Source of the DNA: Methanoculleus thermophilus
GTDB lineage: Archaea > Halobacteriota > Methanomicrobia > Methanomicrobiales > Methanoculleaceae
Assembly: GCF_001571405.1 (NCBI RefSeq)
Contig: NZ_BCNX01000004.1
Span: 186,001-250,000 of the forward strand
Direction: 5' to 3'
Length of the DNA stretch: 64,000 nucleotides
This document shows, one piece after another, positions 1 to 64,000 of the stretch. Below the pieces are notes generated by a model. It saw only the letters and a program-made list of their open reading frames with translations, was not told where the DNA came from and searched no databases. Every line of letters begins with the position of its first letter. Position 1 is the stretch's first letter. Made by a program: the position numbers and the translations under genes.

Positions 1-2
1 CC

Positions 3-875
3 CAGTTCCGCCGGATTGCCGACGAAGTCGGGATTGAGAATCGCGGCTGGAGTCGGGGCTGCATGGCCGCCATCAGTTACTGCCGGATCTACGCGACCGG
101 GGAGGTGACGCCCTGCCCCTATCTGCCGGTGAGCGCGGGCAACCTCCGCACCACGCCGTTTTCTGAGATCTGGAATAATTCGGAACTCTTTCTCGCCCTC
201 CGCGACCCGGACCGGCTTGCCGGGAAGTGCGGCCGGTGCGGCTACAAGACGGTCTGCGGCGGGTGCCGGGCGCGGGCCTGCCGCGGGGTTGATTTCGTTC
301 CGGCCCGGTGGTGCGACGGACTCATGCGGCCCGATGACCCCTGCGGGGAGATCACCCGCGAAGACCCGTGGTGCCCCTACGAGCCCGGGGGCCCCGACCG
401 GACCGATCTTGCGATCCTCGACGCCCTCCAGGGCGACCTCCCCCTGGTCTCGCGCCCGTGGGCCGTCATCGCGGAGAGAGTCGGGCTTGCGGAGGATGAG
501 GTCGTCGCAAGGATGCGGCGGCTTCAGTCCTTGGGCGTCCTCCGCAGTGTCTCGCCGGTCTATGAATCGCGGAAGTTCGGGCTTGCCGCCGCGACCCTGG
601 TCGCCCTCCGCGTCCCGGAGGACCGGGTGAGCGAGGTGGCGGAGGTCGTCAGCACCTACCCGGAGGTCTCGCACAACTTCCGGCGTGACCACGCCTACTC
701 TCTCTGGTTCACCCTCTCCGCCCCGACAGAGGAGCGGCTCTCCGCGGTGCTCGCGGAGATCCTCTCCCGAACCGGCATCCCAAAGGAGGACACGCTCAAC
801 CTCCCCACCGTCCGGGCCTATAAGATCGACGTGCGGTTCCCGCTCTCGGAGGAGGGGTCGTATGGATCCGACTGA
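3..875 (+). CDS. ahbD: AhbD-AhbB fusion: radical SAM heme synthase C-terminus fused to siroheme decarboxylase-like domain (5' partial)
   Basis: The reading frame is open to the left edge, so the N-terminal radical SAM core lies outside the window. The visible part starts with a SPASM-type iron-sulfur region: a CPYLP motif, then Cys pairs in KCGRCGY and VCGGCRARAC, as in AhbD, which oxidatively decarboxylates Fe-coproporphyrin III to heme. From about residue 130 of the visible part an Lrp/AsnC-like winged-helix and decarboxylase fold follows (DRTDLAILDALQGD), typical of AhbA/AhbB, the siroheme decarboxylase subunits. There is an insert of about 12 residues between the Cys cluster and a final Cys (DPWCPYEP). 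The gene overlaps ahbA by 14 bp, so translation is probably coupled. The fusion of AhbD with an AhbB-like domain is unusual; the two are separate genes in the organisms where the pathway was defined. The AhbD assignment is firmer than the AhbB one. Confidence 0.75.
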   Translation, partial: QFRRIADEVGIENRGWSRGCMAAISYCRIYATGEVTPCPYLPVSAGNLRTTPFSEIWNNSELFLALRDPDRLAGKCGRCGYKTVCGGCRARACRGVDFVPARWCDGLMRPDDPCGEITREDPWCPYEPGGPDRTDLAILDALQGDLPLVSRPWAVIAERVGLAEDEVVARMRRLQSLGVLRSVSPVYESRKFGLAAATLVALRVPEDRVSEVAEVVSTYPEVSHNFRRDHAYSLWFTLSAPTEERLSAVLAEILSRTGIPKEDTLNLPTVRAYKIDVRFPLSEEGSYGSD

Positions 876-1350
876 TCTCGCCCTTCTTTCAGAACTTGAG
901 AAGGGGCTCCCTCTGGTCACCGAGCCGTTTGCAGAGATCGGGCGATGGCTCGGCATCCCGGAGGCGGAGGTGCTCCACCGGGCGCAACGCCTCCGCGAAG
1001 AGGGGGCGATCCGGAAGATACGGGCGCGGATCAACCAGCGGCTCCTCGGGATCACGGCAAACGCCCTCGTCGCCTGGCGCCCGCCCGGGGGGTGGGACGG
1101 GGAGGACTTCTCCCGGTTCGCGTCCGCTCCCGGGATCTCCCACTGCTACCTGCGCCGGCCGGTGCCGGGGAGGTGGGAGTACACCCTGTATACCGTGCAC
1201 CACGGGAGGAGCCGGGAGGGGGTGCTCGCCGCGGTCGAGGAGATGGCCCGGGCGGCGGGGTGCAGCGATTATATCGTGCTCTTCAGCACCGAGGAGTACA
1301 AGAGGGTGCCGAACGTGCGCATCAACGAGAACGGAGGCGGTCTACCATGA
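862..1350 (+). CDS. ahbA: Siroheme decarboxylase subunit AhbA/AhbB-like
   Basis: A 162-residue protein with an N-terminal helix-turn-helix of the Lrp/AsnC type (about residues 5-55) and a C-terminal alpha/beta domain that holds the motif WEYTLYTVHHG, close to the signature of siroheme decarboxylases. AhbA and AhbB form a heterodimer that removes the C12 and C18 acetate carboxyls of siroheme. Its partner here is probably the decarboxylase domain fused to the upstream AhbD. The ATG overlaps the upstream gene and its own stop overlaps the ahbC start as ATGA, so the three genes form a tight operon. Whether it is the A or the B subunit cannot be decided from the sequence alone. Confidence 0.8.
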   Translation: MDPTDLALLSELEKGLPLVTEPFAEIGRWLGIPEAEVLHRAQRLREEGAIRKIRARINQRLLGITANALVAWRPPGGWDGEDFSRFASAPGISHCYLRRPVPGRWEYTLYTVHHGRSREGVLAAVEEMARAAGCSDYIVLFSTEEYKRVPNVRINENGGGLP

Positions 1351-2528
1351 ACAGGATCACACAGTGCATGCACGGACGGGGAACGGTCAGCAGCGTTATG
1401 CACCACCGAGACAGGCCTCTTTCAGAGGTGCCGGGAAAGTACCTCGCGTTCATGCAGGACTACCGGCCTGTCGTCTTCTGGAACCTCACCGACCGGTGCA
1501 ACCTCGCCTGCGCCCACTGCTACAGCCGGTCCCGGCCGGACTTGATGACAGACGACGAACTCTCGACCGGCGAAGCCCTCGCGCTCATCGACGACCTCGC
1601 CGCGGCGGGCGTCCCGCTCATCCTCTTCTCCGGCGGCGAACCCCTCCTCCGCGAGGACCTGCCGGAGTTCGCGCGTGCGGCGGCGGAACGCGGGATCAGG
1701 ACCGCGCTCAGCACGAACGGCACGCTGATCACCTCCGATGTCGCCCGGATGATCAAGGAAACCGGGATCGGCTACGTCGGGATATCGCTCGACGGCGCGG
1801 GGCCGGAGACTCACGACACGTTTCGGGGGTGTGAGGGTGCGTTTGCAAGGGCTGTTGAAGGGTTTGCCCGGTGCCGGGAGGCTGGCATCCGGACCGGCCT
1901 CCGGGTCACCCTGACGAGGGAGAACATGGGGGAACTCGAGGCCCTACTCGACCTTGCGGGGACGCTCGGAGCCTCGCGGTTCTGCCTCTACTGGCTTGTG
2001 CCGAGCGGGCGGGGAAGCGAGGCCTACGACCGGCTCCAGGTGGGGCCAAAAGAGGTTGACGAGGCGCTCACGCTCCTCTACCGGAGGGCGCAGGAGACCG
2101 ATCCCGGGTCGCTGGAGATCCTGACCGTCGATGCCCCGCAGGACTGCATTCACCTCCTCCGGGCCATGGAGCGGGACGGGTCGCCCGACGTCCGCGAGGC
2201 CGAGGCGCTCGTCCGGTCCCTGAACGGCGGGTGCAGCGCGGGTAAGCGGGTGGCAAACATCGATCCACGGGGTAACGTCTACCCCTGCCAGTTCGCCCGG
2301 TTGCCCGAATACCTCGTCGGCAACATCCGGGATCGGCCGTTCTCGCGCCTCTGGCAGGACGCGGAGAACCCGGTCCTCTCCTGGTTTCGGGCAACACCGC
2401 GGGACCTCTCGGGGAAGTGCGGCCGGTGCGGCTATCGCGACCTCTGCGGGGGAGGCTGCCGGGTGCGGGCATATGCGGCAGGCGGGCACCTTTCCGCAGA
2501 AGACCCGTTCTGTTTCGTCGAGGAGTAA
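1347..2528 (+). CDS. ahbC: Radical SAM 12,18-didecarboxysiroheme deacetylase (AhbC/NirJ family)
   Basis: This 393-residue protein has the radical SAM motif CNLACAHC at about residues 51-58, preceded by the WNLTDR sequence typical of NirJ/AhbC, then SGGEPLL and a C-terminal SPASM region with CPCQF-like spacing (NVYPCQF), KCGRCGY and LCGGGCRVRAY. AhbC removes the acetate side chains from 12,18-didecarboxysiroheme to give Fe-coproporphyrin III, the substrate of AhbD. ATG 1347 overlaps the ahbA stop and is preceded by GGAGGCGG. With the two upstream genes this gives every step from siroheme to heme except siroheme formation. It could be confused with other SPASM peptide-maturating enzymes; the neighbours decide the call. 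Confidence 0.82.
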   Translation: MNRITQCMHGRGTVSSVMHHRDRPLSEVPGKYLAFMQDYRPVVFWNLTDRCNLACAHCYSRSRPDLMTDDELSTGEALALIDDLAAAGVPLILFSGGEPLLREDLPEFARAAAERGIRTALSTNGTLITSDVARMIKETGIGYVGISLDGAGPETHDTFRGCEGAFARAVEGFARCREAGIRTGLRVTLTRENMGELEALLDLAGTLGASRFCLYWLVPSGRGSEAYDRLQVGPKEVDEALTLLYRRAQETDPGSLEILTVDAPQDCIHLLRAMERDGSPDVREAEALVRSLNGGCSAGKRVANIDPRGNVYPCQFARLPEYLVGNIRDRPFSRLWQDAENPVLSWFRATPRDLSGKCGRCGYRDLCGGGCRVRAYAAGGHLSAEDPFCFVEE

Positions 2529-2546
2529 AAAAGAGGGGATCCGCTG

Positions 2547-2665
2547 CTACTGGACCCGGTCGAGCGAAATGCCGAGCGCATCCGCGACACCCTTCCCGTA
2601 GGCCGGATCGGCCTTTAAGCAGTTTTTGATGGGCGGATCTTGATGAGATGTGGTCTCTTGCAGGT
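2547..2665 (-). pseudogene. Catalase C-terminal remnant
   Basis: On the minus strand the last readable stretch translates as IKNCLKADPAYGKGVADALG followed by a short tail and a stop at 2547. This matches the C-terminal end of heme catalases of the KatA type. Just upstream, restoring one base gives the expected IRH before IKNC, so there is a one-base deletion, and homology ends after about ten more codons near 2665, where the 3' end of the acyltransferase gene begins. It is therefore the frameshifted stump of a lost catalase gene. It lies directly after the heme-synthesis operon, which fits catalase having been a heme consumer in this lineage (inference). Confidence 0.65.
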
Positions 2666-2673
2666 TCTGCGGG

Positions 2674-3984
2674 TTAGGGGAGGTATCCGTCCACGTACTC
2701 AAGGAACCGCTCCACGACAGCCGTCGAGTAGGGTCCTTCCTCGTAGGCCGTCGTAAGCGTCAGATGATCGCGAAAGGTGGAGGCGATCATCAGAAACCCG
2801 TAGGGCCAGCAGACGCAGGGAAGATACTGGATGTCCCGGATCCCGAGATCTGCACCGTCCTTTCCGGGAATTGGGAAGTATTCATCGGGATCGAATATCC
2901 CGAGGTTCGAGAGGACCGGGTTTTTCAGGCCTGATTGCCAGTAGCGCTCGATCATCTCGTCAAAGAACGCGAGGACCGCCGGCATCCCGCCGGCCATGAT
3001 CTCCTCGTAAAAGAGGATGGTGGCAACGCCGAGGCTCCCGGCCTTTTTTCGGGTCGTCGTTTCCGTAACCTGGTCGATGATATCCTCAAGCCTCTCTCCC
3101 TCTCCAAGAGAGAGGGTGAGTTCGTAGGCGACGGAGAGGTTCGTGAGCAGGGAGTCCTCGTAGAGGCCGGGATACCTCCTCCGGAGATCAGCCGAGGTGA
3201 GGATCGAGCGGGGCTCATTTCTGTCGGCGGGATCGCCCCGGATCTTCGCAAGCGCAAGGAAGAATGCACCGATCAGGACGTCGTTCACCGTGGCCCCGTG
3301 CTCCCTCCCGAACGCCTTTATGCTCCCAAGCCGCTCGGGGGCGAGCGTCCGGCGGGCGACCCTGGGCACCCCCCGCCCGGTGCGCTCGATCGGGAAGCGC
3401 CATCGGTCGACGAAACGCTCCTCCTCGCTAAGTGCCTGTTTTTGCTCCTCATCGGAGTAGAGATCAAGGATTCTTGCCGTGCTCCGCTCGTATGGATTGC
3501 GGGGAGCCGGCCGGAAGTCGGAGTCGTCCATGACGCCCCGGTAGGCCGCAAGGAGTTCCTGTGCAAGCGTAAGTGCGCCAGCGGCGTCGCAGAAGCCGTG
3601 GTGACAGGTGACGGCTAAAAGATCCCCTCCCGCTCTTCGGTAAAGAGTGACCCGCACCTGCGGCCCCGAACGGACATCGAGCGGTGGCGGTGGCACATGA
3701 TGTGGCTGGTCTTCACACTCGCCGGACGGAACGAGGATGAACGCTCCATCCCAGAGCCCTTTCGGGATCTCCTCCCAGGCCGGCCGGTCGTTTACCTCCG
3801 CAAACTTCGACCGAAGGTACGGATCGGAGGCGATCAGCCTCATCGTCGCCGTCCTCATGGCTTCTTCGTCGACTTCGCCGTCGAGGCAGATGACGACATG
3901 CATCGTCGGGTCGTAGAGGCGCTCGAAGTAGATGTTGAAGACGTCGAACGCGGGTGCAGGGTATCGGGGCGGCAACGTGGACAT
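2674..3984 (-). CDS. Stand-alone condensation-domain-like acyltransferase
   Basis: A 436-residue soluble protein. It has HHGFCD at residues 128-133, the HHxxxD active-site motif of the NRPS condensation / wax-ester synthase / alcohol acetyltransferase superfamily, plus PLDVRSGP about 25 residues before it, the usual lead-in to that motif, and a DLRRRYP-type second half. Such enzymes join an acyl group to an alcohol or amine. No carrier protein, adenylation domain or peptide synthetase is nearby, so acyl donor and acceptor are unknown; a lipid or small-molecule acyltransferase is as likely as a peptide one. I start at ATG 3984 because the longer form (to 4068) adds a basic stretch not expected for the family. 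Convergent with the catalase stump. Confidence 0.7.
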   Translation of the reverse strand: MSTLPPRYPAPAFDVFNIYFERLYDPTMHVVICLDGEVDEEAMRTATMRLIASDPYLRSKFAEVNDRPAWEEIPKGLWDGAFILVPSGECEDQPHHVPPPPLDVRSGPQVRVTLYRRAGGDLLAVTCHHGFCDAAGALTLAQELLAAYRGVMDDSDFRPAPRNPYERSTARILDLYSDEEQKQALSEEERFVDRWRFPIERTGRGVPRVARRTLAPERLGSIKAFGREHGATVNDVLIGAFFLALAKIRGDPADRNEPRSILTSADLRRRYPGLYEDSLLTNLSVAYELTLSLGEGERLEDIIDQVTETTTRKKAGSLGVATILFYEEIMAGGMPAVLAFFDEMIERYWQSGLKNPVLSNLGIFDPDEYFPIPGKDGADLGIRDIQYLPCVCWPYGFLMIASTFRDHLTLTTAYEEGPYSTAVVERFLEYVDGYLP

Positions 3985-4120
3985 CAGTCTATAACTCTCT
4001 TGTTTCAGGAATAACTGCTTTCCTGTCCATCGTAGTGCTCTTCTGGTTCCAGATGCCTGGAGCGGCAAACGTTTTTGGACATGGACCGGGTAGATGATCT
4101 TTCATAGAGAGGGATCCCGG

Positions 4121-5071
4121 ATGAAGAGAAAGATCATTGAGATCGACGAGGAGAAGTGCACCGGGTGCGGTCTCTGCATACCCGACTGTCCGGAAGGAGC
4201 GCTCCAGATCATCGACGGGAAGGCAAGGCTCGTGAGCGATCTCTTCTGCGACGGGCTCGGCGCCTGCGTCGGGACGTGCCCGGAAGGCGCAATCTGCGTC
4301 GTTGAGCGGGAGGCCGGGCCGTATGATGAGAGGGCCGTGATGGCAAGGATCGTTCCGCAGGGGGAGGCCGTCATCAAGGCGCACCTGGAGCACCTCCTCG
4401 GCCACGGGGAGGAGGGGCTCTATCGGCAGGCGATCGAGTACTTAAACGAGAATAACATTCCCGTCCCCGAGCACAGGGTTGCGGAGACAGAACCTGCGGC
4501 GTGCCCTGGTACCGTGGCCCAAAGCCTCCTCGGCAAAGAGGCCGCGGAGACGGAACCTGCGGCATGTCCGGGTACAGTTGCCCGGAGCATCCTCGCGAAG
4601 GAGGCCACGGAGGCTGAGCGTGCCGCACGGATCGAGTCTGCCTTGCGGCAGTGGCCGATTCAGTTAACGCTCGTCAACCCTGCGGCCGGCTATTTCGACG
4701 ATGCAGACCTCCTCGTCTCCGGCGACTGCGTCCCCTTTGCCTACCCGGAGTTCCACCGGGACTTCCTGCGGGGGAAGATCGTGCTCGTCTTCTGCCCGAA
4801 ACTGGATGCGGACGTCGCCGGATACGTCACGAAGCTTGCCGAGATCTTCTCGCGGCACACGATCCGGTCTATCACCGTCATGCATATGGAGGTGCCCTGC
4901 TGCGGCGGGGTGCGCTACGTCGTGGACGAGGCCCTGAAACGTGCGGGCAAAGAGATCCCGGTCTCCGAGTATACCGTGACGCTCCAGGGCGAAGTGGTCG
5001 AAGGGAGCCGGGTCCGGCGCCGCGGGCCGGGTGGGGGACTCAACGCCGCGAGACATGCCGGTTCCCCTTGA
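4121..5071 (+). CDS. 4Fe-4S ferredoxin-domain protein with internal tandem repeat
   Basis: The 316-residue protein starts with a two-cluster ferredoxin domain: CTGCGLCIPDC at about residues 12-22 and a second, irregular set (FCDGLGACVGTCPEG) at about 44-58. A middle segment holds two copies of a 21-residue unit (AETEPAACPGTV...) plus a degenerate third. The C-terminal 140 residues form a separate conserved domain with a CPKLD motif and a VPCCGG double cysteine, suggesting another metal or redox site. Similar proteins occur in methanogens and sulfate reducers next to redox enzymes, but the partner is unknown. ATG 4121 has GAGAGGGATC upstream. The 3' end overlaps the convergent glycosylase gene by 32 bp. 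Confidence 0.75.
   Translation: MKRKIIEIDEEKCTGCGLCIPDCPEGALQIIDGKARLVSDLFCDGLGACVGTCPEGAICVVEREAGPYDERAVMARIVPQGEAVIKAHLEHLLGHGEEGLYRQAIEYLNENNIPVPEHRVAETEPAACPGTVAQSLLGKEAAETEPAACPGTVARSILAKEATEAERAARIESALRQWPIQLTLVNPAAGYFDDADLLVSGDCVPFAYPEFHRDFLRGKIVLVFCPKLDADVAGYVTKLAEIFSRHTIRSITVMHMEVPCCGGVRYVVDEALKRAGKEIPVSEYTVTLQGEVVEGSRVRRRGPGGGLNAARHAGSP
4481..4606 (+). repeat. 63-bp tandem repeat (2 copies) inside the ferredoxin gene
   Basis: Copies at 4481-4543 and 4544-4606 keep the reading frame and agree at about four fifths of positions; a third, more diverged copy seems to start at 4607 (TEAERAA). Each full unit codes for 21 residues with one cysteine in AACPGTV. Most differences are third-position or conservative, which suggests duplication followed by selection on the protein. 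Confidence 0.85.
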
Positions 5072-5633
5072 GGTAGAACCGGAGAGGGAGGTCCGCCGCC
5101 TTTGTGATCCCGATCCGTGTCGTCTGAACAATCTCCCCGTCAATCCCCTCAGGCCGGCGGCCCGGCAGACTCTCGGGCGACCAGACCTGCAGGGGGCCGT
5201 CGATGAGTGAGGTCCCGTCGAGATCCATGGTGATCTTGAGCGCCTGCGTCAGTTTCCCGGGGCCGCTCGCGAGCGCGAGCGGGTCGTCGGTCCCCCGCCG
5301 CGCCTGCATGAGATCGATCCCGACTGCCGGTTCGAGCGCCCGGATGAGGACCGCCTCCCCTATCCCTTCCGGACCGGTCACGACATTGAAACAGGTGTGC
5401 AGGCCGTAAATCCGGTAGACGTAGGCATGACCCGGCGGGCCAAACATGGCGCGGTTCCTTTTCGTCTCTCCCCGATATGAATGGGCCGCCGGGTCGCCCT
5501 GGAGGTAGGCCTCGTCCTCGACGATCCAGCCCATCGTCGTTCCTGTCTCGTCCTGATGCACAAGCAGACATCCCAGCAGGTCTTTTGCAACAGTCACAGT
5601 GTCTCGATCGTAGAATTCGGGCGGAAGGATCAT
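5040..5633 (-). CDS. 3-methyladenine DNA glycosylase (AAG/MPG family)
   Basis: A 197-residue protein of normal family length. It has the conserved blocks of AAG-type glycosylases: FYDRDTVTVAKDLLG at the N-terminus, the EDEAY segment with the catalytic Glu (about residue 39-43), the AHSYRGETKRN block, YVYRIYG (with the intercalating and base-contacting Tyr residues), VLIRALEP and SGPGKLTQAL. It excises alkylated purines such as 3-methyladenine and hypoxanthine in base-excision repair. It reads toward the ferredoxin gene and overlaps its end by 32 bp. No signal or membrane segment. Confidence 0.93.
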   Translation of the reverse strand: MILPPEFYDRDTVTVAKDLLGCLLVHQDETGTTMGWIVEDEAYLQGDPAAHSYRGETKRNRAMFGPPGHAYVYRIYGLHTCFNVVTGPEGIGEAVLIRALEPAVGIDLMQARRGTDDPLALASGPGKLTQALKITMDLDGTSLIDGPLQVWSPESLPGRRPEGIDGEIVQTTRIGITKAADLPLRFYLKGNRHVSRR

Positions 5634-5967
5634 GGGGATCTCTAACTGTATCTCTCCTAAAAGTCTCCATTCGCCTGCCCATCAAAGTTCCGGGCGACGA
5701 CAGAGGTGACCCGGCACAGAAGTCTCGTTATCCTGTAACCCACCTTCCCGGAGAAGCGATCCCACGGTGGCGATCTCAGCGTCACGCCTGTGGTCAAGGC
5801 GTGGTGACCGGACAATGCCGGTGTAAATGGACGTCGATGCCGTCAGGTACTTGCTTTGAGTGCCCCTTTCGGCTGTTTGGCTAATGCCATGCCCTGAAAC
5901 GACCTAATGGTTAAATACTGGTGCCTCCATATTCTGGATTTGTAACCGACTACTGGGAGGTTGTGTG
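5634..5967. other. Intergenic region between divergent glycosylase and cupin genes
   Basis: No gene is supported here. It holds a small perfect hairpin (CACGCCT, 7-nt loop, AGGCGTG at 5783-5803) and the promoter of the cupin gene. The remaining sequence shows no recognisable protein similarity in any frame. Confidence 0.5.
5909..5918 (+). promoter_or_regulatory. TATA box of cupin gene
   Basis: GGTTAAATAC matches an archaeal TATA box. A start site about 25 nt downstream would give a leader of about 30 nt that includes the TGGGAGG ribosome-binding site at 5953-5959. Confidence 0.55.
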
Positions 5968-6369
5968 ATGAAGAAAGGCTTTATGATTGATATTGAGACC
6001 GAGACGGTAAAGAATACTGACTTCCGCAGAGTTCTCTACACGAGCAACTTCAGCCAGCTCGTGCTGATGAGCCTCAAGCCCGGCGAAGAGATCGGCGAGG
6101 AGGTTCACGACGACGTCGACCAGTTCTTCCGGTTCGAAGAAGGAGAAGGCGTCGTCATCATCAACGATATAGAGTACCCTGTCAAGGACGGCAGCGCTGT
6201 GATCGTGCCGAACGGTGCGAAGCACAACGTGGTGAACACCTCAAAGACTGCCGCCCTCAAGCTCTACACAATCTACTCGCCGCCGGAGCACCGGGATAAG
6301 GTCGTGCACAAGACCCGCGACGATGCCATGGCTGATGAAGAGCACTTCGACGGAAAGACGACCGAATAA
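5968..6369 (+). CDS. Small cupin-domain protein
   Basis: The product is a 133-residue single-domain cupin. Motif 1 (GEEIGEEVHDDVDQFFRFEEGEG) carries one His and three acidic residues, and motif 2 (VPNGAKHNVVN) the second His, so a bound metal is plausible. Relatives are annotated as cupin or mannose-6-phosphate isomerase-like proteins and are common in anaerobes, with substrate mostly unknown. ATG 5968 is preferred over GTG 5965 because the GGGAGG site is 8 nt away. It is monocistronic, with its own TATA box. Confidence 0.8.
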   Translation: MKKGFMIDIETETVKNTDFRRVLYTSNFSQLVLMSLKPGEEIGEEVHDDVDQFFRFEEGEGVVIINDIEYPVKDGSAVIVPNGAKHNVVNTSKTAALKLYTIYSPPEHRDKVVHKTRDDAMADEEHFDGKTTE

Positions 6370-6397
6370 ATTCTCTAAACCAATTATCTTTTTTCGA

Positions 6398-6661
6398 TTA
6401 ATCCCGCTCAATCTCGCCTCCCGCTTCCCGGATTGTTGCCTCGATGTGCTCCAGCAGACCTGTGTCGTGGAGGGCAAAGTCCAACATTGAGAATCCTGCC
6501 ACGAGAGGAATGGGCTTAAAGATTGCAAGCGGCGCTTTCCCGTCCTTTTTGGGGCTCTCTCCCGGGGTGATGACGGCGGTCGTTCCGTCTTCCCAGACGG
6601 CGAGGTTACCGTAACCCTGCGCGTCCCAGAGTTTCTGGACAATCTTTCGAGTATGCAACAT
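6398..6661 (-). CDS. Conserved small protein of unknown function
   Basis: An 87-residue soluble protein, basic at the N-terminus (MLHTRKIVQKLWDAQG) and acidic toward the end. It contains a WEDGTTAVITPG segment resembling a short beta-sheet and a GFSMLDFALHDTGLLEHIE helix. I do not recognise a named family. Codon use and GC match the neighbours, and it is flanked by genes on both sides with no overlap, so it is probably real. It points toward the 3' end of the cupin gene and lies 66 bp downstream of the stop-side of the AI-2E-type gene on the same strand, so it may be read with it. Confidence 0.55.
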   Translation of the reverse strand: MLHTRKIVQKLWDAQGYGNLAVWEDGTTAVITPGESPKKDGKAPLAIFKPIPLVAGFSMLDFALHDTGLLEHIEATIREAGGEIERD

Positions 6662-6727
6662 TCATGTTCCCCGGGGGAGGGATGTGCAAAAAAGGTATCA
6701 ACCTTCCGGCGCGCCGGGGCCGTCCTC

Positions 6728-7852
6728 TCATCTCGCCGGGGGCGCCTCCGTCCTCCGGATCACGGTCGAATCCTCGCCTTTTCCCGTAAAGAGGTGATCG
6801 ACGCCGAGAATCGTGTTAATCCATGCCAAATCATCGCTGAACTGGACGACCATCAGGACGATGAGCGTGAGCGGAACGGCAAAGATCATCCCGGCGACGC
6901 CGAGAGCCCATCCCCAGAAGATGACCGAGAGGATGACCACAAGGGCAGGGATATCAAAGCGTCTGGCTGCGAAATGCGCAAAGATCGGGTTCTCTACCAG
7001 TGCGTTCAGGACCGCGACGACCGTAATCACCACGATCGCGCCCCAGACCCCGAACTGCAGCCAGGCAAAGAAGATTGCCGGGATTGCCGCGACGATCAGG
7101 CCGATGTAGGGGATATACGAGAGTAGAAACGTCAGGACTCCCCAGAGGAGGGCTGCATGCACCCCCATAACCCAGAGGACGGCGCCAAAGAGGAGACCAT
7201 GGACGAGGTTGGCTTCGGTCCTGACGATGACGAAATCGATCAGGAATCTGCTCATGCGGGAGAACGCCTCGACGGTCTTTGGCTGGTCCGTAACTCTCCG
7301 TATGCGTTCAGGCATCCGTGGTGCCTCAAGGAGCATGAAGATCGTCGTGACCGCTATGAAGAAGAGATAGAGGAGGAGATCTGCAAGGCTTATGGCGGAA
7401 GAGGAGAGGAACCCGGCAAAGGCCTGCAGGTCTATTGAGGATGGGGTGAACGAACCTGTACTGATCCCGTACCTCTCTAAGAGGGCGAGGATCTCTGATA
7501 GTCTGGCGGTCAATTCCTGCTGGTAAAGGGGGAGGGCCGAGATCAGGTTTTCGAACGAGAAGAAGACGAGGTAACAGATGAAAAGGATCAGAAGAGTGGC
7601 AAAGACAGTGACCGCACCAACTGCAGCGACCTCAGGAATCCCCCTTGACCGAAGCGCTTTTGTCGCAGGATAGGCGATCATGGCGAGGATCACCGATACA
7701 ACCATGATTGTGACAAGATAGGAGATCTGCCGAATCCCGAGGATCAGGAATACCACTGCCGTCAGCAGGAATATCGTGAGCAGAGATCGGGGAAGAACTG
7801 GAGCGTCTGCCATTGTGGGTTTCATCTGATAAACTGTCTTTTCATCAACCAT
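6728..7852 (-). CDS. AI-2E transporter family membrane protein
   Basis: The 374-residue protein has a Lys/Pro N-terminus, then paired hydrophobic helices (TIFLLTAVVFLILGI and LVTIMVVSVILAMIAYP), a central soluble loop with ENLISALPLYQQ, and a C-terminal bundle with LSYIPYIGLIVAAIPAI and NPIFAHFAA, the family signature of PF01594 (YdiK/TqsA/PerM). Members export small molecules or act as Na+/H+ antiporters; the AI-2 role of the founder cannot be assumed for an archaeon. ATG 7852 is preferred to GTG 7870. The gene is divergent from the antiporter gene. Confidence 0.85.
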   Translation of the reverse strand: MVDEKTVYQMKPTMADAPVLPRSLLTIFLLTAVVFLILGIRQISYLVTIMVVSVILAMIAYPATKALRSRGIPEVAAVGAVTVFATLLILFICYLVFFSFENLISALPLYQQELTARLSEILALLERYGISTGSFTPSSIDLQAFAGFLSSSAISLADLLLYLFFIAVTTIFMLLEAPRMPERIRRVTDQPKTVEAFSRMSRFLIDFVIVRTEANLVHGLLFGAVLWVMGVHAALLWGVLTFLLSYIPYIGLIVAAIPAIFFAWLQFGVWGAIVVITVVAVLNALVENPIFAHFAARRFDIPALVVILSVIFWGWALGVAGMIFAVPLTLIVLMVVQFSDDLAWINTILGVDHLFTGKGEDSTVIRRTEAPPAR

Positions 7853-7953
7853 ATCAATCCCGCGAATCACACCGGCACAAGATCCAATGAACTATCCTGG
7901 TAATCCCTGGTTTATTCAGGGAATATTCGCCTCAAGCAAATTTAACCAAGGGA

Positions 7954-7964
7954 CAGTTTTAAGG
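7954..7964 (+). promoter_or_regulatory. Probable promoter element of antiporter gene
   Basis: AGTTTTAAGG is about 30 nt upstream of the ATG at 7992, and no ribosome-binding site precedes that ATG. This fits a leaderless or nearly leaderless transcript. A second AT-rich stretch (AATTTAACC near 7939) is an alternative. Confidence 0.35.
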
Positions 7965-7991
7965 CACATTAATCACGAACCGTAGTCTTAA

Positions 7992-9794
7992 ATGGTGCTC
8001 ACCCTTGAAATCATATTTATTGGCATAGCAGTGCTTTTTTTAATTAGTATCATCGCAAATAAGTTTTCGGAGCGGCTCGGGGTCCCCGCACTCCTTATCT
8101 TCCTTGTCGTCGGGATGCTCGCGGGTTCGGAAGGACCGGGCGGCATCCCGTTTGACGACCCCACGCTTGCGCAACTCATCGGGATTGTAGCACTTGTATA
8201 CATTCTCTTCTCAGGCGGTCTCGACACCCGGTGGGAGGAGATCCAGCCCGTGCTCTGGCCGGGGATCGCTCTTTCGACGGTCGGCGTCATCCTGACTGCA
8301 GTCCTGCTCGGCGCATTTGCCGTCCTGGTCCTTGGGTTCCCCCCGCTTGTAGGCTTCCTCCTCGGCGCGGTCGTCTCGTCGACCGATGCAGCGGCGGTCT
8401 TCTCGGTCCTCAGAACCGCCAGGGCCCGCCTGAAAGGAAACCTCCGGCCGTTCCTTGAGTTAGAGTCGGGGAGCAACGACCCCATGGCGGTTCTGCTCAC
8501 GACGGGGATCATCGGTCTGATCCTTGCCCCGGGTTCGTCGATCTTCGATCTCGTCCCGACGTTCGCACAGCAGATGGCGGTCGGCGGTCTCATGGGTTAC
8601 GGGCTGGGGCGGTTCACGGTCTGGTTCATCAACCGTATCAAACTGGAGACCGAGGGGCTGTACCCGGTGCTCACCCTCGCGATGGTGCTGCTGATCTATG
8701 GGCTGACCTCCGTCATCGGCGGAAATGGGTTCATTGCGGTCTACCTTGCCGGCCTTATCATTGGTAACAGTGTCATCGTTCACAAAAAGAGCCTGATCCG
8801 GTTCTACGACGGGATCGCGTGGCTGATGCAGATCGTGATGTTCCTTGCGCTAGGTCTTCTTGTCTTCCCATCGCAGCTTGTATCAGCGTTCGTTCCCGGC
8901 CTTCTCGCTGCCGTCTTCCTGATCCTGGTTGCACGACCGGTTGCCGTCATGCTCACGCTTATTCCCTGGAAGATGCCGATGAACGAGAAGGTTCTGGTCT
9001 CCTGGGTGGGACTGCGGGGCGCTGTCCCGATCATCCTCGCAACCTATCCTCTCGTCGCAGGGGTGCCGAACGCGGATGCGATCTTTAATATAGTCTTTTT
9101 CATCGTCATCTTCTCGGCGCTCGTGCACGGAACCTCGATCCCCTCAGTCGCCCGGTGGCTCGGTCTCTCCGCCCCGCTCGCAGAGACGGGCAAACTCTCT
9201 CGTGAGTTCGATGTGGACCCCGACACCTCAAGCGAGCTGGTCGAACTGGTCATCCCCCCCGACGCATCTGCGGTGGGTAAGCAGGTCGTCGACCTCGGGC
9301 TGCCGAAGGGCACCCTTATCATCCTGATGCAGAAAGGAGACGAGCGCTTCGTCCCGGTCGGCAGCACAGTCATTGGAGCCAACGATACGCTCCTCATCCT
9401 GACGACGGATGAGATGGTGGAGTCCGTCCGCGCCTGTCTCCTCACCTGCAAAGAACCGCGCAGTGTTTCCAGCTCGCCGTCTCTCGCTGAGAGTTTCTCC
9501 TGTACAGCGGTAATCGAGAAGGACCCCGACCGTGCCGAGCCGGATCAGCCGGTTGTCTTCAGGGGCCTGGCTACGGTCTCCGGGGACTGCACCGCAACCG
9601 TCTCGGAGATGGCCTGGGACTTCGGCGACGGGACGACAGACAAGGGCGAGACCGTCAGCCACGCCTACGCCGCGGCGGGAACCTACACGATCACGCTGGT
9701 TGTCACTCTCAGCGACAATACCGCCTGCCGGGCAACGACGGATATCACAGTCTACTCTGCCGAAGCGTCCGAGGGAGAGGAACAGGGTAGATAG
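7992..9794 (+). CDS. CPA1-type cation/proton antiporter with RCK_C and C-terminal PKD domain
   Basis: A 600-residue protein. Residues about 1-400 form a 12-13 helix Na+(K+)/H+ exchanger with the STDAAAVFSVLR and ESGSNDP motifs; the Asp in NDP is the ion-binding residue of the NhaP/CvrA type. Residues about 415-490 form a TrkA-C (RCK_C) regulatory domain (ELVIPPDASAVGKQVVDLGL). Residues about 505-590 form a PKD domain with WDFGDG and HAYAAAGTYTITL. RCK_C is known to sit in the cytoplasm, whereas PKD domains are usually extracellular, so this order is odd. It likely exports K+ or Na+ against protons. It ends before a T-run terminator. Confidence 0.88.
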   Translation: MVLTLEIIFIGIAVLFLISIIANKFSERLGVPALLIFLVVGMLAGSEGPGGIPFDDPTLAQLIGIVALVYILFSGGLDTRWEEIQPVLWPGIALSTVGVILTAVLLGAFAVLVLGFPPLVGFLLGAVVSSTDAAAVFSVLRTARARLKGNLRPFLELESGSNDPMAVLLTTGIIGLILAPGSSIFDLVPTFAQQMAVGGLMGYGLGRFTVWFINRIKLETEGLYPVLTLAMVLLIYGLTSVIGGNGFIAVYLAGLIIGNSVIVHKKSLIRFYDGIAWLMQIVMFLALGLLVFPSQLVSAFVPGLLAAVFLILVARPVAVMLTLIPWKMPMNEKVLVSWVGLRGAVPIILATYPLVAGVPNADAIFNIVFFIVIFSALVHGTSIPSVARWLGLSAPLAETGKLSREFDVDPDTSSELVELVIPPDASAVGKQVVDLGLPKGTLIILMQKGDERFVPVGSTVIGANDTLLILTTDEMVESVRACLLTCKEPRSVSSSPSLAESFSCTAVIEKDPDRAEPDQPVVFRGLATVSGDCTATVSEMAWDFGDGTTDKGETVSHAYAAAGTYTITLVVTLSDNTACRATTDITVYSAEASEGEEQGR

Positions 9795-9803
9795 CACCAC
9801 GTC

Positions 9804-9810
9804 TTTTTTT
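9804..9810 (+). terminator. T-run terminator after antiporter gene
   Basis: Seven consecutive T residues 10 nt after the stop codon, without a strong hairpin, fit intrinsic archaeal termination. Confidence 0.5.
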
Positions 9811-9914
9811 GGATCACGGCCCGGCGACCGTAATCCAGGTCGTCTCTTCTCCAAAATTCTCGGCGTGAGCCTCGTTGCGGCTCAAAATGGGCAAAGGGTG
9901 GTGCACTGTTCTGT

Positions 9915-12866
9915 TTACGGAGTTGGATCCTGATTTGCCAGTTTGAGCGTGAACCGGAAAGCCGCTCCTTCATCCGGGCGTCCAGGCACGCGATCCTCGA
10001 TCCAGATCCGTCCCCCGTAGCGCTCGATGAGTCTTCTGCAGATGTAGAGTCCAAGCCCCTCACCCTTCTTCCGTGCATTGCCCCGTTCGAACCGGTGAAA
10101 GAGTTTCTCCTTCACGTCGTCGGGCACACCGGGTCCATTGTCTTCAACTGAGACCAGCACCTCGCTCTCTCGCTCCTCGGCCCGGATGGTGATCTCTACA
10201 TCCGGTCCGCCAAACTTAACGCTGTTGCCGATGAGGTTTGTGAATATCGTCGGCAGGAGATTGTCTGCCAGCACCATGAGCCCCGGAACATCCTGCCGTA
10301 TTGATGCACCACGGAAGTTTCTGATCTCCTCATTCACGATCGCGTTGAGATTTACCGGCACAAACCTCGGCAGTTCTGTATGTATTCGTCGGATTGCCGC
10401 CACGTTTATAAGGATCTCAGTGCTTCGAGCGATGCTGTCGCGGAGTTTCTGGGCGTAGATCCTCTCGGTGCCATCAAGCAGATCGAGCATGAGATCGGCG
10501 TAGAGGCTCGCGACGTTGTTTGAGTTTCGGATGTCGTGCGTCATTATGTCAAGATAGAGGTTTGCCTCGCGATGCGCCTTCTCCAGACTGGCGATCTGCC
10601 TGTTTCGCTCTTCTTCGCTCCGTTTTTGATCGGTGACGTCGCGTGCGTTCACAATGAACCCCAGATCGCTCTTCCCCCGGGAGATGCTGGCACCCGTAAC
10701 GTCGAGGAAGATCCACTGTCCAGCAGAATCGCGGATTCTGACCTCGAAATGAAGTCTTGCCACGTGCTGTGCTGTTGCGATCCTCATTGCATCCACTACC
10801 GTCGAGACATCATCGGGATGTATCAGGTCGAGTATGTCCCTGCCGATGAGTCTCTCGGGATCGTAGCCCCCGATCCGCTTCATTGAGGGGTTCGCATAGG
10901 TGATCTGCCCTTTCGCATCGAGGAGCAGGATGATGTCCGACGTATTCTCGATGAGTGACCGGAAGTGCATCTCGCTCTCCAGCAGGGCGCGGTTGAGTCG
11001 GACCAGTTCATTCCTTTTCTGCTGGAGCTGCTCGGTGGTGCGCTGCAGTTCTTCATTCTGAGTCTCCATCTCTTTGGCGAACTGTTGCAATCGCTCCAGA
11101 AGATTCTGCTTCTGCGCTTCCGCCCGCTTCAGTTCCGTGATCTCTGTTCCGACAATGATGGCGCCGGTGACCTCTCCCCGTGCATCTCGCATGGGCGTCT
11201 TTATGGAGTAGAAGACCCGATCGCCAACCGTCTCCTCGAAGGTCTCGGTGTTCCCGGTCATTATCACGTGCTGGATGTTGGTTGTGATGGATCCGCCGAC
11301 CTCCGGACCGAGGAGTTCTATCAGCGTTCTGCCGAGCACTTCGCTGGTCGGTCTACCGATAATCTTGAGCATGGCGGGGTTGCACATGACAAAACGGCCC
11401 TCGCGGTCGGTAACGTAGATGGGTGCCGGTGTGTTTTCGGTGATGGCGTTGAGGATGGCGTTGGCCTTTGCGAGTTCGTCCGTACGCTCGATCACTCGCT
11501 GCTCAAGCGTCTCATTTAACCTCCTCAATGCCTCCTCGGCCCGCTTGCGTTTGGTGATATCGATACCCACCTGCAGGATACGTGGCGAGCCGTCTGTGTC
11601 GGTGAAGGGGAAGTCGAATATATCGTAATCATGACCGTCCGGACCGGTCGTCTCCCAGCGATGGGGCGCACCCGTCTTCATCACGCTGAAGGCTTCGCAG
11701 TTCTCGCAGGGCTTGGTGCGTCCAAAGAGATAATCGAAGCAGCGCCGGCCATCGGCCTCACCAAACCGTTTCCTAAAGAAGCGATTGGAAAAGGATACGT
11801 GATAGTCGGAAGATAACAGTATCACGTACACAGGCAGCGTCTCCAGAACGTCGTAGAGGCGTTTTCGCTCCATCTTCGCTGCCTCCTCCGCCCGGATACG
11901 CTCAGTTATCTCGGTTTGTAGGGCCGTATTCATCTCCTGGAGCCTCAGCGTGCGTTCCATGACGCGTACCTCCAGTTCGTCGTGCGCTCTCTGTAACGTT
12001 TCTTCGGCCAACTTGCGTTCGGTAATATCCTGGCCCTGAGCGATCACCGAGGAGACTGCCATTTGGTCATCCCCATACACGGCTGCCGAATTCCAGAGAA
12101 GTATCCTGATTTCACCGTCTTTTGTGATTATGGGGATCTCGACGGATTCCCATCGCTTCCCGGTCGTCGCCCGTCGAATATGATCCATCAACTCGTCCCG
12201 CTGTCCCTCGGGAAAGAGGATTGCCGGGGATTGACCGATGACGTCGTTTGCGGCATAGCCTGTCAGGCGTTCAAAGGCGTTGTTGAACCTGGTGATCTTG
12301 AGATCTGCGTCCCAGACGATGATGGGAGCGTTCGCGTAGGTGATCAGATTCTCCAGGTACTGAGTCATCTCGCGCAGTGAGCGTTCGCTCTCCCTCAGTT
12401 CGTCCAGGTTCTGCCTCAACTTTCCTTGCGTCTCCGCCAGGTCCTTGTAGGCATTGCTGAGTTCTCTATTCTTGCGGACCAATTCCTGTTCAGTACGGAT
12501 GCGTTCCTGCGCGTAACGTATCGATCGTGCAAGCGACAGACTCGTCAACTGGTCTTTTGCAAGATAATCCTGCGCCCCCATCTGATGTGCCGCAAAGTAG
12601 GTCTCTTCATCGTTGCGTTCGGAGAGGACCACGATGGGGGTGCCAGGTGCGTGCCTTCGCACGGCCCTGACCGTATCGATGCCCTGGCTGTCCGGGAGGT
12701 CCAGATCGAGGAGGATGAGATCGAGTTCTTCTTTCTGCAGGATGGATAGCCCGGACGAGAGGTCCTGCGCGGACCTGATCTCGCTATCGGGCAACTGTGG
12801 GCTGGCGAGCAACTGGTGTATCGTCTTTAGATCAGCCGGATTATACACAATTACCAGGATCTTCAT
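9915..12866 (-). CDS. Hybrid sensor kinase: REC, four PAS domains, histidine kinase
   Basis: The 983-residue soluble protein begins with a receiver domain (phospho-acceptor Asp54 in ILLDLDLPD, Lys in YLAKD), then a coiled coil, then four PAS domains starting near residues 170, 335, 465 and 635. The second PAS carries a CENC pair that could bind metal or sense redox. The kinase part has His777 in THDIRN, an N box (NLIGNSVKFGG), VEDNGPGVP and GEGLGLYIC. No membrane helix is present, so it senses an internal signal. A receiver at the N-terminus means it can be fed by another kinase; no partner gene is adjacent. Start at ATG 12866 is chosen because the REC fold begins exactly there (MKILVIVYNP). 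Confidence 0.9.
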   Translation of the reverse strand: MKILVIVYNPADLKTIHQLLASPQLPDSEIRSAQDLSSGLSILQKEELDLILLDLDLPDSQGIDTVRAVRRHAPGTPIVVLSERNDEETYFAAHQMGAQDYLAKDQLTSLSLARSIRYAQERIRTEQELVRKNRELSNAYKDLAETQGKLRQNLDELRESERSLREMTQYLENLITYANAPIIVWDADLKITRFNNAFERLTGYAANDVIGQSPAILFPEGQRDELMDHIRRATTGKRWESVEIPIITKDGEIRILLWNSAAVYGDDQMAVSSVIAQGQDITERKLAEETLQRAHDELEVRVMERTLRLQEMNTALQTEITERIRAEEAAKMERKRLYDVLETLPVYVILLSSDYHVSFSNRFFRKRFGEADGRRCFDYLFGRTKPCENCEAFSVMKTGAPHRWETTGPDGHDYDIFDFPFTDTDGSPRILQVGIDITKRKRAEEALRRLNETLEQRVIERTDELAKANAILNAITENTPAPIYVTDREGRFVMCNPAMLKIIGRPTSEVLGRTLIELLGPEVGGSITTNIQHVIMTGNTETFEETVGDRVFYSIKTPMRDARGEVTGAIIVGTEITELKRAEAQKQNLLERLQQFAKEMETQNEELQRTTEQLQQKRNELVRLNRALLESEMHFRSLIENTSDIILLLDAKGQITYANPSMKRIGGYDPERLIGRDILDLIHPDDVSTVVDAMRIATAQHVARLHFEVRIRDSAGQWIFLDVTGASISRGKSDLGFIVNARDVTDQKRSEEERNRQIASLEKAHREANLYLDIMTHDIRNSNNVASLYADLMLDLLDGTERIYAQKLRDSIARSTEILINVAAIRRIHTELPRFVPVNLNAIVNEEIRNFRGASIRQDVPGLMVLADNLLPTIFTNLIGNSVKFGGPDVEITIRAEERESEVLVSVEDNGPGVPDDVKEKLFHRFERGNARKKGEGLGLYICRRLIERYGGRIWIEDRVPGRPDEGAAFRFTLKLANQDPTP

Positions 12867-13487
12867 GCTGGAGCCCCACTTAGGGACAATAGGGTTCTGG
12901 CCGAGAGTCCGCTCTCCTCGACTGAGTGCGTCGCTGTTGCAGACCTCGCGTGTTGTAGCGACGCTAGGGTGCAATCGGTTGCGAGGGATTGGTCCAGTAT
13001 TCGCGCGTTCCGAAAAGCAGCCTTGATCTCCCAAGGGATTTTGCACTCCTCCCTTTCCGGGTGCTTTAGGTCGAGAGATGTGACCTCAAGCGACGCGAGA
13101 TCCATGGATTTTGTTTCGATGCTCCGATAGAACGCGAAACCTGCCTGGGTCTGAGTGCGGAACGCTCGTCGTCCTTCCCGCAGAAAACGCCGTTCGGGTC
13201 TGCTGCAATAAAGCAGTTGGTGAACGCCCGGCTGTAGCCTCAACGTCGATCATTGGTGTATCACCTGGGGCTTTGTTGATGTTCGCCGTATACGCCGCAA
13301 AGAACTCTTCCATCATTCTCCAGCGCGCACCAGGCTCCATACCCTTCTTGGGCGAGTGCAACTCTTAATATTTTTTTATTTCTTCCGCTCCATCCGACTT
13401 CTCTATTCTCCTGGTCGTTAATCGTGTCAGGGTCATCAGAGACAGCTCTATTGATCCCCGTAGATCACCTCCAGGTCGGACAGAATC
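12867..13487. other. Long intergenic stretch upstream of kinase gene
   Basis: About 620 bp without a supported gene. Short frames on the minus strand (for example around 13086-13361) show no familiar motif and overlap each other. A T/A-rich patch (TTAATATTTTTTTA at 13364-13377) could hold a minus-strand promoter for a long kinase leader. It may contain decayed coding sequence I cannot recognise. Confidence 0.4.
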
Positions 13488-13498
13488 GTTATATGTGG
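13488..13498 (+). promoter_or_regulatory. TATA box of secreted hydrolase gene
   Basis: GTTATATGTGG is followed after about 46 nt by the ATG at 13538, leaving a leader of about 20 nt that includes the GGGAGGAGA ribosome-binding site. Confidence 0.55.
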
Positions 13499-13537
13499 TG
13501 AGTTGGATGGGGGTGCACCCATGGTGGGAGGAGACTC

Positions 13538-14305
13538 ATGAGAAACGCCATCCTGCTTGTAGTGATTGTATCCCTGCTCTTCCTTGCCGGCTTCGCCGGT
13601 GCCAGCGATGTGGGCACAGCAGGGATGCAGAACGGAACGACGGTAAACATCCAGAGCGGCGGCCAGAGTTATCCGGCCTACATCACGACACCCGGGGACG
13701 GCGGGCCGTACCCGGCCGTGGTGCTGATCCACTCCTTCAACGGGCTTGAGCCCGGTTACCAGGTTATGGCCGACCGGCTTGCTACGGAAGGGTTTGTCGT
13801 CATCGCCCCCGAGTGGCAGACCTTCGCACAGACGCCGGAGGATGCCGTGATGGAGGGGTTGATCCGGGATACGGTCGCGTATCTTGAGACCCGGCCGGAG
13901 GTCAACTCAAGCAGCATCGGGCTTACGGGGTTCTGCGCGGGCGGACGCTACACGATGCTCTTCCTGCCGCTGATCGAGGAGTTCAGTGCGGGTGTCGCCT
14001 GGTACGGCTTCCCCTACTCCGGAGGGCAGGCGAACGGAACTCCTCCGGCGGAGTTCATCGAGAACATCACCGACCCGATGCTGATCATCCACGGCACTGC
14101 GGATGAGGCGAGCCCCGTGGGCGATATCTATCGGTATGCAACCGATCTCGATGCGGCCGGGAAGTACTTCGAGCTCAAGGTCTACCAAGGCGAGCCGCAT
14201 GGGTTCATGATCGGGGGGGACGGGCAACTGGTGGAGACGCCCGTTGCGGAGAGCGCCTATCTGGAGATGGTGGGGTTCTTTAAGCAACGACTCTCAGGCA
14301 CGTAA
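13538..14305 (+). CDS. Secreted dienelactone hydrolase family protein
   Basis: The 255-residue protein starts with a signal peptide (MRNAILLVVIVSLLFLAGF, cleavage likely near Ala22). The mature part is an alpha/beta hydrolase with nucleophile Cys in GFCAGG, Asp in HGTADEASP and His in GEPHGF, the Cys-Asp-His triad of dienelactone hydrolases rather than Ser. It should hydrolyse an ester or lactone outside the membrane; the substrate is unknown. The N-terminal part lacks a lipobox, so it is released or held otherwise. The stop codon lies inside the loop of a strong hairpin (see the hairpin array). Confidence 0.85.
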   Translation: MRNAILLVVIVSLLFLAGFAGASDVGTAGMQNGTTVNIQSGGQSYPAYITTPGDGGPYPAVVLIHSFNGLEPGYQVMADRLATEGFVVIAPEWQTFAQTPEDAVMEGLIRDTVAYLETRPEVNSSSIGLTGFCAGGRYTMLFLPLIEEFSAGVAWYGFPYSGGQANGTPPAEFIENITDPMLIIHGTADEASPVGDIYRYATDLDAAGKYFELKVYQGEPHGFMIGGDGQLVETPVAESAYLEMVGFFKQRLSGT

Positions 14306-14408
14306 GTGCCTGAGAGGAGTTCGAGAAAAATGCTCTGCATTTTTCGAGTGGCGCCTGGCGGGTGCGTGAGCACCGGCTGGCGTTGGAGGAAAATGCGCAA
14401 GCATTTCC
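14291..14408. repeat. Array of four consecutive hairpins, three with GNRA tetraloops
   Basis: Hairpin 1, 14291-14316: an 11-bp perfect stem with loop GTAA, straddling the end of the hydrolase gene. Hairpin 2, 14321-14347: AAAAATGC/GCATTTTT stem with a 3-nt loop and an outer TCG/CGA clamp. Hairpin 3, around 14361-14374: GGTGC/GCACC with loop GTGA. Hairpin 4, 14388-14408: GGAAAATGC/GCATTTCC with loop GCAA. The order stem-loop-stem-loop with GNRA loops suggests a folded RNA or an extragenic repeat, not a simple terminator. It lies between two convergent genes. Confidence 0.7.
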
Positions 14409-14440
14409 GCTCGGACTCTTGGCTGATCCCCACTATCCGG

Positions 14441-15217
14441 TCATTTTTCAGATGAATAGAGCCTGTTGCTCCGTTCGATCTTTTTCAGCACTTTTCCCCA
14501 CGACTCCGTGATGAGGAAACTCTCCTCCATGAAGCCGACCACCTTCTCAAACTTCTTCATGGGAAAAGCCATCGTCAGGACGTCTGTCGGGACGCAAGGC
14601 CGTGCCGAGGGGTCGAACATCCCGAGGACCGCCCGCGGGTTCTCGCTCTGCTGCTCAAGCCACGGGAAGTAAAAGATAGAACTGCACCCGGCGCCAAAGG
14701 GGCAGAAGACGCCGTTCGGGTCGGCCCGGTCGAAGTTTGCAAGCGTGAAGAGACCGGAGAGCACCTCGGGCCGCGCGAAGAATACGACGGCGTCCGGGTT
14801 GTCGGCGTCCGTGAGGTTATCCCAGCGCTTGAAGACGATGCTCTTCCCCGCCGTCGGGACCCGGACGGTCCCCTTGTCGAGTTCGTCGACGATCTCCGGC
14901 GTCTGCTTGTAGCGCTCCCCCTCGATCTCGCCGGGTTTTCCGTAGGAGAGGAAGTAGCGAAAGCCAGGGAACCGCTCGGCGTCGTAGCCGAGGTAGAACC
15001 TCCCGCCGCGGCACCCGATAGACTCTTCAGAGAAGACGAGGTTTTTGCCGTTTCGCACCCTTGCAAGGTCGCAGACGAAGCACCTCCAGCCCTTCGGGGT
15101 GGGGGCCTTCTCCACCCCGTCGGTCGGACCACCGACCTCGAAGGCGATCGGGAGTTCCGTCCCCGGGAAGTATTTTTCGTGGAGCTTAATGTAGGTGTCA
15201 CGCAATGCAGTGTCCAT
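14441..15217 (-). CDS. DUF169 family protein
   Basis: A 258-residue soluble protein with the DUF169 hallmarks: LPIAFEVG (the usual PVAV strand), a WRCFVCDL Cys pair, GCRGGRFYLG, a PDAVVFFARPE segment and a late CS in GAGCSSI. Cysteines are conserved but biochemistry is unknown; the family is frequent in methanogens and anaerobic bacteria and often lies near redox or corrinoid genes. Start at ATG 15217 is chosen because GGAAG lies 8 nt upstream; GTG 15226 would leave no room for it. It converges on the hairpin array. Confidence 0.82.
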   Translation of the reverse strand: MDTALRDTYIKLHEKYFPGTELPIAFEVGGPTDGVEKAPTPKGWRCFVCDLARVRNGKNLVFSEESIGCRGGRFYLGYDAERFPGFRYFLSYGKPGEIEGERYKQTPEIVDELDKGTVRVPTAGKSIVFKRWDNLTDADNPDAVVFFARPEVLSGLFTLANFDRADPNGVFCPFGAGCSSIFYFPWLEQQSENPRAVLGMFDPSARPCVPTDVLTMAFPMKKFEKVVGFMEESFLITESWGKVLKKIERSNRLYSSEK

Positions 15218-15323
15218 ACGGGTCACTTCCGGGGGAACGGCAATGAATGTTCTGATCCGCCTCCCGGGATGGTGCGTGTGCGGCCGGCGGCAGCCCGGAG
15301 GTCTACCCGGAACGAATCAAAAC

Positions 15324-15333
15324 GTTAATATTG
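15324..15333 (+). promoter_or_regulatory. TATA box of HTH/DUF1673 operon
   Basis: GTTAATATTG is centred about 26 nt before the ATG at 15355, with no ribosome-binding site between, so the first gene is probably read leaderless. Confidence 0.5.
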
Positions 15334-15353
15334 TCAACCTCTGAATGTTGACG
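15332..15353. promoter_or_regulatory. Palindromic operator candidate
   Basis: GTCAAC at 15333-15338 and GTTGAC at 15347-15352 form a perfect inverted repeat with an 8-nt spacer, extended by one base on each side. It lies between the TATA box and the start codon, where a bound dimer would block initiation, which fits autoregulation by the HTH protein (inference). Confidence 0.55.
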
Positions 15354-15354
15354 C

Positions 15355-15801
15355 ATGCCACTCCCCTTAAACGACCGGCAGTTCGCGTTCTGGAGGCTTC
15401 GCCGGAGCGGTCTTCCCAACATCCAGATCGCGGACCGCTTCAAGATATCCCGCCAGGCGGTCTCGAAGGCGCTGCTTGCCATGGACCGGAAGGTCGAGGA
15501 GACGCTTATCGATATGGCGCGGGCAAACCGGATCGAGGTCGAGCGCCTGAACGCGGAACTTGGTGTCCTCTTCGGGCGCTCTGTCCCGTTTGACACTGCG
15601 GCCGTCGTCTTTGTCTCGGCAGACCACGGGGTGCAGGTCTGGTACGAGCACGAGGGCGACTGCGGCACATGCTCTCAGTATGCCCGGTGCATCGAGCTCC
15701 TCTGGGGATACGCGGACGAACTGGGGATTACGCTTGAAAAGACCGACGATCCGACCAGGCTGGCCGACGAACTCTTTGCAAAACTCCGGGAGATGGTATG
15801 A
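15355..15801 (+). CDS. HTH transcriptional regulator with Cys-rich sensor segment
   Basis: The product is 148 residues. Residues about 5-45 form a helix-turn-helix (IADRFKISRQAVSKALLAMD). Then comes a long helix (residues 46-75) likely for dimerisation and a small alpha/beta domain with CGTCSQYARC, that is C-x2-C-x5-C, which could bind a metal or sense redox state. Its stop overlaps the next start (ATGA), so it heads the DUF1673 operon. It most likely controls its own operon through the palindrome upstream. Ligand and target are inferred, not shown. Confidence 0.7.
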   Translation: MPLPLNDRQFAFWRLRRSGLPNIQIADRFKISRQAVSKALLAMDRKVEETLIDMARANRIEVERLNAELGVLFGRSVPFDTAAVVFVSADHGVQVWYEHEGDCGTCSQYARCIELLWGYADELGITLEKTDDPTRLADELFAKLREMV

Positions 15802-16376
15802 TGCCCCTCCTGGAGACGATCCGGGCCTACCTGGGCTGGTGCCCCCTGCAGGCGTCGATGCGGACGGATCTCGCAATCCGGCCGGCAGCGACCGCAGCGG
15901 CGGGCGGGAAGGACTGGGCCCCGGGACTGAAACCCGGGTGGCGGCACCGCTACCACAACCAGATTCTCGTCGCGGCGCTCTTTATTTTTGTCGAGGATGC
16001 TTTCGGGTACCCTGCCGTATGGACGGGCCTCGCCATTGGGGTGGGAGCGGCCCTCGGTTTCCTGCTCAGTTACCGGAAGCAGTATGCACGGGTTGCCGCC
16101 GGCGAGTTCGTCAGGGACAACATGACCCGGAGACAGCGCATCGTCCGGTCTCTGAGTCTGCCGGTGGCCTCCGTTCTCCTCGCCGCCGTTATGGCGTATT
16201 TTGTTCTGGGCGGGATGTTCGACCGGATTCTCGGGCTCATGCTGGGCATGTGTCTCATCTGCTGGACCTGGTACGGCCTCACGACCCTCTGGGAGCGCCG
16301 GCACAAGGCGATCATGATCGCGGAGTGGGGGTCGGTGTATACCGTGGATACGGCAACAGAGGGTGAACGCGTATGA
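15798..16376 (+). CDS. DUF1673 family membrane protein (1 of 3)
   Basis: A 192-residue protein beginning with the family signature IRAYLGWCP. After a short soluble linker it has two hydrophobic helix pairs (ILVAALFIFVEDAFG..VWTGLAIGVGAALGFLL and SVLLAAVMAYFVLGGMF..LMLGMCLICWTWYG). It lacks the C-terminal basic PKD-like soluble tail of its two neighbours and is the most diverged of the three. ATG 15798 overlaps the regulator stop; ATG 15801 is an equally good start. Function of DUF1673 is unknown. Confidence 0.65.
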   Translation: MMPLLETIRAYLGWCPLQASMRTDLAIRPAATAAAGGKDWAPGLKPGWRHRYHNQILVAALFIFVEDAFGYPAVWTGLAIGVGAALGFLLSYRKQYARVAAGEFVRDNMTRRQRIVRSLSLPVASVLLAAVMAYFVLGGMFDRILGLMLGMCLICWTWYGLTTLWERRHKAIMIAEWGSVYTVDTATEGERV

Positions 16377-17098
16377 TGAAGTTCTCCGAGACGATACGGA
16401 GATGGATGGGCTGGTGCCCGAACGCAGCAATGGTCGGCACCGGCAGGCGATATGCCGCGCCGGAGGGCGAGGTCGGTATGGCGACAGGAGGCGGCCGGGA
16501 GGTGGTGGAGGGTGCACTGGTGGACTACGGCCCAATCGGCACCCCGGGGAGGCTCTTCCTGCTGCTTGCCGGCGCCTCTCTCATCGGGATCCTCCTTGTT
16601 ACGGCTCCGGCAGCCCTCGTTACGGTTCCGACATTCATTATCCCTCCTGCAGGGAGGCTGTTCCTGCCGGCGATCGTTCTGGGCTACGCCGCCCTGGAGT
16701 TATACGGGGCCATACGAAGAGCCTGCATCGAGGTCGCTCGCGACGCCGTCGTCATCCAGCGGCCGCTCTTTTCGCCTATCGTCATTCCAAAGGATGCCAT
16801 CGTGAAGGCGGAGGTGAAGGAGAACCGACCTCCCCTCTCACCCCGGCTTCTCACGGCAGCGTTCACGGCGCTTTTCATATCGGCGGCCGGCAGTATATAC
16901 GCTGGATTTTCAGATCCATCTTCCATGCGGTTCATCTTCGGGCTTGCCGCCGCGATCTTCTTTCCGGTGCTCTTCTACCGCACCTACGTGCGGACCCGCT
17001 ACCTGCAGGTCCTGGTGATAACGACCACGAAGAAGAGGATTGCTGTGATCTACACGGACGATCCCAAACGGATAGCCCGAGTGCTGGAGGTTTCCTGA
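16373..17098 (+). CDS. DUF1673 family membrane protein (2 of 3)
   Basis: The 241-residue protein starts IRRWMGWCPNA, the strongest form of the DUF1673 N-terminal motif, followed by a soluble stretch with GRRYAAPEGEVG. Four membrane segments come as two pairs (residues about 58-100 and 155-195), with a soluble loop between that carries VVIQRPLFSPIVIPKDAI. The tail TDDPKRIARVLE is shared with the third copy. Start and stop overlap both neighbours by 4 bp or less, so the three are co-translated. It probably forms a complex with its paralogues in the membrane (inference). Confidence 0.75.
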   Translation: MMKFSETIRRWMGWCPNAAMVGTGRRYAAPEGEVGMATGGGREVVEGALVDYGPIGTPGRLFLLLAGASLIGILLVTAPAALVTVPTFIIPPAGRLFLPAIVLGYAALELYGAIRRACIEVARDAVVIQRPLFSPIVIPKDAIVKAEVKENRPPLSPRLLTAAFTALFISAAGSIYAGFSDPSSMRFIFGLAAAIFFPVLFYRTYVRTRYLQVLVITTTKKRIAVIYTDDPKRIARVLEVS

Positions 17099-17841
17099 TG
17101 ACGGTCTTTCTGGAGTATATCCGAAAGAAGCTCGGCTGGTGCCCGAACGCGGCAGCTGCCGGCACCGGTCGGCGGCGGTACGCCGCGCCGGACGGCGTGG
17201 TCGGGCTCGGGACGGCGGCAGACGGCAGTCGGGAGGTGGTGGAGGACGTGTTCGTGGAGTATACCAGTCCTCGCTTCTTTGTGCTGATGCCGTTTGCCGT
17301 CCTCGTTTTCCTCCTCCTCTTCGTGATATCCGTCCTGATCCCCTCCCTGTGGCCGGGGCTCATCTTTACCTTCATGGCTGTTTCCCTTCTGGCATGGACT
17401 GCATGGCGCATCTACTTCGATTCCTATCGAGCCGTGATAAAATTCTCCGGGAACTCCGTCATCGTCCGGAGACCGCGTTCCCGGCCCCTCGTCTTTGGAA
17501 AGGACACGGTAAGGTCGGTCGAGGTTAAGCGCCCCTACCTCTCCATACCCCGCTGGTTGTCCGCACTGCTCCTGGTACTCATGACTGCAGCGATATTCTT
17601 TGCCGGCGTAGGGAACTGGTTGATGTGCTATTTCGGCGACCAGGCCTTCAACCCCTATTTCGGCTTTCAGATTCTCCTGGCGGTCAGCTGGCTGGTGTTC
17701 ATGCTGGAGTTGCTCTATCGTGCCCTGGTCAGTCTGCGGTATCCCGGCCACGTCAGGGTGAGGCTCGAGCCCGCCGGGTTCCTCAACATCTACGCGGACG
17801 ACCCGGAGAGGGTTGCCGCGCTGCTCGACAGCCCGCGGTGA
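17098..17841 (+). CDS. DUF1673 family membrane protein (3 of 3)
   Basis: The 247-residue protein has the same plan as the preceding one: IRKKLGWCPNA start, GRRRYAAPDGVVG, two pairs of membrane helices (about 65-105 and 160-215), a middle loop with VIVRRPRSRPLVFGKDTV, and a tail ADDPERVAALL. It shares more with the second copy than with the first, so the second and third probably arose by a later duplication. The ATG shares its A with the preceding TGA. Role unknown; methanogens often carry several of these in a row. Confidence 0.75.
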   Translation: MTVFLEYIRKKLGWCPNAAAAGTGRRRYAAPDGVVGLGTAADGSREVVEDVFVEYTSPRFFVLMPFAVLVFLLLFVISVLIPSLWPGLIFTFMAVSLLAWTAWRIYFDSYRAVIKFSGNSVIVRRPRSRPLVFGKDTVRSVEVKRPYLSIPRWLSALLLVLMTAAIFFAGVGNWLMCYFGDQAFNPYFGFQILLAVSWLVFMLELLYRALVSLRYPGHVRVRLEPAGFLNIYADDPERVAALLDSPR

Positions 17842-17934
17842 CGGAGCATACCTTTTGAGGTGAACCGTCCAACATATGGAGCGACATCCGATGAAACTCC
17901 TGTACCCCAATCTCCACCCGACGGAGCAGCCGGC

Positions 17935-18744
17935 ATGACCGATAACACTCACTCCTCTCCCCCGCCGCTCATCGAGTTCAAAAACGTCAGCGTCGTCCGG
18001 GACGGCCACAGACTCCTCGACCGGGTTTCGCTCACGATCCGCGAGGGTGAGCATATCGCCATCCTCGGCCCGAACGGCGCCGGGAAATCGTCGCTCATCC
18101 GGGCGATCACCCGCGAGTACTACCCATCCTCGCCGGGCCCGGATACCGTCTTCCGGTTCCGGGGGCGGGACCGGTGGGACGCCTTTGACCTTCGGTCCCA
18201 CCTCGGGCTCGTCTCCGGAGACCTCCAGCAGACCTTCACCCGCCGGATATCTGGCCGCGAAGTCGTCCTCTCGGGGTTCTTCTCAAGCATCGGGCTCTTT
18301 TTCTCCCACAATGTCACCCCCGCGATGGAGCGAAAGGCCGATGAGATCCTCGAGTTCCTCGAGGTCGCGCACCTCGCCGACCGCCCTATGACCGAGATCT
18401 CCACAGGCGAGGCCCGCCGGCTCCTGATCGGGAGAGCGCTCGTCCACGACCCCGGCACGCTCGTCCTCGACGAGCCCACGAACAGCCTCGACCTCCACGC
18501 GCTCCACACGCTCCGAAAGACCCTCCGAAAGATTGCACAATCGGGGACCGGGATCATCCTCGTGACCCACAACCTCCACGACATTATCCCCGAGATCTCC
18601 CGGGTCGTCCTGATGCGGGACGGCGCCGTCCGGAAAGACGGCCCGAAGGCCGAAGTCCTGACCAGTGAAGCCATCGGCGCCCTCTTCCGCGTCCCGGTCC
18701 GCGTCCGCGAGGAGGACGGCTACTACTATGCGACGGGCTACTGA
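17935..18744 (+). CDS. Orphan ABC transporter ATP-binding protein
   Basis: A 269-residue ATPase with Walker A GPNGAGKSS, signature ISTGEARR in place of the usual LSGGQ, Walker B LVLDEPT and the switch His in LVTHN. Residues about 85-125 insert an RGRDRWDAFDL stretch typical of the ModF/YlmA branch of soluble ABC ATPases. No permease or binding protein is nearby, so it may work with a distant transporter or not in transport at all. I start at ATG 17935, with GGAG 8 nt upstream; an upstream GTG at 17860 would add 25 residues of low-complexity sequence. Confidence 0.82.
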   Translation: MTDNTHSSPPPLIEFKNVSVVRDGHRLLDRVSLTIREGEHIAILGPNGAGKSSLIRAITREYYPSSPGPDTVFRFRGRDRWDAFDLRSHLGLVSGDLQQTFTRRISGREVVLSGFFSSIGLFFSHNVTPAMERKADEILEFLEVAHLADRPMTEISTGEARRLLIGRALVHDPGTLVLDEPTNSLDLHALHTLRKTLRKIAQSGTGIILVTHNLHDIIPEISRVVLMRDGAVRKDGPKAEVLTSEAIGALFRVPVRVREEDGYYYATGY

Positions 18745-18862
18745 ACGGCCCCTCAACCTTGCTTTTTCCGATCGGCATAACACTTAAGTCCGGTGACGAT
18801 CTCTCCCGCCGCTCATACCCCTGCCGCGGAGGTGCCGGGGGACCTGAGAGGGGAGAGATGAA

Positions 18863-19879
18863 ATGGTCGAGATAGGCTACAAACTTTTCACCGAGGCGCA
18901 CAGCGCGCCCGAACTGGTCAAGAACGCAAGACTCGCCGAAGACGCCGGGTTCTCGTTTGTGAGCATCAGCGACCACTACCTCCCGTGGATCTCAAACCAC
19001 GGGCATGCGGGGTTTGCCTGGTGTATCCTCGGCGCGGTCTCGCAGGCCACCTCGCGGGTCAGGGTCGCCACCGGCGTGACCTGTCCGTTGGTGCGCTACC
19101 ACCCGGCGATCGTCGCACAGGCCGCCGCAACCGCCGCCACGATGATGCCGGGAAGGTTCGAGCTCGGGCTCGGGACGGGGGAGAACTTAAACGAACATGT
19201 CACCGGGGGCATCTTTCCTATATCCGAGCAGTTGCGCCTGGATATGCTTCGAGAAGCAGTGAAGATCATCAGGACGCTCTGGAAGGGAGAGATGCAGGAC
19301 TACTACGGCATCTACTACACCGTCGATAACGCGCGGATCTACGAACTGCCGCAAGAGCTTCCAGAGATCCGCATCTCGGCGGAAGGCCCGATGGCAGCTG
19401 AGGTGGCCGGCGAGATCGGGGACGCGCTCATCCACTTCGAGCAAAAGCCAGAGGAGGTGATCGAGACGTTCCGTGCATCGGGCGGCGAAGGAAAATCATG
19501 CATGATCGAGACCGTGGTCTGCTACGGCAGGAGTGAGGAGGAGGCGAAGCGCACGGCGTACGAGTGGTTCCCCGTCGCTGCAAACAAGGGTGAACTGAAC
19601 TGGGTCGTCCCCACCCCGACGCATTTTGAGCAGATGCAGCAGATGGTGACGCCTGAGGATGTCGCAAAGACTGTCCTCTGCGGGCCAGACCCGGAGAAGA
19701 TCATAGAGAAGGTGGGCAAATTTGTCGATATGGGTTACGACAGCGTCCTGATCCACCAGGTCGGCCCCGAGCAGGAGGCGTTCATCAATCTTGCGCACGA
19801 CGTCATCCTGCCCGAGTTCGGGATCAGGCCCCCGCGGCCAGAGGCCACAGGGAGGATGGTCCCCGGTCCGGCGAGGTGA
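18863..19879 (+). CDS. F420-dependent LLM-class oxidoreductase (G6PDH-like subfamily)
   Basis: A 338-residue TIM-barrel protein. It has EIGYKLFTEAHS at the start, SISDHYLPW, ATGVTCP and GLGTGENLNEH, which match the F420-dependent glucose-6-phosphate dehydrogenase-like subfamily of luciferase-like monooxygenase folds. Coenzyme F420 would bind at the C-terminal end of the barrel; the substrate of archaeal members is often an alcohol or sugar but is unknown here. The ATG follows GGGGAGAGATGAA. A TATA-like CACTTAAG at 18780-18787 precedes it. It ends 20 nt before a T-run. Confidence 0.85.
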   Translation: MVEIGYKLFTEAHSAPELVKNARLAEDAGFSFVSISDHYLPWISNHGHAGFAWCILGAVSQATSRVRVATGVTCPLVRYHPAIVAQAAATAATMMPGRFELGLGTGENLNEHVTGGIFPISEQLRLDMLREAVKIIRTLWKGEMQDYYGIYYTVDNARIYELPQELPEIRISAEGPMAAEVAGEIGDALIHFEQKPEEVIETFRASGGEGKSCMIETVVCYGRSEEEAKRTAYEWFPVAANKGELNWVVPTPTHFEQMQQMVTPEDVAKTVLCGPDPEKIIEKVGKFVDMGYDSVLIHQVGPEQEAFINLAHDVILPEFGIRPPRPEATGRMVPGPAR

Positions 19880-19900
19880 GGGGAGGACGCCAGATACCTC

Positions 19901-19907
19901 TTTTTTT
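19901..19907 (+). terminator. T-run terminator after F420 enzyme gene
   Basis: Seven T residues about 20 nt after the stop codon, no hairpin. Confidence 0.45.
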
Positions 19908-19948
19908 GGCTCCATAGAGCCTCTTTCGTGCGAGACCGGAGCGTCGAC

Positions 19949-19959
19949 CTATACATTTA
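19949..19959 (+). promoter_or_regulatory. TATA box of glycosidase-fold protein gene
   Basis: CTATACATTTA is centred about 35 nt before ATG 19989, giving a leader of 10 nt or less, and argues against the earlier ATG at 19959, which lies within the box itself. Confidence 0.5.
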
Positions 19960-19988
19960 TGAAGCCGGTGCCGCATCCCGTTCCCGGG

Positions 19989-21119
19989 ATGACAGAGGAT
20001 GCCAGTACCACAGCCGCCCGCGACCTCATGGCGGAGTTCGCCGACCTGACCGGGCTTGACCCGCCCCGAGCCCACCCGCGCCGCTATCTCTGGACGGATG
20101 CCTATGCGGTCTGCAACTACCTCGAACTCTTCCGCCGGACGGGTGACGAAGACTATCGCGACCTCGCCCTCCGCCTCGTCGACCAGGTGCACCACACCCT
20201 CGGCCGGCATCGCGACGACGATTCGCGGACCGGCTGGATCAGCGGTCTATCCGAGGAGGAGGGGGAGGCTCACCCGACCCGGGGAGGTCTTCGGATTGGA
20301 AAACCGCTCCCCGAGCGGAGGCTGGATGAACCGTTCGATGAGCAACTCGAGTGGGAGCGGGACGGGCAGTACTACCACTACCTCACCAAGTGGATGCACG
20401 CGCTCAACCGGACAAGCAGGGTGACCGGGGATCCGGTCTATCTTTCGTGGGCGGTGGACCTCGCAAAGGCCGCCCACGCCGCGTTCACATACACCCCTTC
20501 CTCCGGCGGCAAAAGGATGTACTGGAAGATGAGTATCGACCTCTCCCGGCCGCTCGTACCTTCAATGGGCCTGCACGACCCCCTCGATGGGTTCGTCACC
20601 TACAGCGAACTCCAGGCGGCCGCCGGGGGGACCGAACTTGCGACCGAGATCGCCGATATGGCCCGTCTCTGCCGGGCAGGGGTCCCTGCCATCGACGACC
20701 CGCTCGGGATCGGCGGGCTTCTGTTTGACTCCGTAAGGATCGTCCAGATCGCAAGCCAGAACGTATCTGCATACGAAGAACTGCTCGCGTCCATCCTCGA
20801 CGCAGCCCTCGTGGGCCTTGCACGATTTGCCGGGAGCGGGACGCTCCGCAATCCTCCCGAATACCGCCTGGCCTTCCGTGAACTCGGGCTCTCGATCGGT
20901 CTACGGGGGATGGAGGTCATCGTCGAGCGGGTCCGGAAGAACCCGGCCCTCGCCCGGCGAGCGGAGGGTCTTGTACGGTATGTGCCGCTCGCCGCTGCGA
21001 TCGAGCGCTTCTGGATGGATCCGAACAACCAGAAGGCCGGCACCTGGACCGGAAATCGGGAGATCAATATGGTGATGCTTGCTACCAGCCTCGCTCCCGG
21101 GGAGTTCCTGACTGTTTGA
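19989..21119 (+). CDS. Six-hairpin (alpha/alpha) glycosidase-fold protein
   Basis: The 376-residue soluble protein is rich in paired helices with Trp/Tyr/Asp motifs (LWTDAYAVCNYLELFRR, YYHYLTKWMHALNR, GLHDPLDGFVTY), which matches the helical (alpha/alpha)6-barrel repeats of AGE-epimerase and GH-type enzymes. I see no signal peptide. No catalytic pair can be assigned with certainty; the Asp in GLHDPLDG and Glu in EWERDGQYYH are candidates. Relatives in methanogens are annotated as hypothetical. Monocistronic and close to leaderless, between two F420-type redox genes. Confidence 0.55.
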   Translation: MTEDASTTAARDLMAEFADLTGLDPPRAHPRRYLWTDAYAVCNYLELFRRTGDEDYRDLALRLVDQVHHTLGRHRDDDSRTGWISGLSEEEGEAHPTRGGLRIGKPLPERRLDEPFDEQLEWERDGQYYHYLTKWMHALNRTSRVTGDPVYLSWAVDLAKAAHAAFTYTPSSGGKRMYWKMSIDLSRPLVPSMGLHDPLDGFVTYSELQAAAGGTELATEIADMARLCRAGVPAIDDPLGIGGLLFDSVRIVQIASQNVSAYEELLASILDAALVGLARFAGSGTLRNPPEYRLAFRELGLSIGLRGMEVIVERVRKNPALARRAEGLVRYVPLAAAIERFWMDPNNQKAGTWTGNREINMVMLATSLAPGEFLTV

Positions 21120-21206
21120 GGAGAATCTCGAACGGTCTCAGAACCGGTCAGGAGTCGCGGGGCGGTGAGGAGGTATCCTCTGCAGGTGTCTTCTCCCACC
21201 CATACG

Positions 21207-21216
21207 TTTTTTAAGC
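21207..21216 (+). promoter_or_regulatory. TATA-like element of flavin-reductase-fold gene
   Basis: TTTTTTAAGC lies about 40 nt before ATG 21254; the resulting leader of about 20 nt would carry the GGGG site at 21243-21246. Confidence 0.4.
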
Positions 21217-21253
21217 AGAGATGATGAGGCTGGATTCAAACTGGGGAATGATC

Positions 21254-21673
21254 ATGCCAGCCAGGTTAATTGATTACTTCAACAAGCAGCCAAGGATCGG
21301 TCTGCTCAGCACCGCGAATAAGGAGGGGAAGGTCGATGCAGCTGTCTTTGGCTCGCCGATGATGACTGATGAAAAGACTGTTGTCATGGGGCTTGGGCAG
21401 AATCGCACGTTCGCGTATCTGCAGGAGAATCCAAACGCCGTCTACACGATTGTGGAGGCGGGAGAGACGATAATGGACTGGAAAGGGCTCCGGGTCTATC
21501 TGAAGATGAAGGACTACGCGACATCGGGGGAGACGCTGGAGACCTATCGAAGACAGATCGCACAGGTTGCGGGTGAAGATGCGGCAGCGATGATCCACGC
21601 TACGGTGACGTTTGAGGTCACCGAAGTGCGCCCCCTCATCGATATGGGCCAGGGCTGGGAGAAGTCTATCTGA
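21254..21673 (+). CDS. Pyridoxamine 5'-phosphate oxidase-like flavin/F420-binding protein
   Basis: The 139-residue single-domain split barrel has IGLLSTANKEGKVDAAVFG at the start, PMMTDEKTVVMGLGQNRTFAYLQENP in the middle and VYLKMKDYA, the layout of the PNPOx-like superfamily, whose archaeal members bind FMN or F420. True pyridoxine synthesis is unlikely because the PLP-binding residues are absent. ATG 21254 is chosen over 21221 because it follows a GGGGA site at a proper distance and begins the fold directly (MPARLIDYF). Single gene, own promoter. Confidence 0.78.
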   Translation: MPARLIDYFNKQPRIGLLSTANKEGKVDAAVFGSPMMTDEKTVVMGLGQNRTFAYLQENPNAVYTIVEAGETIMDWKGLRVYLKMKDYATSGETLETYRRQIAQVAGEDAAAMIHATVTFEVTEVRPLIDMGQGWEKSI

Positions 21674-21913
21674 TCGTGAATGTTCGTGAGCGGGTTCTCC
21701 CGCTCTGCTCTCAATAATCCTGGATATCCATCGCATCAAGACAGAGAGGTCTCCTGGATGTCTTCCATCGGGTCTTCATACGTGGAACAAGGCTGAGGAC
21801 CATAGGGCAACAACATACTAGGCTGTTCGTGAGTGCTACACCCTCGGCCACCTCATATTGATCGAGAGGAACGAGTTTTCTGTCTCCACGTTTCGACGGA
21901 CCATCCAGACGTA

Positions 21914-22562
21914 GAGCCGTTACTGGTGACCAAGTAGGATTGGGCCGGGGCATCGTTGATGTCGCGGTCTGCTCCGATAACACATTTTCCACCTCCAGGC
22001 GCCTCAAAAATGCGCGAGCACAGTACGCGCACCTTCGTACGGCGTTGAAGTCAAAAGGCACCCGGTCGGCAAAGTGGAAACTTCGCACGATCTCTCGCCG
22101 GGAAAGATGGTTTGCGACCGATACCCGGCATTGAATCTCGGAGCAACTTGTCACTTTGGATTACACGATCTTCGCTCTGGATGATTTGAGCAAGATTCGG
22201 TTTGGAAGCGACGCAGCAGGTCGTTCAACTGGAAATTGAACTCCTGGGCACTCTCCAAACTCGAACAATTTATCCGGTATAAAGCCAAGACTCTTGGTAA
22301 GAGCGTTGTTCCTGTCGATGCCCTATAGACTTCGTAGAAGTGCTCCGTGTGCGGACATACCTCTAAAGGAGGTCGGGATGGTTCGTCGTTCCGATACCGG
22401 AGATGTGGGTTTCAACTCCACGCTGATCTCAATGCTGCTCGTAACAATCGCTCAAGCCGGCATATCCGGTTTGAGTGGGCTGCCCGTCAACCAGCCGAAT
22501 GTAGCGCGTCTCTGACACGGTTACAAGCCCCGGCCAACAGGCGCAGGGTTGTTGACAACTGA
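21914..22562 (+). pseudogene. Decayed IS200/IS605-type TnpB gene
   Basis: Pieces of TnpB are readable in several frames in the right order: EPLLVT, then after a frameshift VDVAVCSDNTFSTSRRLKN and KSKGTRSAKWKL, then a stop, the ALDDLSKIR block, NSWALSKLEQF, a stop-broken PVDAL, and finally CSVCGH...CGFQLHADLNAARN. These are the RuvC and zinc-ribbon regions of TnpB. The first RuvC Asp is Gly (GLGRG), one zinc Cys is lost (FRYRRCGF) and there are at least three frame breaks, so it cannot make an active nuclease. The N-terminal third is gone or unrecognisable (21690-21910), and no TnpA or intact ends were found. Confidence 0.85.
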
Positions 22563-22582
22563 TTGATCAAGGTGAATGTTAC

Positions 22583-23260
22583 ATGACTACAATTGGAGTG
22601 ATCGGTGGAACGGGGGGTCAGGGGTTCGGAATCGCCCTCCGGTTTGCACAGGTGGGAGAGAACGTCATCATCGGATCCCGGACGATTGACAAAGCCTTGG
22701 CCGCCGTGGAGAAGGCAAAGGAACTCCTTGGCGATATCCCGAACATCCAGGCCGCGACAAACCCCGAAGCGGCGAAAGCCGCCGACGTCCTGGTCCTCAC
22801 GGTGCCGCTCGCGGCCCAGAGGGATATCCTGCTCTCGATCAAGGAGGGTGCAGCCGGGAAACCGCTTCTGGACGCTACGGGGCCGCTGGAGTCCTGCATC
22901 GGCGGGTCGGCGACGAGGTACATCGACCTCCCGGAGGGCTCGGCCGCGGAGCGGTCCCAGTCGATCCTGCCGGATGCGAAGGTGATCTGCGCCTTCAACA
23001 CCATCTCCCAGAGTTGGTGGCTGCAGCTCGACGAGCCGATCGACTGCGACTGCCTCATTTCCGGCAACGACGAGGATGCCAAGGCGTTCGTGACGCCGCT
23101 CATCGAGAAGATCCCGGGCATAAAAGTCGTCGACTGCGGCAAACTTGAGCGGGCCCGGATCATCGAGAAGATCACCCCGCTTCTGATTGGCTTGAACATC
23201 AAGAATAAGTGCCAGTTCGGCGGCATCCGGATCACCGGCCTCGACAAAGGCCGAGCCTAG
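22583..23260 (+). CDS. npdG: F420H2:NADP+ oxidoreductase
   Basis: A 225-residue Rossmann protein of normal Fno length. It has GVIGGTGGQGFGIALRF for NADP binding, then VIIGSR, the VLTVPLAAQ strand and the late CQFGGIRITGL tail of the F420-dependent NADP reductase family. It passes hydride between F420H2 and NADP+, the main route to NADPH in many methanogens. It starts directly after the TnpB remnant, whose insertion or decay left its promoter region short; an AAGGTGA site precedes the ATG. A truncated dehydrogenase follows. Confidence 0.92.
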   Translation: MTTIGVIGGTGGQGFGIALRFAQVGENVIIGSRTIDKALAAVEKAKELLGDIPNIQAATNPEAAKAADVLVLTVPLAAQRDILLSIKEGAAGKPLLDATGPLESCIGGSATRYIDLPEGSAAERSQSILPDAKVICAFNTISQSWWLQLDEPIDCDCLISGNDEDAKAFVTPLIEKIPGIKVVDCGKLERARIIEKITPLLIGLNIKNKCQFGGIRITGLDKGRA

Positions 23261-23278
23261 AGAATGGAGTAACCGTCA

Positions 23279-23386
23279 TTGGGAATACTTGATGGAAAAG
23301 TCGTAATTGCGACCGGAGCGAGCTCCGGGATGGGTGCGGCTCGCTCGAAACAACTCTGTCTCTTTTTGATCACACTCACCCGGTGA
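23279..23386 (+). pseudogene. N-terminal stump of a short-chain dehydrogenase
   Basis: From TTG 23279 the frame reads GILDGKVVIATGASSGMGAA, the glycine-rich NAD(P)-binding start of an SDR enzyme with TGxxxGMG, then loses similarity after about 24 codons and stops at 23386. The rest of the gene is missing; the next recognisable sequence is the 3' end of pfkA on the other strand. The loss appears to be a deletion at about 23350. Confidence 0.7.
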
Positions 23387-23394
23387 GCTCCTGT

Positions 23395-24366
23395 CTACTC
23401 CGAGAGAAACGGGAATATCCGCCATAAGTCCTCATCGAGCGGCTTCTTCCTCTGCCAGGTCTCCTCAAGCGGTGTGTATGCAAGGTCTCCCCCGATCTCT
23501 CCCACCATGCACCCGCTCCGCCCCTCGAGCAGCGCCTCGACGGCGGCGACACCGAGGAGACTCCCGAGCACCCGGTCACGCAGCGTCGGCGGCCCGCCCC
23601 GCTGGAGGTGACCGAGGACAACGACCCGGGTATCGAAGTTGAGGCGCTCACCGATCTGGCGGGCAATCTCAAAGGAGATCCCCGGGGTCTTTCCCTCCGC
23701 CACCACGACGATCGCGCTCTTCTTCCCGATAGTAAACCCTCTGCGTATGCGCTCGCTTATCCGGTCGATCGAGACCTCTTCCTCGGGGATGACGAGTTCT
23801 TCGGCACCTCCGGCGATACCGCTCTCGAGCGCCAAAAACCCCGCCGTGCGCCCCATCACCTCGATGAAGAAGATGCGCTCATGGGACCGGGCCGTGTCGC
23901 GGATGCGGTCTATCGCCTCGACCGCGCAGTTTGCGGCGGTATCGAACCCGATACAGTAGTCGGTTCCGTAAATGTCGTTATCGATGCTCCCCGGCACACC
24001 GATGAGTGCTGCCGGGTCCGTCTCGGCCGCAAGCAGGCTTGCACCGTGAAACGTCCCCTCCCCTCCGATCAGGATGATGCCGTCGAGACCCATCTTCTCG
24101 ATGGACGCTGCCGCTTTAAGCCGCCCGTCCTTTGTGTAAAACTCGCTGTTCCGCGAGGTCTCAAGGATTGTGCCGCCCAGATGAATGGTATTTCTGATCG
24201 CCGTCCGGTCGAGCGGCACTGCGTCGCCGTCGATGAGCCCGGTATATCCCCGGCGTATCCCGAAGACCGAGAGGTTGTGTGCGAGCGCTGTGCGCACCGC
24301 CGCCCGTATACAGGCGTTCATACCCGGAGCGTCACCGCCGCTGGTGAGAATCCCGATCCGCTTCAT
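23395..24366 (-). CDS. pfkA: Bacterial-type ATP-dependent 6-phosphofructokinase
   Basis: A 323-residue PfkA of standard length with GILTSGGDAPGMNA, the GGEGTFHGA loop, PGSIDNDI with the catalytic Asp, MGRTAGFLA and LGHLQRGGPPT. The Gly after GGE and the Gly of PGSIDND predict ATP rather than PPi as donor. One point is odd: the metal-binding Asp in GGDGS is Glu here. It phosphorylates fructose 6-phosphate. It overlaps the pgk stop by 4 bp and shares its strand, so pgk and pfkA form an operon. Methanogens usually use ADP-dependent kinases, so acquisition from bacteria is likely. Confidence 0.9.
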   Translation of the reverse strand: MKRIGILTSGGDAPGMNACIRAAVRTALAHNLSVFGIRRGYTGLIDGDAVPLDRTAIRNTIHLGGTILETSRNSEFYTKDGRLKAAASIEKMGLDGIILIGGEGTFHGASLLAAETDPAALIGVPGSIDNDIYGTDYCIGFDTAANCAVEAIDRIRDTARSHERIFFIEVMGRTAGFLALESGIAGGAEELVIPEEEVSIDRISERIRRGFTIGKKSAIVVVAEGKTPGISFEIARQIGERLNFDTRVVVLGHLQRGGPPTLRDRVLGSLLGVAAVEALLEGRSGCMVGEIGGDLAYTPLEETWQRKKPLDEDLWRIFPFLSE

Positions 24367-25574
24367 GCCTCCTCCAGATCATCGAGCGCTTCCACACCCG
24401 GGAGCGGTTTTCCTGCAAGCATCACGAGCGCTGCCCCGCCGCCCGTCGAGACATGAGTCATCTCGTCGGCAAGCCCAAACCGCCTTACGGCATCCGCAGT
24501 CGAGCCGCCGCCGACGACTGTGGTGCCGTTGAGGTTGGCAAGGGCCGCAGCAACCCGGCGTGTCCCCTCGGCAAATGCCGGGATCTCATAGACGCCCATC
24601 GGCCCGTTCCAGATGACGGATCGCATGCCTGCAAGTTCACGGCAGAACTCGTCGGCGGTCTTGGGCCCGATATCGGCGACTGCCCAGCCATCCGGGATTG
24701 CATCGGCGGAGACGACCTGAAATGGGGTGCCTGCTTCCAGCCGCTCTGCAACAACGACGTCCCGGGGCAGAAGGAGGCGGACGCCGCGCTCCGCTGCCTT
24801 CGCCTCAAGGAATCTTGCGGCATCCAGGCAGTCGGTCTCGACGTAGGACGCACCGGTCCCGTACCCCCTTCCTGCAAGGAATGTCGTCGCCATGCCTCCC
24901 CCGATGAGGAGGAGGTTCACCCGGGAGATGATATTCTCTAGGACCTCCAGTTTCTCGCTCACCTTGGCCCCGCCGATCACGGCAGCAGACGGCCGCTCAG
25001 GATCTTTGAGGATCCGCGCAAACGTGTTCACCTCCCTCTCGAGCAGGAGCCCCGCCACGGCGGGGAGGTATTTTGGGACGCCCACGATCGATGCATGGGC
25101 CCTGTGTGAGGCTCCGAAAGCGTCGTTGACGTAGATATCCGCAAGCCCGGCGAGATTCTGTGCGAATGAAGCGTCATCCGCCTTCTCCTCCGGATGGAAC
25201 CGGAGGTTCTCGAGAATGATGATATCCCCGCCGCTCATCCCGGCGACCGTGCTCTCGACCTCCGGCCCGATGCAGTCCTGGAGCGCCATGACCGGCCGAC
25301 CGAGAAGCAGGGAGAGCCTGTTTGCGACGAGGGCAAGACGCAGCCGTTCAACGACCACACCCTGCGGCCGGTCCAGGTGGGAGCATATGATGACCCGTGC
25401 GTCCCGTTCGCAGAGGTAGCGTATCGTGGGCAGACTGGCTCTGATCCTGGTGTCATCGGCGATGGTGCCGTCTTCATCGAGCGGCACGTTGAGATCGGCA
25501 CGAAGAAGCACCCGTTTACCTCTGACGTCGATATCCCGGATAGTCTTCTTTCTCCCAGGAATCACGTTCTGCAT
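24363..25574 (-). CDS. pgk: Phosphoglycerate kinase
   Basis: The 403-residue protein has the two-domain PGK pattern: VLLRADLNVPLDEDG at the N-terminus, the CSHLDRPQG loop, LENLRFHPEEKADD, VNDAFGASHRAHAS and, in the ATP domain, GGAKVSEKLEVL, WNGPMGVYE and GGGSTADAV. It interconverts 1,3-bisphosphoglycerate and 3-phosphoglycerate. It is translated from ATG 25574 after a GGGGGTACC stretch and leads into pfkA with a 4-bp overlap. The sequence is nearer to bacterial than to typical archaeal PGKs in its motifs, in line with its partner (judged by eye). Confidence 0.93.
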   Translation of the reverse strand: MQNVIPGRKKTIRDIDVRGKRVLLRADLNVPLDEDGTIADDTRIRASLPTIRYLCERDARVIICSHLDRPQGVVVERLRLALVANRLSLLLGRPVMALQDCIGPEVESTVAGMSGGDIIILENLRFHPEEKADDASFAQNLAGLADIYVNDAFGASHRAHASIVGVPKYLPAVAGLLLEREVNTFARILKDPERPSAAVIGGAKVSEKLEVLENIISRVNLLLIGGGMATTFLAGRGYGTGASYVETDCLDAARFLEAKAAERGVRLLLPRDVVVAERLEAGTPFQVVSADAIPDGWAVADIGPKTADEFCRELAGMRSVIWNGPMGVYEIPAFAEGTRRVAAALANLNGTTVVGGGSTADAVRRFGLADEMTHVSTGGGAALVMLAGKPLPGVEALDDLEEA

Positions 25575-25790
25575 ACTGGTACCCCCGGGTCAGCAGGAAG
25601 CTGTGCCGGGACTTGATGGGTCATATGAGCGGCACTCCCCTCCGTCTGGCTCCTCTTCGCTCTTCCCAAAAATTGCTGTGCATGCGTTCGCCGCTGCAAG
25701 ATCGGGCGGCGTATCAGACGAGACTGCCTCGTTGGCCGGCCCCGGGTCTAGCGTGCGCCGACCAGACCCGGGACCGTTCTCTCCGGTCGT

Positions 25791-26168
25791 TCACCGCTCC
25801 CAGTAGGGTGTGTAGCCGTAGTGGCTGTACACGCCGGTGAGCCACTCGCGGTCGGCGGTCGTCGGCCAGTTATCTTTGTCAAACCCGGGTGCGTTCTCCA
25901 GTCTCTCCTTTGAGATGTCTAAAACGAACGACTCATCTGCGGCGTTGTATCTAAGGGCCTCCCAGGGGATGGCAAAGAGCTTGTCGCCCAACCCCATGAA
26001 GCCCCCAAACGAGAGTGCGGCGTAGGCGATGCAACCCGCCGAGGTATCGATCATGATATCCTTGATGCTCCCTAGGTCTTCGCCCTGCGGGTTCCTGACC
26101 CGGGCATCCTCAATATCACTCGCCCGTATGATGTTTCGCCTCTCCATCTCTGCTACAGTTCCTCTCAT
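25791..26168 (-). CDS. PRC-barrel domain protein
   Basis: The protein is 125 residues. It has ASDIEDARVRNPQGEDLGSI, IDTSAGCIAYAAL and KLFAIPWEALRYN, the beta-barrel pattern of PRC-H domains, which in archaea are small stand-alone proteins, some of which link to RNA processing or cell division. The C-terminal acidic and aromatic tail (YGYTPYWER) is typical of methanogen versions. ATG 26168 is preferred, with GGAG 12 nt upstream; ATG 26147 is an alternative. A separate single gene. Confidence 0.82.
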   Translation of the reverse strand: MRGTVAEMERRNIIRASDIEDARVRNPQGEDLGSIKDIMIDTSAGCIAYAALSFGGFMGLGDKLFAIPWEALRYNAADESFVLDISKERLENAPGFDKDNWPTTADREWLTGVYSHYGYTPYWER

Positions 26169-26299
26169 GCGTATCACGTCTCCAGTATCTGTGGGACAGA
26201 ATGCCCCACGGCAAGAGGGTCAATACCGGCCGTACCATATTTAATTTTTGTGACAATATGTTTGATACTGGATAAAATTTGGTGGGGGGTCTTTTGAGG

Positions 26300-27877
26300 T
26301 CAATACCGCTCCGTCACCAGGGTCTGCGCCTGCTCGCGGACGAACGAGAGGAGGTAGTAGGGCCCCCCTGCCCCCCTGCCCGTCGAGCCGCTCGCCTTCC
26401 AGCCGCCGAACGGCTGTGCCCCCGGCCAGGCCCCGGTCGTCGCCCCCCCGCGTCGGTTGGCGTAGACGACCCCGGACTGGATGTGGTCGAAGAAGTAGCG
26501 GATCTCCGCCGGGTCTTCTGAGAATATCCCGGCCGTCAGGCCGTAGTCGGTTGCGTTTGCGAGGCGGAGTCCCTCCTCCAGGCTCTCGAAGGTCCCAAGG
26601 AGGAGGATCGGAACGAAGAGCTCATCCCCAAAGAGCCGGTGGTTGTGGGGAAGACCGGTGATGACCGTGGGCAGGACGTAGGCACCCAGGCCGTAGAGCC
26701 CGCCTTCAAGCACCTCCCCGCCGGCAACCAGCCTCCCGCCGTCCCGGATCGCCTCCTCGATCGCCCTCTGGAACGTTAAGCGTGCATCATCATCGATCAG
26801 GGGGCCGTACGTGACCTCCCGCCGCCGGGGATCCCCGACCTCAATCCGGTTCACCCGGTCGCGTAGCGCCTCGATGAACCGCTCGGCCACCGATGACTGG
26901 ACGTAGACCCGGGACGTGGCGCTGCACTTCTGCCCCCCAAATCCGTAGGCGGCCCGGACGACACCTTCGACGGCTTTCTCAATATCCGCGCTCGCGGTGA
27001 CGATGACCGGATTCTTGCTCCCGAGTTCCGCAACGACCGGCTTGTGGTACGGCTGCTCTGCGGTGCTCTCTCTAAGCAGCCACTCACCGACGGCCCGCGA
27101 CCCCGTGAACGCGATCCCGGCGACGTCCGGGTGGGCGACCACGACCTCGCCGAAGGGGCCGCCGGGGCCGGTCACCAGGTTGATTGCACCGGGAGCGACC
27201 CCTGCCTCCACAAAGAGCCTATAGAGAATCACCCCGGAGAGCGGCGTCTTGCTCGTCGGTTTGAAGACGACCGTGTTCCCGGTCAAGAGCGCGCCCGTGA
27301 TCATCCCGGCAGCCAGGGCTATCGGGAAGTTGAACGGGGAGATGACCGCCCAGGCGCCGTACGGGCGCATGACGCTCCGGCACTCCTCCCCGGGCGCCGG
27401 GGAGTGCATGGAAGAGACGTAGCCGTTGCTCTGCTCGTAGATGCTGCAGTAATACCGGAGCATATCGACCGCCTCGCCGACTTCGGCCAGGGCCTCGTAA
27501 CGGGTCTTTCCCGCCTCGTAGGTGATGAGGGCCGCAAGCCAAAAGCGCCGGTCCTCGATCAGCCCGGCCGCCCGCCTGATGATCGCGACCCGATCCTGCC
27601 AGTCCCTTCCGCTCCAGTCGGGAAAGGCCTCGTTTGCCGCGGCGATCGCCTCCCGCGCGGCCTCCTCTCCCCCCTCCTGAAAGGTCCCGAGCAGGATGCC
27701 CGGGTCGATCGGGGAGCGCGCCTCAAACTCCCTTCGGGCGGTGACCTCCCTCCCGCCGATGTAGATCGGGTGGCGTTCCCCGAACTCCCGCTCGACCTCG
27801 ATCAGCGCGGCCTCGTACTCGCCGTGAATCCTCTCGTCCGACTCGAGCGATACGTAGGTAAATTTGGATTCCAGCAT
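26300..27877 (-). CDS. pruA: L-glutamate gamma-semialdehyde (P5C) dehydrogenase
   Basis: A 525-residue aldehyde dehydrogenase with SPFNFPIALAAGM, ELGSKNP (Glu general base) and GGQKCSA (Cys nucleophile); the fusion of residues with FGGWKASGSTGRGAGGPYYL at the end and the IYEQSNGY segment match the RocA/PruA branch. It oxidises glutamate semialdehyde to glutamate with NAD+. ATG 27877 follows GGAGGTTGATT, which itself overlaps the stop of the upstream aminotransferase, so the two are coupled. With it, it would convert ornithine to glutamate. Confidence 0.85.
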   Translation of the reverse strand: MLESKFTYVSLESDERIHGEYEAALIEVEREFGERHPIYIGGREVTARREFEARSPIDPGILLGTFQEGGEEAAREAIAAANEAFPDWSGRDWQDRVAIIRRAAGLIEDRRFWLAALITYEAGKTRYEALAEVGEAVDMLRYYCSIYEQSNGYVSSMHSPAPGEECRSVMRPYGAWAVISPFNFPIALAAGMITGALLTGNTVVFKPTSKTPLSGVILYRLFVEAGVAPGAINLVTGPGGPFGEVVVAHPDVAGIAFTGSRAVGEWLLRESTAEQPYHKPVVAELGSKNPVIVTASADIEKAVEGVVRAAYGFGGQKCSATSRVYVQSSVAERFIEALRDRVNRIEVGDPRRREVTYGPLIDDDARLTFQRAIEEAIRDGGRLVAGGEVLEGGLYGLGAYVLPTVITGLPHNHRLFGDELFVPILLLGTFESLEEGLRLANATDYGLTAGIFSEDPAEIRYFFDHIQSGVVYANRRGGATTGAWPGAQPFGGWKASGSTGRGAGGPYYLLSFVREQAQTLVTERY

Positions 27878-27881
27878 ACAA

Positions 27882-29201
27882 TCAACCTCCATTAATCTCC
27901 TCAAGCACCCGGCCGATGATCCCGATCCCCGCATCGATATCACTCCTCTCGATGACCAGGGGAGGGCTTACCCGGATCACCGACTCCCCCGCGGGGAGGA
28001 GGACGAGACCGCGCTCGAATGCACCCCGGAGCATCTGTTTCCTCTCGTTCGGAGCAGGCTCCTTTCTCTCCCGGTCCCGGACGAGCTCGACCCCGATCAT
28101 CAGCCCGAGGCCGCGGACATCCCCGATGATCGGGTGGCGCTCCGCGAGCTCTCGCAGGCGCTCTACCAGGTACCCGCCCCTCGCCATCACCCGCTCGCCG
28201 AACCCCTCCTCGCGGAGGAGGTTCATTGTGGCGAGCGACGCGGCACAGGCAAGGTTGTTGCCGCCGAAGGTGCTTGCGTGCGACCCGGGCGGCCAGTTCA
28301 TGACCTCGCTTGAGGCGACGGTGACCCCGAACGGAAGCCCCCCGCCGATCGCCTTTCCAAGGCAGAGGATATCGGGGACGACGCCGGTATGCGTGGAAGC
28401 GAGGAACCGCCCGGTCCTGAAGCACCCCGTCTGCACCTCGTCCACCACGAGGAGGATCCCGTGCTCGTCGCAGAGCCGCCGCAGCCGGGGGAGGAAATCC
28501 GGCGGCGGAACGACGTAGCCCCCCTCCCCGAGCACGGGCTCGACGACGATCGCAGCGACCTCGTCGGGCGCGACCTCGTAACGAAAGACCGTATCCTCGA
28601 TGTAAGCCACGACGTCGGCACCGCAGGTCGCAGGGTCGCCGCCGAACGGGCGGTAGGGGTCCGGGTAGGGTACGTGGACCACCGGGAGGAGCGGTCCAAA
28701 GCCGCGCCGCTGGACCACCTTCCCTGCCGTGAGACTGAGGGCGCCGTAGGTCCGCCCGTGGAACCCGCGGTGAAACGCGATGAAGTACTTTCGCCCCGAA
28801 TGGTAGCGCGCTAGTTTTAATGCCGCCTCAACGCTCTCCGCCCCGGAGTTGCTGAAATAGACCCTATCGAGCCCCGCCGGGAGAAACTCGACCAGATCTT
28901 CGGCGCACCGAACCGGGAGTTCCGATCCGAAGTCCATGAACGCCCCGTGCGAGAGGCGGCCTGCCTGCTCCCTGATCGCGGCGACGATATCCGGATGGTT
29001 CCAGCCCATATTCATCACGGCGATCCCGGCTGTAAAGTCGAGGTAACGGTTCCCATCGACGTCCCAGAGGTTTACGCCGCTTGCCCTCTCCAGCACGAGG
29101 GGATACTCCCGCATGACCGACGGGGAGATGACCGCCGCATCCCGCCGGAGCACGTTTTTGGCTCTCTCGCCCGGGGGCTTGGTGAGCATCAGGGGTTCCA
29201 T
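27882..29201 (-). CDS. Class III aminotransferase (ornithine/4-aminobutyrate type)
   Basis: The 439-residue fold-type I PLP enzyme has FTAGIAVMNMGWNHP, SNSGAESVEAALKLAR, FHRGFHGRTYGALSLT, VVDEVQTG and the PLP Lys in LCLGKAIGGGLPFG, followed by STFGGNNLACAA. This is the omega-aminotransferase group that contains ornithine, GABA and broad-specificity archaeal aminotransferases. The neighbour pruA, 4 bp downstream, favours ornithine (giving glutamate semialdehyde) over GABA. Together the genes could break down ornithine/arginine or run toward proline precursors. Confidence 0.85.
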   Translation of the reverse strand: MEPLMLTKPPGERAKNVLRRDAAVISPSVMREYPLVLERASGVNLWDVDGNRYLDFTAGIAVMNMGWNHPDIVAAIREQAGRLSHGAFMDFGSELPVRCAEDLVEFLPAGLDRVYFSNSGAESVEAALKLARYHSGRKYFIAFHRGFHGRTYGALSLTAGKVVQRRGFGPLLPVVHVPYPDPYRPFGGDPATCGADVVAYIEDTVFRYEVAPDEVAAIVVEPVLGEGGYVVPPPDFLPRLRRLCDEHGILLVVDEVQTGCFRTGRFLASTHTGVVPDILCLGKAIGGGLPFGVTVASSEVMNWPPGSHASTFGGNNLACAASLATMNLLREEGFGERVMARGGYLVERLRELAERHPIIGDVRGLGLMIGVELVRDRERKEPAPNERKQMLRGAFERGLVLLPAGESVIRVSPPLVIERSDIDAGIGIIGRVLEEINGG

Positions 29202-29295
29202 GCACCAACCCTGCCGCCGTCATAAATAAAGCCCCCGCCCGGGGGTACCGCAAGGTTCAAGTAGCGTTTGAGAGTGACTCACTCCCGGGGATTTC

Positions 29296-31035
29296 GTGAA
29301 ATTCGCTACTCTCGCCTCCTGCTTTGAGAGACTCCAGGCCACGACGTCAAGAATCGAGATGACCGCCCTTCTTGCCCGGCTGCTTGGCGGGGCAGCCCCG
29401 GACGAGATCGGGCTTGTCTGTTACTTCGTGCTCGGGGAGATCGGGCCCGGCTACAAGAGGGTCAGCCTGAATATCGGGGACCGGGCCGCCGCGGCAGCAA
29501 TCGCTCTTGCGGCGGGGACCGATCTCTCTGCCGTTGAGGCGGCGGTGCGCGAGTTTGGCGACTACGGCGATGTCGCCTACCACCTGATCGAGGCGCCGGC
29601 CGCGGAATCGCTCTCGGTCACCGACGTTCACCGGAGCCTCTCCGCGATCGCCGGTGCTTCCGGCCCGGGCTCGGCCGAGGAGAAGAAGAGCATCCTTGCC
29701 CGACTGCTTGCAGCGGCCACCCCGGTCGAGCGGCGTTACCTCGTCCGGCTTGCCACCGGGAATATGCGGCTCGGTGCCGGGGATATGACCTTGCTTGATG
29801 CTCTGGCTGAGGCGTTCCTGGGTTCGAGGGCCGAGCGGCGGGCGCTTGAGCACGCCTACAACATCTCCTCCGATATCGGCCTTGTGGCCCGGACGCTCCG
29901 GGAAGGCGGTCTACCTGCGGTGCAGGCGATCACCATCACCCTGCACCGCCCCATCCGGCCGATGCTCACGCAGCGGGTCGCCCGGATATCGGAGATCCTC
30001 GAGCGAATCGGCTCTCCCGTCATCGCCGTCGAGGAGAAGTACGACGGCGAGCGGATCCAGGCACACAAGGACGGTAACGACGTCACCCTCTTTTCGCGCC
30101 GGCTGACCGACGTCACCGACCAGTACCCCGATATCGCCCGCCATATCCGGCGGTGCGTTGCGGCCGATACGGCGATCCTCGACGGAGAGGCGGTCGCGTT
30201 CGATCACGAGACGGGGACGTACCGGCCGTTTCAAGCGCTGATGCGGCGGCGCCGGAAGTACCAAATCAGCGAGGTCGCAGCCGAGATCCCGGCAACCTAC
30301 CGGGTCTTCGACCTCCTCTACGTAAACGGTGAGTCGTATCTCCATCGGAGTTATCCCGACCGGCGGGCGAAGCTCGAAGAGATCCTTTCCCGCGACGACC
30401 ACCTCTCCCCGGCCGACCGGATCATAACCGATAATACCGACGGGATCACGGAGTTCTACCTCGCCTGCATCGAGCGGGGGCTTGAGGGGATCGTCTGCAA
30501 GTCGTGCGCCGACGACTCGTTCTACCGGGCAGGTGCGCGGGAGTGGCAGTGGATCAAGTGGAAGAGCGACTACGCCCCGGGGCTTTCTGATACCCTCGAT
30601 CTTGTCATCGTCGGCGCCAACGCCGGGCGGGGAAAGCGGGCCGGGACCTACGGCTCGGTCCTCTGCGCCGCCTACAACAGCGAGAAGGACGTCTTCCAGA
30701 CGGTCTGCGGCATGGGGACAGGGTTCTCGGACCCGGACCTCGCAGATCTCCCTCGCCGGCTGGCCGGCGCGAGGGCGGACCGGCAGCCGGCCCGGGTGAT
30801 GGCGAACCCCCAGGCGGCGCCCGACTTCTGGTTTCTGCCGGCCCAGGTCGTCGAGGTGCTGGGCCTCGAGATCACCGAAAGCCCAATCCATACCTGCAAC
30901 TGGGATCCTGTGCGACGGCGGGGGCTTGCCCTGCGGTTCCCACGGTTCGTCCGCTGGCGGGACGAGAAAAGTCCCGAGCAGGCGACGACGACCGCCGAGG
31001 TCGCGGCGATCTTTCACCGGCAGCGGGAGGTGTAG
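29296..31035 (+). CDS. lig: ATP-dependent DNA ligase
   Basis: A 579-residue archaeal ligase I. Residues 1-215 form the alpha-helical DNA-binding domain (TGNMRLGAGDMTLLDALAEA), residues about 240-440 the nucleotidyltransferase domain with Lys248 in EEKYDGERIQ, which carries AMP, and the rest the OB fold (WQWIKWKSDY at the junction, then LDLVIVGANAGRG). It seals nicks in replication and repair. The start is GTG 29296; no closer ATG fits the conserved N-terminus. PolX follows after 4 bp, which supports a repair operon. Confidence 0.95.
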   Translation: MKFATLASCFERLQATTSRIEMTALLARLLGGAAPDEIGLVCYFVLGEIGPGYKRVSLNIGDRAAAAAIALAAGTDLSAVEAAVREFGDYGDVAYHLIEAPAAESLSVTDVHRSLSAIAGASGPGSAEEKKSILARLLAAATPVERRYLVRLATGNMRLGAGDMTLLDALAEAFLGSRAERRALEHAYNISSDIGLVARTLREGGLPAVQAITITLHRPIRPMLTQRVARISEILERIGSPVIAVEEKYDGERIQAHKDGNDVTLFSRRLTDVTDQYPDIARHIRRCVAADTAILDGEAVAFDHETGTYRPFQALMRRRRKYQISEVAAEIPATYRVFDLLYVNGESYLHRSYPDRRAKLEEILSRDDHLSPADRIITDNTDGITEFYLACIERGLEGIVCKSCADDSFYRAGAREWQWIKWKSDYAPGLSDTLDLVIVGANAGRGKRAGTYGSVLCAAYNSEKDVFQTVCGMGTGFSDPDLADLPRRLAGARADRQPARVMANPQAAPDFWFLPAQVVEVLGLEITESPIHTCNWDPVRRRGLALRFPRFVRWRDEKSPEQATTTAEVAAIFHRQREV

Positions 31036-31039
31036 CGGC

Positions 31040-32767
31040 ATGGAGACGATCGTGACGAACATCGAGGTCGCGGCGATCCTCTATGAAGTCGCCGATCTTC
31101 TGGAGATCAAGGGTGTCGGGTTCAAACCGCATGCCTACCGGCGGGCGGCGCAGGCGATCGAGACCCTTCCGGAGAGTATCGCCGACATCGCACGGAGAGG
31201 GGACCTCGATGCGATTCCCGGCGTGGGAAAAGGGATCGCTACCAAGATCCAGGAGATCGTCGAGACCGGCGACCTCAAATACCTCACCGACCTTCGCGAG
31301 GAGCTCCCGGAGGGCGTGCAGTACCTGATCCGGCTTCCCGGGATCGGGCCGAAGAAGGCGATTGCACTCTCCCGGGAACTCGGGGTCCGGACCATCGACG
31401 ACCTGGAGGCGGCCGCGCTGGCCGGCCGGATCCGGGATCTTCCGGGATTCGGGGAGAAGACCGAATCAAACATCCTCGAGAGCATCCGCCTCCACCGAAC
31501 CGCAAAAGAGCGCCGGTTGCTTGGCCAGATCCTGCCCGTCGCCCGGGATATCGAACAGAACCTCCGCTCGATCCCCTCGGTCCGGCAGGTGAGCCTCGCC
31601 GGCTCGATCCGGAGGATGAAGGAGACGATCGGGGATGTCGATATCCTCGTGACCTCCTCGGATCCCCGGGAGGTGATGGAGGTCTTTGTCACCCTCCCCG
31701 GGGTCGAGCGGGTCCTCGCCCGTGGGTTGACAAAGACCTCGGTGCTGCTCGCGACGGAGATCCAGGTCGACCTCCGGGTCGTGGAGGAGAGGCAGTTTGG
31801 GGCCGCTCTCCAGTACTTCACCGGCTCAAAGGAGCACAACATCGCTCTCCGAAAGATCGCGATCGCGAAGAACTGGCGGTTGAGCGAGTACGGGCTCGTG
31901 GATCTTGCCACCGGCCGGACGGTCGCAGGCGAGGACGAGGCCTCTGTCTACCGGGCATTGGGTCTAGCCTGGATCGAGCCGGAACTCCGGGAGGACCGGG
32001 GCGAGATCGAGGCCGCCCGGGCCGGGACCCTTCCCGACCTCGTCGGCTACGACGAGATCCGGGGCGACCTCCATGTCCACACCCGCTGGAGCGAGGGCGC
32101 CCATTCCATCGAGGAGATGGCGCAGGCGGCCCGGGAGCTCGGCTACGAGTATATTGCCATCTGCGACCATGCGGAGACCCTGCATATCGCACGCGGCCTC
32201 TCTCCCGAGCGACTTTGCGACCAGATGCGCGAGATTGAACGGATCAACAGGGCGGCCGAAGATGACTTCACCATCCTTACCGGTACCGAGTGCAACATCG
32301 GCATGGACGGAAAGATCGATCTTCCGGACAGCATCCTTGCCGATCTCGACGTCGTGATCGCGAGCGTCCACTCGGGGTTCAAGCAGACCGAGAAGGAGAT
32401 GACGGAGCGCGTCATCACGGCGATGGGAAACGACCACGTCGATATCATCGGCCACCCGACGGGGAGGATCATCTTCGAGCGTGAGCCCTACCGGATAGAC
32501 CTCCCTGCGGTCTTTGATGCCGCAGCAAAATTAGGAGTCTTGATGGAGATCAATGCCTTCCCCGGGAGGCTGGATCTTTCCGATGCCAACTGCCGTCTCG
32601 CCCGCGAGCATAACGTCCGTTTCTCGCTCGGTTCGGATGCACACAGGCGGGAAAACCTCCGCTACATGGAGTTCGGGGTTGCGACCGCCCGGCGGGGCTG
32701 GGTCTCGGCGAACGATATCGCGAACACCCGCCCGCTCCCGGAACTGCGAAGGTTCCTTCGATCGTAG
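31040..32767 (+). CDS. polX: DNA polymerase X with C-terminal PHP phosphoesterase domain
   Basis: The 575-residue protein has helix-hairpin-helix motifs (IPGVGKGIA, LPGIGPKKA, LPGFGEK), a pol beta-like palm with GSIRRMKETIGDVD (Gly188-Ser189, Asp199, Asp201) and third Asp in QVDLRV (about 244), and a PHP domain from about residue 335 (GDLHVHTRWSEG, ICDHAETLHI, GTECNIG, SLGSDAH) with complete metal ligands. Prokaryotic PolX fills short gaps and the PHP part trims 3' ends. GGGAGGTG precedes ATG 31040. It is coupled with DNA ligase, consistent with gap filling and sealing as one unit. Confidence 0.95.
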   Translation: METIVTNIEVAAILYEVADLLEIKGVGFKPHAYRRAAQAIETLPESIADIARRGDLDAIPGVGKGIATKIQEIVETGDLKYLTDLREELPEGVQYLIRLPGIGPKKAIALSRELGVRTIDDLEAAALAGRIRDLPGFGEKTESNILESIRLHRTAKERRLLGQILPVARDIEQNLRSIPSVRQVSLAGSIRRMKETIGDVDILVTSSDPREVMEVFVTLPGVERVLARGLTKTSVLLATEIQVDLRVVEERQFGAALQYFTGSKEHNIALRKIAIAKNWRLSEYGLVDLATGRTVAGEDEASVYRALGLAWIEPELREDRGEIEAARAGTLPDLVGYDEIRGDLHVHTRWSEGAHSIEEMAQAARELGYEYIAICDHAETLHIARGLSPERLCDQMREIERINRAAEDDFTILTGTECNIGMDGKIDLPDSILADLDVVIASVHSGFKQTEKEMTERVITAMGNDHVDIIGHPTGRIIFEREPYRIDLPAVFDAAAKLGVLMEINAFPGRLDLSDANCRLAREHNVRFSLGSDAHRRENLRYMEFGVATARRGWVSANDIANTRPLPELRRFLRS

Positions 32768-33223
32768 TTACCCGACCGTCTGCTTCGGCGCAGCGGAGAC
32801 GATATCCACAAGTTGGATATCGAACGTCAGGGGTTTTCCCGCGAGGGGGTGGTTTGCGTCCAGCGTCACGGTCGATTCCGAGACCTCGCTTATGGTGACG
32901 ATGGCCGCCCTGCCGTCCGGCTGCTGGATCTGGAGTTGCTGGCCCCGTTCGGGCTGGATCTCCTCAGGAAACTCACTCCGGTCCACGGTGAGCGTCATGT
33001 CTTCGCGCCGTGGGCCGTACGCATCCTCCGGCTGGATCGTGGCTGTCTTTTTCTCACCCGGTTCCATGCCGACCACGGCCCGCTCGAACCCGGGGATGAT
33101 CTGTCCGCTGCCTATGGTGAACTCCAGGGGGTCTCGATCCATGGAGGAGTCAAAGACCGTTCCATCTTCGAGTTTTCCCGTGTAGTGTACCTTGACGGTA
33201 TCGCCTTCTTTTGCCTGCACCAT
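32768..33223 (-). CDS. FKBP-type peptidyl-prolyl isomerase (SlyD-like)
   Basis: The 151-residue short archaeal FKBP starts VKVHYTGKLEDGTVFDSS and has GSGQIIPGFERAVVGM, MEPGEKKTATI and the insert-in-flap region (EDAYGPRRED through TLDANHPLAGKPL) of SlyD-type enzymes, ending FDIQLVDI. It catalyses prolyl cis/trans isomerisation and acts as a chaperone. No His-rich tail is present. ATG 33223 follows CCGGTGA. Its stop codon abuts that of PolX, and the two genes converge. Confidence 0.93.
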   Translation of the reverse strand: MVQAKEGDTVKVHYTGKLEDGTVFDSSMDRDPLEFTIGSGQIIPGFERAVVGMEPGEKKTATIQPEDAYGPRREDMTLTVDRSEFPEEIQPERGQQLQIQQPDGRAAIVTISEVSESTVTLDANHPLAGKPLTFDIQLVDIVSAAPKQTVG

Positions 33224-33339
33224 TATTGATTCACCGGCGGGGTGGTGATCCCGGAATCCTATTTATGTGTGCCGGCCAGGCATGGGTTGCCGAGATTTTG
33301 GGCGATCACGCGTAATTTTTAGGGAATCCCGGGGAACTG

Positions 33340-33945
33340 TTACCGGCCGCTCTTCCTCGTAGCGTGCAGAACCCCAAGCACGCCCTTCACGTCGTAGCCG
33401 GGTGTCCGATCGATTGTAAAGTCGTAGTACTTGCCAATATAGTCGAGGAGCGCCCTGTTCACCGGCCCTCCGATCGGGGGCATGTGAAGTTCCATCTCGA
33501 TCCTGCGCACCCCGTCGAGATCCTCCGGTCGGATCGACCATTCTGCCCCTTCGCAGTCGCACTTCAAAAAGTCGCACCCCCCGGCCATGCTGATGAACTC
33601 CGCAAGCGGCCGGGTCGCCACGGTGACGGTCTCGCCTCCCCAGGTGATCCGCTCGAGCCTCCCGTCACCGAGCGCCCCGTCGATCACCGTGACATTGACC
33701 CCGTTTGTCCGGATGTTCTCCCGGAGAGCAGCCCCGAGAACGGGCTCGACGGCCAGCACGTGCTTTGAGCGCCGGGCGGCACGGATGCAGAACGCGCCGA
33801 TGTTCGCCCCGATGTCAATGACGATATCGCTGGATCGGATGTCGTCGTAGTAATACTCTCCGACAACGTAGACGGCGTCGGCCCCATCCGGCATTCTCCG
33901 AAAGGTTATCCCGTCGGGGGTGATGACATGTGACTCGGGGTGCAT
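33340..33945 (-). CDS. FkbM-family SAM-dependent methyltransferase
   Basis: A 201-residue Rossmann-type enzyme with VIDIGANIGAFCIRAARR (SAM-binding loop), VLAVEPVLGAALRENIR, a late CDFLKCDCEGAEW (the metal/catalytic motif DCEG of the FkbM family) and a C-terminal sheet. It likely methylates a hydroxyl or carboxyl group on a sugar or small molecule; the substrate is unknown. N-terminal residues VITPDGITFRRMPDG resemble family members that work on glycans. Translation from ATG 33945 without a clear binding site. Confidence 0.85.
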   Translation of the reverse strand: MHPESHVITPDGITFRRMPDGADAVYVVGEYYYDDIRSSDIVIDIGANIGAFCIRAARRSKHVLAVEPVLGAALRENIRTNGVNVTVIDGALGDGRLERITWGGETVTVATRPLAEFISMAGGCDFLKCDCEGAEWSIRPEDLDGVRRIEMELHMPPIGGPVNRALLDYIGKYYDFTIDRTPGYDVKGVLGVLHATRKSGR

Positions 33946-34036
33946 CTGAGATATACCGTTAGGATCCCGGCGTATATGGGCGTTCCTCTGTGTCGCTCTC
34001 TTAGAATAGGGCCACCGCGCTCAACAAATCATACTG

Positions 34037-34273
34037 ATGGGGGGCCGGACGCTCGAGGACCACCGGCCCATCGTCGGCGACGTTCTCATCGCCGAGATCT
34101 ACCGCAAGGCGGCGTTGCGGAGATGTTCCTCTCCCTCGTCCCGCTCATGAACGAGGCCGGGATCAAGACCGGTGGAACATCTCTTCCTGATCGCCCGCCT
34201 CCTCTCTGACTACCTAGATACGCTCACCACAGAACTCGTGGCCCCTGCCACGGTTGACGGGGGAACCTGTTAA
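34037..34273 (+). pseudogene. Frameshifted small gene of unknown family
   Basis: From ATG 34037 the frame reads MGGRTLEDHRPIVGDVLI and AEIYRKAA, then the coherent text continues in a second frame (GVAEMFLSLVPLMNEAGIKTG), and then returns to the first (VEHLFLIARLLSDYLDTLTT), ending at 34273. Two opposite one-base shifts at about 34114 and 34172 explain this and would restore a protein of about 79 residues. Either the gene is dead or the bases are sequencing errors. I do not know the family. Confidence 0.4.
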
Positions 34274-34274
34274 A

Positions 34275-34396
34275 AAAGTATACTCTTTAATCTTCACGGA
34301 GGGTGGACCGTGCACCGATCTCACGGTCCACCCCCGTCCGGGTTGCCCGACTCACGCATGGCTCCAGGCAACCCGGTCTCTCTCCCGTATTTTTGT
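34275..34396 (+). ncRNA. Candidate small RNA: TATA box, two perfect hairpins, T-run
   Basis: A TATA-like AGTATACTCTTTAA (34278-34291) is followed 20-25 nt later by a hairpin at 34301-34333 (GGGTGGACCGTG paired with CACGGTCCACCC, 9-nt loop), then a second at 34338-34376 (CCGGGTTGCC paired with GGCAACCCGG, 19-nt loop), then TCTCTCTCCCGTATTTTTG. No protein with this layout was seen. It could equally be a leader or a degraded repeat. Confidence 0.45.
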
Positions 34397-34879
34397 GAGG
34401 GGGCGCTTCTGATCGGCGGGATCCCCCTCCCTCACCCAAAGCAAGGGCAGATGGCACAGATGGCTGGCAGAACCCGGGCAGGAGTTTGCAGACGCACCTA
34501 TCTTCTGGTTATTTACGAGTATGCGGGTCAAGGGCAGATAATTTAGGTTCTATTCAATGGCGATGAGACTCCGGAAGATTCTGTGATCGCAACCATATAC
34601 CGACTGACGTCACCACCCCCCTAACGATGGTAACCTATGCCCCAGAATATATAAGGTTTTCCCAGTGCGGTGATCGATGCCGCCGCTCTCGAATACCTCT
34701 CCGCGCTCCCGGTTGCCCAGAGGTATCTTCACCGGCTCGCATCCGATGAGACTCTAGCATCCTGGAAAGTGTTATGGATGCGTGGCCGTTCTGTTCAGGG
34801 GCGCTATGGGTGCGGTTTGAACCTACCATTACCATGCCCCTCGGTAAAAAATAGACTTCCGGAACCGGTCCGGATACCC
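34397..34879. other. Intergenic region before DEAD-box gene end
   Basis: No gene is supported. A good TATA match (GAATATATAAGG, 34643-34654, plus strand) would start a transcript near 34680 reading toward the 3' end of the helicase gene; downstream of it a frame begins (VIDAAALEYLSALPVAQRY) but runs into antisense of the helicase, so I do not call it a gene. Confidence 0.4.
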
Positions 34880-36472
34880 TTACTGATCGTCGGAACGTCC
34901 GACGATCTCGATTGGGCGACTCAGCCTGATCCGTGCGATGCTCTTTCCTTTCATCCCCTCGACGACCTGCTCGGCAAGTTCGGACGGCACATCGACGGTA
35001 GAGTATGTCTCGTAGATGTTGATCGCGCCGATGGCGCTGCCGGGGATTCCGGTCTCTCCTGCGAGTGCCCCGACAATATCCTTCGGCCTGATCTGGTCTT
35101 CTCTCCCGACGGGGATCTTGAGGAGTGCCTGCCCCGGGGCCAGTCTGACCTCCTGCGACTGGGTCAGACTCTTATCGGTAGAACCACTGAGTTCCAGTTT
35201 CAGGAGGGCCGCGGCAACCTCAAGCGAGGTGTAGTCCTCGGCGATGATCCGCTCGACGAGATTCACGTAGCGGTCGAGGTTCCCCTCGTTTATGATGTGC
35301 TGCACCCGGTCAATGAGTTTGCGTGTCCGACTCTCCTCGACGTCTCCCGGTGTCGGGAGCGGGATGCGGGCAATCTTGATCCTGGTGTAGTTCTGGATCG
35401 TCCGGAGTTTGAAGTATTCCTTCGGGCCTACGAACGTGATGGCCCGGCCGGTTCGCCCGGCACGCGCCGTCCGGCCGATGCGGTGGATGTAATACTCGAT
35501 GTCCTGCGGAACGTCGTAGTTGATGACGAGATCGACATCCTCGACATCGATGCCCCGGGCGGCGACGTCCGTTGCGACCAGAACGTCGATGCTCCCTGCA
35601 CGGAACTTCGCCATCACCCGGTCGCGGAGGCTCTGCTTCATGTCCCCATGGAGGCCTTCGGCGAAGTAGCCCCGGGCCTGGAGGTGGGCGGTCAGGTCGT
35701 CGACACCCTTTTTGGTGTTCGAGAAGACGAGCGTCAGTTCGGGATCGTACATATCGAGCAGCCGGGAGAGGATCTCGAGTTTGTCGCGGCTCCGGACCTC
35801 CAGGTAGAGCTGCTCGATCTGCGGGACGGTCACCTCCCGGCGTGTGACGGATATGAACTCCGGGTCTTTCTGGAACTTTCTTGAGATCTCGAGGATTGGT
35901 TTTGGGAGGGTTGCCGAGAAGAGGACTGTCTGGCGGTCGTCCGGGGTCTCGGCAAGGATCTTCTCGATATCCTCGCGAAAGCCCATATCGAGCATCTGGT
36001 CCGCCTCGTCGAGGACAACGATGCGCACCTTCTCAAGCGTCAGCGTCCCGCGGTCGAGGTGATCGATCACCCGGCCCGGCGTCCCGACAACGATCTGGGC
36101 ACCGCGCTCCAGTCCTTTGAACTGCCGCTCGATCGGCTGACCGCCGTAGATCGGGAGGATCAGGATCCCTTTGCGGTACTTCGCCAGGCGAGCGAACTCC
36201 TCGGCGGTCTGGATGGCAAGTTCGCGGGTGGGGGAGAGGACGAGAACCTGTGTATCCCGGCTGTCGGCGTCGACCTGCTCGATCGCCGGGACGCCGAATG
36301 CGGCTGTCTTTCCGGTCCCGGTCTGAGCCTGGCCTGTCACGTCGCGCCCTTCAAGTATCACCGGTATTGTGCGTATCTGAATCGGCGTGGGCTCCTCAAA
36401 GCCCATATCTTCTATTGCGCGGAGCATCTCCTGTGAGATATTGAGATCCTGGAAGGTTACGCTGTTTTCCAT
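34880..36472 (-). CDS. deaD: DEAD-box RNA helicase (CsdA/DeaD-like) with DbpA RNA-binding domain
   Basis: A 530-residue helicase with the Q motif (PTPIQ), AQTGTGKT, PTRELAIQ, TPGRVIDH, DEAD in VVLDEADQM, SATLPK, ARGIDVEDVDLVINYD and HRIGRTARAGR. Residues about 455-525 form a DbpA RNA-binding domain (RLAPGQALLKIPVG...GLIG-like GSAIGAINIYETYSTVDVP). It unwinds structured RNA in ribosome assembly and at low temperature. A TATA box at 36498-36509 on the minus strand gives a leader of about 7 nt. Confidence 0.94.
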   Translation of the reverse strand: MENSVTFQDLNISQEMLRAIEDMGFEEPTPIQIRTIPVILEGRDVTGQAQTGTGKTAAFGVPAIEQVDADSRDTQVLVLSPTRELAIQTAEEFARLAKYRKGILILPIYGGQPIERQFKGLERGAQIVVGTPGRVIDHLDRGTLTLEKVRIVVLDEADQMLDMGFREDIEKILAETPDDRQTVLFSATLPKPILEISRKFQKDPEFISVTRREVTVPQIEQLYLEVRSRDKLEILSRLLDMYDPELTLVFSNTKKGVDDLTAHLQARGYFAEGLHGDMKQSLRDRVMAKFRAGSIDVLVATDVAARGIDVEDVDLVINYDVPQDIEYYIHRIGRTARAGRTGRAITFVGPKEYFKLRTIQNYTRIKIARIPLPTPGDVEESRTRKLIDRVQHIINEGNLDRYVNLVERIIAEDYTSLEVAAALLKLELSGSTDKSLTQSQEVRLAPGQALLKIPVGREDQIRPKDIVGALAGETGIPGSAIGAINIYETYSTVDVPSELAEQVVEGMKGKSIARIRLSRPIEIVGRSDDQ

Positions 36473-36497
36473 TCTTGTATACCTTGGTGTTCACGTC

Positions 36498-36509
36498 TCT
36501 TTATATGTC
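36498..36509. promoter_or_regulatory. Shared divergent TATA region
   Basis: TTTATATG on the plus strand is CATATAAAG on the minus strand; it is centred 25-32 nt from the helicase start and about 40 nt from the GTG of the divergent gene, so it may serve both. Confidence 0.5.
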
Positions 36510-36545
36510 GCATTGTATTTCCCTTCTGCGGGTACACCTAGCGGG

Positions 36546-37268
36546 GTGATTGCCCGAACCCCTCCACCAATTGCCGCCGCAATGATGCGGGAGGTTTACC
36601 GCCGCTACTTTGCCGCCCGTCCCGATCTCTTTGGGGTGTTGCTCCCGGACCTCCTGCCCCACGAGGTCTGTGGGGCTGCGCCTCCCGGTCGTGTGAAGGT
36701 GCTCTTTCTCGCGGAATCCCCGCCCTGGGTCGCCGGAAGGCACGAAGTCGCCGTGGCCGCCGACTGCAGACGTCCGGACTATCCCTACTTCTGGAACGAC
36801 CGCTACGAGGCCGGGGCCCTCCGGGGCCCGCTTGCCGGAGGGCTTGCCGAGAACCTCTTTTACCTCCTCGGGCTCGATGGCGAGTCGCGCCGCGAGAACC
36901 TTGCGCTCTTCATTGAGGATGGGTTCTTCCTCGTCGATACGGTGAAGTGCATCTTTCGGAAGAACCGGAAGGGAGTCATCCCGGTGGACCTCGTCCGGCT
37001 GAGCGCCCGCGAGATCCTGGAGGCCGAGATCGCCGCCCTCGCCCCGGAGTACGTCGTCGCCCTCGGGGGCACGGCGCTTTCAGGGCTTCGCATGATCGAG
37101 CCGTACGCGACGGCGCTCGCCGGCGCCGGAACGATCATTGAGGTCTCACGAGAGGGCCTCCTTGAAAAGCCCCGTCTTCTCTGTCTGCCCTACCCGGGCT
37201 GGCGCAACCGGCAACACCAGGATCTGATCGAGTCGGGATTCTCAACCCTCCGCGATCTCGTGGCCTGA
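36546..37268 (+). CDS. Conserved archaeal protein, uracil-DNA-glycosylase-like fold
   Basis: The 240-residue soluble protein has VKVLFLAESPPW at about residue 47 (the typical first strand and loop of UDG-superfamily proteins), ENLFYLLGL, FFLVDTVKCIFRKN and EYVVALGGTALSGLRM. The order and spacing resemble family 4/5-type glycosylases or the related UDG-like hypothetical proteins, but a catalytic Asp/His pair is not clear and no 4Fe-4S Cys set is present. GTG 36546 is taken as start; ATG 36582 is possible. It is divergent from the helicase gene. Confidence 0.5.
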   Translation: MIARTPPPIAAAMMREVYRRYFAARPDLFGVLLPDLLPHEVCGAAPPGRVKVLFLAESPPWVAGRHEVAVAADCRRPDYPYFWNDRYEAGALRGPLAGGLAENLFYLLGLDGESRRENLALFIEDGFFLVDTVKCIFRKNRKGVIPVDLVRLSAREILEAEIAALAPEYVVALGGTALSGLRMIEPYATALAGAGTIIEVSREGLLEKPRLLCLPYPGWRNRQHQDLIESGFSTLRDLVA

Positions 37269-37273
37269 CTGCC

Positions 37274-37954
37274 TCACCGGAGTTTCCTCTTCCCCTCCTC
37301 GTACATCCTCTCCTTCTGCCGGCGAAGCTCTGCGGCCGTCCTCTGCTCCTCAGGGGTCCCTCTCTCCTCGATCTGGATCTTCTGCGCCTCTGCCTCTATC
37401 TCGCGTGGGCTCTGGTACCCGGATGGTCTCACCAGTTCTCTGTCCTCCCGGTACTCGCCCTCGATCTGCTCCCGGCGCTCGGCTGCGACTGTTTCGGCCC
37501 CTGTAGCCACCGGGATCTCCTTGCCGCGAGCCTCGGCGACCTTCTTTAGCCGCACCTCAAGGACACCGTTCTTGAAGGTGGCGCGTGCCCCCTCTTCCCT
37601 GACGTCGGTGGGGAGGGAGACCGTCCGGGCGATCGCGCCGAACCTTCGTTCGCGCATGTGGTACCCGGCTTCCTTCTCCTCGTGGGATTCTTCCCGCCGG
37701 GCGGCGATCCGGAGCGTCCTTGGGTCCAGGAGCCGGACGGTTATCTCTTTCCTCTCGACGCCGGGAAGATCCGCGACGACCATGACGTCGTCCTCGTGCT
37801 CGACGACGTCGATCATCGTCCCTGCCCCCGGGACGGGTACCTGCTGCATAGACCCGGATATCCGCTCCATCGTGTCCCGAAACTGCCGCTGCATATTCGC
37901 GAGCATATCCTCAAACTCGCTCCAGGGCCCGCGGCCCGTTCTTCGCCATGCCAT
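37274..37954 (-). CDS. Hsp20/alpha-crystallin family small heat-shock protein
   Basis: A 226-residue protein, longer than most Hsp20s. The alpha-crystallin domain (about residues 45-150) has MIDVVEHEDDVMVVADLPG, the DPRTLRIAARR strands and the FKNGVLEVRLKK motif. The C-terminal 75 residues are highly charged (EREEQ/EAEAQK/RR-rich) and probably extended or coiled. The N-terminus is rich in Arg/Gln/Met. Such proteins bind unfolding proteins without ATP. A TATA box (38000-38010) and GGAGAG site lead to ATG 37954. Confidence 0.9.
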   Translation of the reverse strand: MAWRRTGRGPWSEFEDMLANMQRQFRDTMERISGSMQQVPVPGAGTMIDVVEHEDDVMVVADLPGVERKEITVRLLDPRTLRIAARREESHEEKEAGYHMRERRFGAIARTVSLPTDVREEGARATFKNGVLEVRLKKVAEARGKEIPVATGAETVAAERREQIEGEYREDRELVRPSGYQSPREIEAEAQKIQIEERGTPEEQRTAAELRRQKERMYEEGKRKLR

Positions 37955-37999
37955 GGTTGCTCTCTCCTGCTCGTTGGCGGTCCCTGGTTGTGAGCACTT

Positions 38000-38010
38000 C
38001 ATATATATGT
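38000..38010 (-). promoter_or_regulatory. TATA box of Hsp20 gene
   Basis: ACATATATATG on the minus strand, 46-56 nt before ATG 37954, predicts a 26-nt leader with GGAGAG in it. Confidence 0.6.
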
Positions 38011-38177
38011 AACTGTGCGCCGTGTGGCGAGCATATCATCCGACCCGGGACCGAGACGATCGACGGCATTGCGTTCGCTTAGAGGCCTGACGTCCACCTT
38101 GTCATCCGGGTTCCCCGGAGAGCCGCGTTTCCCTCATACAGGCCATCGTCGCCTCAAATCAATCGCCGTTTTGGCAT

Positions 38178-38187
38178 CCTTTTATCC
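38178..38187 (+). promoter_or_regulatory. TATA box of peroxiredoxin-like gene
   Basis: CCTTTTATCC is centred 25 nt upstream of ATG 38207, the leaderless distance, which supports that start rather than ATG 38192. Confidence 0.5.
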
Positions 38188-38206
38188 CCCGATGCCACCC
38201 TCCGGT

Positions 38207-38668
38207 ATGAGCGAACTCTCGCCGGGCATGCCGGCACCCGATTTCTGCCTTCCGGATGCGGACGAGGAGACGGTCTGCCTCGGCGATCTTTCGGGCCGCT
38301 ACGTTGTCGTTTACATCTACCCGAAGGATAACTCTTCGGAGTATACCCTCGAGGCCAGGTCGTTCTCCCGACTGGATACCCGGGTCTTCGGCATCAGCCC
38401 GGACTCTCCCGGGAGCAACAGGCGGTTTGCTGCAAAGCACAACCTCACCGTCCGCCTCCTCTCCGACCCCGACCACCGCGTCATCGAGGCCTATGGCGCC
38501 TGGGTCTTGAAGAAACTCTACGGGAGGGAGTACATGGGCGTCGAGCGGAGCACCTTCATCATCGATCCCGAGGGGAGAATTGCCGCCGTCTGGCGGAAGG
38601 TGAAGGTGAAAGGGCACGTGGCCGAGGTGCTGGCGAGGCTTGAGGCTCTCAAGGCTGTCGCCCGGTAG
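38207..38668 (+). CDS. Peroxiredoxin-fold protein (BCP/PrxQ-like) lacking the catalytic cysteine
   Basis: The 153-residue thioredoxin-fold protein follows PrxQ/BCP closely: PAPDFCLPDADEETVCLGD, VVVYIYPKDN, FGISPDSPGSNRRFAAKHNL, LLSDPDHRVIEAYGAW and RSTFIIDPEGRIAAVW. At the active site, where PrxQ has PGCT(xE)A, this protein has SEYTLEA, so the peroxidatic Cys is Tyr and no resolving Cys follows. The remaining Cys residues are at about 13 and 23. It therefore cannot work as a standard peroxidase; it may bind a ligand or partner instead. Confidence 0.85.
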   Translation: MSELSPGMPAPDFCLPDADEETVCLGDLSGRYVVVYIYPKDNSSEYTLEARSFSRLDTRVFGISPDSPGSNRRFAAKHNLTVRLLSDPDHRVIEAYGAWVLKKLYGREYMGVERSTFIIDPEGRIAAVWRKVKVKGHVAEVLARLEALKAVAR

Positions 38669-38752
38669 TGCGGCCTGGGGTCTCTTTTCCTGCCTCCCAG
38701 AGGTCGAGCTCCGGGCTCTACGAGTAGGGTCCGGAGAATATCTGTAGATCAC

Positions 38753-39016
38753 CTACTTGTAGATGGCGCTCCGGTGCCCCACCTCGAGGACTAATATCAG
38801 GAGGCGCTCGTCCTCAATGGTGAGCACGACCCTGTACATGCCCACCCTGAGCCGGTAGACAGGCGTCCTGGAGAATCCGGCCAGTTTCTTAAGATGCCGA
38901 TATGGGTTTTCCCGGAGCCCGGCGACGGACAAGATGATTCGGCGAGCTGCTGTGGGGGGGAGGCTTTTGAGATCTCGCCGAGCCCTGGCGGTGTAGATAA
39001 CCGTGTAGGTCATCAC
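38753..39016 (-). CDS. relE: RelE-family toxin
   Basis: An 87-residue protein of the RelE/ParE superfamily: YTVIYTARARRDLKSLPP, an alpha-helical hairpin, then the beta-sheet core PVYRLRVGMYRVVLTIEDERLLILVLEVGHRSAIY. RelE toxins cleave mRNA on the ribosome. Basic residues at the usual catalytic places (Arg in YRLRVGMYRV, and His-Arg near the end) are kept, so it looks intact. It overlaps the upstream antitoxin gene by 4 bp. Confidence 0.9.
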   Translation of the reverse strand: MMTYTVIYTARARRDLKSLPPTAARRIILSVAGLRENPYRHLKKLAGFSRTPVYRLRVGMYRVVLTIEDERLLILVLEVGHRSAIYK

Positions 39017-39246
39017 TCTACACCGAACTCTTTCTTGATCTCGTCCTCGGAGTAGAGCCGGCCTGCCCGGATGTCCTCGAGAGCCTCCTCGATGCCCCTG
39101 ATGGCCTCCTCTGAGAGGGGCTCGTCATCGATGGCCATATCGAGCAGGCGGGCAATAACATCGTTATAGGACTCTTTTGGGTGGCGTTTCAGGGCTTCCA
39201 AGCGGCTCTTGTTCTCGGGCGTGATCCAGACGGTGGTGGCAGACAT
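39013..39246 (-). CDS. relB: RelB-type antitoxin, paired with RelE
   Basis: A 77-residue acidic protein. The N-terminus (ATTVWITPENKSRLEALKRH) looks like a ribbon-helix-helix DNA-binding unit (residues about 3-45), and the C-terminus (SEEAIRGIEEALEDIRAG) is the toxin-binding segment common in RelE partners in archaea. The gene ends within the toxin start (ATGA), the usual antitoxin-first order. A TATA box (39276-39284) lies 30-38 nt upstream; the pair probably represses itself. Confidence 0.88.
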   Translation of the reverse strand: MSATTVWITPENKSRLEALKRHPKESYNDVIARLLDMAIDDEPLSEEAIRGIEEALEDIRAGRLYSEDEIKKEFGVE

Positions 39247-39275
39247 ATTAGTGTCTATAGGTCGTTGTAGGTTAT

Positions 39276-39284
39276 GATATATTT
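39276..39284 (-). promoter_or_regulatory. TATA box of relBE
   Basis: AAATATATC on the minus strand; the predicted start leaves a leader of about 9 nt before ATG 39246. Confidence 0.5.
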
Positions 39285-39915
39285 GGTCTGGGGACCGGGC
39301 TCCTCATGACCGGCGCCCCCAGCCCGGTTGAGTTCTGCGAACTCTTCTCTTTCTTGCCCGCCTTCTCCGGCCTTCTCCAGCAGGTAGGCGACCGTCTCCC
39401 TCCTCAAACCCCTCCCCAACCGGGGGTTTGCCCGTGCACACAAACCCGTTCTTCTCGAGCACCCGTATGGACCCGATGAGTTGGGGGTCGGTCGCGGGGA
39501 CCAGGTCCTGGCGTTCAGTGTGGATGCGGTGGGGGTCCCATCGGGGTCACTCCGGGTACATTTCGGTGCATACAACGACTCTTCCCCGGTGGCGCCATCC
39601 CCTCATCCCCCCTTGCACCCTCACATCCTCCTGCCCCCACGATCCGGCTCCGGGGGTGAGATGGCCGATACTCGCTTTACAGCCATCAGTTCTTTATTTC
39701 CGGCGTAAAAATTCCGATAAAAAGAATATCTCACCCTTCATCGAGTGCCTTGACAGGGCTGCCGCTCGCAACTCCCGGCGCCCGGATGAGGATTCATATG
39801 CCCCTCAACTTCCCGTTTCCAAAGACCGGGCTGATCCTGGCCCTCACTTGCCTGTATTGCCACGCTTGCCATCGCTTCTGCAGGTTGCACCGCCACGACC
39901 GACCCCGACCCCGAC
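39285..39915. other. Intergenic remnant region between relB and the restriction-enzyme tail
   Basis: About 630 bp with no intact gene. Codons run in several frames but are broken by stops. Near 39835-39915 a frame reads IATLAIASAGCTATT, like the end of a lipoprotein signal, then joins the restriction-enzyme tail below; I regard that as chance or a junction. Three GACCCC units in a row (39901-39918) sit at the join. Confidence 0.4.
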
Positions 39916-40098
39916 CCCGCCGACATCGCCCTCGTCGAGAAGATGCTCGACCTGAACAGGCGCCTCGCGGCGGCCCCGCATGAGAAGGAGGTGCTCGCCG
40001 GGATGATCGACGCGACCGACCAGGAGATCGATCGGCTGGTGTATGAGTTGTACGGGCTGACGGAAGAGGAGATCGCGGTTGTGGAGGGGGCCGTGTGA
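39916..40098 (+). pseudogene. C-terminal tail of a restriction-modification enzyme (type IIG / N6-methylase family)
   Basis: The last 60 codons read LVEKMLDLNRRLAAAPHEKE..IDATDQEIDRLVYELYGLTEEEI, the known C-terminal signature of TaqI/Eco57I-type N6-methyltransferase-endonucleases. The methylase and specificity parts are missing; the tail is attached to unrelated sequence at about 39910. The stop overlaps the GTG of the HNH gene, the usual coupling within a restriction cassette. Confidence 0.75.
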
Positions 40099-40946
40099 GA
40101 TTTTACAACGATCCGTTAGAGATCAGCGTTGACGCCTGGGCAGAATTATTGGTAGATAGAACGGTGACAGAAGAACGCGATTTGATTGTGTTACGGTTGG
40201 TATATGAGAGCGAAAACCACGAAATGCATGCATCTGATATAGCGCCTTATTTAAATTATAGGGGACATGGACCGGTGAATTCTCAAATTGCTCGATTTAG
40301 GGCTCTGTTGAAACCCTCTTCCTTGAAGGCCATACTGCCTACTATCTTTGGTATCCGGGCGGCAGCTGGAGGTTATCCAGGGCATTTCAACAGAGCCCGA
40401 TTTAGCAAACGTGTTGTTGAAAAGACTGGTGTTCAGCCGCCTAAACGAAAAAATGGATCAACTCGATGGTGGCACGTACCCTTTTTAGGTTACGATAAAA
40501 AGGATGGCACGTGTGCCTGGATCATGCGGCCTGAATTGGTGGGGGCGTGTGAACAGGTTTTCGGTCAAAGAGACTCAAAACTGGTTTACCCTGGAGAAAT
40601 GGCTATCAAAGATAGCACTTTACTATCTGAAGGTGCTGTGAGTCAGATCTTTGTAAACCGTTACGAACGGAACCAACAGGCAAGAACCGCATGTATAGAA
40701 CATTACGGCTGTCGTTGTGCCATTTGCGGTTTTGATTTTGAGGAGGTATACGGGCCGATAGGGCATAATAAAATTCATGTGCATCACCTCGTGCCTCTAT
40801 CGGGAATACGACAGGAGTATAAGATCGACCCCGTGCGAGATCTACGTCCCGTATGCCCGAATTGCCATCTCATAATTCACAGTAAGAAAGAACCTTTCAC
40901 AATAGATGAGGTAAGGGAACTGATCAGGTCCAGTAACAGGCAATAA
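40095..40946 (+). CDS. HNH endonuclease, putative restriction enzyme
   Basis: A 283-residue protein. The C-terminal quarter has a zinc-ribbon HNH nuclease: CRCAICGF, then HVHHLVPLSGI, then LRPVCPNCHLIIH, with all metal and catalytic residues present. The first 190 residues hold a helical, DNA-recognition-like region I cannot name. The gene is much richer in A+T than most of the window and follows the remnant of a methylase, so it looks like the surviving restriction half of a horizontally acquired cassette; without its methylase it would be toxic if active, unless it needs a modified site. GTG 40095 start, overlapping the upstream stop. Confidence 0.72.
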   Translation: MRFYNDPLEISVDAWAELLVDRTVTEERDLIVLRLVYESENHEMHASDIAPYLNYRGHGPVNSQIARFRALLKPSSLKAILPTIFGIRAAAGGYPGHFNRARFSKRVVEKTGVQPPKRKNGSTRWWHVPFLGYDKKDGTCAWIMRPELVGACEQVFGQRDSKLVYPGEMAIKDSTLLSEGAVSQIFVNRYERNQQARTACIEHYGCRCAICGFDFEEVYGPIGHNKIHVHHLVPLSGIRQEYKIDPVRDLRPVCPNCHLIIHSKKEPFTIDEVRELIRSSNRQ

Positions 40947-41050
40947 GTGCTTTATATTGGTTCTCGTCTGTCCCGTCAGCAATCGATCTGATTGCTCAGG
41001 CACCTTTAGTGGCTGCAATATGTAGATCCCTTATTGTCTGGGAGAGAATT

Positions 41051-41060
41051 ATTTATATTG
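41051..41060 (+). promoter_or_regulatory. TATA box of unknown gene
   Basis: ATTTATATTG is centred 23-25 nt before ATG 41078, which predicts a leaderless transcript. Confidence 0.55.
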
Positions 41061-41077
41061 AGAAAAAAGAACTCTCT

Positions 41078-42301
41078 ATGTCACTCTACGACCGGTGGCA
41101 GGGATCAGAACTATCCGTTCTGGAAAAGGAGCTCATTTTTAACAGGGACAATACCGGTTTCGTTGAGTATGATACAAAAGACGGAAAATACTTTTACCTC
41201 CATCCTTCTCCGTTCCTGAACACTCCAAAAAGGGAGATCTTCTGTGCCGAGTCGTGCGATCCGCCGGCAGAACATACCTTCGTTGAGGTCGAGGTCGAAT
41301 CCGAACGAGAATATACGCTCAAAGGACCCCATGACCGTATCACCGTGAAAACGATTTGCGGCTGGAAACCTTTCGATCCAAGTCCTCTGGCTGAGCGCAG
41401 AAAAATTATGGACTATGAAGAGATTGTGCATTATTTCACTCAGCCGTTCCGGGGGGAGGAGGAGACAATCGAACAGATTGCAAAATGTTCTGCACTCTTT
41501 TCGCTTCCTTCTCCTCCGATCGCCGATGAGGTGGGAGGAATCAACGCTGCCATCCTCGGGAAAAAGACACAATGGAACACTTTCAGAGGATTGATGAAGG
41601 TTATCCCTCAGGACTTCTTCCGGCCAGGCTCGCGGTATTACTACTACATATCCGATCAGGAGAGGTGTACAATCAAAAGAGGATGCGAGGAGGCGAACCG
41701 GGCGATCTACCGTCCAGATGAATACATCATGGATATTCCGCTCGTTGTCGAGGAAACCACACTTAACACACTCTCAAAAGATTACAAAGAACTCATACGC
41801 GAAGAACAGCCCCTCATAACGTCCTATATTCTTGATGCTCTTATCATCAAACCCGACCCGATGAGCACGGTTGAGAAGACGATAACCGACGCAGTACATA
41901 CCATCCGCGAAGAGTACAAGCGAACCGGATACTCTCCTTACAAGCAAAACCTGGGCGATGCGGTCCCGAAACTGACTTCATCGCTCGCTCGACTCCAACA
42001 AACCTCGAAAGCCACCCCGTCCGACGTTAAGAATGTCGTCGAACTCTGGCTTGACATGCACTCGAAAGCGAACAAGATCTACTCTTCTCCGCTCAAAGTC
42101 GCAAAGCGATATGATCTACTCGACACCGCACGGAAATTGTACGTAGAACTCCATGACATCTATGGACTCGAATTCTGGATTCCACTCAACGAGGCTACGA
42201 CCCAGACAACGTTGCATCCGGAGGAGTTCATGGTCTCTCTTGAATCACTGGTCTGGGCAGGATATGCCATGAGAAAATCAGGAGCCATAATGCTCCTCTA
42301 G
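41078..42301 (+). CDS. Protein of unknown function in restriction-remnant island
   Basis: A 407-residue soluble protein that I do not recognise. It is acidic and rich in Glu, Lys, Tyr and Thr, with no signal peptide and no membrane helix. The first 100 residues alternate beta-like strands (FVEYDTKDGKYFYLHPSP, TFVEVEVESEREYTLKGP), and the middle and end are helical (KDYKELIREEQPLI, AKRYDLLDTARKLYVELHD). Cys residues are few, and no nuclease, kinase or ATPase motif is visible. Base composition is lower in GC than the core genes. It stands 130 bp after the HNH gene and has its own TATA box. A defence or mobile-element role is possible but is inference from position only. Confidence 0.6.
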   Translation: MSLYDRWQGSELSVLEKELIFNRDNTGFVEYDTKDGKYFYLHPSPFLNTPKREIFCAESCDPPAEHTFVEVEVESEREYTLKGPHDRITVKTICGWKPFDPSPLAERRKIMDYEEIVHYFTQPFRGEEETIEQIAKCSALFSLPSPPIADEVGGINAAILGKKTQWNTFRGLMKVIPQDFFRPGSRYYYYISDQERCTIKRGCEEANRAIYRPDEYIMDIPLVVEETTLNTLSKDYKELIREEQPLITSYILDALIIKPDPMSTVEKTITDAVHTIREEYKRTGYSPYKQNLGDAVPKLTSSLARLQQTSKATPSDVKNVVELWLDMHSKANKIYSSPLKVAKRYDLLDTARKLYVELHDIYGLEFWIPLNEATTQTTLHPEEFMVSLESLVWAGYAMRKSGAIMLL

Positions 42302-42741
42302 GATTTAACGTGGTTCTGATGAGTGCCCAAAATCAGGTATCCAATATGTTACTAGGAAAAAGCGTTGGATTGATCCAATTACAGACCCGAAACCACGAGC
42401 GAAAGGGAAAATGTGGTTTCCGGTTGATATGCCTTTGTTCAGATACCGTGTTAAAAGGATTCCTCTAACTCATCCTCTGCCCAGTATCCTACAATTCCAC
42501 CGACTCCGGCGCTTATCACCTCATTCCTCAGTGTTCGCACTTCAGCCGCCAGAGTTGCCGGCGGGCGGGCCGGATCCGATCGTTGTGGGTCACCCATGCC
42601 CCTCTAATATTTTTGTGGGTCAGATATTGTGTTTTGTGACCCATAATCCCCGGGATATGGTTTGTATATACTCAAATATACACAACGAACTTTGCGTATA
42701 TCAGATCGGGATTTTGATATACACAAACTTCTTTGCGGATA
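42302..42741. other. AT-rich intergenic region with inverted repeats
   Basis: No firm gene. It contains TGGGT-C-ACCCA (42586-42596) and a perfect inverted repeat TGGGTCA ... TGACCCA (42616-42622 and 42637-42643), plus near-palindromic TATATAC runs at 42663-42684. These look like operator sites of a lost regulator, possibly a toxin-antitoxin unit. Confidence 0.45.
42451..42597 (-). CDS. Doubtful small protein
   Basis: A 48-residue frame from ATG 42597 ending AEVRTLRNEVISAGVGGIVG and WAEDELEESF. The second half looks like a helix and a Gly-rich turn, and codon use is fair, but there is no clear binding site (AGAGGGG abuts the ATG) and the start overlaps the TGGGT repeat. It might be the tail of a lost gene. 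Confidence 0.25.
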   Translation of the reverse strand: MGDPQRSDPARPPATLAAEVRTLRNEVISAGVGGIVGYWAEDELEESF

Positions 42742-42879
42742 TCAGGGTATCCGAAACCGGTTCCCCCCGGTCACCTCAAACGTCGTGATGATCGGCCTTC
42801 TCCCGTCTTGCGGGAATTCTTCTAAATATAGTTCCGTAGCCTCTTTGAGGTTAGCTACCGCCCTCGCACCTACCGATGC
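42742..42879 (-). pseudogene. HicB-type antitoxin remnant
   Basis: On the minus strand, 46 codons read VANLKEATELYLEEFPQDGR and RPIITTFEV, the C-terminal half of HicB/UPF0150 antitoxins. A stop codon precedes it in frame, and the N-terminal half cannot be found. The partner HicA was not seen. Confidence 0.75.
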
Positions 42880-43100
42880 TCAAGCTTCCGGTCCGAAAAC
42901 GTGAAGCGTTTTCTCAAGTTCCGGTCTCTCAACCCCCCGCCCTCCCATAGAGCGTCATCCCTTGCGGTACTCTGCTCACGATACCCAAAAACCCGAACGG
43001 CCCCGGTAGAGCGGCAGGATTTGAAAAATCCTCGTTACCGTGCGGGTAAATGCCCGAAAAAAGAGAAAGGCTTTTTGTCGATTCGCATGCACTCCCACGT
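42880..43100. other. Gap before transglutaminase-like lipoprotein gene
   Basis: It contains a small hairpin (GGATTT with AAATCC near 43016-43030) and CGGGTAAATGCCCG near 43043. No gene seen; a promoter is probably here but no convincing TATA box stands out. Confidence 0.35.
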
Positions 43101-44621
43101 ATGACTCATCGAGCAATGACCGTTCTCCTGATGGCGTCCGTTCTGCTCCTCGTCGCTGCAACGGGATGCATCGCCACAACGGAGGAGAAGAACGAGCCTC
43201 TTTCACCGGCCGACGAGGCTTACGCCCGGGGGCTCGCCGAATACGAGGCCGGCAACTACCGGATTGCCGAAGAACGGTTTACGGAGGCCTACACCCTCTA
43301 TAAGGCCGCCGGGGATACGGAGAAAGCGCTGGCAGCGCGGAACGGCATCTTCCGGGCGAACCGGACATACCTGGAGTTCCCGTTCGACCGTAGCGCCGCA
43401 GAGGCGGCGATGCGGGAGAGAATCCCCGGGATCACCGATGCCGAGATAGCCGATTGGCTGGATAATCGTGCCCAGATGCTCGTCTCGGAGAACGAGACGC
43501 TCTACTACTTCGACGTTGCCGGGAACTACCTCTACGCGCACCCCGGGTTGATGCAGGAGCTGAAGGTGAGAGATCTTGACTTCGACTACGTCGGCCGGTT
43601 CGCCTGGGCAGAAGATCGGCCCAACGGGACCGGGCCGTACGTGAATCCGGTCCGTTACGCGGGGGTCGAGCGGCTCGAAATCCCGCACGAGGCGCTTCCC
43701 TCAACCGGCATCCTGAAGATCTGGCTCCCGCTCCCGGTCGAGACGGACTCGCAGAGGGACGTCACCGTCACGAACCTCTCGTATCCGGAGTACATCGTAA
43801 AGGGCCCGTTCACCACGGGGGATATCGGCTACGTCTACTACGAGATCCCGGTCGATGCGGTCAACGGCGACCTCGTCATCACGGCGGATATCGCGTTCAC
43901 CTCCTACGAACAGATCTTTGAGGATATCGACCCGGCATTGGTCGGAGAGTACAACACAAGCGATCCGGAGTACCTGCTCTACACGAGGTCCGAGCGAAAC
44001 ATCGAGATCACGGACGCGATCCGTGAGAAAGCGATGGAGATCGTCGGGAACGAGACTAACCCGCACCTGCAGGCGCAGATGATCTACTACTACATCATCA
44101 AGACCTACCCCTACAGCCACGTTCCGCACATCTCGCTCGATGCCCGTGAGCCAAAAGCAGCTGAGTCCACGCATATGTTCGAGACCGGCCACGGCGACTG
44201 CGGCACCCAGAGCATGCTCTTTGCCGCGCTCTGCCGGTCGCTCGGGATCCCTGCCCGTGCCACCGGCGGCTACCAGATGATCCTGGCTGAGACGCCCAGC
44301 CCCCACTTCTGGGCAGAGTATTACCTGCCCGGCTACGGCTGGGTCCCGAACGACCTGACGCTTGCCGATGCGGCCGACTGGGTCGTCATGCCCGAGGAGA
44401 AGCGGACCGCGTTCAAGGACTATTACGCGGCAAACCTCGATCCCGCACGCCTGGTCATCCAGAAGAATGTCGACGCCCCGATGGACCCTGCCCTGCCCGA
44501 CGATGCCGTCACCTTCCGAATCGTCAGGCAGGTTCCGGCGGTCGTCTCGGATACGGCGGACTACGACATCGATCTCTTCTGCGCGGATAATTTCAGGATC
44601 AGCCTTGAGGCCGTCGACTGA
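43101..44621 (+). CDS. Transglutaminase-like lipoprotein
   Basis: The 506-residue protein has a lipoprotein signal (VLLMASVLLLVAATGC; lipid Cys at about residue 23). A short TPR-like helix pair follows (EYEAGNYRIAEERFTEAYTLY), then a beta region, then a transglutaminase-like core with Cys in GHGDCGTQS, His in SPHFWAEYYLPGYGW and Asp in VPNDLT, the full Cys-His-Asp triad. It is anchored outside the cell and may process peptides or link proteins. ATG 43101 or 43116 are possible starts. A T-run follows. Confidence 0.82.
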   Translation: MTHRAMTVLLMASVLLLVAATGCIATTEEKNEPLSPADEAYARGLAEYEAGNYRIAEERFTEAYTLYKAAGDTEKALAARNGIFRANRTYLEFPFDRSAAEAAMRERIPGITDAEIADWLDNRAQMLVSENETLYYFDVAGNYLYAHPGLMQELKVRDLDFDYVGRFAWAEDRPNGTGPYVNPVRYAGVERLEIPHEALPSTGILKIWLPLPVETDSQRDVTVTNLSYPEYIVKGPFTTGDIGYVYYEIPVDAVNGDLVITADIAFTSYEQIFEDIDPALVGEYNTSDPEYLLYTRSERNIEITDAIREKAMEIVGNETNPHLQAQMIYYYIIKTYPYSHVPHISLDAREPKAAESTHMFETGHGDCGTQSMLFAALCRSLGIPARATGGYQMILAETPSPHFWAEYYLPGYGWVPNDLTLADAADWVVMPEEKRTAFKDYYAANLDPARLVIQKNVDAPMDPALPDDAVTFRIVRQVPAVVSDTADYDIDLFCADNFRISLEAVD

Positions 44622-44629
44622 TCCCACCC

Positions 44630-44636
44630 TTTTTTT
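44630..44636 (+). terminator. T-run terminator
   Basis: Seven T residues 9 nt after the transglutaminase-like gene; no hairpin. Confidence 0.5.
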
Positions 44637-44799
44637 GCACGGGCTGCTCTTTCCCGTGGGCATGCTGGCCCCTTATAATCCTGGATCGGAAACTCCGTAT
44701 TGTAGTCCTAATCTAGATTAGGATCTCAGCGGCAATGAGCGGACCAGGCATCGAATCGTGCACTGCACACCGCAAAAAGTGTGGGTTGCCGGCCTTCCG

Positions 44800-46149
44800 T
44801 TATAGTGGACCTCCGGCCGGCCCCGGCGGGGTGCTACCTGCCGGCACCTCCGCTGTATAGATCTCCCATTGATCGGTGTTGTTGCCCATCCAGACGACCC
44901 TCCCCGCGGAGATATCCGGGAGTGACTGGTCGTACTGGTCCTCGACGAGCGGCGTCTCCACCCCGGTGCGGATGTCGTAGACGTAGAGGTCCAGGTTCCC
45001 GTTCCGCCAGTCCGAGTAGACCACGTAGTCCCCGTCGACCGCGACAGCGTCGGGCTCCCCGGACTCACCGGTCACCAGGGTCGTGTTATCCGTCGTCAGA
45101 TCGTAGAGGTACACCGCCGTCTGGATGTTGAGGGATTTGATCCAGGCGACGCGGTTCCCGTCGCTCGAGATGTCGGGGTACACGTCCTCGCCCGCACCGC
45201 CAAGAAGCATAATCCTATCCATTCCTGGGGCCGCTACCGCTATATCGAGGTCCCCATCATCTGTCTCGTTGTCCGCCCAGATGAACGTCTCGGCGGCGGT
45301 GTCTGGCCAGAGCTGCAGGTACCGGTCCATAGTCGCGGGCATGGTGGTCCCGTTTGCGATATCATAGACGTAGACATCGCCGAGCTCGTCCCCGGCCACC
45401 CAGACCACATAATTCTCCGAGACGCCCGGTAGCCCAGGTCTCCCGGTCTCGTTCGCCACCTGCTGCAGCGTGCCGGAGGAGATCTCGTAGAGGTAGATGC
45501 TGGTCTCTCCCTGCGGGTTCTCCGCCGTCCAGACAACATAATCACCGCTGATGGCAAGCTCGTCCGACAGCATGAGGGGCCTCGACGCTTCGTCGGAGAT
45601 CACCGTCGTGTTCCCTGTAAGGAGATTGTGGAGGTGCACCGACGAAGTGTTCTCGTCGAACCAGGCGACCTGGTTTAAGGAGATCACCGGGTTGAGTTTG
45701 TTTCCCGGGCCGCTGGAGAGCTGCATAACTGTGCTCGCCGTAGCGTTCTGTGGGGCGGGTATCTGATCCTGCGGTGGCCTCACCCCCGGGACCTGCTGTG
45801 TCGGTGCGGTCGCGGGCGGCTGCTCGCGTCCCGGCGCGACCGTCGGCTGCGCAGGAGTGGTCGTCTGCGTCTGCGTCGGTGTCGGCGGCGCGGTCGTTGG
45901 CGCTGGAGTCTGCGTGGGTTCGGCTGTCGGCGTAACCGGAAGGATCCCAACCGGTTCCTCCGGGAGCATCCCTATCGGCTGCCGCACTGTTGGTGTCGGT
46001 GTCGGCGTCGGGGGTTGCGGAGGCCCGATCACCGGCGGCGACTGGATGGGCTCTATTGGGATCACCTGGGCCGAAGCGAGTCCGGTCAGAAAGGCTATGG
46101 TGATGACGGCGGCGATCATCACCCTGCATACCATACTGTTCATACACAT
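44800..46149 (-). CDS. Secreted beta-propeller protein with Pro/Thr-rich linker
   Basis: The 449-residue protein has a signal peptide (VMIAAVITIAFLTGLASAQ), then about 95 residues rich in Pro, Thr and Gln (PPTPTPTPTV, PTQTPAPTTAPPTPTQ) that looks like an extended wall-spanning linker, then about 320 residues of repeats in which DYVVWTAENPQG, NYVVWVAGDELG, YVVYSDWRNGN and VVWMGNN recur every 45-50 residues. That is the TolB-like/PD40 beta-propeller pattern seen in methanogen surface proteins. It probably binds a ligand at the surface; no enzyme motif seen. ATG 46149 has GGTGAG 5 nt upstream. Confidence 0.8.
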   Translation of the reverse strand: MCMNSMVCRVMIAAVITIAFLTGLASAQVIPIEPIQSPPVIGPPQPPTPTPTPTVRQPIGMLPEEPVGILPVTPTAEPTQTPAPTTAPPTPTQTQTTTPAQPTVAPGREQPPATAPTQQVPGVRPPQDQIPAPQNATASTVMQLSSGPGNKLNPVISLNQVAWFDENTSSVHLHNLLTGNTTVISDEASRPLMLSDELAISGDYVVWTAENPQGETSIYLYEISSGTLQQVANETGRPGLPGVSENYVVWVAGDELGDVYVYDIANGTTMPATMDRYLQLWPDTAAETFIWADNETDDGDLDIAVAAPGMDRIMLLGGAGEDVYPDISSDGNRVAWIKSLNIQTAVYLYDLTTDNTTLVTGESGEPDAVAVDGDYVVYSDWRNGNLDLYVYDIRTGVETPLVEDQYDQSLPDISAGRVVWMGNNTDQWEIYTAEVPAGSTPPGPAGGPL

Positions 46150-46701
46150 ACGCTCACTCACCTGCTGCCCGCTCTCCTGCTTCAGAGGAGGGGGCCTGGG
46201 GCGTGCGACCTCAAAGCCCGTCTGCGGCCTTCCGTGATGGATGATGAGTGCAGGCCGGGATCTCACCGGCAGCGCCTGTGCCGCCGGGTATATGCATCTC
46301 CCTTTGGCCCTTCTCGAACAGGGCGATCTCCCTGACGATGATGTTTGGTGCGGTTATCCGTGGTACTGGTGGTCCACGCCGCGGTGGAATCGTGGATGGA
46401 TATCATAAAGTTTACCGTGATGGCAGCAGGGATCCAGACCAGCCCCGGTACGGGGGCGGCGGACCGTTCTCCCCGTTCCTCGCTGTCACGAAGCCCCATT
46501 CACCGGCACAGATGGGCTCCATCCTGAAGATGCGGCGAGGCATCGAACCGGATCGCTCGCCCATAGACGGGGTCTTCCCGTGAGGGCGGTTAAAGTGTGT
46601 GGCCGGCAGCGGGCAGAGCCGGGCTTCTCCCCGGATACCAACCATTAAGTGATCTCAGGATTACGGGGGGGCCGCAGCCTGGCTGCAGATGGTGAAGTGA
46701 G
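46150..46701. other. Intergenic region upstream of DUF2795 gene
   Basis: About 550 bp without a supported gene. Frames of 60-110 codons on both strands overlap and show no conserved motif. A TATA-like GGTATATGC (46288-46296) and CCATTAAGTG (46643-46652) could serve the DUF2795 gene or a short transcript. Confidence 0.4.
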
Positions 46702-46920
46702 ATGGAGGAACAACTGAGCACACCTTCCTACCAGGTGTATACGAAGGGCATCGACTACCCGAAGTCCAAGCAGGAACTCATCTCCTACGTCAAAGAAAAG
46801 AACGCTCCAGACGCCGTGGTCCGCGTCATGGAGGCGATGGAAGAGAAGCAGTTCACCTCGGCGACCGATCTCGCCCGGGCCTTTGGGGAGGCAAAAGACC
46901 GTCTTGAAGGGCGACGGTGA
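46702..46920 (+). CDS. DUF2795 family small protein
   Basis: A 72-residue protein with YTKGIDYPKSKQELISYVKE, then helix KNAPDAVVRVMEAMEEKQF and TSATDLARAFGEAK, the full DUF2795 pattern. It is a small helical protein of unknown role, common in archaea and actinobacteria. GGTGAAGTGAG precedes the ATG. A T-run at 46958-46964 follows, so it is a monocistronic unit. Confidence 0.88.
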   Translation: MEEQLSTPSYQVYTKGIDYPKSKQELISYVKEKNAPDAVVRVMEAMEEKQFTSATDLARAFGEAKDRLEGRR

Positions 46921-46957
46921 CCCACCTACCCGCATGGCGGGCTTAAAGCACGTCCTC

Positions 46958-46964
46958 TTTTTTT
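46958..46964 (+). terminator. T-run terminator
   Basis: Seven T residues about 38 nt after the DUF2795 stop. Confidence 0.45.
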
Positions 46965-47079
46965 GACCGGTAGGTCCTCCCTCTCCTGTATCATCTTGTC
47001 GATAGCGTAGATGATCACGATCATCGGTGCCGTGCACGCCCGGGGAACGTTGCAGGGGCAAAACGGCGACTTTTTCGGC

Positions 47080-47090
47080 ACTTATTTATG
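47080..47090 (+). promoter_or_regulatory. TATA box of PsiE-like gene
   Basis: ACTTATTTATG is centred about 27 nt before ATG 47113, the leaderless distance, and no binding site precedes the ATG. Confidence 0.6.
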
Positions 47091-47112
47091 CGGACCTGCA
47101 CGATGATTATGT

Positions 47113-47565
47113 ATGCGCCATCCCGTGGAGCGGTTTGAGCACTTAGTCTATGTTGCGCTGATTGCATTCCTGATTGTGCTGCTCTTTTTTATGCTCCTTG
47201 AACTTGGGTGGATGGTGGCCGTGGGGATCTTTGAGATCTCCGTCTACCGGCTCGACAGCGGGGAGATCTTCGGCCTCCTTGGTCACTTCCTGCTGGTCCT
47301 CATCGGCCTCGAACTCCTGGAGACGATACGAGCGTACCTCGACCGGGGTGAGTTCCACGTCGAGATCGTCATTCTCGTCGCGATCATCGCCATCGCAAGA
47401 AAAGTCATCCTCCTCGAATCTGCGGATACAGGCGAACTCGTCGGCGTTGCGCTGCTCATCATCGCCCTCTGCAGTGGCTATTTCCTCGTGCGCCGGGCGA
47501 GGGTGCTGCCCTCTCCCCTGCCGGACGACGGTGCGCCCTCGCCGGCGGAGCGAAAAGAGTCGTAG
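47113..47565 (+). CDS. PsiE-like membrane protein (phosphate-starvation-inducible family)
   Basis: A 150-residue protein with four membrane helices: VYVALIAFLIVLLFFMLLELGW, FGLLGHFLLVLIGLELLETI, VEIVILVAIIAIARKVIL and LVGVALLIIALCSGYFLVRRA. The motif GLELLETIRAYLDRGEFHVE and ARKVILLE are typical of the PsiE family (PF06146). Role unknown beyond expression under phosphate stress in bacteria. Leaderless from its TATA box, single gene, ending 24 bp before the convergent SHOCT gene. Confidence 0.85.
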   Translation: MRHPVERFEHLVYVALIAFLIVLLFFMLLELGWMVAVGIFEISVYRLDSGEIFGLLGHFLLVLIGLELLETIRAYLDRGEFHVEIVILVAIIAIARKVILLESADTGELVGVALLIIALCSGYFLVRRARVLPSPLPDDGAPSPAERKES

Positions 47566-47588
47566 CTCGGCGGTGGGGTCCGGCTGCC

Positions 47589-47867
47589 CTACTGCGCAAG
47601 GATCTTCTGCTTCTCCCGCTGGAACTCCTCCTCCGTCAGGGCCCCCATCTGCTTTAACTCAGCAAGCTCCCTGAGCTGGGCCATCTTCTCCTCCTGGGTC
47701 ATGCCCGTCGGGGCGGGCGCCTGCTCCTCTGCCTGCGCCTGCGCCGTCTTCTTCATCTCCCTCTCCCGCATCTTCTTATCGACAGCACGGGTAGTCACGG
47801 TGGCTGTCCCCGCGATCACCGCGGTGCGGGCCACGGTCCCGATAAGGCCCGGCCGGCCGACTCTCAT
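47589..47867 (-). CDS. Small membrane protein with C-terminal SHOCT motif
   Basis: A 92-residue protein. The N-terminus has one hydrophobic stretch (GLIGTVARTAVIAGTATVTT), then a charged helix rich in Lys/Glu/Ala, then AQLRELAELKQMGALTEEEF at the C-terminus, the SHOCT (short C-terminal) helix-turn-helix motif. SHOCT often tethers oligomers or binds nucleic acid. ATG 47867 overlaps the stop of the DUF6325 gene by 4 bp, with GGAGGCGGCACC as binding site, so the two are coupled. Confidence 0.85.
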   Translation of the reverse strand: MRVGRPGLIGTVARTAVIAGTATVTTRAVDKKMREREMKKTAQAQAEEQAPAPTGMTQEEKMAQLRELAELKQMGALTEEEFQREKQKILAQ

Positions 47868-48313
47868 GGTGCCGCCTCCAGCGCTTTCTGCTCTTCGGGC
47901 TTCCATGCCAGCGCGGCATCCACCGTCTCTTTCGGGATGCGCTCGCCCGCGATCAGCCTCCCATTCGCGGCGAGAACGGCGTCGCGGAACCTCGTCGCCC
48001 AGACGTGCTCAAAGAGGAGCAGGGCCACGGAACTGTTCTTCTCCATGACCTCGCCGACCTTCTTTACATCCTCGTCGGAAAAGAGCGTGCTCGCCTCCCG
48101 TGCGAGCGGGGCGAACGCCTCCGCCGCCTCCTTCTCGAGGTCGGCAAGCTCCATCACGCTGAGGTTGCCCTGCTCATCTTTCCTCATAAAGACCAGATCG
48201 ATGATGCGGATGATGCCCTTATCGACCACCTCGCGCAGTGCCGGGATGATATCGCCTTTGAACTGGTTTCCTGGGAATTCGACGACTATGTACTCCACCG
48301 GACCAAGGGACAT
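47864..48313 (-). CDS. DUF6325 family protein
   Basis: A 149-residue protein. It starts GPVEYIVVEFPGNQFKGDII, then GIIRIIDLVFMRKDEQG, an acidic middle and EKNSSVALLLFEHVWATRFRDAV, then a helix ending EEQKAL. It is a paralogue of the gene at 63296-63859, which has a longer insert. The family includes proteins of unknown role near stress or membrane genes. GGAGGTGCAGT lies 6 nt before ATG 48313. It is translationally coupled to the SHOCT gene downstream. Confidence 0.75.
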   Translation of the reverse strand: MSLGPVEYIVVEFPGNQFKGDIIPALREVVDKGIIRIIDLVFMRKDEQGNLSVMELADLEKEAAEAFAPLAREASTLFSDEDVKKVGEVMEKNSSVALLLFEHVWATRFRDAVLAANGRLIAGERIPKETVDAALAWKPEEQKALEAAP

Positions 48314-48353
48314 ACTGCACCTCCGGGGCAGGATGCCTGTCCGATTATATAAC

Positions 48354-48569
48354 TCAACCTGCTGGGTACCTCGCCGTCTTCTCTTTCGTGCTCTTCGTGA
48401 GACGCCTGCCCTTCTCCGATTGCTCGGTAAACCCACCCAGGATCTCGTAGATGGCAAGGATGATCCCGACCTCCACGAACGTCATGACAGCCAGGATGAA
48501 GGCGGGGTCGAGACCAAGCCCCATACCGACGAAGGCGGCGTTCGCCGGGAGAAGGAGGGTGGCGACGAC
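48354..48569 (-). pseudogene. Truncated copy of the small multidrug export protein at 58755
   Basis: On the minus strand the text VVATLLLPANAAFVG, LDPAFILAVMTFVEVGIILA and IYEILGGFTEQSEKGRR then TKSTKEKTARYP follows the middle of the 205-residue protein encoded at 58755-59372 at most positions, then stops at 48354. Start and end of the gene are missing; the first recognisable codon abuts the stop of the MFS gene. It is a broken duplicate. Confidence 0.85.
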
Positions 48570-48571
48570 CT

Positions 48572-50050
48572 CTACCGCCGAACCGGCGGGGCTCCGGGCA
48601 CCGGCGTTGCGGGCAGCATGAACGCGGCTGCAAGACCCACGAGAGCGAACACCGCCAGGACAACCAGGGCAAGGGCGTAGCCCAGGTTCCCCTCAACAAG
48701 GCTGGAGACGATGACGGTTCCTGCAATGGCCACGCCGAGCGATGAGCCCAGGTTCGAGACGCTGCGAGAGAGGCCCGATATCTCCCCCTGGTCCTCTTCG
48801 GGGAAACTGGACTGGACGACGGTGACCGAGGATGTCAGCATGACCCCGACGCCCAGACCGACCAGAAAGAGGCCCGGCACGAACGTGAAGACGTTGGACG
48901 TCTCCCGTACCAGCAGCAGCAGGAGGAAGACGCCAGCTACTGTCACGATAAACCCCGCCCGGATCAGCGTTGCCTGGGAATACTTCCGCGCCAGCCTGCC
49001 CGCGGCCATCGAGGAGAGCAGAATGCCGATCGTGGCCGGCGTAAGGATCAGGCCGGTCTCGATCGCGCTGTAGCCCCGCACGGTCTGCACATAGACGGAG
49101 ACCACAAAGGAGAGGCCTAAGAGGACCAGCCACTGGATGTTCTGCGTGATGAGACCGAGATTGGATGTGCGGTTCTTAAACATCCTGGTGTGCAACAGAG
49201 GCTCCTTGCCTGCCCGTTCCATGGATCGGATATGCCAGAAGAACCAGATCAGCAAAATCGCTCCGATGAACACGAAGACCCATACCGGCGAGATGCCGCC
49301 TTCCGGGATCACGACCGTGCTGCCGATGACGAAATCCTGGCTGGCCTTGAACCAGCCGTACGTCGAGGCCTGCAGGATGCCGACCACCACAAAGAAGAGT
49401 CCCGCCGCCGAGAGGATGGTTCCGACGATGTCGAAACCGGGTTTCTCGCCCTGGACACCCGGGTCGACGATCTTTCGGCTCTGGATGATGATTATTCCGA
49501 CGACAAGGGCCTGCACGACAAAGGCTGCCCGCCAGCTGATCGCGGTGGTGATGATCCCGCCGACCAGGGGACCTGCTGCCGCCCCGACCCCGCCCGCCGC
49601 ACTGATCGCACCGAAGGCGCGGGCGCGTGAGGTGAGGTCGGGAAAGAAGACGGTTGCGAGGATATACACCGGCGGGATCAGCAGCGCGGTCCCGATGCCT
49701 TCGAGGAGCGAGTAGCCGAGGATCAGGATCCCGAGCCCCGGTGCCGCTGCCGCTACCAGTGCTCCCACCCCGTAGACGAGGAGGCCTCGCCTGAAGAGGT
49801 ACGTGCGGCCCAGGATATCCGTCAACTTGCTGCCGGGGATCATCAGGGCTGCCATGGTAAGCGTAAAAACGGCGATGGTCGTCTGGACGCCGCTGACCGT
49901 CGTCCCCAGATCGGTGGCGATGTTGGTTATGGCCACGTTCATGTTGGAAGCAGCGTAACTGCAGATGAACTGGGCCAGCGCAAGCGGCAGGAGCACGCCC
50001 TGCGGGGTTGCGGTTGCTGTCCCGGGAGCCGGATCTGCGGTAGTATCCAT
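48572..50050 (-). CDS. MFS drug:H+ antiporter (DHA2, 14-helix)
   Basis: A 492-residue protein with 14 predicted membrane helices. Family motifs: NVAITNIATDLGTT (motif near the first helix, VALP-like position), GSKLTDILGRTYLFRRGLL (MFS motif A), GISAAGGVGAAAGPLVGGII (motif C, the antiporter signature) and a 14-helix EmrB/QacA arrangement with a long soluble loop. It should export lipophilic drugs or toxins in exchange for protons. The C-terminus runs directly into the paralogue stump. A TATA-like stretch lies near 50090 on the minus strand. Confidence 0.9.
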   Translation of the reverse strand: MDTTADPAPGTATATPQGVLLPLALAQFICSYAASNMNVAITNIATDLGTTVSGVQTTIAVFTLTMAALMIPGSKLTDILGRTYLFRRGLLVYGVGALVAAAAPGLGILILGYSLLEGIGTALLIPPVYILATVFFPDLTSRARAFGAISAAGGVGAAAGPLVGGIITTAISWRAAFVVQALVVGIIIIQSRKIVDPGVQGEKPGFDIVGTILSAAGLFFVVVGILQASTYGWFKASQDFVIGSTVVIPEGGISPVWVFVFIGAILLIWFFWHIRSMERAGKEPLLHTRMFKNRTSNLGLITQNIQWLVLLGLSFVVSVYVQTVRGYSAIETGLILTPATIGILLSSMAAGRLARKYSQATLIRAGFIVTVAGVFLLLLLVRETSNVFTFVPGLFLVGLGVGVMLTSSVTVVQSSFPEEDQGEISGLSRSVSNLGSSLGVAIAGTVIVSSLVEGNLGYALALVVLAVFALVGLAAAFMLPATPVPGAPPVRR

Positions 50051-50276
50051 CGTATCAGCCCTCGAATCGAATGTGTCAGATGGACCCGGTGTATATTAAT
50101 GTAATTGCCCGGGCAGTGTACCCTCTGTACGGGAAAGCGGAGGGCCGATCCGGCGGCAACGGCAAGCATATCGTGGTCAGTTTTCCGTTCGAGTTGATGT
50201 GTTCCCCCGCTATCACAAATAAGAGACCTCAGGCGCTGCATAGTGCCGTTAGGGCAACCCGAAATTAAATTCTCCA

Positions 50277-50286
50277 AAAAATATAT
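50277..50286 (+). promoter_or_regulatory. TATA box of GH63-type gene
   Basis: AAAAATATAT is centred about 27-30 nt before ATG 50313; no ribosome-binding site, so probably leaderless. Confidence 0.55.
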
Positions 50287-50312
50287 CATGTTCAGGATGG
50301 TCTGGCTCGCGC

Positions 50313-53063
50313 ATGACACTGAGAACGTTTGTACCCGGGACGTCCGAGGGGCGGCGGCTGCTCGAGATCCGCGACGACGGTATCCCCTGGCGGCGGTGGG
50401 GGCCCTACCTGAGCGAGCGACAGTGGGGAACGGTGAGGGAGGATTACGGGGAGGACGGCAATTCCTGGGCCTACTTCACGCACGATCAGGCACGGTCCCG
50501 CGCTTACCGATGGGGGGAAGACGGGATTGCCGGCATCTCCGACGATACCCAGCGCCTTTGTTTTGCGCTCGCCCTCTGGAACGGTAATGATCCCATCCTC
50601 AAGGAACGGCTCTTCGGTCTGACCAACAGTGAGGGAAATCACGGGGAGGACGTGAAGGAGTACTACTACTATCTCGACAACACCCCGTCGCACTCCTACA
50701 TGAAGTACCTCTACCGGTACCCGCAGGCCGCGTTCCCCTACAACGACCTTGTCGAGACGAACCGGCAGCGTAGCCGGTATGACCTGGAGTACGAACTCAT
50801 CGACACCGGCATCTTTGCCGACGACCGCTACTTCGACGTCTTCGTCGAGTACGCGAAGGCAACGCCTGAGGATATTCTGGTGCAGATCACCGTGCATAAC
50901 CGCGGACCTGAGGAGGCATCCCTGCACCTGCTACCCACCCTCTGGTTCCGCAACACCTGGTGGTCCGGGGAGGGCGCAAAGAGACCAACCCTCCAGAAGG
51001 CGGAGGGTCCATCGGGGATCGGTGTCGTTCAGGCCGGCCACCCGGACCTCGGGCAGCGGTATCTCTCCTGTGAAGGCGCCCCCGACCTGCTCTTCACCGA
51101 GAACGAGACCAACACGGAGCGGTTGTTCGGGATGCCGAACGCCTCGCCGTTCGTAAAAGACGGCATCAACGACTACATCGTCAAGGGGCGGACCGATGCC
51201 GTGAACCCTGAAGGTGTCGGGACCAAAGTTTCCGCACATTACCGGTTGACCCTCGCTCCGGGGGAAGCGCAGACGGTACGGCTGCGGCTCGCCCAGACCC
51301 CGCCCTCCGGGGAGGCACCGTTCGGGAGCCCCTTTGAGAACGTGCTCGCACAGCGGCAGAGGGAGGCGGACGCATTCTACGAGAACATCACCCCTCCATC
51401 GGTCGGCTCCGATGCGGCGAACGTGATGCGTCAGGCACTTGCCGGCATGCTCTGGACGAAGCAGTACTACCTCTATGAGGTCGACCGCTGGCTGGATGGG
51501 CACGATCCGGGCCAGCGGTCCTCGCTCAGGAACAACTCGTGGTTCCACATGATGAATGCCGATATCATATCGATGCCCGACAAGTGGGAGTACCCGTGGT
51601 ATGCGGCATGGGACCTGGCATTCCATACTGTTGCCCTTGCCATGGTGGACCCGGACTTTGCCAAAAACCAGCTCGACCTGATGCTGCGCGAGCGCTACCT
51701 GCATCCGAATGGCCAGATCCCGGCCTACGAATGGAACTTCAGCGACGTCAACCCTCCCGTGCATGCCTGGGCCGCTCTGTTCATATACCGCACGGAGAAG
51801 GAACTTCTCGGCGCGGGGGACGTGCAGTTCCTGGAGAGAATATTCCAGAAATTGCTGATGAACTTCACCTGGTGGGTGAACCGCAAGGACCGCACCGGCC
51901 AGAACGTCTTCGAGGGCGGGTTCCTCGGCCTGGACAACATCGGGGTCTTCGACCGCAGTGCACCCCTGCCCACGGGAGGATACCTGGAGCAGGCCGACGG
52001 GACGGCATGGATGGCCCTCTTTGCCCAGACAATGCTGGAGATTGCCTCTGAACTCGCCGTCCACGATCCAGTCTACCAGGAGATGGCGACCAAGTTCTTC
52101 GAGCACTTCGTCTGGATCGCCGCTGCGATGAACAGCCTGGGTGAGAACCAGGAGGGGATGTGGGACGAAGAGGACGGCTTTTATTATGATCTCCTCCGCC
52201 TGCCTGACGGCAGTGCAACCCGCCTCAAGGTGCGGTCCCTGGTGGGGCTGCTGCCTCTCGCTGCAAGCACGGTCTTTACCCGGGAGATGGTCGAGCAGAT
52301 GCCGGACTTCATAGAGCGGGCTCGATGGTTCAACCAGTACCATACGCGTATGGCGTCCACCATCTCGAACATCGGCCGGACCGGTGTCGGGGGACGGCTC
52401 CAGCTCTCGCTCCTCACCGAGGAGAGGCTGCGAAGGGTTCTTTCGCGAATGCTGGACGAGAACGAGTTCCTGAGCGATTACGGGATCCGGTCGCTTTCCC
52501 GTGCGCACCTAAAGAACCCCTACGTCTTTTACCTGGACGGGCAGGAGTACCTGGTCGAGTACCTGCCGGGGGACTCCGACTCGAGCATGTTCGGCGGGAA
52601 CTCCAACTGGCGGGGCCCCATCTGGTTCCCGATGAACATCATGCTGATCCGGGCGCTGCTGAACCTCTATGGCTACTACGGGAATGATTTCACGGTAGAA
52701 TGCCCGACCGGGTCGGGGAACCGGATGAACCTCTACCAGGTGAGCGAGGAGATTGCACGGCGCCTGACCCGGGTATTCCTCCGCGACGAGAGCGGTCGCC
52801 GTCCGGTCTTTGGCTACGCCCGGAAGTTCCAGGACGACCCCCACTGGCGCGACCACCTCCTTTTCTACGAGTACTTCCATGGGGATAACGGAGCCGGGAT
52901 CGGTGCCAGCCACCAGACCGGGTGGACGGGGCTCGTTGCCCGGATCATCCAGCTCTTCGGGTATATGAGTCCTGAACAGGTACTGGGGGAGGAAGCACGG
53001 AAGCTCGTTTACAGGAAAGAGGGTTCTCCTCCCCCACCGGTGGAGGGGCCTGCCGCCAGATAA
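50313..53063 (+). CDS. GH63-type glycosidase (mannosylglycerate hydrolase MGH1-like)
   Basis: A 916-residue soluble protein. The first 400 residues form a beta-sandwich-like domain (RWGPYLSERQWGTVREDYGEDGNSW, with YFTHDQARSRAYRWGEDG), the rest a large (alpha/alpha)6 barrel with WDLAFHTVAL, GQIPAYEWNFSDVNPPVHAW, GYLEQADGTAW, and SNWRGPIWFP and GDNGAGIGASHQTGWTG near the end. This matches GH63/MGH1-like proteins; the Asp in AYEWNFSD and Glu in a late motif are the probable acid/base, but I cannot fix them. No signal peptide; probably acts on cytosolic glucosylglycerate, mannosylglycerate or glycogen-like compounds. Confidence 0.85.
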   Translation: MTLRTFVPGTSEGRRLLEIRDDGIPWRRWGPYLSERQWGTVREDYGEDGNSWAYFTHDQARSRAYRWGEDGIAGISDDTQRLCFALALWNGNDPILKERLFGLTNSEGNHGEDVKEYYYYLDNTPSHSYMKYLYRYPQAAFPYNDLVETNRQRSRYDLEYELIDTGIFADDRYFDVFVEYAKATPEDILVQITVHNRGPEEASLHLLPTLWFRNTWWSGEGAKRPTLQKAEGPSGIGVVQAGHPDLGQRYLSCEGAPDLLFTENETNTERLFGMPNASPFVKDGINDYIVKGRTDAVNPEGVGTKVSAHYRLTLAPGEAQTVRLRLAQTPPSGEAPFGSPFENVLAQRQREADAFYENITPPSVGSDAANVMRQALAGMLWTKQYYLYEVDRWLDGHDPGQRSSLRNNSWFHMMNADIISMPDKWEYPWYAAWDLAFHTVALAMVDPDFAKNQLDLMLRERYLHPNGQIPAYEWNFSDVNPPVHAWAALFIYRTEKELLGAGDVQFLERIFQKLLMNFTWWVNRKDRTGQNVFEGGFLGLDNIGVFDRSAPLPTGGYLEQADGTAWMALFAQTMLEIASELAVHDPVYQEMATKFFEHFVWIAAAMNSLGENQEGMWDEEDGFYYDLLRLPDGSATRLKVRSLVGLLPLAASTVFTREMVEQMPDFIERARWFNQYHTRMASTISNIGRTGVGGRLQLSLLTEERLRRVLSRMLDENEFLSDYGIRSLSRAHLKNPYVFYLDGQEYLVEYLPGDSDSSMFGGNSNWRGPIWFPMNIMLIRALLNLYGYYGNDFTVECPTGSGNRMNLYQVSEEIARRLTRVFLRDESGRRPVFGYARKFQDDPHWRDHLLFYEYFHGDNGAGIGASHQTGWTGLVARIIQLFGYMSPEQVLGEEARKLVYRKEGSPPPPVEGPAAR

Positions 53064-53149
53064 GGGATATACAGGCCCGGAAAGGCGGCCCGGTCCGGCG
53101 AAATCCTCCTCGCTCCGCCGGACCGGGCCGGATGGGTGAGGACAGATAC

Positions 53150-53157
53150 CTATATAT
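53150..53157 (+). promoter_or_regulatory. TATA box of HdeD-like gene
   Basis: CTATATAT, followed 25 nt later by the inverted repeat at 53163-53183. Confidence 0.5.
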
Positions 53158-53162
53158 GGCGG

Positions 53163-53183
53163 CACCGTGCCCTCCGCACGGTG
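53163..53183. promoter_or_regulatory. Inverted repeat at HdeD-like start site
   Basis: CACCGTGC, 5-nt spacer, GCACGGTG: a perfect 8-bp dyad spanning the predicted transcription start and ending 5 nt before ATG 53189. It may be an operator or a leader hairpin. Confidence 0.55.
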
Positions 53184-53188
53184 TTGTC

Positions 53189-53740
53189 ATGGTTAACACG
53201 CAGTTTGGTGCCGGTTCCGTTGAACCCGGCGCTGCTCTGGCTCCGTCACGCTGGCTCGTCCTGCTGCTCGGCATTATCGCGGTCATCTTTGGCGTTCTCT
53301 TCTTCATCTACCCCATCCCAACGCTGGAGATCCTTGTCATGTTCCTCGGCCTGTACTGGTTGGCGAACGGTATCGTCGTGTTCATCAACCTGTTTACGGA
53401 TAAAACCGGCCGGGGCTGGAAACTGCTCGTCGGTATCCTCGGCATCCTCGCAGGAGTCCTCGTGCTCACTTATCCCCTCTACAGCGCTATCCTCATCCCG
53501 ACCGTCTTTGCCATCATCATCGGCGTGGAGGGGCTGATCATCGGGGCCGTCTACATGGTGCGGGGATTCTCCGGCGCCGGGTGGGGAACGGGGATCCTCG
53601 GCATCCTGAGCATCATCTTCGGCCTGGTCCTGATCGCAAACCCCCTCGTCGCGGCTGTCGGCCTGGTGCTGCTCCTTGCGGGGCTCGCCATCGTCGGCGG
53701 CATCGCGGCGATCGTCGTTTCATTCCGGTTGCCGGGGTGA
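53189..53740 (+). CDS. HdeD-family membrane protein
   Basis: The 183-residue protein has six hydrophobic helices in three pairs: LVLLLGIIAVIFGVLFFIYP, ILVMFLGLYWLANGIVVFI, KLLVGILGILAGVLVLTYP, SAILIPTVFAIIIGVEGLII, LGILSIIFGLVLIANPL and LVLLLAGLAIVGGIAAIVV. The repeated G-I-L-xx-xG-V/L pattern is the HdeD/DUF308 signature. HdeD is linked to acid stress in E. coli; here the role is unknown. It has a promoter palindrome. Confidence 0.85.
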   Translation: MVNTQFGAGSVEPGAALAPSRWLVLLLGIIAVIFGVLFFIYPIPTLEILVMFLGLYWLANGIVVFINLFTDKTGRGWKLLVGILGILAGVLVLTYPLYSAILIPTVFAIIIGVEGLIIGAVYMVRGFSGAGWGTGILGILSIIFGLVLIANPLVAAVGLVLLLAGLAIVGGIAAIVVSFRLPG

Positions 53741-53885
53741 AGGAGGGGAGGGGTCGGATGGTGTCCCTGGCGTGGAGGCACGATCTTTCCCCCTCTTTGC
53801 CCGTAAAGGTGTATTACGTTACCGCTTTCTCCGGTATGAGGGCGTGCGGGAGCGTCGTTGTGTAGTACCCGTAATACATCTGGAT

Positions 53886-53897
53886 AATATTATATAA
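53886..53897 (+). promoter_or_regulatory. TATA box of small lipoprotein gene
   Basis: AATATTATATAA is centred about 26 nt upstream of 53917, where the leader hairpin begins. Confidence 0.55.
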
Positions 53898-53916
53898 CTG
53901 CAGTTATCATTCGGCT

Positions 53917-53940
53917 CCGGGCAGTCATTCTGCCCGGGAG
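53917..53940 (+). promoter_or_regulatory. Leader hairpin overlapping the ribosome-binding site
   Basis: CCGGGCAG (53917-53924), 5-nt loop, CTGCCCGG (53930-53937) is a perfect stem; the GGGAG at 53936-53940 that serves ATG 53947 starts inside the stem. Folding would hide the binding site, so translation may be switched. Confidence 0.55.
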
Positions 53941-53946
53941 ATGGGT

Positions 53947-54366
53947 ATGAAGAAAACGGGAGTACTGTTCATCGCGCTGGTCCTTGTCCTGGCCTGCGCC
54001 GGTGCCGGATGCGTCCAGCCTTCAGAGCAGGAGGCGGAGGCGCAACTCTGCCAGGATCTCGGAGACCTCAGAGCAGCGCTTGAGAGCATGGAGAACACCA
54101 GCCTGAGATCCACTGTCGGAGATCTCCGGGAGGGACGGGACCAGGTCCGGTCCGCTATGGAGAGTGTCAGGGAGTCCGCGGGCCAGGTCGCTAACGTCCG
54201 GGTCGACGAACTCAATGCGGCGTATGAAGACCTCGATCAGGCCGTAGAGAACCTCCCCAATGATGCGACCGCCGTTGAGGCCATTCAGACCATCCGCCCG
54301 CAGATCCAGGCCGTCCGGGCGGAGCAGCAGAACCTTTACGCGAGCCTGAATTGCACGGAGCAGTGA
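53947..54366 (+). CDS. Small lipoprotein with coiled-coil body
   Basis: The 139-residue protein has a lipoprotein signal (TGVLFIALVLVLACAGAGC, lipid Cys at about residue 22) and an acidic, helical body with heptad-like repeats (LCQDLGDLRAALESMEN, VGDLREGRDQVRSAMESVRE, ELNAAYEDLDQAVENL) and two conserved Cys (LCQD and LNCTEQ) that may form a disulfide. No enzyme motif. Found near HdeD-like and radical SAM genes; role unknown. ATG 53947 is preferred over 53941 because the GGGAG site is 6 nt away. Confidence 0.72.
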   Translation: MKKTGVLFIALVLVLACAGAGCVQPSEQEAEAQLCQDLGDLRAALESMENTSLRSTVGDLREGRDQVRSAMESVRESAGQVANVRVDELNAAYEDLDQAVENLPNDATAVEAIQTIRPQIQAVRAEQQNLYASLNCTEQ

Positions 54367-54369
54367 GTA

Positions 54370-55626
54370 TTGCGAACGTTAGGGTCCGGCGGGAGGGCGC
54401 CCCCCGCCTTCCACGTCATGGCGAAACCGGCCGGGGCACGGTGCAACCTCGACTGTGCCTACTGTTTTTACAAAGAGAAGAAAGGACTGTACCCGGACGG
54501 CACCTTCAGGATGACCGATAAGGTGATGGAGGAGTACATCCGCCAGACCATCGCGGGGCACACCGTGCCGGAGGTGACGTTCGCCTGGCAGGGGGGAGAG
54601 CCGACCCTGATGGGACTTCCGTTCTTTCGGCGGGCGGTGGCGGTCCAGAAGAAGTATGCCGGGCCGAAAACCCGCATCGAGAACACCTTCCAGACGAACG
54701 GCCTCCTCCTTGACGATAAGTGGTGCCGGTTCTTCCGCGAGAACAGGTTCCTCGTCGGCCTCTCGATGGACGGCCCCCGCGACCTCCATGACGCCTACCG
54801 GCGGGACCGACAGGGCTGCGGCACGTTCGACCGGGTCGAGAAAGCCGCCCTTCTCCTCCAGAAGCACCGGGTCGCATTCAACATCCTCTGTGCGGTCACG
54901 AGCACGAATGCCGATCATCCCCAGGAGGTCTACCGGTTCTTCCGCGACGAACTCGGTGCACCCTACATCCAGTTCATCCCCATCGTCGAGCGTGAGGACG
55001 GGAGCAGAGTCTCCGACCGGTCCGTCCGGCCGGACCAGTGGGGCCGGTTCCTGATCGAGGTCTTTGATGAGTGGGTCAGGAGGGACGTCGGCCGGTTCTT
55101 CGTCCTGAACTTCGACTGGGCGCTCGCGGGCTGGCTCGGGATGGCAGGATCGGTCTGCGTCTTTGCCCCCACCTGCGGCCTTGGGGTGGCGCTCGAGCAT
55201 AACGGCGACCTCTACTCCTGCGACCACTTCGTCGAACCGGACCACCTCCTCGGCAACATCCTCGCAACACCGCTCGCTGAACTCGTAGCCTCCGAGAAAC
55301 AGCGGCGGTTCGGGGCGGCCAAGCGCGGGACGCTCCCCCGGCAGTGCCGGGAGTGCAGGTTCCTTTCCGTCTGCAACGGCGAGTGTCCAAAAAACCGGTT
55401 CGTCGATGGGGGCTTGAACTATCTCTGTGAAGGGTATCGGGCGTTCTTCTCCCACGCCGACCGCCCGATGCGGATGATGGCCGGCCTGCTCCGGCGGGGG
55501 CGGCCCGCGGGCGAGGTGATGCCGATGCTCGCGGCAAAGGTGGGGCGGAACGAGCCCTGTCCCTGCGGGAGCGGCCAGAAGTACAAAAGATGCTGTGGGA
55601 GAAGGGGGGCATTTAGTCCCGCTTGA
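54370..55626 (+). CDS. Anaerobic sulfatase-maturating enzyme with SEC-C domain
   Basis: A 418-residue radical SAM enzyme. Cys25, Cys29, Cys32 (CNLDCAYC) bind the SAM cluster, and a SPASM region holds seven further Cys (CGLGVALEHNGDLYSC, CRECRFLSVCNGECPKN) as in anSME. The end carries GRNEPCPCGSGQKYKRCCG, a SEC-C zinc motif, joined on. It turns the active-site Cys of a sulfatase into formylglycine without oxygen. The target lies next door: the sulfatase on the opposite strand has a CxPTR site, and the two genes overlap by 14 bp at their 3' ends. TTG 54370 keeps the full conserved N-terminus. Confidence 0.9.
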   Translation: MRTLGSGGRAPPAFHVMAKPAGARCNLDCAYCFYKEKKGLYPDGTFRMTDKVMEEYIRQTIAGHTVPEVTFAWQGGEPTLMGLPFFRRAVAVQKKYAGPKTRIENTFQTNGLLLDDKWCRFFRENRFLVGLSMDGPRDLHDAYRRDRQGCGTFDRVEKAALLLQKHRVAFNILCAVTSTNADHPQEVYRFFRDELGAPYIQFIPIVEREDGSRVSDRSVRPDQWGRFLIEVFDEWVRRDVGRFFVLNFDWALAGWLGMAGSVCVFAPTCGLGVALEHNGDLYSCDHFVEPDHLLGNILATPLAELVASEKQRRFGAAKRGTLPRQCRECRFLSVCNGECPKNRFVDGGLNYLCEGYRAFFSHADRPMRMMAGLLRRGRPAGEVMPMLAAKVGRNEPCPCGSGQKYKRCCGRRGAFSPA

Positions 55627-57961
55627 TCCAGGCAGCAACCTCCTTCTCATGGTCGACATAGCGCTCGCCGCTGACATCGATCACCACCCGCTCGATGGTC
55701 CCGCCCGTAAAGGCGAAGGGTGCGGCATAGTCCGGCGATACTGGCGACCCGCTGTCCCGGCCGACGCAGAGCCCGTCGCCGGTGAGGCCGAAGTATCCGG
55801 GCTGGGTCATGATCCGTCCCTCCCCCACCTTCTTCATGTCTATGTAGAGTGTGAGAGTGCCCGTGGCGCTCCCGGTATCAGGTTCGACACCGTCCTTTGT
55901 AAACTCCGCCGTGAAGACGTGCCGGCCGGCGGGGACGGTGCTGCTTGAGGAGATCTTCTGGATCACGTCCCCGAGCCAGTTGTAGACGTAGTGCAGTCGC
56001 CCATCGGCAATGTAGAGGCTATGCCCGCCCCCGACACCCCCGTGGGCAAAGAGCACTCCCTGCGCTTCCGGCCCGTCGATGACGGCGCCGGCCGCGATCG
56101 CATACGACCGCCCCCTAATACTGACCGCCACCGACTCGGGAACCTCGGCGGTATTGGGATAGTAGACGTAGCGGTTCCTGGGCCTGGATGGCTGGGGGCG
56201 CGGTGTCGAGATAAGCTCCAGTGCATTGCGGTCATCAATCGGCATACCGTTGTAAACCCCTGCATAGTAGAACCAGAGCCCCTTGAGGAGCTCAAGCACG
56301 TCTCTTTTTTCGTCCGCAAGGTTCTGCGTCTGGGTCCGGTCTTCTTTTAGGTTGTAGAGTTCCCAGACGTCGTGCTCGTAGTTGCCCCAGCCCGAGAGGG
56401 GCGGATGGACGGTGCATGCAAGCCAGCCCTGGTGGTAGATCGCCCGCTGGCCGAGCATCGCGTAGAACTGGGTCTCCCGTCCGGGGGCATCGGGGTCATC
56501 AAAGGTGGCCCTGAAACTCTCCCCCTCGATCGGGCTCTGGGTATAGCCCTTCAGCACCTCCGGCGGCTCGATCCCCAGCAGGTCGTAGAGCGTCGGGACG
56601 ATGTCCACGGCGTGGATGTACTGGTGGCGTATCTCTCCTTGGGCGCTGATGCCCCGGGGCCACGCAATCAGGCACATATCCGCAATGCCGCCTTCGTACC
56701 CGGCAAACCGCTTCCAGTAGGGGAACGGGGTGTCGAACGCCCACGCCCAGCCGGTGCAGTAGTGGTTGTACGCCCTGGGGCCGCCGAGCTCGTCGATGTG
56801 CGGCAGGTTTGCCTCGACTGTGTCGGGGACGTTGTTGAAGAACTTGTTCTCGTTGAAGGAGCCGCTTGGACCGCCCTCGGCGCTGGAACCGTTGTCGGAT
56901 ACGACGACGATGATGGTGTTCTCAAACTGCCCGGACTCCTCGAGATAGTCGAGGATCCGCCCAATTTGAGCGTCGGTGTAGGTGACATAGCCGGCAAAAA
57001 CCTCTGCCATGCGGATAAAGAGCCTCTTTTCGTCCTCGGAGAGCGAGTCCCAGGGCGGCACGAAGTCGAGAGCCGGCCACGGCTGGCCGTCCGGCCCGGT
57101 CGTTCCCGGCTCGCCGTGGGGATTGATGGGGGAGAGCCGGGTGTTTTCCGGGAGCAATCCCATCTTCTTTTGGTTCTCGAGGATCTGCTCACGGATCTTC
57201 TCGTAGCCCATATCGAACCGGCCTTTGTAGCGGTCGGCCCATTCCTTGAAGACGTGGTGCGGGGCATGGGCGCAGCCGGGGCAGAAGTACATGAACCAGG
57301 GTTTTTCGGGGGCAATCACCTTCGCGTCGCGGATGAACTCGATCGCTTTATCGGCGATATCCCTGGAGAAGTGGTAGCCGTCTTCCGGGCGGTAGGGCTG
57401 GTCTATCGGGTGGTTGTCGTAGACGAGGTCGGGGTACCACTGGTTGGTCTCCCCGCCGAGGAACCCGTAGTAGCGCTCGAACCCCCGCCCGAGCGGCCAG
57501 CGCCCCTTCCACGAGGACATATCGGTCTCCTCGGCCGGGGTCAGGTGCCACTTGCCGATGGCGTAGGTGTTGTAGCCCCGCTCGTTCAACACTTCCGAGA
57601 TAAACCCGTTCTCGAACGGAATACGGGCGGATAACCCCGGAAAACCGGCGGACGCCTCGGTGATGCAGGCCATGTTGTTGCTGGTTGCGTTGCGCCCGGT
57701 CAGCAGGCTCGACCGGGTGGGCGAACAGAGCGCCGTGGTGTGGAAGTTGCTGTAGCGTATGCCCATATCGGCGATGCGCCGCATTGTGGGCGTCTCGATA
57801 GGGCCGCCGAATACGTCCATAGCCCCGTAGCCGACGTCGTCCCAGACGATCATCAGGATGTTTGGGGCATCCGCCGGCGCCTGCGGCTGCAGGTAGGGGC
57901 CCCAGTCTGGCACGGAATCCCGGATATCGAGATTGGCCGTGCCCTTCCAGCTCTTGGACAT
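55613..57961 (-). CDS. Arylsulfatase-type sulfatase (cytosolic, formylglycine-dependent)
   Basis: The 782-residue type I sulfatase has metal-binding VWDDVGYG (Asp41, Asp42), the formylglycine site CSPTRSSLLTGR with Cys79, GKWHLTP, a C-terminal VVSDNGSSAEGG and the late HDVWELYNLKED. Residues about 605-780 form a C-terminal beta domain (YVYYPNTAEVPESVAV...). There is no signal peptide, so it acts in the cytoplasm. It hydrolyses sulfate esters; the substrate is unknown. Its likely maturase (anSME) is the convergent gene. A sulfatase/anSME pair is uncommon in methanogens. Confidence 0.93.
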   Translation of the reverse strand: MSKSWKGTANLDIRDSVPDWGPYLQPQAPADAPNILMIVWDDVGYGAMDVFGGPIETPTMRRIADMGIRYSNFHTTALCSPTRSSLLTGRNATSNNMACITEASAGFPGLSARIPFENGFISEVLNERGYNTYAIGKWHLTPAEETDMSSWKGRWPLGRGFERYYGFLGGETNQWYPDLVYDNHPIDQPYRPEDGYHFSRDIADKAIEFIRDAKVIAPEKPWFMYFCPGCAHAPHHVFKEWADRYKGRFDMGYEKIREQILENQKKMGLLPENTRLSPINPHGEPGTTGPDGQPWPALDFVPPWDSLSEDEKRLFIRMAEVFAGYVTYTDAQIGRILDYLEESGQFENTIIVVVSDNGSSAEGGPSGSFNENKFFNNVPDTVEANLPHIDELGGPRAYNHYCTGWAWAFDTPFPYWKRFAGYEGGIADMCLIAWPRGISAQGEIRHQYIHAVDIVPTLYDLLGIEPPEVLKGYTQSPIEGESFRATFDDPDAPGRETQFYAMLGQRAIYHQGWLACTVHPPLSGWGNYEHDVWELYNLKEDRTQTQNLADEKRDVLELLKGLWFYYAGVYNGMPIDDRNALELISTPRPQPSRPRNRYVYYPNTAEVPESVAVSIRGRSYAIAAGAVIDGPEAQGVLFAHGGVGGGHSLYIADGRLHYVYNWLGDVIQKISSSSTVPAGRHVFTAEFTKDGVEPDTGSATGTLTLYIDMKKVGEGRIMTQPGYFGLTGDGLCVGRDSGSPVSPDYAAPFAFTGGTIERVVIDVSGERYVDHEKEVAAWIKRD

Positions 57962-58192
57962 CTTGCACTCTCCATGCTGTGAGCGCCGTCTTGGGTGCCA
58001 TCACGGATTAATCACTTTCGATGCCCGGATCCGGGGGTCGCAACCGGGCCGGCAGCGCCCCGATAACCGGACGGCTCCTGCTCGTTATGGCGGGATCTGC
58101 CATTCTGGGGCGCATAACCGCAGACCTGCACTGCGCAGTAACCATAATGTGTGAGCAGTGTGATTGGCGACGGCAGCCTGTGGGTGATGTCC
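57962..58192. other. Intergenic region between sulfatase and LURP-like gene
   Basis: About 230 bp. No gene and no clear promoter or hairpin was seen; the region probably holds the divergent promoters of both genes. Confidence 0.3.
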
Positions 58193-58729
58193 ATGTTGCG
58201 AAGGAGAGCGGAAGGCGGTCTAGCGCGGCGTAAAGAGGCCGGCGGGGCGCACCGGTATAAGATGCGCGAGAAACTCGTCTCCATCGGGGACGACTACTGG
58301 ATCGAGGATCATGACGGAAACAAGGCGTTCAAGGTGGACGGAAAAGCCCTCCGGGCGAGGAACACCCTGATCATCCAGAGCAAGGAGGGGCAGGACCTTT
58401 ACAAGATCCAGGAGCGGATGCTCCGGGTCAAGGATACGATGGAGATCGAGAAGGGCGAAGGCGGCACGGCGGCGACTATCAAGAAGGCGATGATCGCGCC
58501 GCTCCGGGAGCGGTGGACGGTCAGCATTCCCGGAGAGGGCGACTGGGAGGTCCAGGGGAACATCCTCGATCACGAGTACCATATCGAGGCCGGGCGGCGG
58601 GAGCGGGTTGCCGAGGTCTCGAAGAAGTGGTTCCGGATCCGGGACACCTACGGCGTTGAGGTGGAGCCGGGGCACGACGATGCGCTCGTCCTCGCCGTGA
58701 CGGCGGCGATCGACCAGATGGCGCGGTGA
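58193..58729 (+). CDS. LURP1/tubby-like beta-barrel protein
   Basis: A 178-residue protein with a short basic N-terminus (RRRAEGGLARRKEAGG) and then the LOR/YxjI pattern: DYWIEDHDGNKAFKVDGKAL, LIIQSKEGQDLYKIQER, TVSIPGEGDWEVQGN, YHIEAGRRERVAEVSKKWF and DTYGVEVEPGHDDALVLAV. This is a 12-stranded barrel around a central helix, related to tubby-like phospholipid scramblases. It may bind lipid or nucleotide. ATG 58193 has GGTGA 6 nt upstream. It converges on the multidrug export gene. Confidence 0.85.
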   Translation: MLRRRAEGGLARRKEAGGAHRYKMREKLVSIGDDYWIEDHDGNKAFKVDGKALRARNTLIIQSKEGQDLYKIQERMLRVKDTMEIEKGEGGTAATIKKAMIAPLRERWTVSIPGEGDWEVQGNILDHEYHIEAGRRERVAEVSKKWFRIRDTYGVEVEPGHDDALVLAVTAAIDQMAR

Positions 58730-58754
58730 TGAGGCCGGTGCTTCACTGTCCGCG

Positions 58755-59372
58755 TCAGAAAACCGCCCGGACGATGCCGAGTGCGACGAGCAGGAGGAAG
58801 CCGGTGACGAGGACCCATCCCAGCGTGACGAAGAAGATCGACTGGAGTTTGTCCCAGCGCAGGAGCCACCCGATGACGACGCTGGAGTAGAGGCCGATCA
58901 CAGGGAGCATGGGGAGGACGATGAGCGTGGCTGCACCGTATCTCTGTAAGATCGGGTACCTCTTCATCTTCTCTTCTGTGCTCTTCGTGAAACGTTTGAC
59001 CCTATCAGACTGCTCGGCGAATGCATCCAGGATCTCGTAAATGGCAAGGACGATCCCGACCTCCACGAAGGTCATGACGACCAGGACGAAGACGGGGTCG
59101 AGACCGAGCGAGAGGCCGACGAACGCGGCGTTTGCCTGGAGAAGGAGGGTGGCAACGATCAGGGAGAGCACTCTCCCGACCGGAACGGAGAGGAGAAGGC
59201 CGAGGACTACGGGAATCAGGGTAGCGACGACGAAGGCTATGGCGATGGCCCGAAATCCTCTCCGGATCCCATCAATAATCCTGGACCGACTCGTTGTTCC
59301 ATCCGAACGCCGGGACTCGTCCCTCTCCGGGCGTACCTGCAGTGCCGGCATGCCTCGGAATGCGCACTTCAA
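58755..59372 (-). CDS. Putative small multidrug export protein (Sm_multidrug_ex family)
   Basis: The 205-residue protein has five membrane segments (AIAIAFVVATLIPVVLGLLL, LSLIVATLLLQANAAFVG, VFVLVVMTFVEVGIVLAIYEI, LIVLPMLPVIGLYSSVVIGW and FFVTLGWVLVTGFLLLVAL) and a charged loop (AEQSDRVKRFTKSTEEKMKRYP). It is the intact relative of the stump at 48354-48569. PF06695-like proteins are named exporters by annotation only. ATG 59372 or the downstream ATG 59351 may start it. Confidence 0.7.
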   Translation of the reverse strand: MKCAFRGMPALQVRPERDESRRSDGTTSRSRIIDGIRRGFRAIAIAFVVATLIPVVLGLLLSVPVGRVLSLIVATLLLQANAAFVGLSLGLDPVFVLVVMTFVEVGIVLAIYEILDAFAEQSDRVKRFTKSTEEKMKRYPILQRYGAATLIVLPMLPVIGLYSSVVIGWLLRWDKLQSIFFVTLGWVLVTGFLLLVALGIVRAVF

Positions 59373-59433
59373 AATATGAACCTTGCCCCCGGGCAGATCG
59401 TCATCGTCTCTCTCCGGCCTTGTGGGGACGTAG

Positions 59434-59444
59434 GTTTAAATACC
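59434..59444 (+). promoter_or_regulatory. TATA box upstream of sugar porter
   Basis: GTTTAAATACC predicts a start near 59464, 180 nt before the porter's ATG. Confidence 0.6.
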
Positions 59445-59463
59445 GGGATCTCAACTGGGTGCG

Positions 59464-59644
59464 ATGCGATCTTCGGCAGTCTCCAATGATGAAGCACCCC
59501 GACTTCACAAAACCCCGCCTCTCCCAGGTGCGGGGTTCGTCCTCATCCCTCTCCGCGGCCCAATGCTGAACTCCCCTCGTCCCGGCCTCCCATATGGGGC
59601 TCAGGCGAAGCCCCGTATGACTCACAGCCGGGTGGAGGATCCCT
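59464..59644 (+). promoter_or_regulatory. Long structured leader of sugar porter gene
   Basis: Two hairpins stand out: 59511-59537 (AACCCCGC with GCGGGGTT, 11-nt loop) and 59591-59619 (CATATGGGGCT with AGCCCCGTATG, 7-nt loop, one mismatch). A 63-codon frame begins exactly at ATG 59464 and overlaps the porter start, so the leader could be a riboswitch-like element, a small leaderless gene, or both. Confidence 0.4.
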
Positions 59645-61027
59645 ATGGCGCCTGAGTCCGAGAGGCTCACCGGTATTGTCCTCGTCGTCGCTGTAATTGC
59701 CGCCGTCGCCGGGATCCTCTTCGGGTTCGATACCGGCGTCATCTCCGGGGCGATCCTCTTCATCAACGCGGAGTTCAGCCTGACAAGCGTCACGACCGAG
59801 GTGGCGGTGAGCGCCGTTCTGATGGGCGCGATCATCGGGGCGCTCTTCGGGGGGCCTCTCTCGGACCGGGTGGGGCGCCGCAGTTCCATCCTGGCCGCAT
59901 CGCTGATCTTCCTCGTGGGCACGTTCGTGGTCGTTCTCTCCCCCGTCTTCTCTGTCTTCCTCATCGGCAGGATCCTGATCGGGATCGCCATCGGTATCGC
60001 ATCGTTCGTCGCGCCCCTCTACATCTCCGAGATTGCGCCGGAACACATCCGGGGCGCCCTTGTCTCGCTCAACCAGCTCCTGATAACGGTCGGCATCCTG
60101 ATCGCCTACGGCGTGAACTACTACTTTGCGGCGGCCGGCGACTGGCGGGCGATGTTCCTCGCGGGCGTCATCCCGGGCACGGTCCTCCTGATCGGCATGT
60201 TCCTGATGCCCCGGAGCCCCCGGTGGCTGGTCTTCATGAACCGCTCCGCCGACGCCGCAGCCGTCCTCAAAAAGATCCGCGGCACCGCCGACGTCTCGGA
60301 CGAGCTCGGGCAGATCGAGAGGAGCGTGCGCACGGAGGGAGCGGGGACGTGGTCGGATCTCGTCGCGCCCGGTGTTCGGCTCCCGCTGCTCCTGGGGGTG
60401 GGTCTTGCGATCCTCCAGCAGGCGACCGGGATCAACACCGTCATCTACTACGCCCCGACCATCTTCCAGTTTGCCGGCCTCGCAGAGGCGACCGCCTCGA
60501 TCGCCGCGACGGTCGGGATCGGCGTCGTGAACGTCCTGGTGACCCTCATCGCCATCTGGCTCGTCGACCGGGCGGGGCGCCGGCCGCTTCTCCTCTGGAG
60601 CCTTGCCGGCATGGGCATCGCCATGCTGATCCTCGGGGTCGGGTTTGCCCTCGAGGATAGCGGCGCCGGTGTGGCCGCGGTCTCGCTCGGGCAGATCACC
60701 GCGATAAGCCTCATCATCTACGTCGCCGCCTTTGCGCTGGGCCTCGGCCCGATCTTCTGGCTGCTCATCGCCGAGATCTATCCCCTTAGCGTGCGGGGAC
60801 TGGCCATGAGCCTTGCGACGGTCACGAACTGGACCGCGAACTTCATCATCGCAGTGACGTTCCTCTCGCTCGTGGATCTCATCGGCGAGTCGGGGGTCTT
60901 CCTCCTCTACGCCCTGATTGCCCTGTTCGCGTGGATCTTCATCTTCAAACTCGTGCCGGAGACAAAAGGGCTGTCCCTGGAGCAGATCGAGGCCTACTTC
61001 CGTTCCCGCGGGCGTCCGGGCGGATAA
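59645..61027 (+). CDS. MFS sugar porter (GLUT/XylE-like)
   Basis: The 460-residue protein has twelve membrane helices and the sugar-porter signatures: GFDTGVISGA, SDRVGRRSS, RILIGIAIGIASFVAPLYISEIAP, LNQLLITVGIL, PRSPRWLV, QQATGINTVIYYAP, DRAGRRPLLLW and PETKGLSLEQIE. Residues such as the Gln-Gln pair in helix 7 are the sugar contacts of XylE. It should bring in a hexose or pentose with H+. A sugar carrier is not expected in an autotrophic methanogen, though the window also has glycosidases. GGAGG lies 10-15 nt before the ATG. Confidence 0.93.
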   Translation: MAPESERLTGIVLVVAVIAAVAGILFGFDTGVISGAILFINAEFSLTSVTTEVAVSAVLMGAIIGALFGGPLSDRVGRRSSILAASLIFLVGTFVVVLSPVFSVFLIGRILIGIAIGIASFVAPLYISEIAPEHIRGALVSLNQLLITVGILIAYGVNYYFAAAGDWRAMFLAGVIPGTVLLIGMFLMPRSPRWLVFMNRSADAAAVLKKIRGTADVSDELGQIERSVRTEGAGTWSDLVAPGVRLPLLLGVGLAILQQATGINTVIYYAPTIFQFAGLAEATASIAATVGIGVVNVLVTLIAIWLVDRAGRRPLLLWSLAGMGIAMLILGVGFALEDSGAGVAAVSLGQITAISLIIYVAAFALGLGPIFWLLIAEIYPLSVRGLAMSLATVTNWTANFIIAVTFLSLVDLIGESGVFLLYALIALFAWIFIFKLVPETKGLSLEQIEAYFRSRGRPGG

Positions 61028-61111
61028 CGGGAGGCCCGCCGATCAGGCCGGGCCCGGGTGAGGACGTATGTTCACCGATGAGTGGATTGGACAGGTGATG
61101 GAGCGGATCGA
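61028..61111. other. Short gap before ion channel gene
   Basis: 84 bp with GGAG 8 nt before ATG 61112 and a GTG-started extension from 61082. No other feature seen. Confidence 0.4.
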
Positions 61112-63007
61112 ATGAGTGCCGAGACCGGTTGGCCGGTGGGGGGACTGGGAGACCGGGCCCATACAGTATGGAGGGTGCTCTTTCTTGCTCTCCTTCTCGC
61201 GGCACTGGCAGGCACGGTCACCGCCGAGGACGATGCCATAGTCCAGGATCTTGCCGGACGCATCGAGCCCGGCCAGGCAATCGTCTACGATCTTGACCTG
61301 CAGGAGGGCTGGACCCTGTACGCCTATGCAAAGGGTTCCTCAGGAAACCTGGACCCGTTCCTCGCCGTCGCCCGCCCGGACCTCAACGCGAGCCGGGTAC
61401 GTACCGAGTTTGCAACCGACGTGACCCGCTCCCTGGCAGCGGGGCAGGACCCGTTCGAGGCGATCCCGGAGATCGCCGGCAGGTACTTCCTCGCCTGGAA
61501 CGACGATACGAACGGCACGTATGATTCCGCCCTGCAGTACCGCGTTCCCGCCGACGGCGACTATCTCCTGATCGTCATCGGTTCTCCGGCAAAACGCGGG
61601 CAGACCTTCGGGGACTACCGCCTTCTGGTCGGGATCGACGCGCCGCAGGTGCTGACCGGCCAGGCCGAGCCGACCGGAGCCGCCGTCGCGGTCCTGAATT
61701 CCTCCGCTTCAAGGCCGCGTGTCGGTGTCCGGGAGGTGACGGGGAATCTCTCTGTCAATAGCTCATCGACCTTCTACACCCTCGGCGGGGTAGAGGCGAA
61801 CGACACGTTCTATGCCTTCATCGAAGCGACATCCGGGGACCTGGTCCCGGCGATGATCCTCCGGGATTACGGCGGCAAACCCCTCGCAGCAGCGGCTTCC
61901 GTACCGGGGACGAGGAGTGCCGTGCTCCAGTACACGTTCTCCGGCGCCAGCAGCAACAACCGGCTGGAGGTGCTTGCAAGCCCGCTGAACGGGGCCAACA
62001 CGACGGGAGACTTCCGTCTGCTCGCCGGCTTAAACGCCCCCGGCGTGCTGGCGGGTACCGAACCGCCGGGGGGAGTCGCCGTCCTGCGGGAACCCATTCG
62101 GGTCAAAGTCGGCATCGAACTGGAGCAGATCACCAATGTGGACCAGGTCGGCGAGAACTTTGCCGTAGTGGCCAATATCTGGATGGAGTGGAACGATCCC
62201 GCTCTGGCGTTCAGTCCGGACGAATGCAACTGCCAACTCAAGATCTATCGGAGCGTCGATGATTTCGTCGATGCCGAGGGCTCACGGTGGCCGGAGTTCA
62301 CGCTCTACAACCAGCAGGCGCAGCGCTGGACGCAGAACCAGATCATTGTGGTGCAGCAGAGCGGCACCGCCACCTACTTCGAACACTTCTGGACGACCCT
62401 GCAGGCGCCGGACTTCAACTTCAGGGCTTACCCGTTCGATACCCAGGACTTCTTCATCCGCATCGACTCGCTCTACCCCGAAGAACTCTACGTCTACGAA
62501 CCCTGGCCGGAGAAGACCACCATAGGCACCCAGCTCGGGGAGGAGGAGTGGTACATCACCGCAAGCGAGACCAACATCAGCACGGTCGAGATCACGACCC
62601 GGAACTCGCGCTACTCCTTCTACTTCGAGGCGGCCCGCCACCTGACCTTCTACGTCCTTCGTATCCTGGTACCGATCCTGATCATCATTCTCCTGACCTA
62701 CGTTACGTTCCTTCTCAAAGACTACGGCAAACGGGCCGAGATTGCCAGCGCCAACCTGCTCCTCTTCATCGCGTTCAACTTCACCATCGCCGGAAGCCTG
62801 CCGCATCTTGGCTACCTCACGTTCCTCGATGCCGTCCTGGTCGCCACTTTCGTGATCACCGGCATCACGGTCGCCTACAATCTCTACCTGAGGTGGCTGG
62901 CGACGGAGAGGCAGAAGGAGATCGCGGATCGTATCGACCGGGTGATGGTCTGGCTCTACCCGGCCGCATACATCGCCGCGCTCGTTCTTGCCTCATTGCT
63001 GTTATGA
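61112..63007 (+). CDS. Pentameric ligand-gated ion channel with N-terminal double beta domain
   Basis: The 631-residue protein has a signal sequence (VLFLALLLAALAGTVTA). Residues about 40-165 and 195-320 form two related beta domains; each ends in a GDYRLLVG/GDFRLLAG-like repeat followed by NAP or DAP and a linker. From about residue 325 comes the channel: extracellular beta-sandwich with REPIRVKVGIELEQI, NIWMEWND and the signature FRAYPFDTQDF, then four membrane helices M1 (VLRILVPILIIILLTYVTF), M2 (SANLLLFIAFNFTIAG), M3 and M4. The Pro-Phe-Asp turn replaces the eukaryotic Cys loop, as in prokaryotic members. A ligand is unknown. Such channels have only occasionally been noticed in archaea. 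Confidence 0.88.
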   Translation: MSAETGWPVGGLGDRAHTVWRVLFLALLLAALAGTVTAEDDAIVQDLAGRIEPGQAIVYDLDLQEGWTLYAYAKGSSGNLDPFLAVARPDLNASRVRTEFATDVTRSLAAGQDPFEAIPEIAGRYFLAWNDDTNGTYDSALQYRVPADGDYLLIVIGSPAKRGQTFGDYRLLVGIDAPQVLTGQAEPTGAAVAVLNSSASRPRVGVREVTGNLSVNSSSTFYTLGGVEANDTFYAFIEATSGDLVPAMILRDYGGKPLAAAASVPGTRSAVLQYTFSGASSNNRLEVLASPLNGANTTGDFRLLAGLNAPGVLAGTEPPGGVAVLREPIRVKVGIELEQITNVDQVGENFAVVANIWMEWNDPALAFSPDECNCQLKIYRSVDDFVDAEGSRWPEFTLYNQQAQRWTQNQIIVVQQSGTATYFEHFWTTLQAPDFNFRAYPFDTQDFFIRIDSLYPEELYVYEPWPEKTTIGTQLGEEEWYITASETNISTVEITTRNSRYSFYFEAARHLTFYVLRILVPILIIILLTYVTFLLKDYGKRAEIASANLLLFIAFNFTIAGSLPHLGYLTFLDAVLVATFVITGITVAYNLYLRWLATERQKEIADRIDRVMVWLYPAAYIAALVLASLLL

Positions 63008-63090
63008 GTTGAGCGGCGTATCGGATCTTTTCCCCCTTTCCCGACTATATGGGGCGGTTCTGGGTGGAAAAGAGGGAGCATTGAAAAGGG

Positions 63091-63105
63091 GCTTCTTTGA
63101 GAAGC
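63091..63105. repeat. Small hairpin after channel gene
   Basis: GCTTC, loop TTTGA, GAAGC forms a short perfect stem between the channel gene and the next promoter. It may help termination of the channel transcript. Confidence 0.3.
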
Positions 63106-63126
63106 TGGTAATGCCAAATTTCTATT

Positions 63127-63143
63127 CATATATTTTTATATAA
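63127..63143 (+). promoter_or_regulatory. TATA-rich promoter of DUF6325 paralogue
   Basis: ATATATTTTTATATAA contains overlapping TATA boxes. A start near 63170 would leave a 125-nt leader before ATG 63296. Confidence 0.5.
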
Positions 63144-63295
63144 TGTCGCTCATTTGGTCTTGGCCCGCCTCAGGTGTGCACATTTTCAGGAAGATGAGAC
63201 GTTCGCAGGCAGAGTTGCCCGGATTCGTATTCCGGCACGGTGACAATCGGGTGCGGGCAGGCAATCTATGCATCTATCATAGGAGGAATGGAAGA

Positions 63296-63859
63296 ATGGC
63301 TGAAGTGATGTATGGGCCGATGCAGCTCCTGGTCATCGGATTCAAGAACCCTGACTTCCACGGCCAGATCCGGCAGGCGTTCGGGTCAGCTATGAAAGCG
63401 GGTGTCATCAGACTGATTGATCTCCGGTTCGTCTGGAAGGATGCGGACGGAAACGTCGAGGGTATGGAGGCCACACAGCTCAGTGATGAGGAGCGGCAGC
63501 GTTTCGGCTCCGTCGTCGGCGCGCTCATCGGCCTTGGCGCCGCCGGTGAGGAAGGGGCACGGGAAGGTGCGGAAGCCGGCGCTACGGCGGCCGCCCGGCG
63601 GACCTTCGGTATGACCGAGGATGATCTCCGCTCAATTGCGGATACTATCCCGAACGACAGCGCTGCCGCGATCTTCCTCATCGAGCACCTCTGGGCGAAG
63701 GAACTCAAGCAGGCGCTCCGCGATGCCAACGGCTATGTTATCTCACAGGGCCTGGTCACGCCGGAAGCCCTCGTGCTCGCCGGCGCGGCGCTTGATAAAG
63801 CGCTCGAGACTGCGGCATCGGGAGAGCAGAAAGAACCGATGGCGGCGCCGGCACGCTGA
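63296..63859 (+). CDS. DUF6325 family protein with Gly/Ala-rich insert
   Basis: The 187-residue protein begins YGPMQLLVIGFKNPDFHGQI, then GVIRLIDLRFVWKDADGNVEG, and near the end SAAAIFLIEHLWAKELKQAL, as in the paralogue at 47864-48313. Between them lies an insert rich in Gly and Ala (GALIGLGAAGEEGAREGAEA) that could be a membrane-active or flexible segment. A strong AGGAGG site precedes the ATG. A coupled SHOCT gene, as found downstream of its paralogue, is absent here. Confidence 0.78.
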   Translation: MAEVMYGPMQLLVIGFKNPDFHGQIRQAFGSAMKAGVIRLIDLRFVWKDADGNVEGMEATQLSDEERQRFGSVVGALIGLGAAGEEGAREGAEAGATAAARRTFGMTEDDLRSIADTIPNDSAAAIFLIEHLWAKELKQALRDANGYVISQGLVTPEALVLAGAALDKALETAASGEQKEPMAAPAR

Positions 63860-64000
63860 AGAGGGCCGTGCCGGCCCCGCTCTCAATTTTCCACCAGGGC
63901 ACCCCGAAGCGAGAGCAATACATTGCGGTGGAATGGCCGGAACGGCTCCACTCTCCGGGTTCGTCGAAACGTATATCCACTCCCCTTCTATCTACTCGCC
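63860..64000. other. Right edge of window
   Basis: 140 bp without a recognisable gene on either strand; nothing else is seen before the sequence ends. Confidence 0.3.

Follow-up and report, generated by a model that had tools for sequence, protein, structure and literature searches.

The gene at 61112-63007 of the window, the 64,000-nucleotide stretch of Methanoculleus thermophilus DNA that was analysed, encodes a full-length archaeal homologue, and orthologue, of DeCLIC, a bacterial pentameric ligand-gated ion channel (pLGIC) with a solved structure that includes its N-terminal domain. The two proteins are alike in domain order, fold, calcium ligands and pore residues. By analogy with DeCLIC in the matter of gating, this orthologue would form a cation channel that external Ca2+ holds shut and that opens when Ca2+ falls, a reading given a probability of roughly 0.72. 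The novelty is small, consisting of archaeal orthologues of a model channel and not of a new kind of protein.

A full-length archaeal orthologue of DeCLIC

The reading frame runs for 631 codons plus a stop, and its translation shows no frameshift. Congeneric orthologues in Methanoculleus are 80-90% identical to it along the entire channel, and its ATG start at 61112 is common to UBA77 and other congeners. The reading frame is thus confirmed as real, and a chance origin is excluded. The gene is part of contig 4 in a genome of 2.2 Mb that is 99.5% complete and has no second copy of the channel; the closest channel-bearing relatives of this genome are named Methanoculleus. The N-terminus resembles a signal peptide whose helix is also present in the AF2 model, with cleavage predicted at its A-x-A-like end (Table 1). 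In Methanoculleus SpSt-1212 the channel (L040, 5935-7706) falls into two frames that break at the border between the N-terminal and extracellular domains, at query residues 319-321, which is either an assembly error or a real split.

Identification of the protein is based on sequence, profile and structure searches. Among PDB sequences, DeCLIC is the top phmmer match (E=1.3e-121, residues 19-624 of 631), and a profile built from 20 sequences matches it with E=2.3e-193. The AF2 model, a monomer with mean pLDDT 81 and pTM 0.69, combines a beta-rich extracellular domain (ECD) with four transmembrane helices at residues 511-534, 538-560, 571-596 and 599-630. The first 20 Foldseek matches of this model are all DeCLIC, with E-values down to 2.5e-56 over 601 columns; most cover about 600 columns at 35% identity. 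Superposition on 6v4a gives a VIA Z of 29.1 over 568 residues with an rmsd of about 6 A, a deviation that probably reflects domain placement in the monomer model.

Membership of the nicotinic-receptor superfamily, proposed in the earlier note, is borne out by these matches, by the four helices and by the Pfam family Neur_chan_LBD (PF02931), found at residues 326-515 with E=2.4e-13, above the curated cut-off. The motif FRAYPFDTQDF, cited there as a hallmark, is indeed located just ahead of the transmembrane region. In the Pro loop at the junction of the ECD and the transmembrane domain (TMD), P433 and F435 are invariant in the 20-sequence alignment. The disulfide pair of animal Cys-loop receptors is absent, as no cysteine lies in or near the Pro loop and the ECD has no cysteines other than C372 and C374. 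The M2 pore lining, the loss of which had been named as grounds for refutation, is kept (E543, L550, F557). Across the alignment of related sequences, Leu at 9' and Phe at 16' occur in all, and the 2' residue is acidic in all except two distant outgroup rows, which have Lys.

The part of the protein that had appeared to be an addition is the tandem N-terminal domain (NTD). Its roughly 285 residues in the mature protein fold into two beta domains, NTD1 and NTD2, whose kinship, already suspected in the earlier note, is clear from their mutual alignment (residues 41-190 against 191-325; hhalign probability 99.6%, E 5e-24) and from a common signature near each C-terminus, G-D-Y/F-R-L-L-x-G-x-x-A-P-x-V-L-x-G. 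The earlier note had regarded the domain as an extra not needed for the basic channel and had named DeCLIC only among structures for comparison; the domain is present, but it is no unexplained addition, being identified as NTD1 and NTD2 of DeCLIC because sequence, profile and structure searches all lead there. Residues 1-323 alone match DeCLIC with E=5e-34 and the isolated NTD1 entry 6v4b with E=2e-22 (phmmer). A two-lobe model of the NTD, built separately and alignment-free (pLDDT 67), superposes on 6v4b with a VIA Z of 14.4 and an rmsd of 2.3, followed by Tk-SP (Z 11.6), the collagen-binding domain of ColH (Z 11.2) and PliG (Z 10.0); the same kinds of fold relatives were reported by the DeCLIC authors. 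The nearest Pfam family is PPC (PF04151), detected in 6 of the 20 relatives (best E 2.7e-5) and not in the Methanoculleus protein itself.

Several other interpretations of the domain were considered and set aside. A new domain architecture is ruled out by the full-length DeCLIC match, which holds in phmmer, with the N-terminal half alone and in Foldseek. Sensory domains of the Cache, MCP or PBP kind gave no Pfam match at E<=10 among the 20 relatives. A remnant of NTD2 hinted at by a tblastn range in a Desulfobulbaceae relative (L052) was not upheld, there being no NTD sequence visible at that place.

Table 1. Positions of the channel gene and its features in the window
Feature	Positions	Strand	Basis or remarks
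DeCLIC-type pentameric ligand-gated ion channel subunit	61112..63007	+	631 aa
N-terminal signal peptide (predicted), residues ~1-39	61112..61228	+	Arg-rich start, hydrophobic helix 14-34, A-x-A-like end TVTA/EDD
NTD1, residues ~41-190	61232..61681	+	PPC-like jelly roll with helical insert; holds putative Ca2+ Site 1
Asp81-Pro82 (DeCLIC Asp76-Pro77), putative Ca2+ Site 1	61352..61357	+	invariant in 20 sequences
Asp131-Asp132 (DeCLIC Asp123-Asp124), putative Ca2+ Site 1	61502..61507	+	alignment, conservation
Asn134-Gly-Thr136, putative N-glycosylation sequon	61511..61519	+	replaces glycines of DeCLIC Site 2 loop
NTD2, residues ~191-325	61682..62086	+	second jelly roll without Asp-Asp calcium motif
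Extracellular ligand-binding domain, residues ~326-510	62087..62641	+	PF02931; 42% identity to DeCLIC
Glu348 (DeCLIC Glu347), putative Ca2+ Site 3, beta1-beta2 loop	62153..62155	+	alignment
Loop F QLGEEE, residues 474-479 (DeCLIC 476-481), putative Ca2+ Sites 3/4	62531..62548	+	alignment, conservation
Transmembrane domain M1-M4, residues ~511-631	62642..63004	+	44% identity to DeCLIC; four modelled helices
M2 pore helix, residues 538-560	62723..62791	+	Glu543 2', Leu550 9', Phe557 16'

Calcium-site residues and the proposed gating

Four Ca2+ sites have been proposed in DeCLIC (PMC12664993; PMC9897478). Its residues 14-628 were rebuilt from the printed alignment, and the residue numbers used in the papers proved to match the letters given there. 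Every acidic Ca2+ ligand named for DeCLIC is conserved in the Methanoculleus protein, and the DeCLIC-subfamily ligands of Sites 1 and 3 (D76, D123 and D124; E347, P434, F436 and L477) are all identical. Besides the residues listed in Table 1, the alignment pairs Y129 of Site 1 with Y137, P434, F436 and L477 with P433, F435 and L475, and Q476, G478 and E480 with Q474, G476 and E478, each without change. Among the mapped positions, mismatches are confined to the glycines of Site 2, which contribute only their backbone and are replaced by N134 and T136 in the clade of the Methanoculleus protein.

Conservation was assessed by hypergeometric tests in 20 full-length sequences, the other members being 40-87% identical to the Methanoculleus protein. 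In NTD1, the five Site 1 positions all rank by conservation within the top 21 of 150 columns (P=3e-5); in the ECD, the seven mapped positions all rank within the top 68 of 185 (P=7e-4). Sequence conservation across archaea and bacteria singles out Sites 1 and 3, along with the part of Site 4 that lies in loop F, as being under selection, and does not single out the Site 2 glycines. The earlier view that the signals of such channels are unknown is too strong, since the conserved sites point to Ca2+.

DeCLIC is described, with reference to Hu et al. 2020, as inhibited by Ca2+ and conducting cations upon Ca2+ depletion. By analogy, five subunits would assemble in the cytoplasmic membrane, with NTD and ECD projecting into the space beneath the S-layer. 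High outside Ca2+ would clamp the NTD1/NTD2' interface through Site 1 and, in addition, the ECD subunit interface, linking the beta1-beta2 loop to loop F through Site 3; with both interfaces clamped, two gates, the 9' Leu and the 16' Phe, would keep the pore closed. A fall in Ca2+ would loosen the interfaces, allowing M2 to open and cations to pass, with the acidic 2' ring as the selectivity filter. The NTD is expected to adjust the speed of gating and not to act as the sole sensor, because sister channels of the sTeLIC type, which are devoid of it, keep the ECD calcium residues. For the same reason, the ECD site is not tied to the NTD.

Some observations count against Ca2+ gating. NTD identity to DeCLIC is just 27-31%, the branch leading to DeCLIC in the tree is long, and the Site 2 glycines are replaced. 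In two papers, Ca2+-free cryo-EM structures of DeCLIC are still closed, and the Foldseek match list includes DeCLIC entries titled as open at pH 5, even with 10 mM Ca2+. This suggests that pH may outweigh Ca2+ even in DeCLIC itself, and makes pH the strongest rival trigger. On that account, the same channel would be gated mainly by protons, or by a small organic ligand of the ECD, and Ca2+ would merely stabilise the fold. Structural relatives are gated in comparable fashion, GLIC by protons and sTeLIC by alkaline pH according to PDB entry titles, and the DeCLIC entries titled open at pH 5 include 9fth and 9fti. The account is nevertheless judged unlikely, as the Ca2+ ligands are among the most conserved positions of the ectodomain.

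Sequons, gene neighbourhood and distribution

The substitution at Site 2 creates the sequon N134-G-T136, which is common to 10 sequences of the Methanoculleus clade. Archaeal ectodomains carry on average 6.9 N-X-S/T motifs, compared with 2.8 in shuffled sequences and 1.3 in bacterial orthologues. Much of this excess is attributable to local clustering of Asn, Ser and Thr, because the reversed motif S/T-X-N is almost equally raised (6.4 vs 2.4). Specific sequon enrichment was accordingly rejected as a finding, since this control removes most of the specificity, and is kept as a lead. The M. thermophilus genome encodes an STT3-family oligosaccharyltransferase. It is very doubtful that these channels represent a methanogen-specific branch of DeCLIC with an N-glycosylated NTD, in which Site 2 was traded for a glycan at N134-G-T136 and external Ca2+ and surface glycosylation are both coupled to ion flow.

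The genes flanking the channel, a sugar porter upstream and a DUF1269 gene downstream, are not generally conserved. The DUF1269 protein (63143-63859, E=4e-7) follows the channel directly, and an internal ATG may be its true start. In seven Methanoculleus genomes, a paralogue of the AI-2E transporter family (L080, 7027-8121) lies directly upstream of the channel on the same strand, but not in M. thermophilus, G013 or G016. This paralogue, defined at >=72% identity, occurs in nine genomes, eight of which have the channel, and is missing from that of M. thermophilus. Given that neighbours are not generally conserved and that the transporter is absent from this place in three genomes, no operon partner is claimed.

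Further upstream, a sulfatase with the Cys-type active-site motif LCSPTR (55613-57961, minus strand) adjoins a radical-SAM/SPASM protein with a SEC-C motif (54370-55626, plus strand), which may serve as its anaerobic maturase. In G043 and G059, members of both families again lie near the channel; in G013 and FWC-SCC1 this holds for the sulfatase. Another gene of this region (58151-58729) encodes a LURP-one-related (LOR) domain protein (E=6e-20), here in an archaeon.

The sulfatase bears on the idea that the NTD binds a surface polymer or S-layer glycan as its receptor, through which the channel would report the state of the envelope. The NTD fold matches the collagen-binding domain of ColH and PliG, published abstracts describe polymer binding by the PPC and collagen-binding domains of secreted enzymes, and the 11 kb or so upstream of the channel include the sulfatase and a glycoside-hydrolase-like gene. 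However, no such conserved gene adjoins the channel in bacteria or in most archaea, the best-conserved NTD1 positions include the Ca2+ ligands, and no separate binding patch can be defined. This role is regarded as very unlikely, while the evidence speaks neither for nor against the cell-wall component that the earlier note proposed as a ligand.

The calcium-gated orthologue remains the preferred reading, and its distribution was surveyed by counting matches with E below 1e-100 as DeCLIC-type. Such channels occur in 10 of 35 Methanoculleus genomes and in 18 of 393 genomes of the host's archaeal phylum. In three sampled bacterial phyla, with each count including the seed genome itself, the figures are 1 of 400 (Chloroflexota seed), 2 of 395 (Desulfobacca seed) and 1 of 246 (Nitrospiraceae seed). 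By these samples, DeCLIC orthologues are much commoner in Methanomicrobiales than in the bacterial phyla. The patchy occurrence among congeners and one decayed NTD1-like fragment in another genus might suggest a non-functional remnant or passenger gene, which is most implausible in view of the intact frame and of site and pore residues that persist even in relatives with an overall identity of 40%. The fragment itself (L020, 1399-1743) belongs to genome G043, which also has an intact channel, and probably represents a second copy that has become a pseudogene.

In the tree, 25 archaeal sequences form one clade with support of 100/100, and two further archaeal sequences stand apart among bacterial ones. 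The AU test rejects neither a single clade nor a single origin of the archaeal sequences (p=0.44), and the tree, which has no settled root, does not show which way a transfer between the two domains would have gone. One Methanoculleus genome (G017) has two diverged DeCLIC-type channels (L010 and L018, 80% and 68% identical to the M. thermophilus protein), which could form a hetero-pentamer or serve two roles. Other Methanomicrobiales encode short, distant pLGICs of about 345 aa without an NTD (L016, L017, L019), so the order has at least two pLGIC types.

The earlier description of these channels as rare in archaea needs qualifying in the light of the 10 Methanoculleus genomes and of previous reports. 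The Methanosarcina pLGICs, which carry MCP-N and Cache domains, were described by Tasneem et al. 2005 (PMC549065), and a paper of 2016 (PMC4795631) added pLGICs from another ten genera of archaea. No report of the DeCLIC architecture in archaea was found in the main texts of open-licence papers. DeCLIC itself comes from a bacterial symbiont, and the physiological setting in which it works has been little characterised. Methanomicrobiales include cultivated members and thus offer natural hosts in which to test the role of a calcium-sensing pLGIC, and the archaeal orthologues provide a diverse sequence set to draw on in structural studies of the flexible NTD.

Comparison with known channels

DeCLIC, the channel of a Desulfofustis deltaproteobacterium (PDB 6v4a, 6v4s, 7q3g/h, 9ev1-9eva and 9ftg-j), shares with the Methanoculleus protein the order NTD1-NTD2-ECD-TMD after a signal peptide and the same pore residues, Glu at 2', Leu at 9' and Phe at 16'. 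Identity rises from 31% in NTD1 and 27% in NTD2 to 42% in the ECD and 44% in the TMD. The Methanoculleus channel differs in its archaeal host, in a vestibule Gln404 in place of N405, and in an ectodomain with more Asn-X-Ser/Thr sites.

sTeLIC (PDB 6fl9) has a homologous ECD and TMD (E=2e-78, about 40% identity), with the same Glu and the EEE of loop F; it lacks the N-terminal domain and has Asp in place of the vestibule Trp. GLIC has the pLGIC core fold in common at about 24% identity, is without an NTD and is gated by protons. The 2' residue of GLIC is neutral (Thr). The Methanosarcina pLGICs are likewise archaeal and bear two extra N-terminal domains, but these are of the MCP-N and Cache kinds, whereas the Methanoculleus channel has a PPC-like jelly-roll pair instead. 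The PPC and collagen-binding domains of Tk-SP and ColH correspond in fold to one NTD lobe; they belong to secreted proteases, whereas the Methanoculleus NTD is part of a channel.
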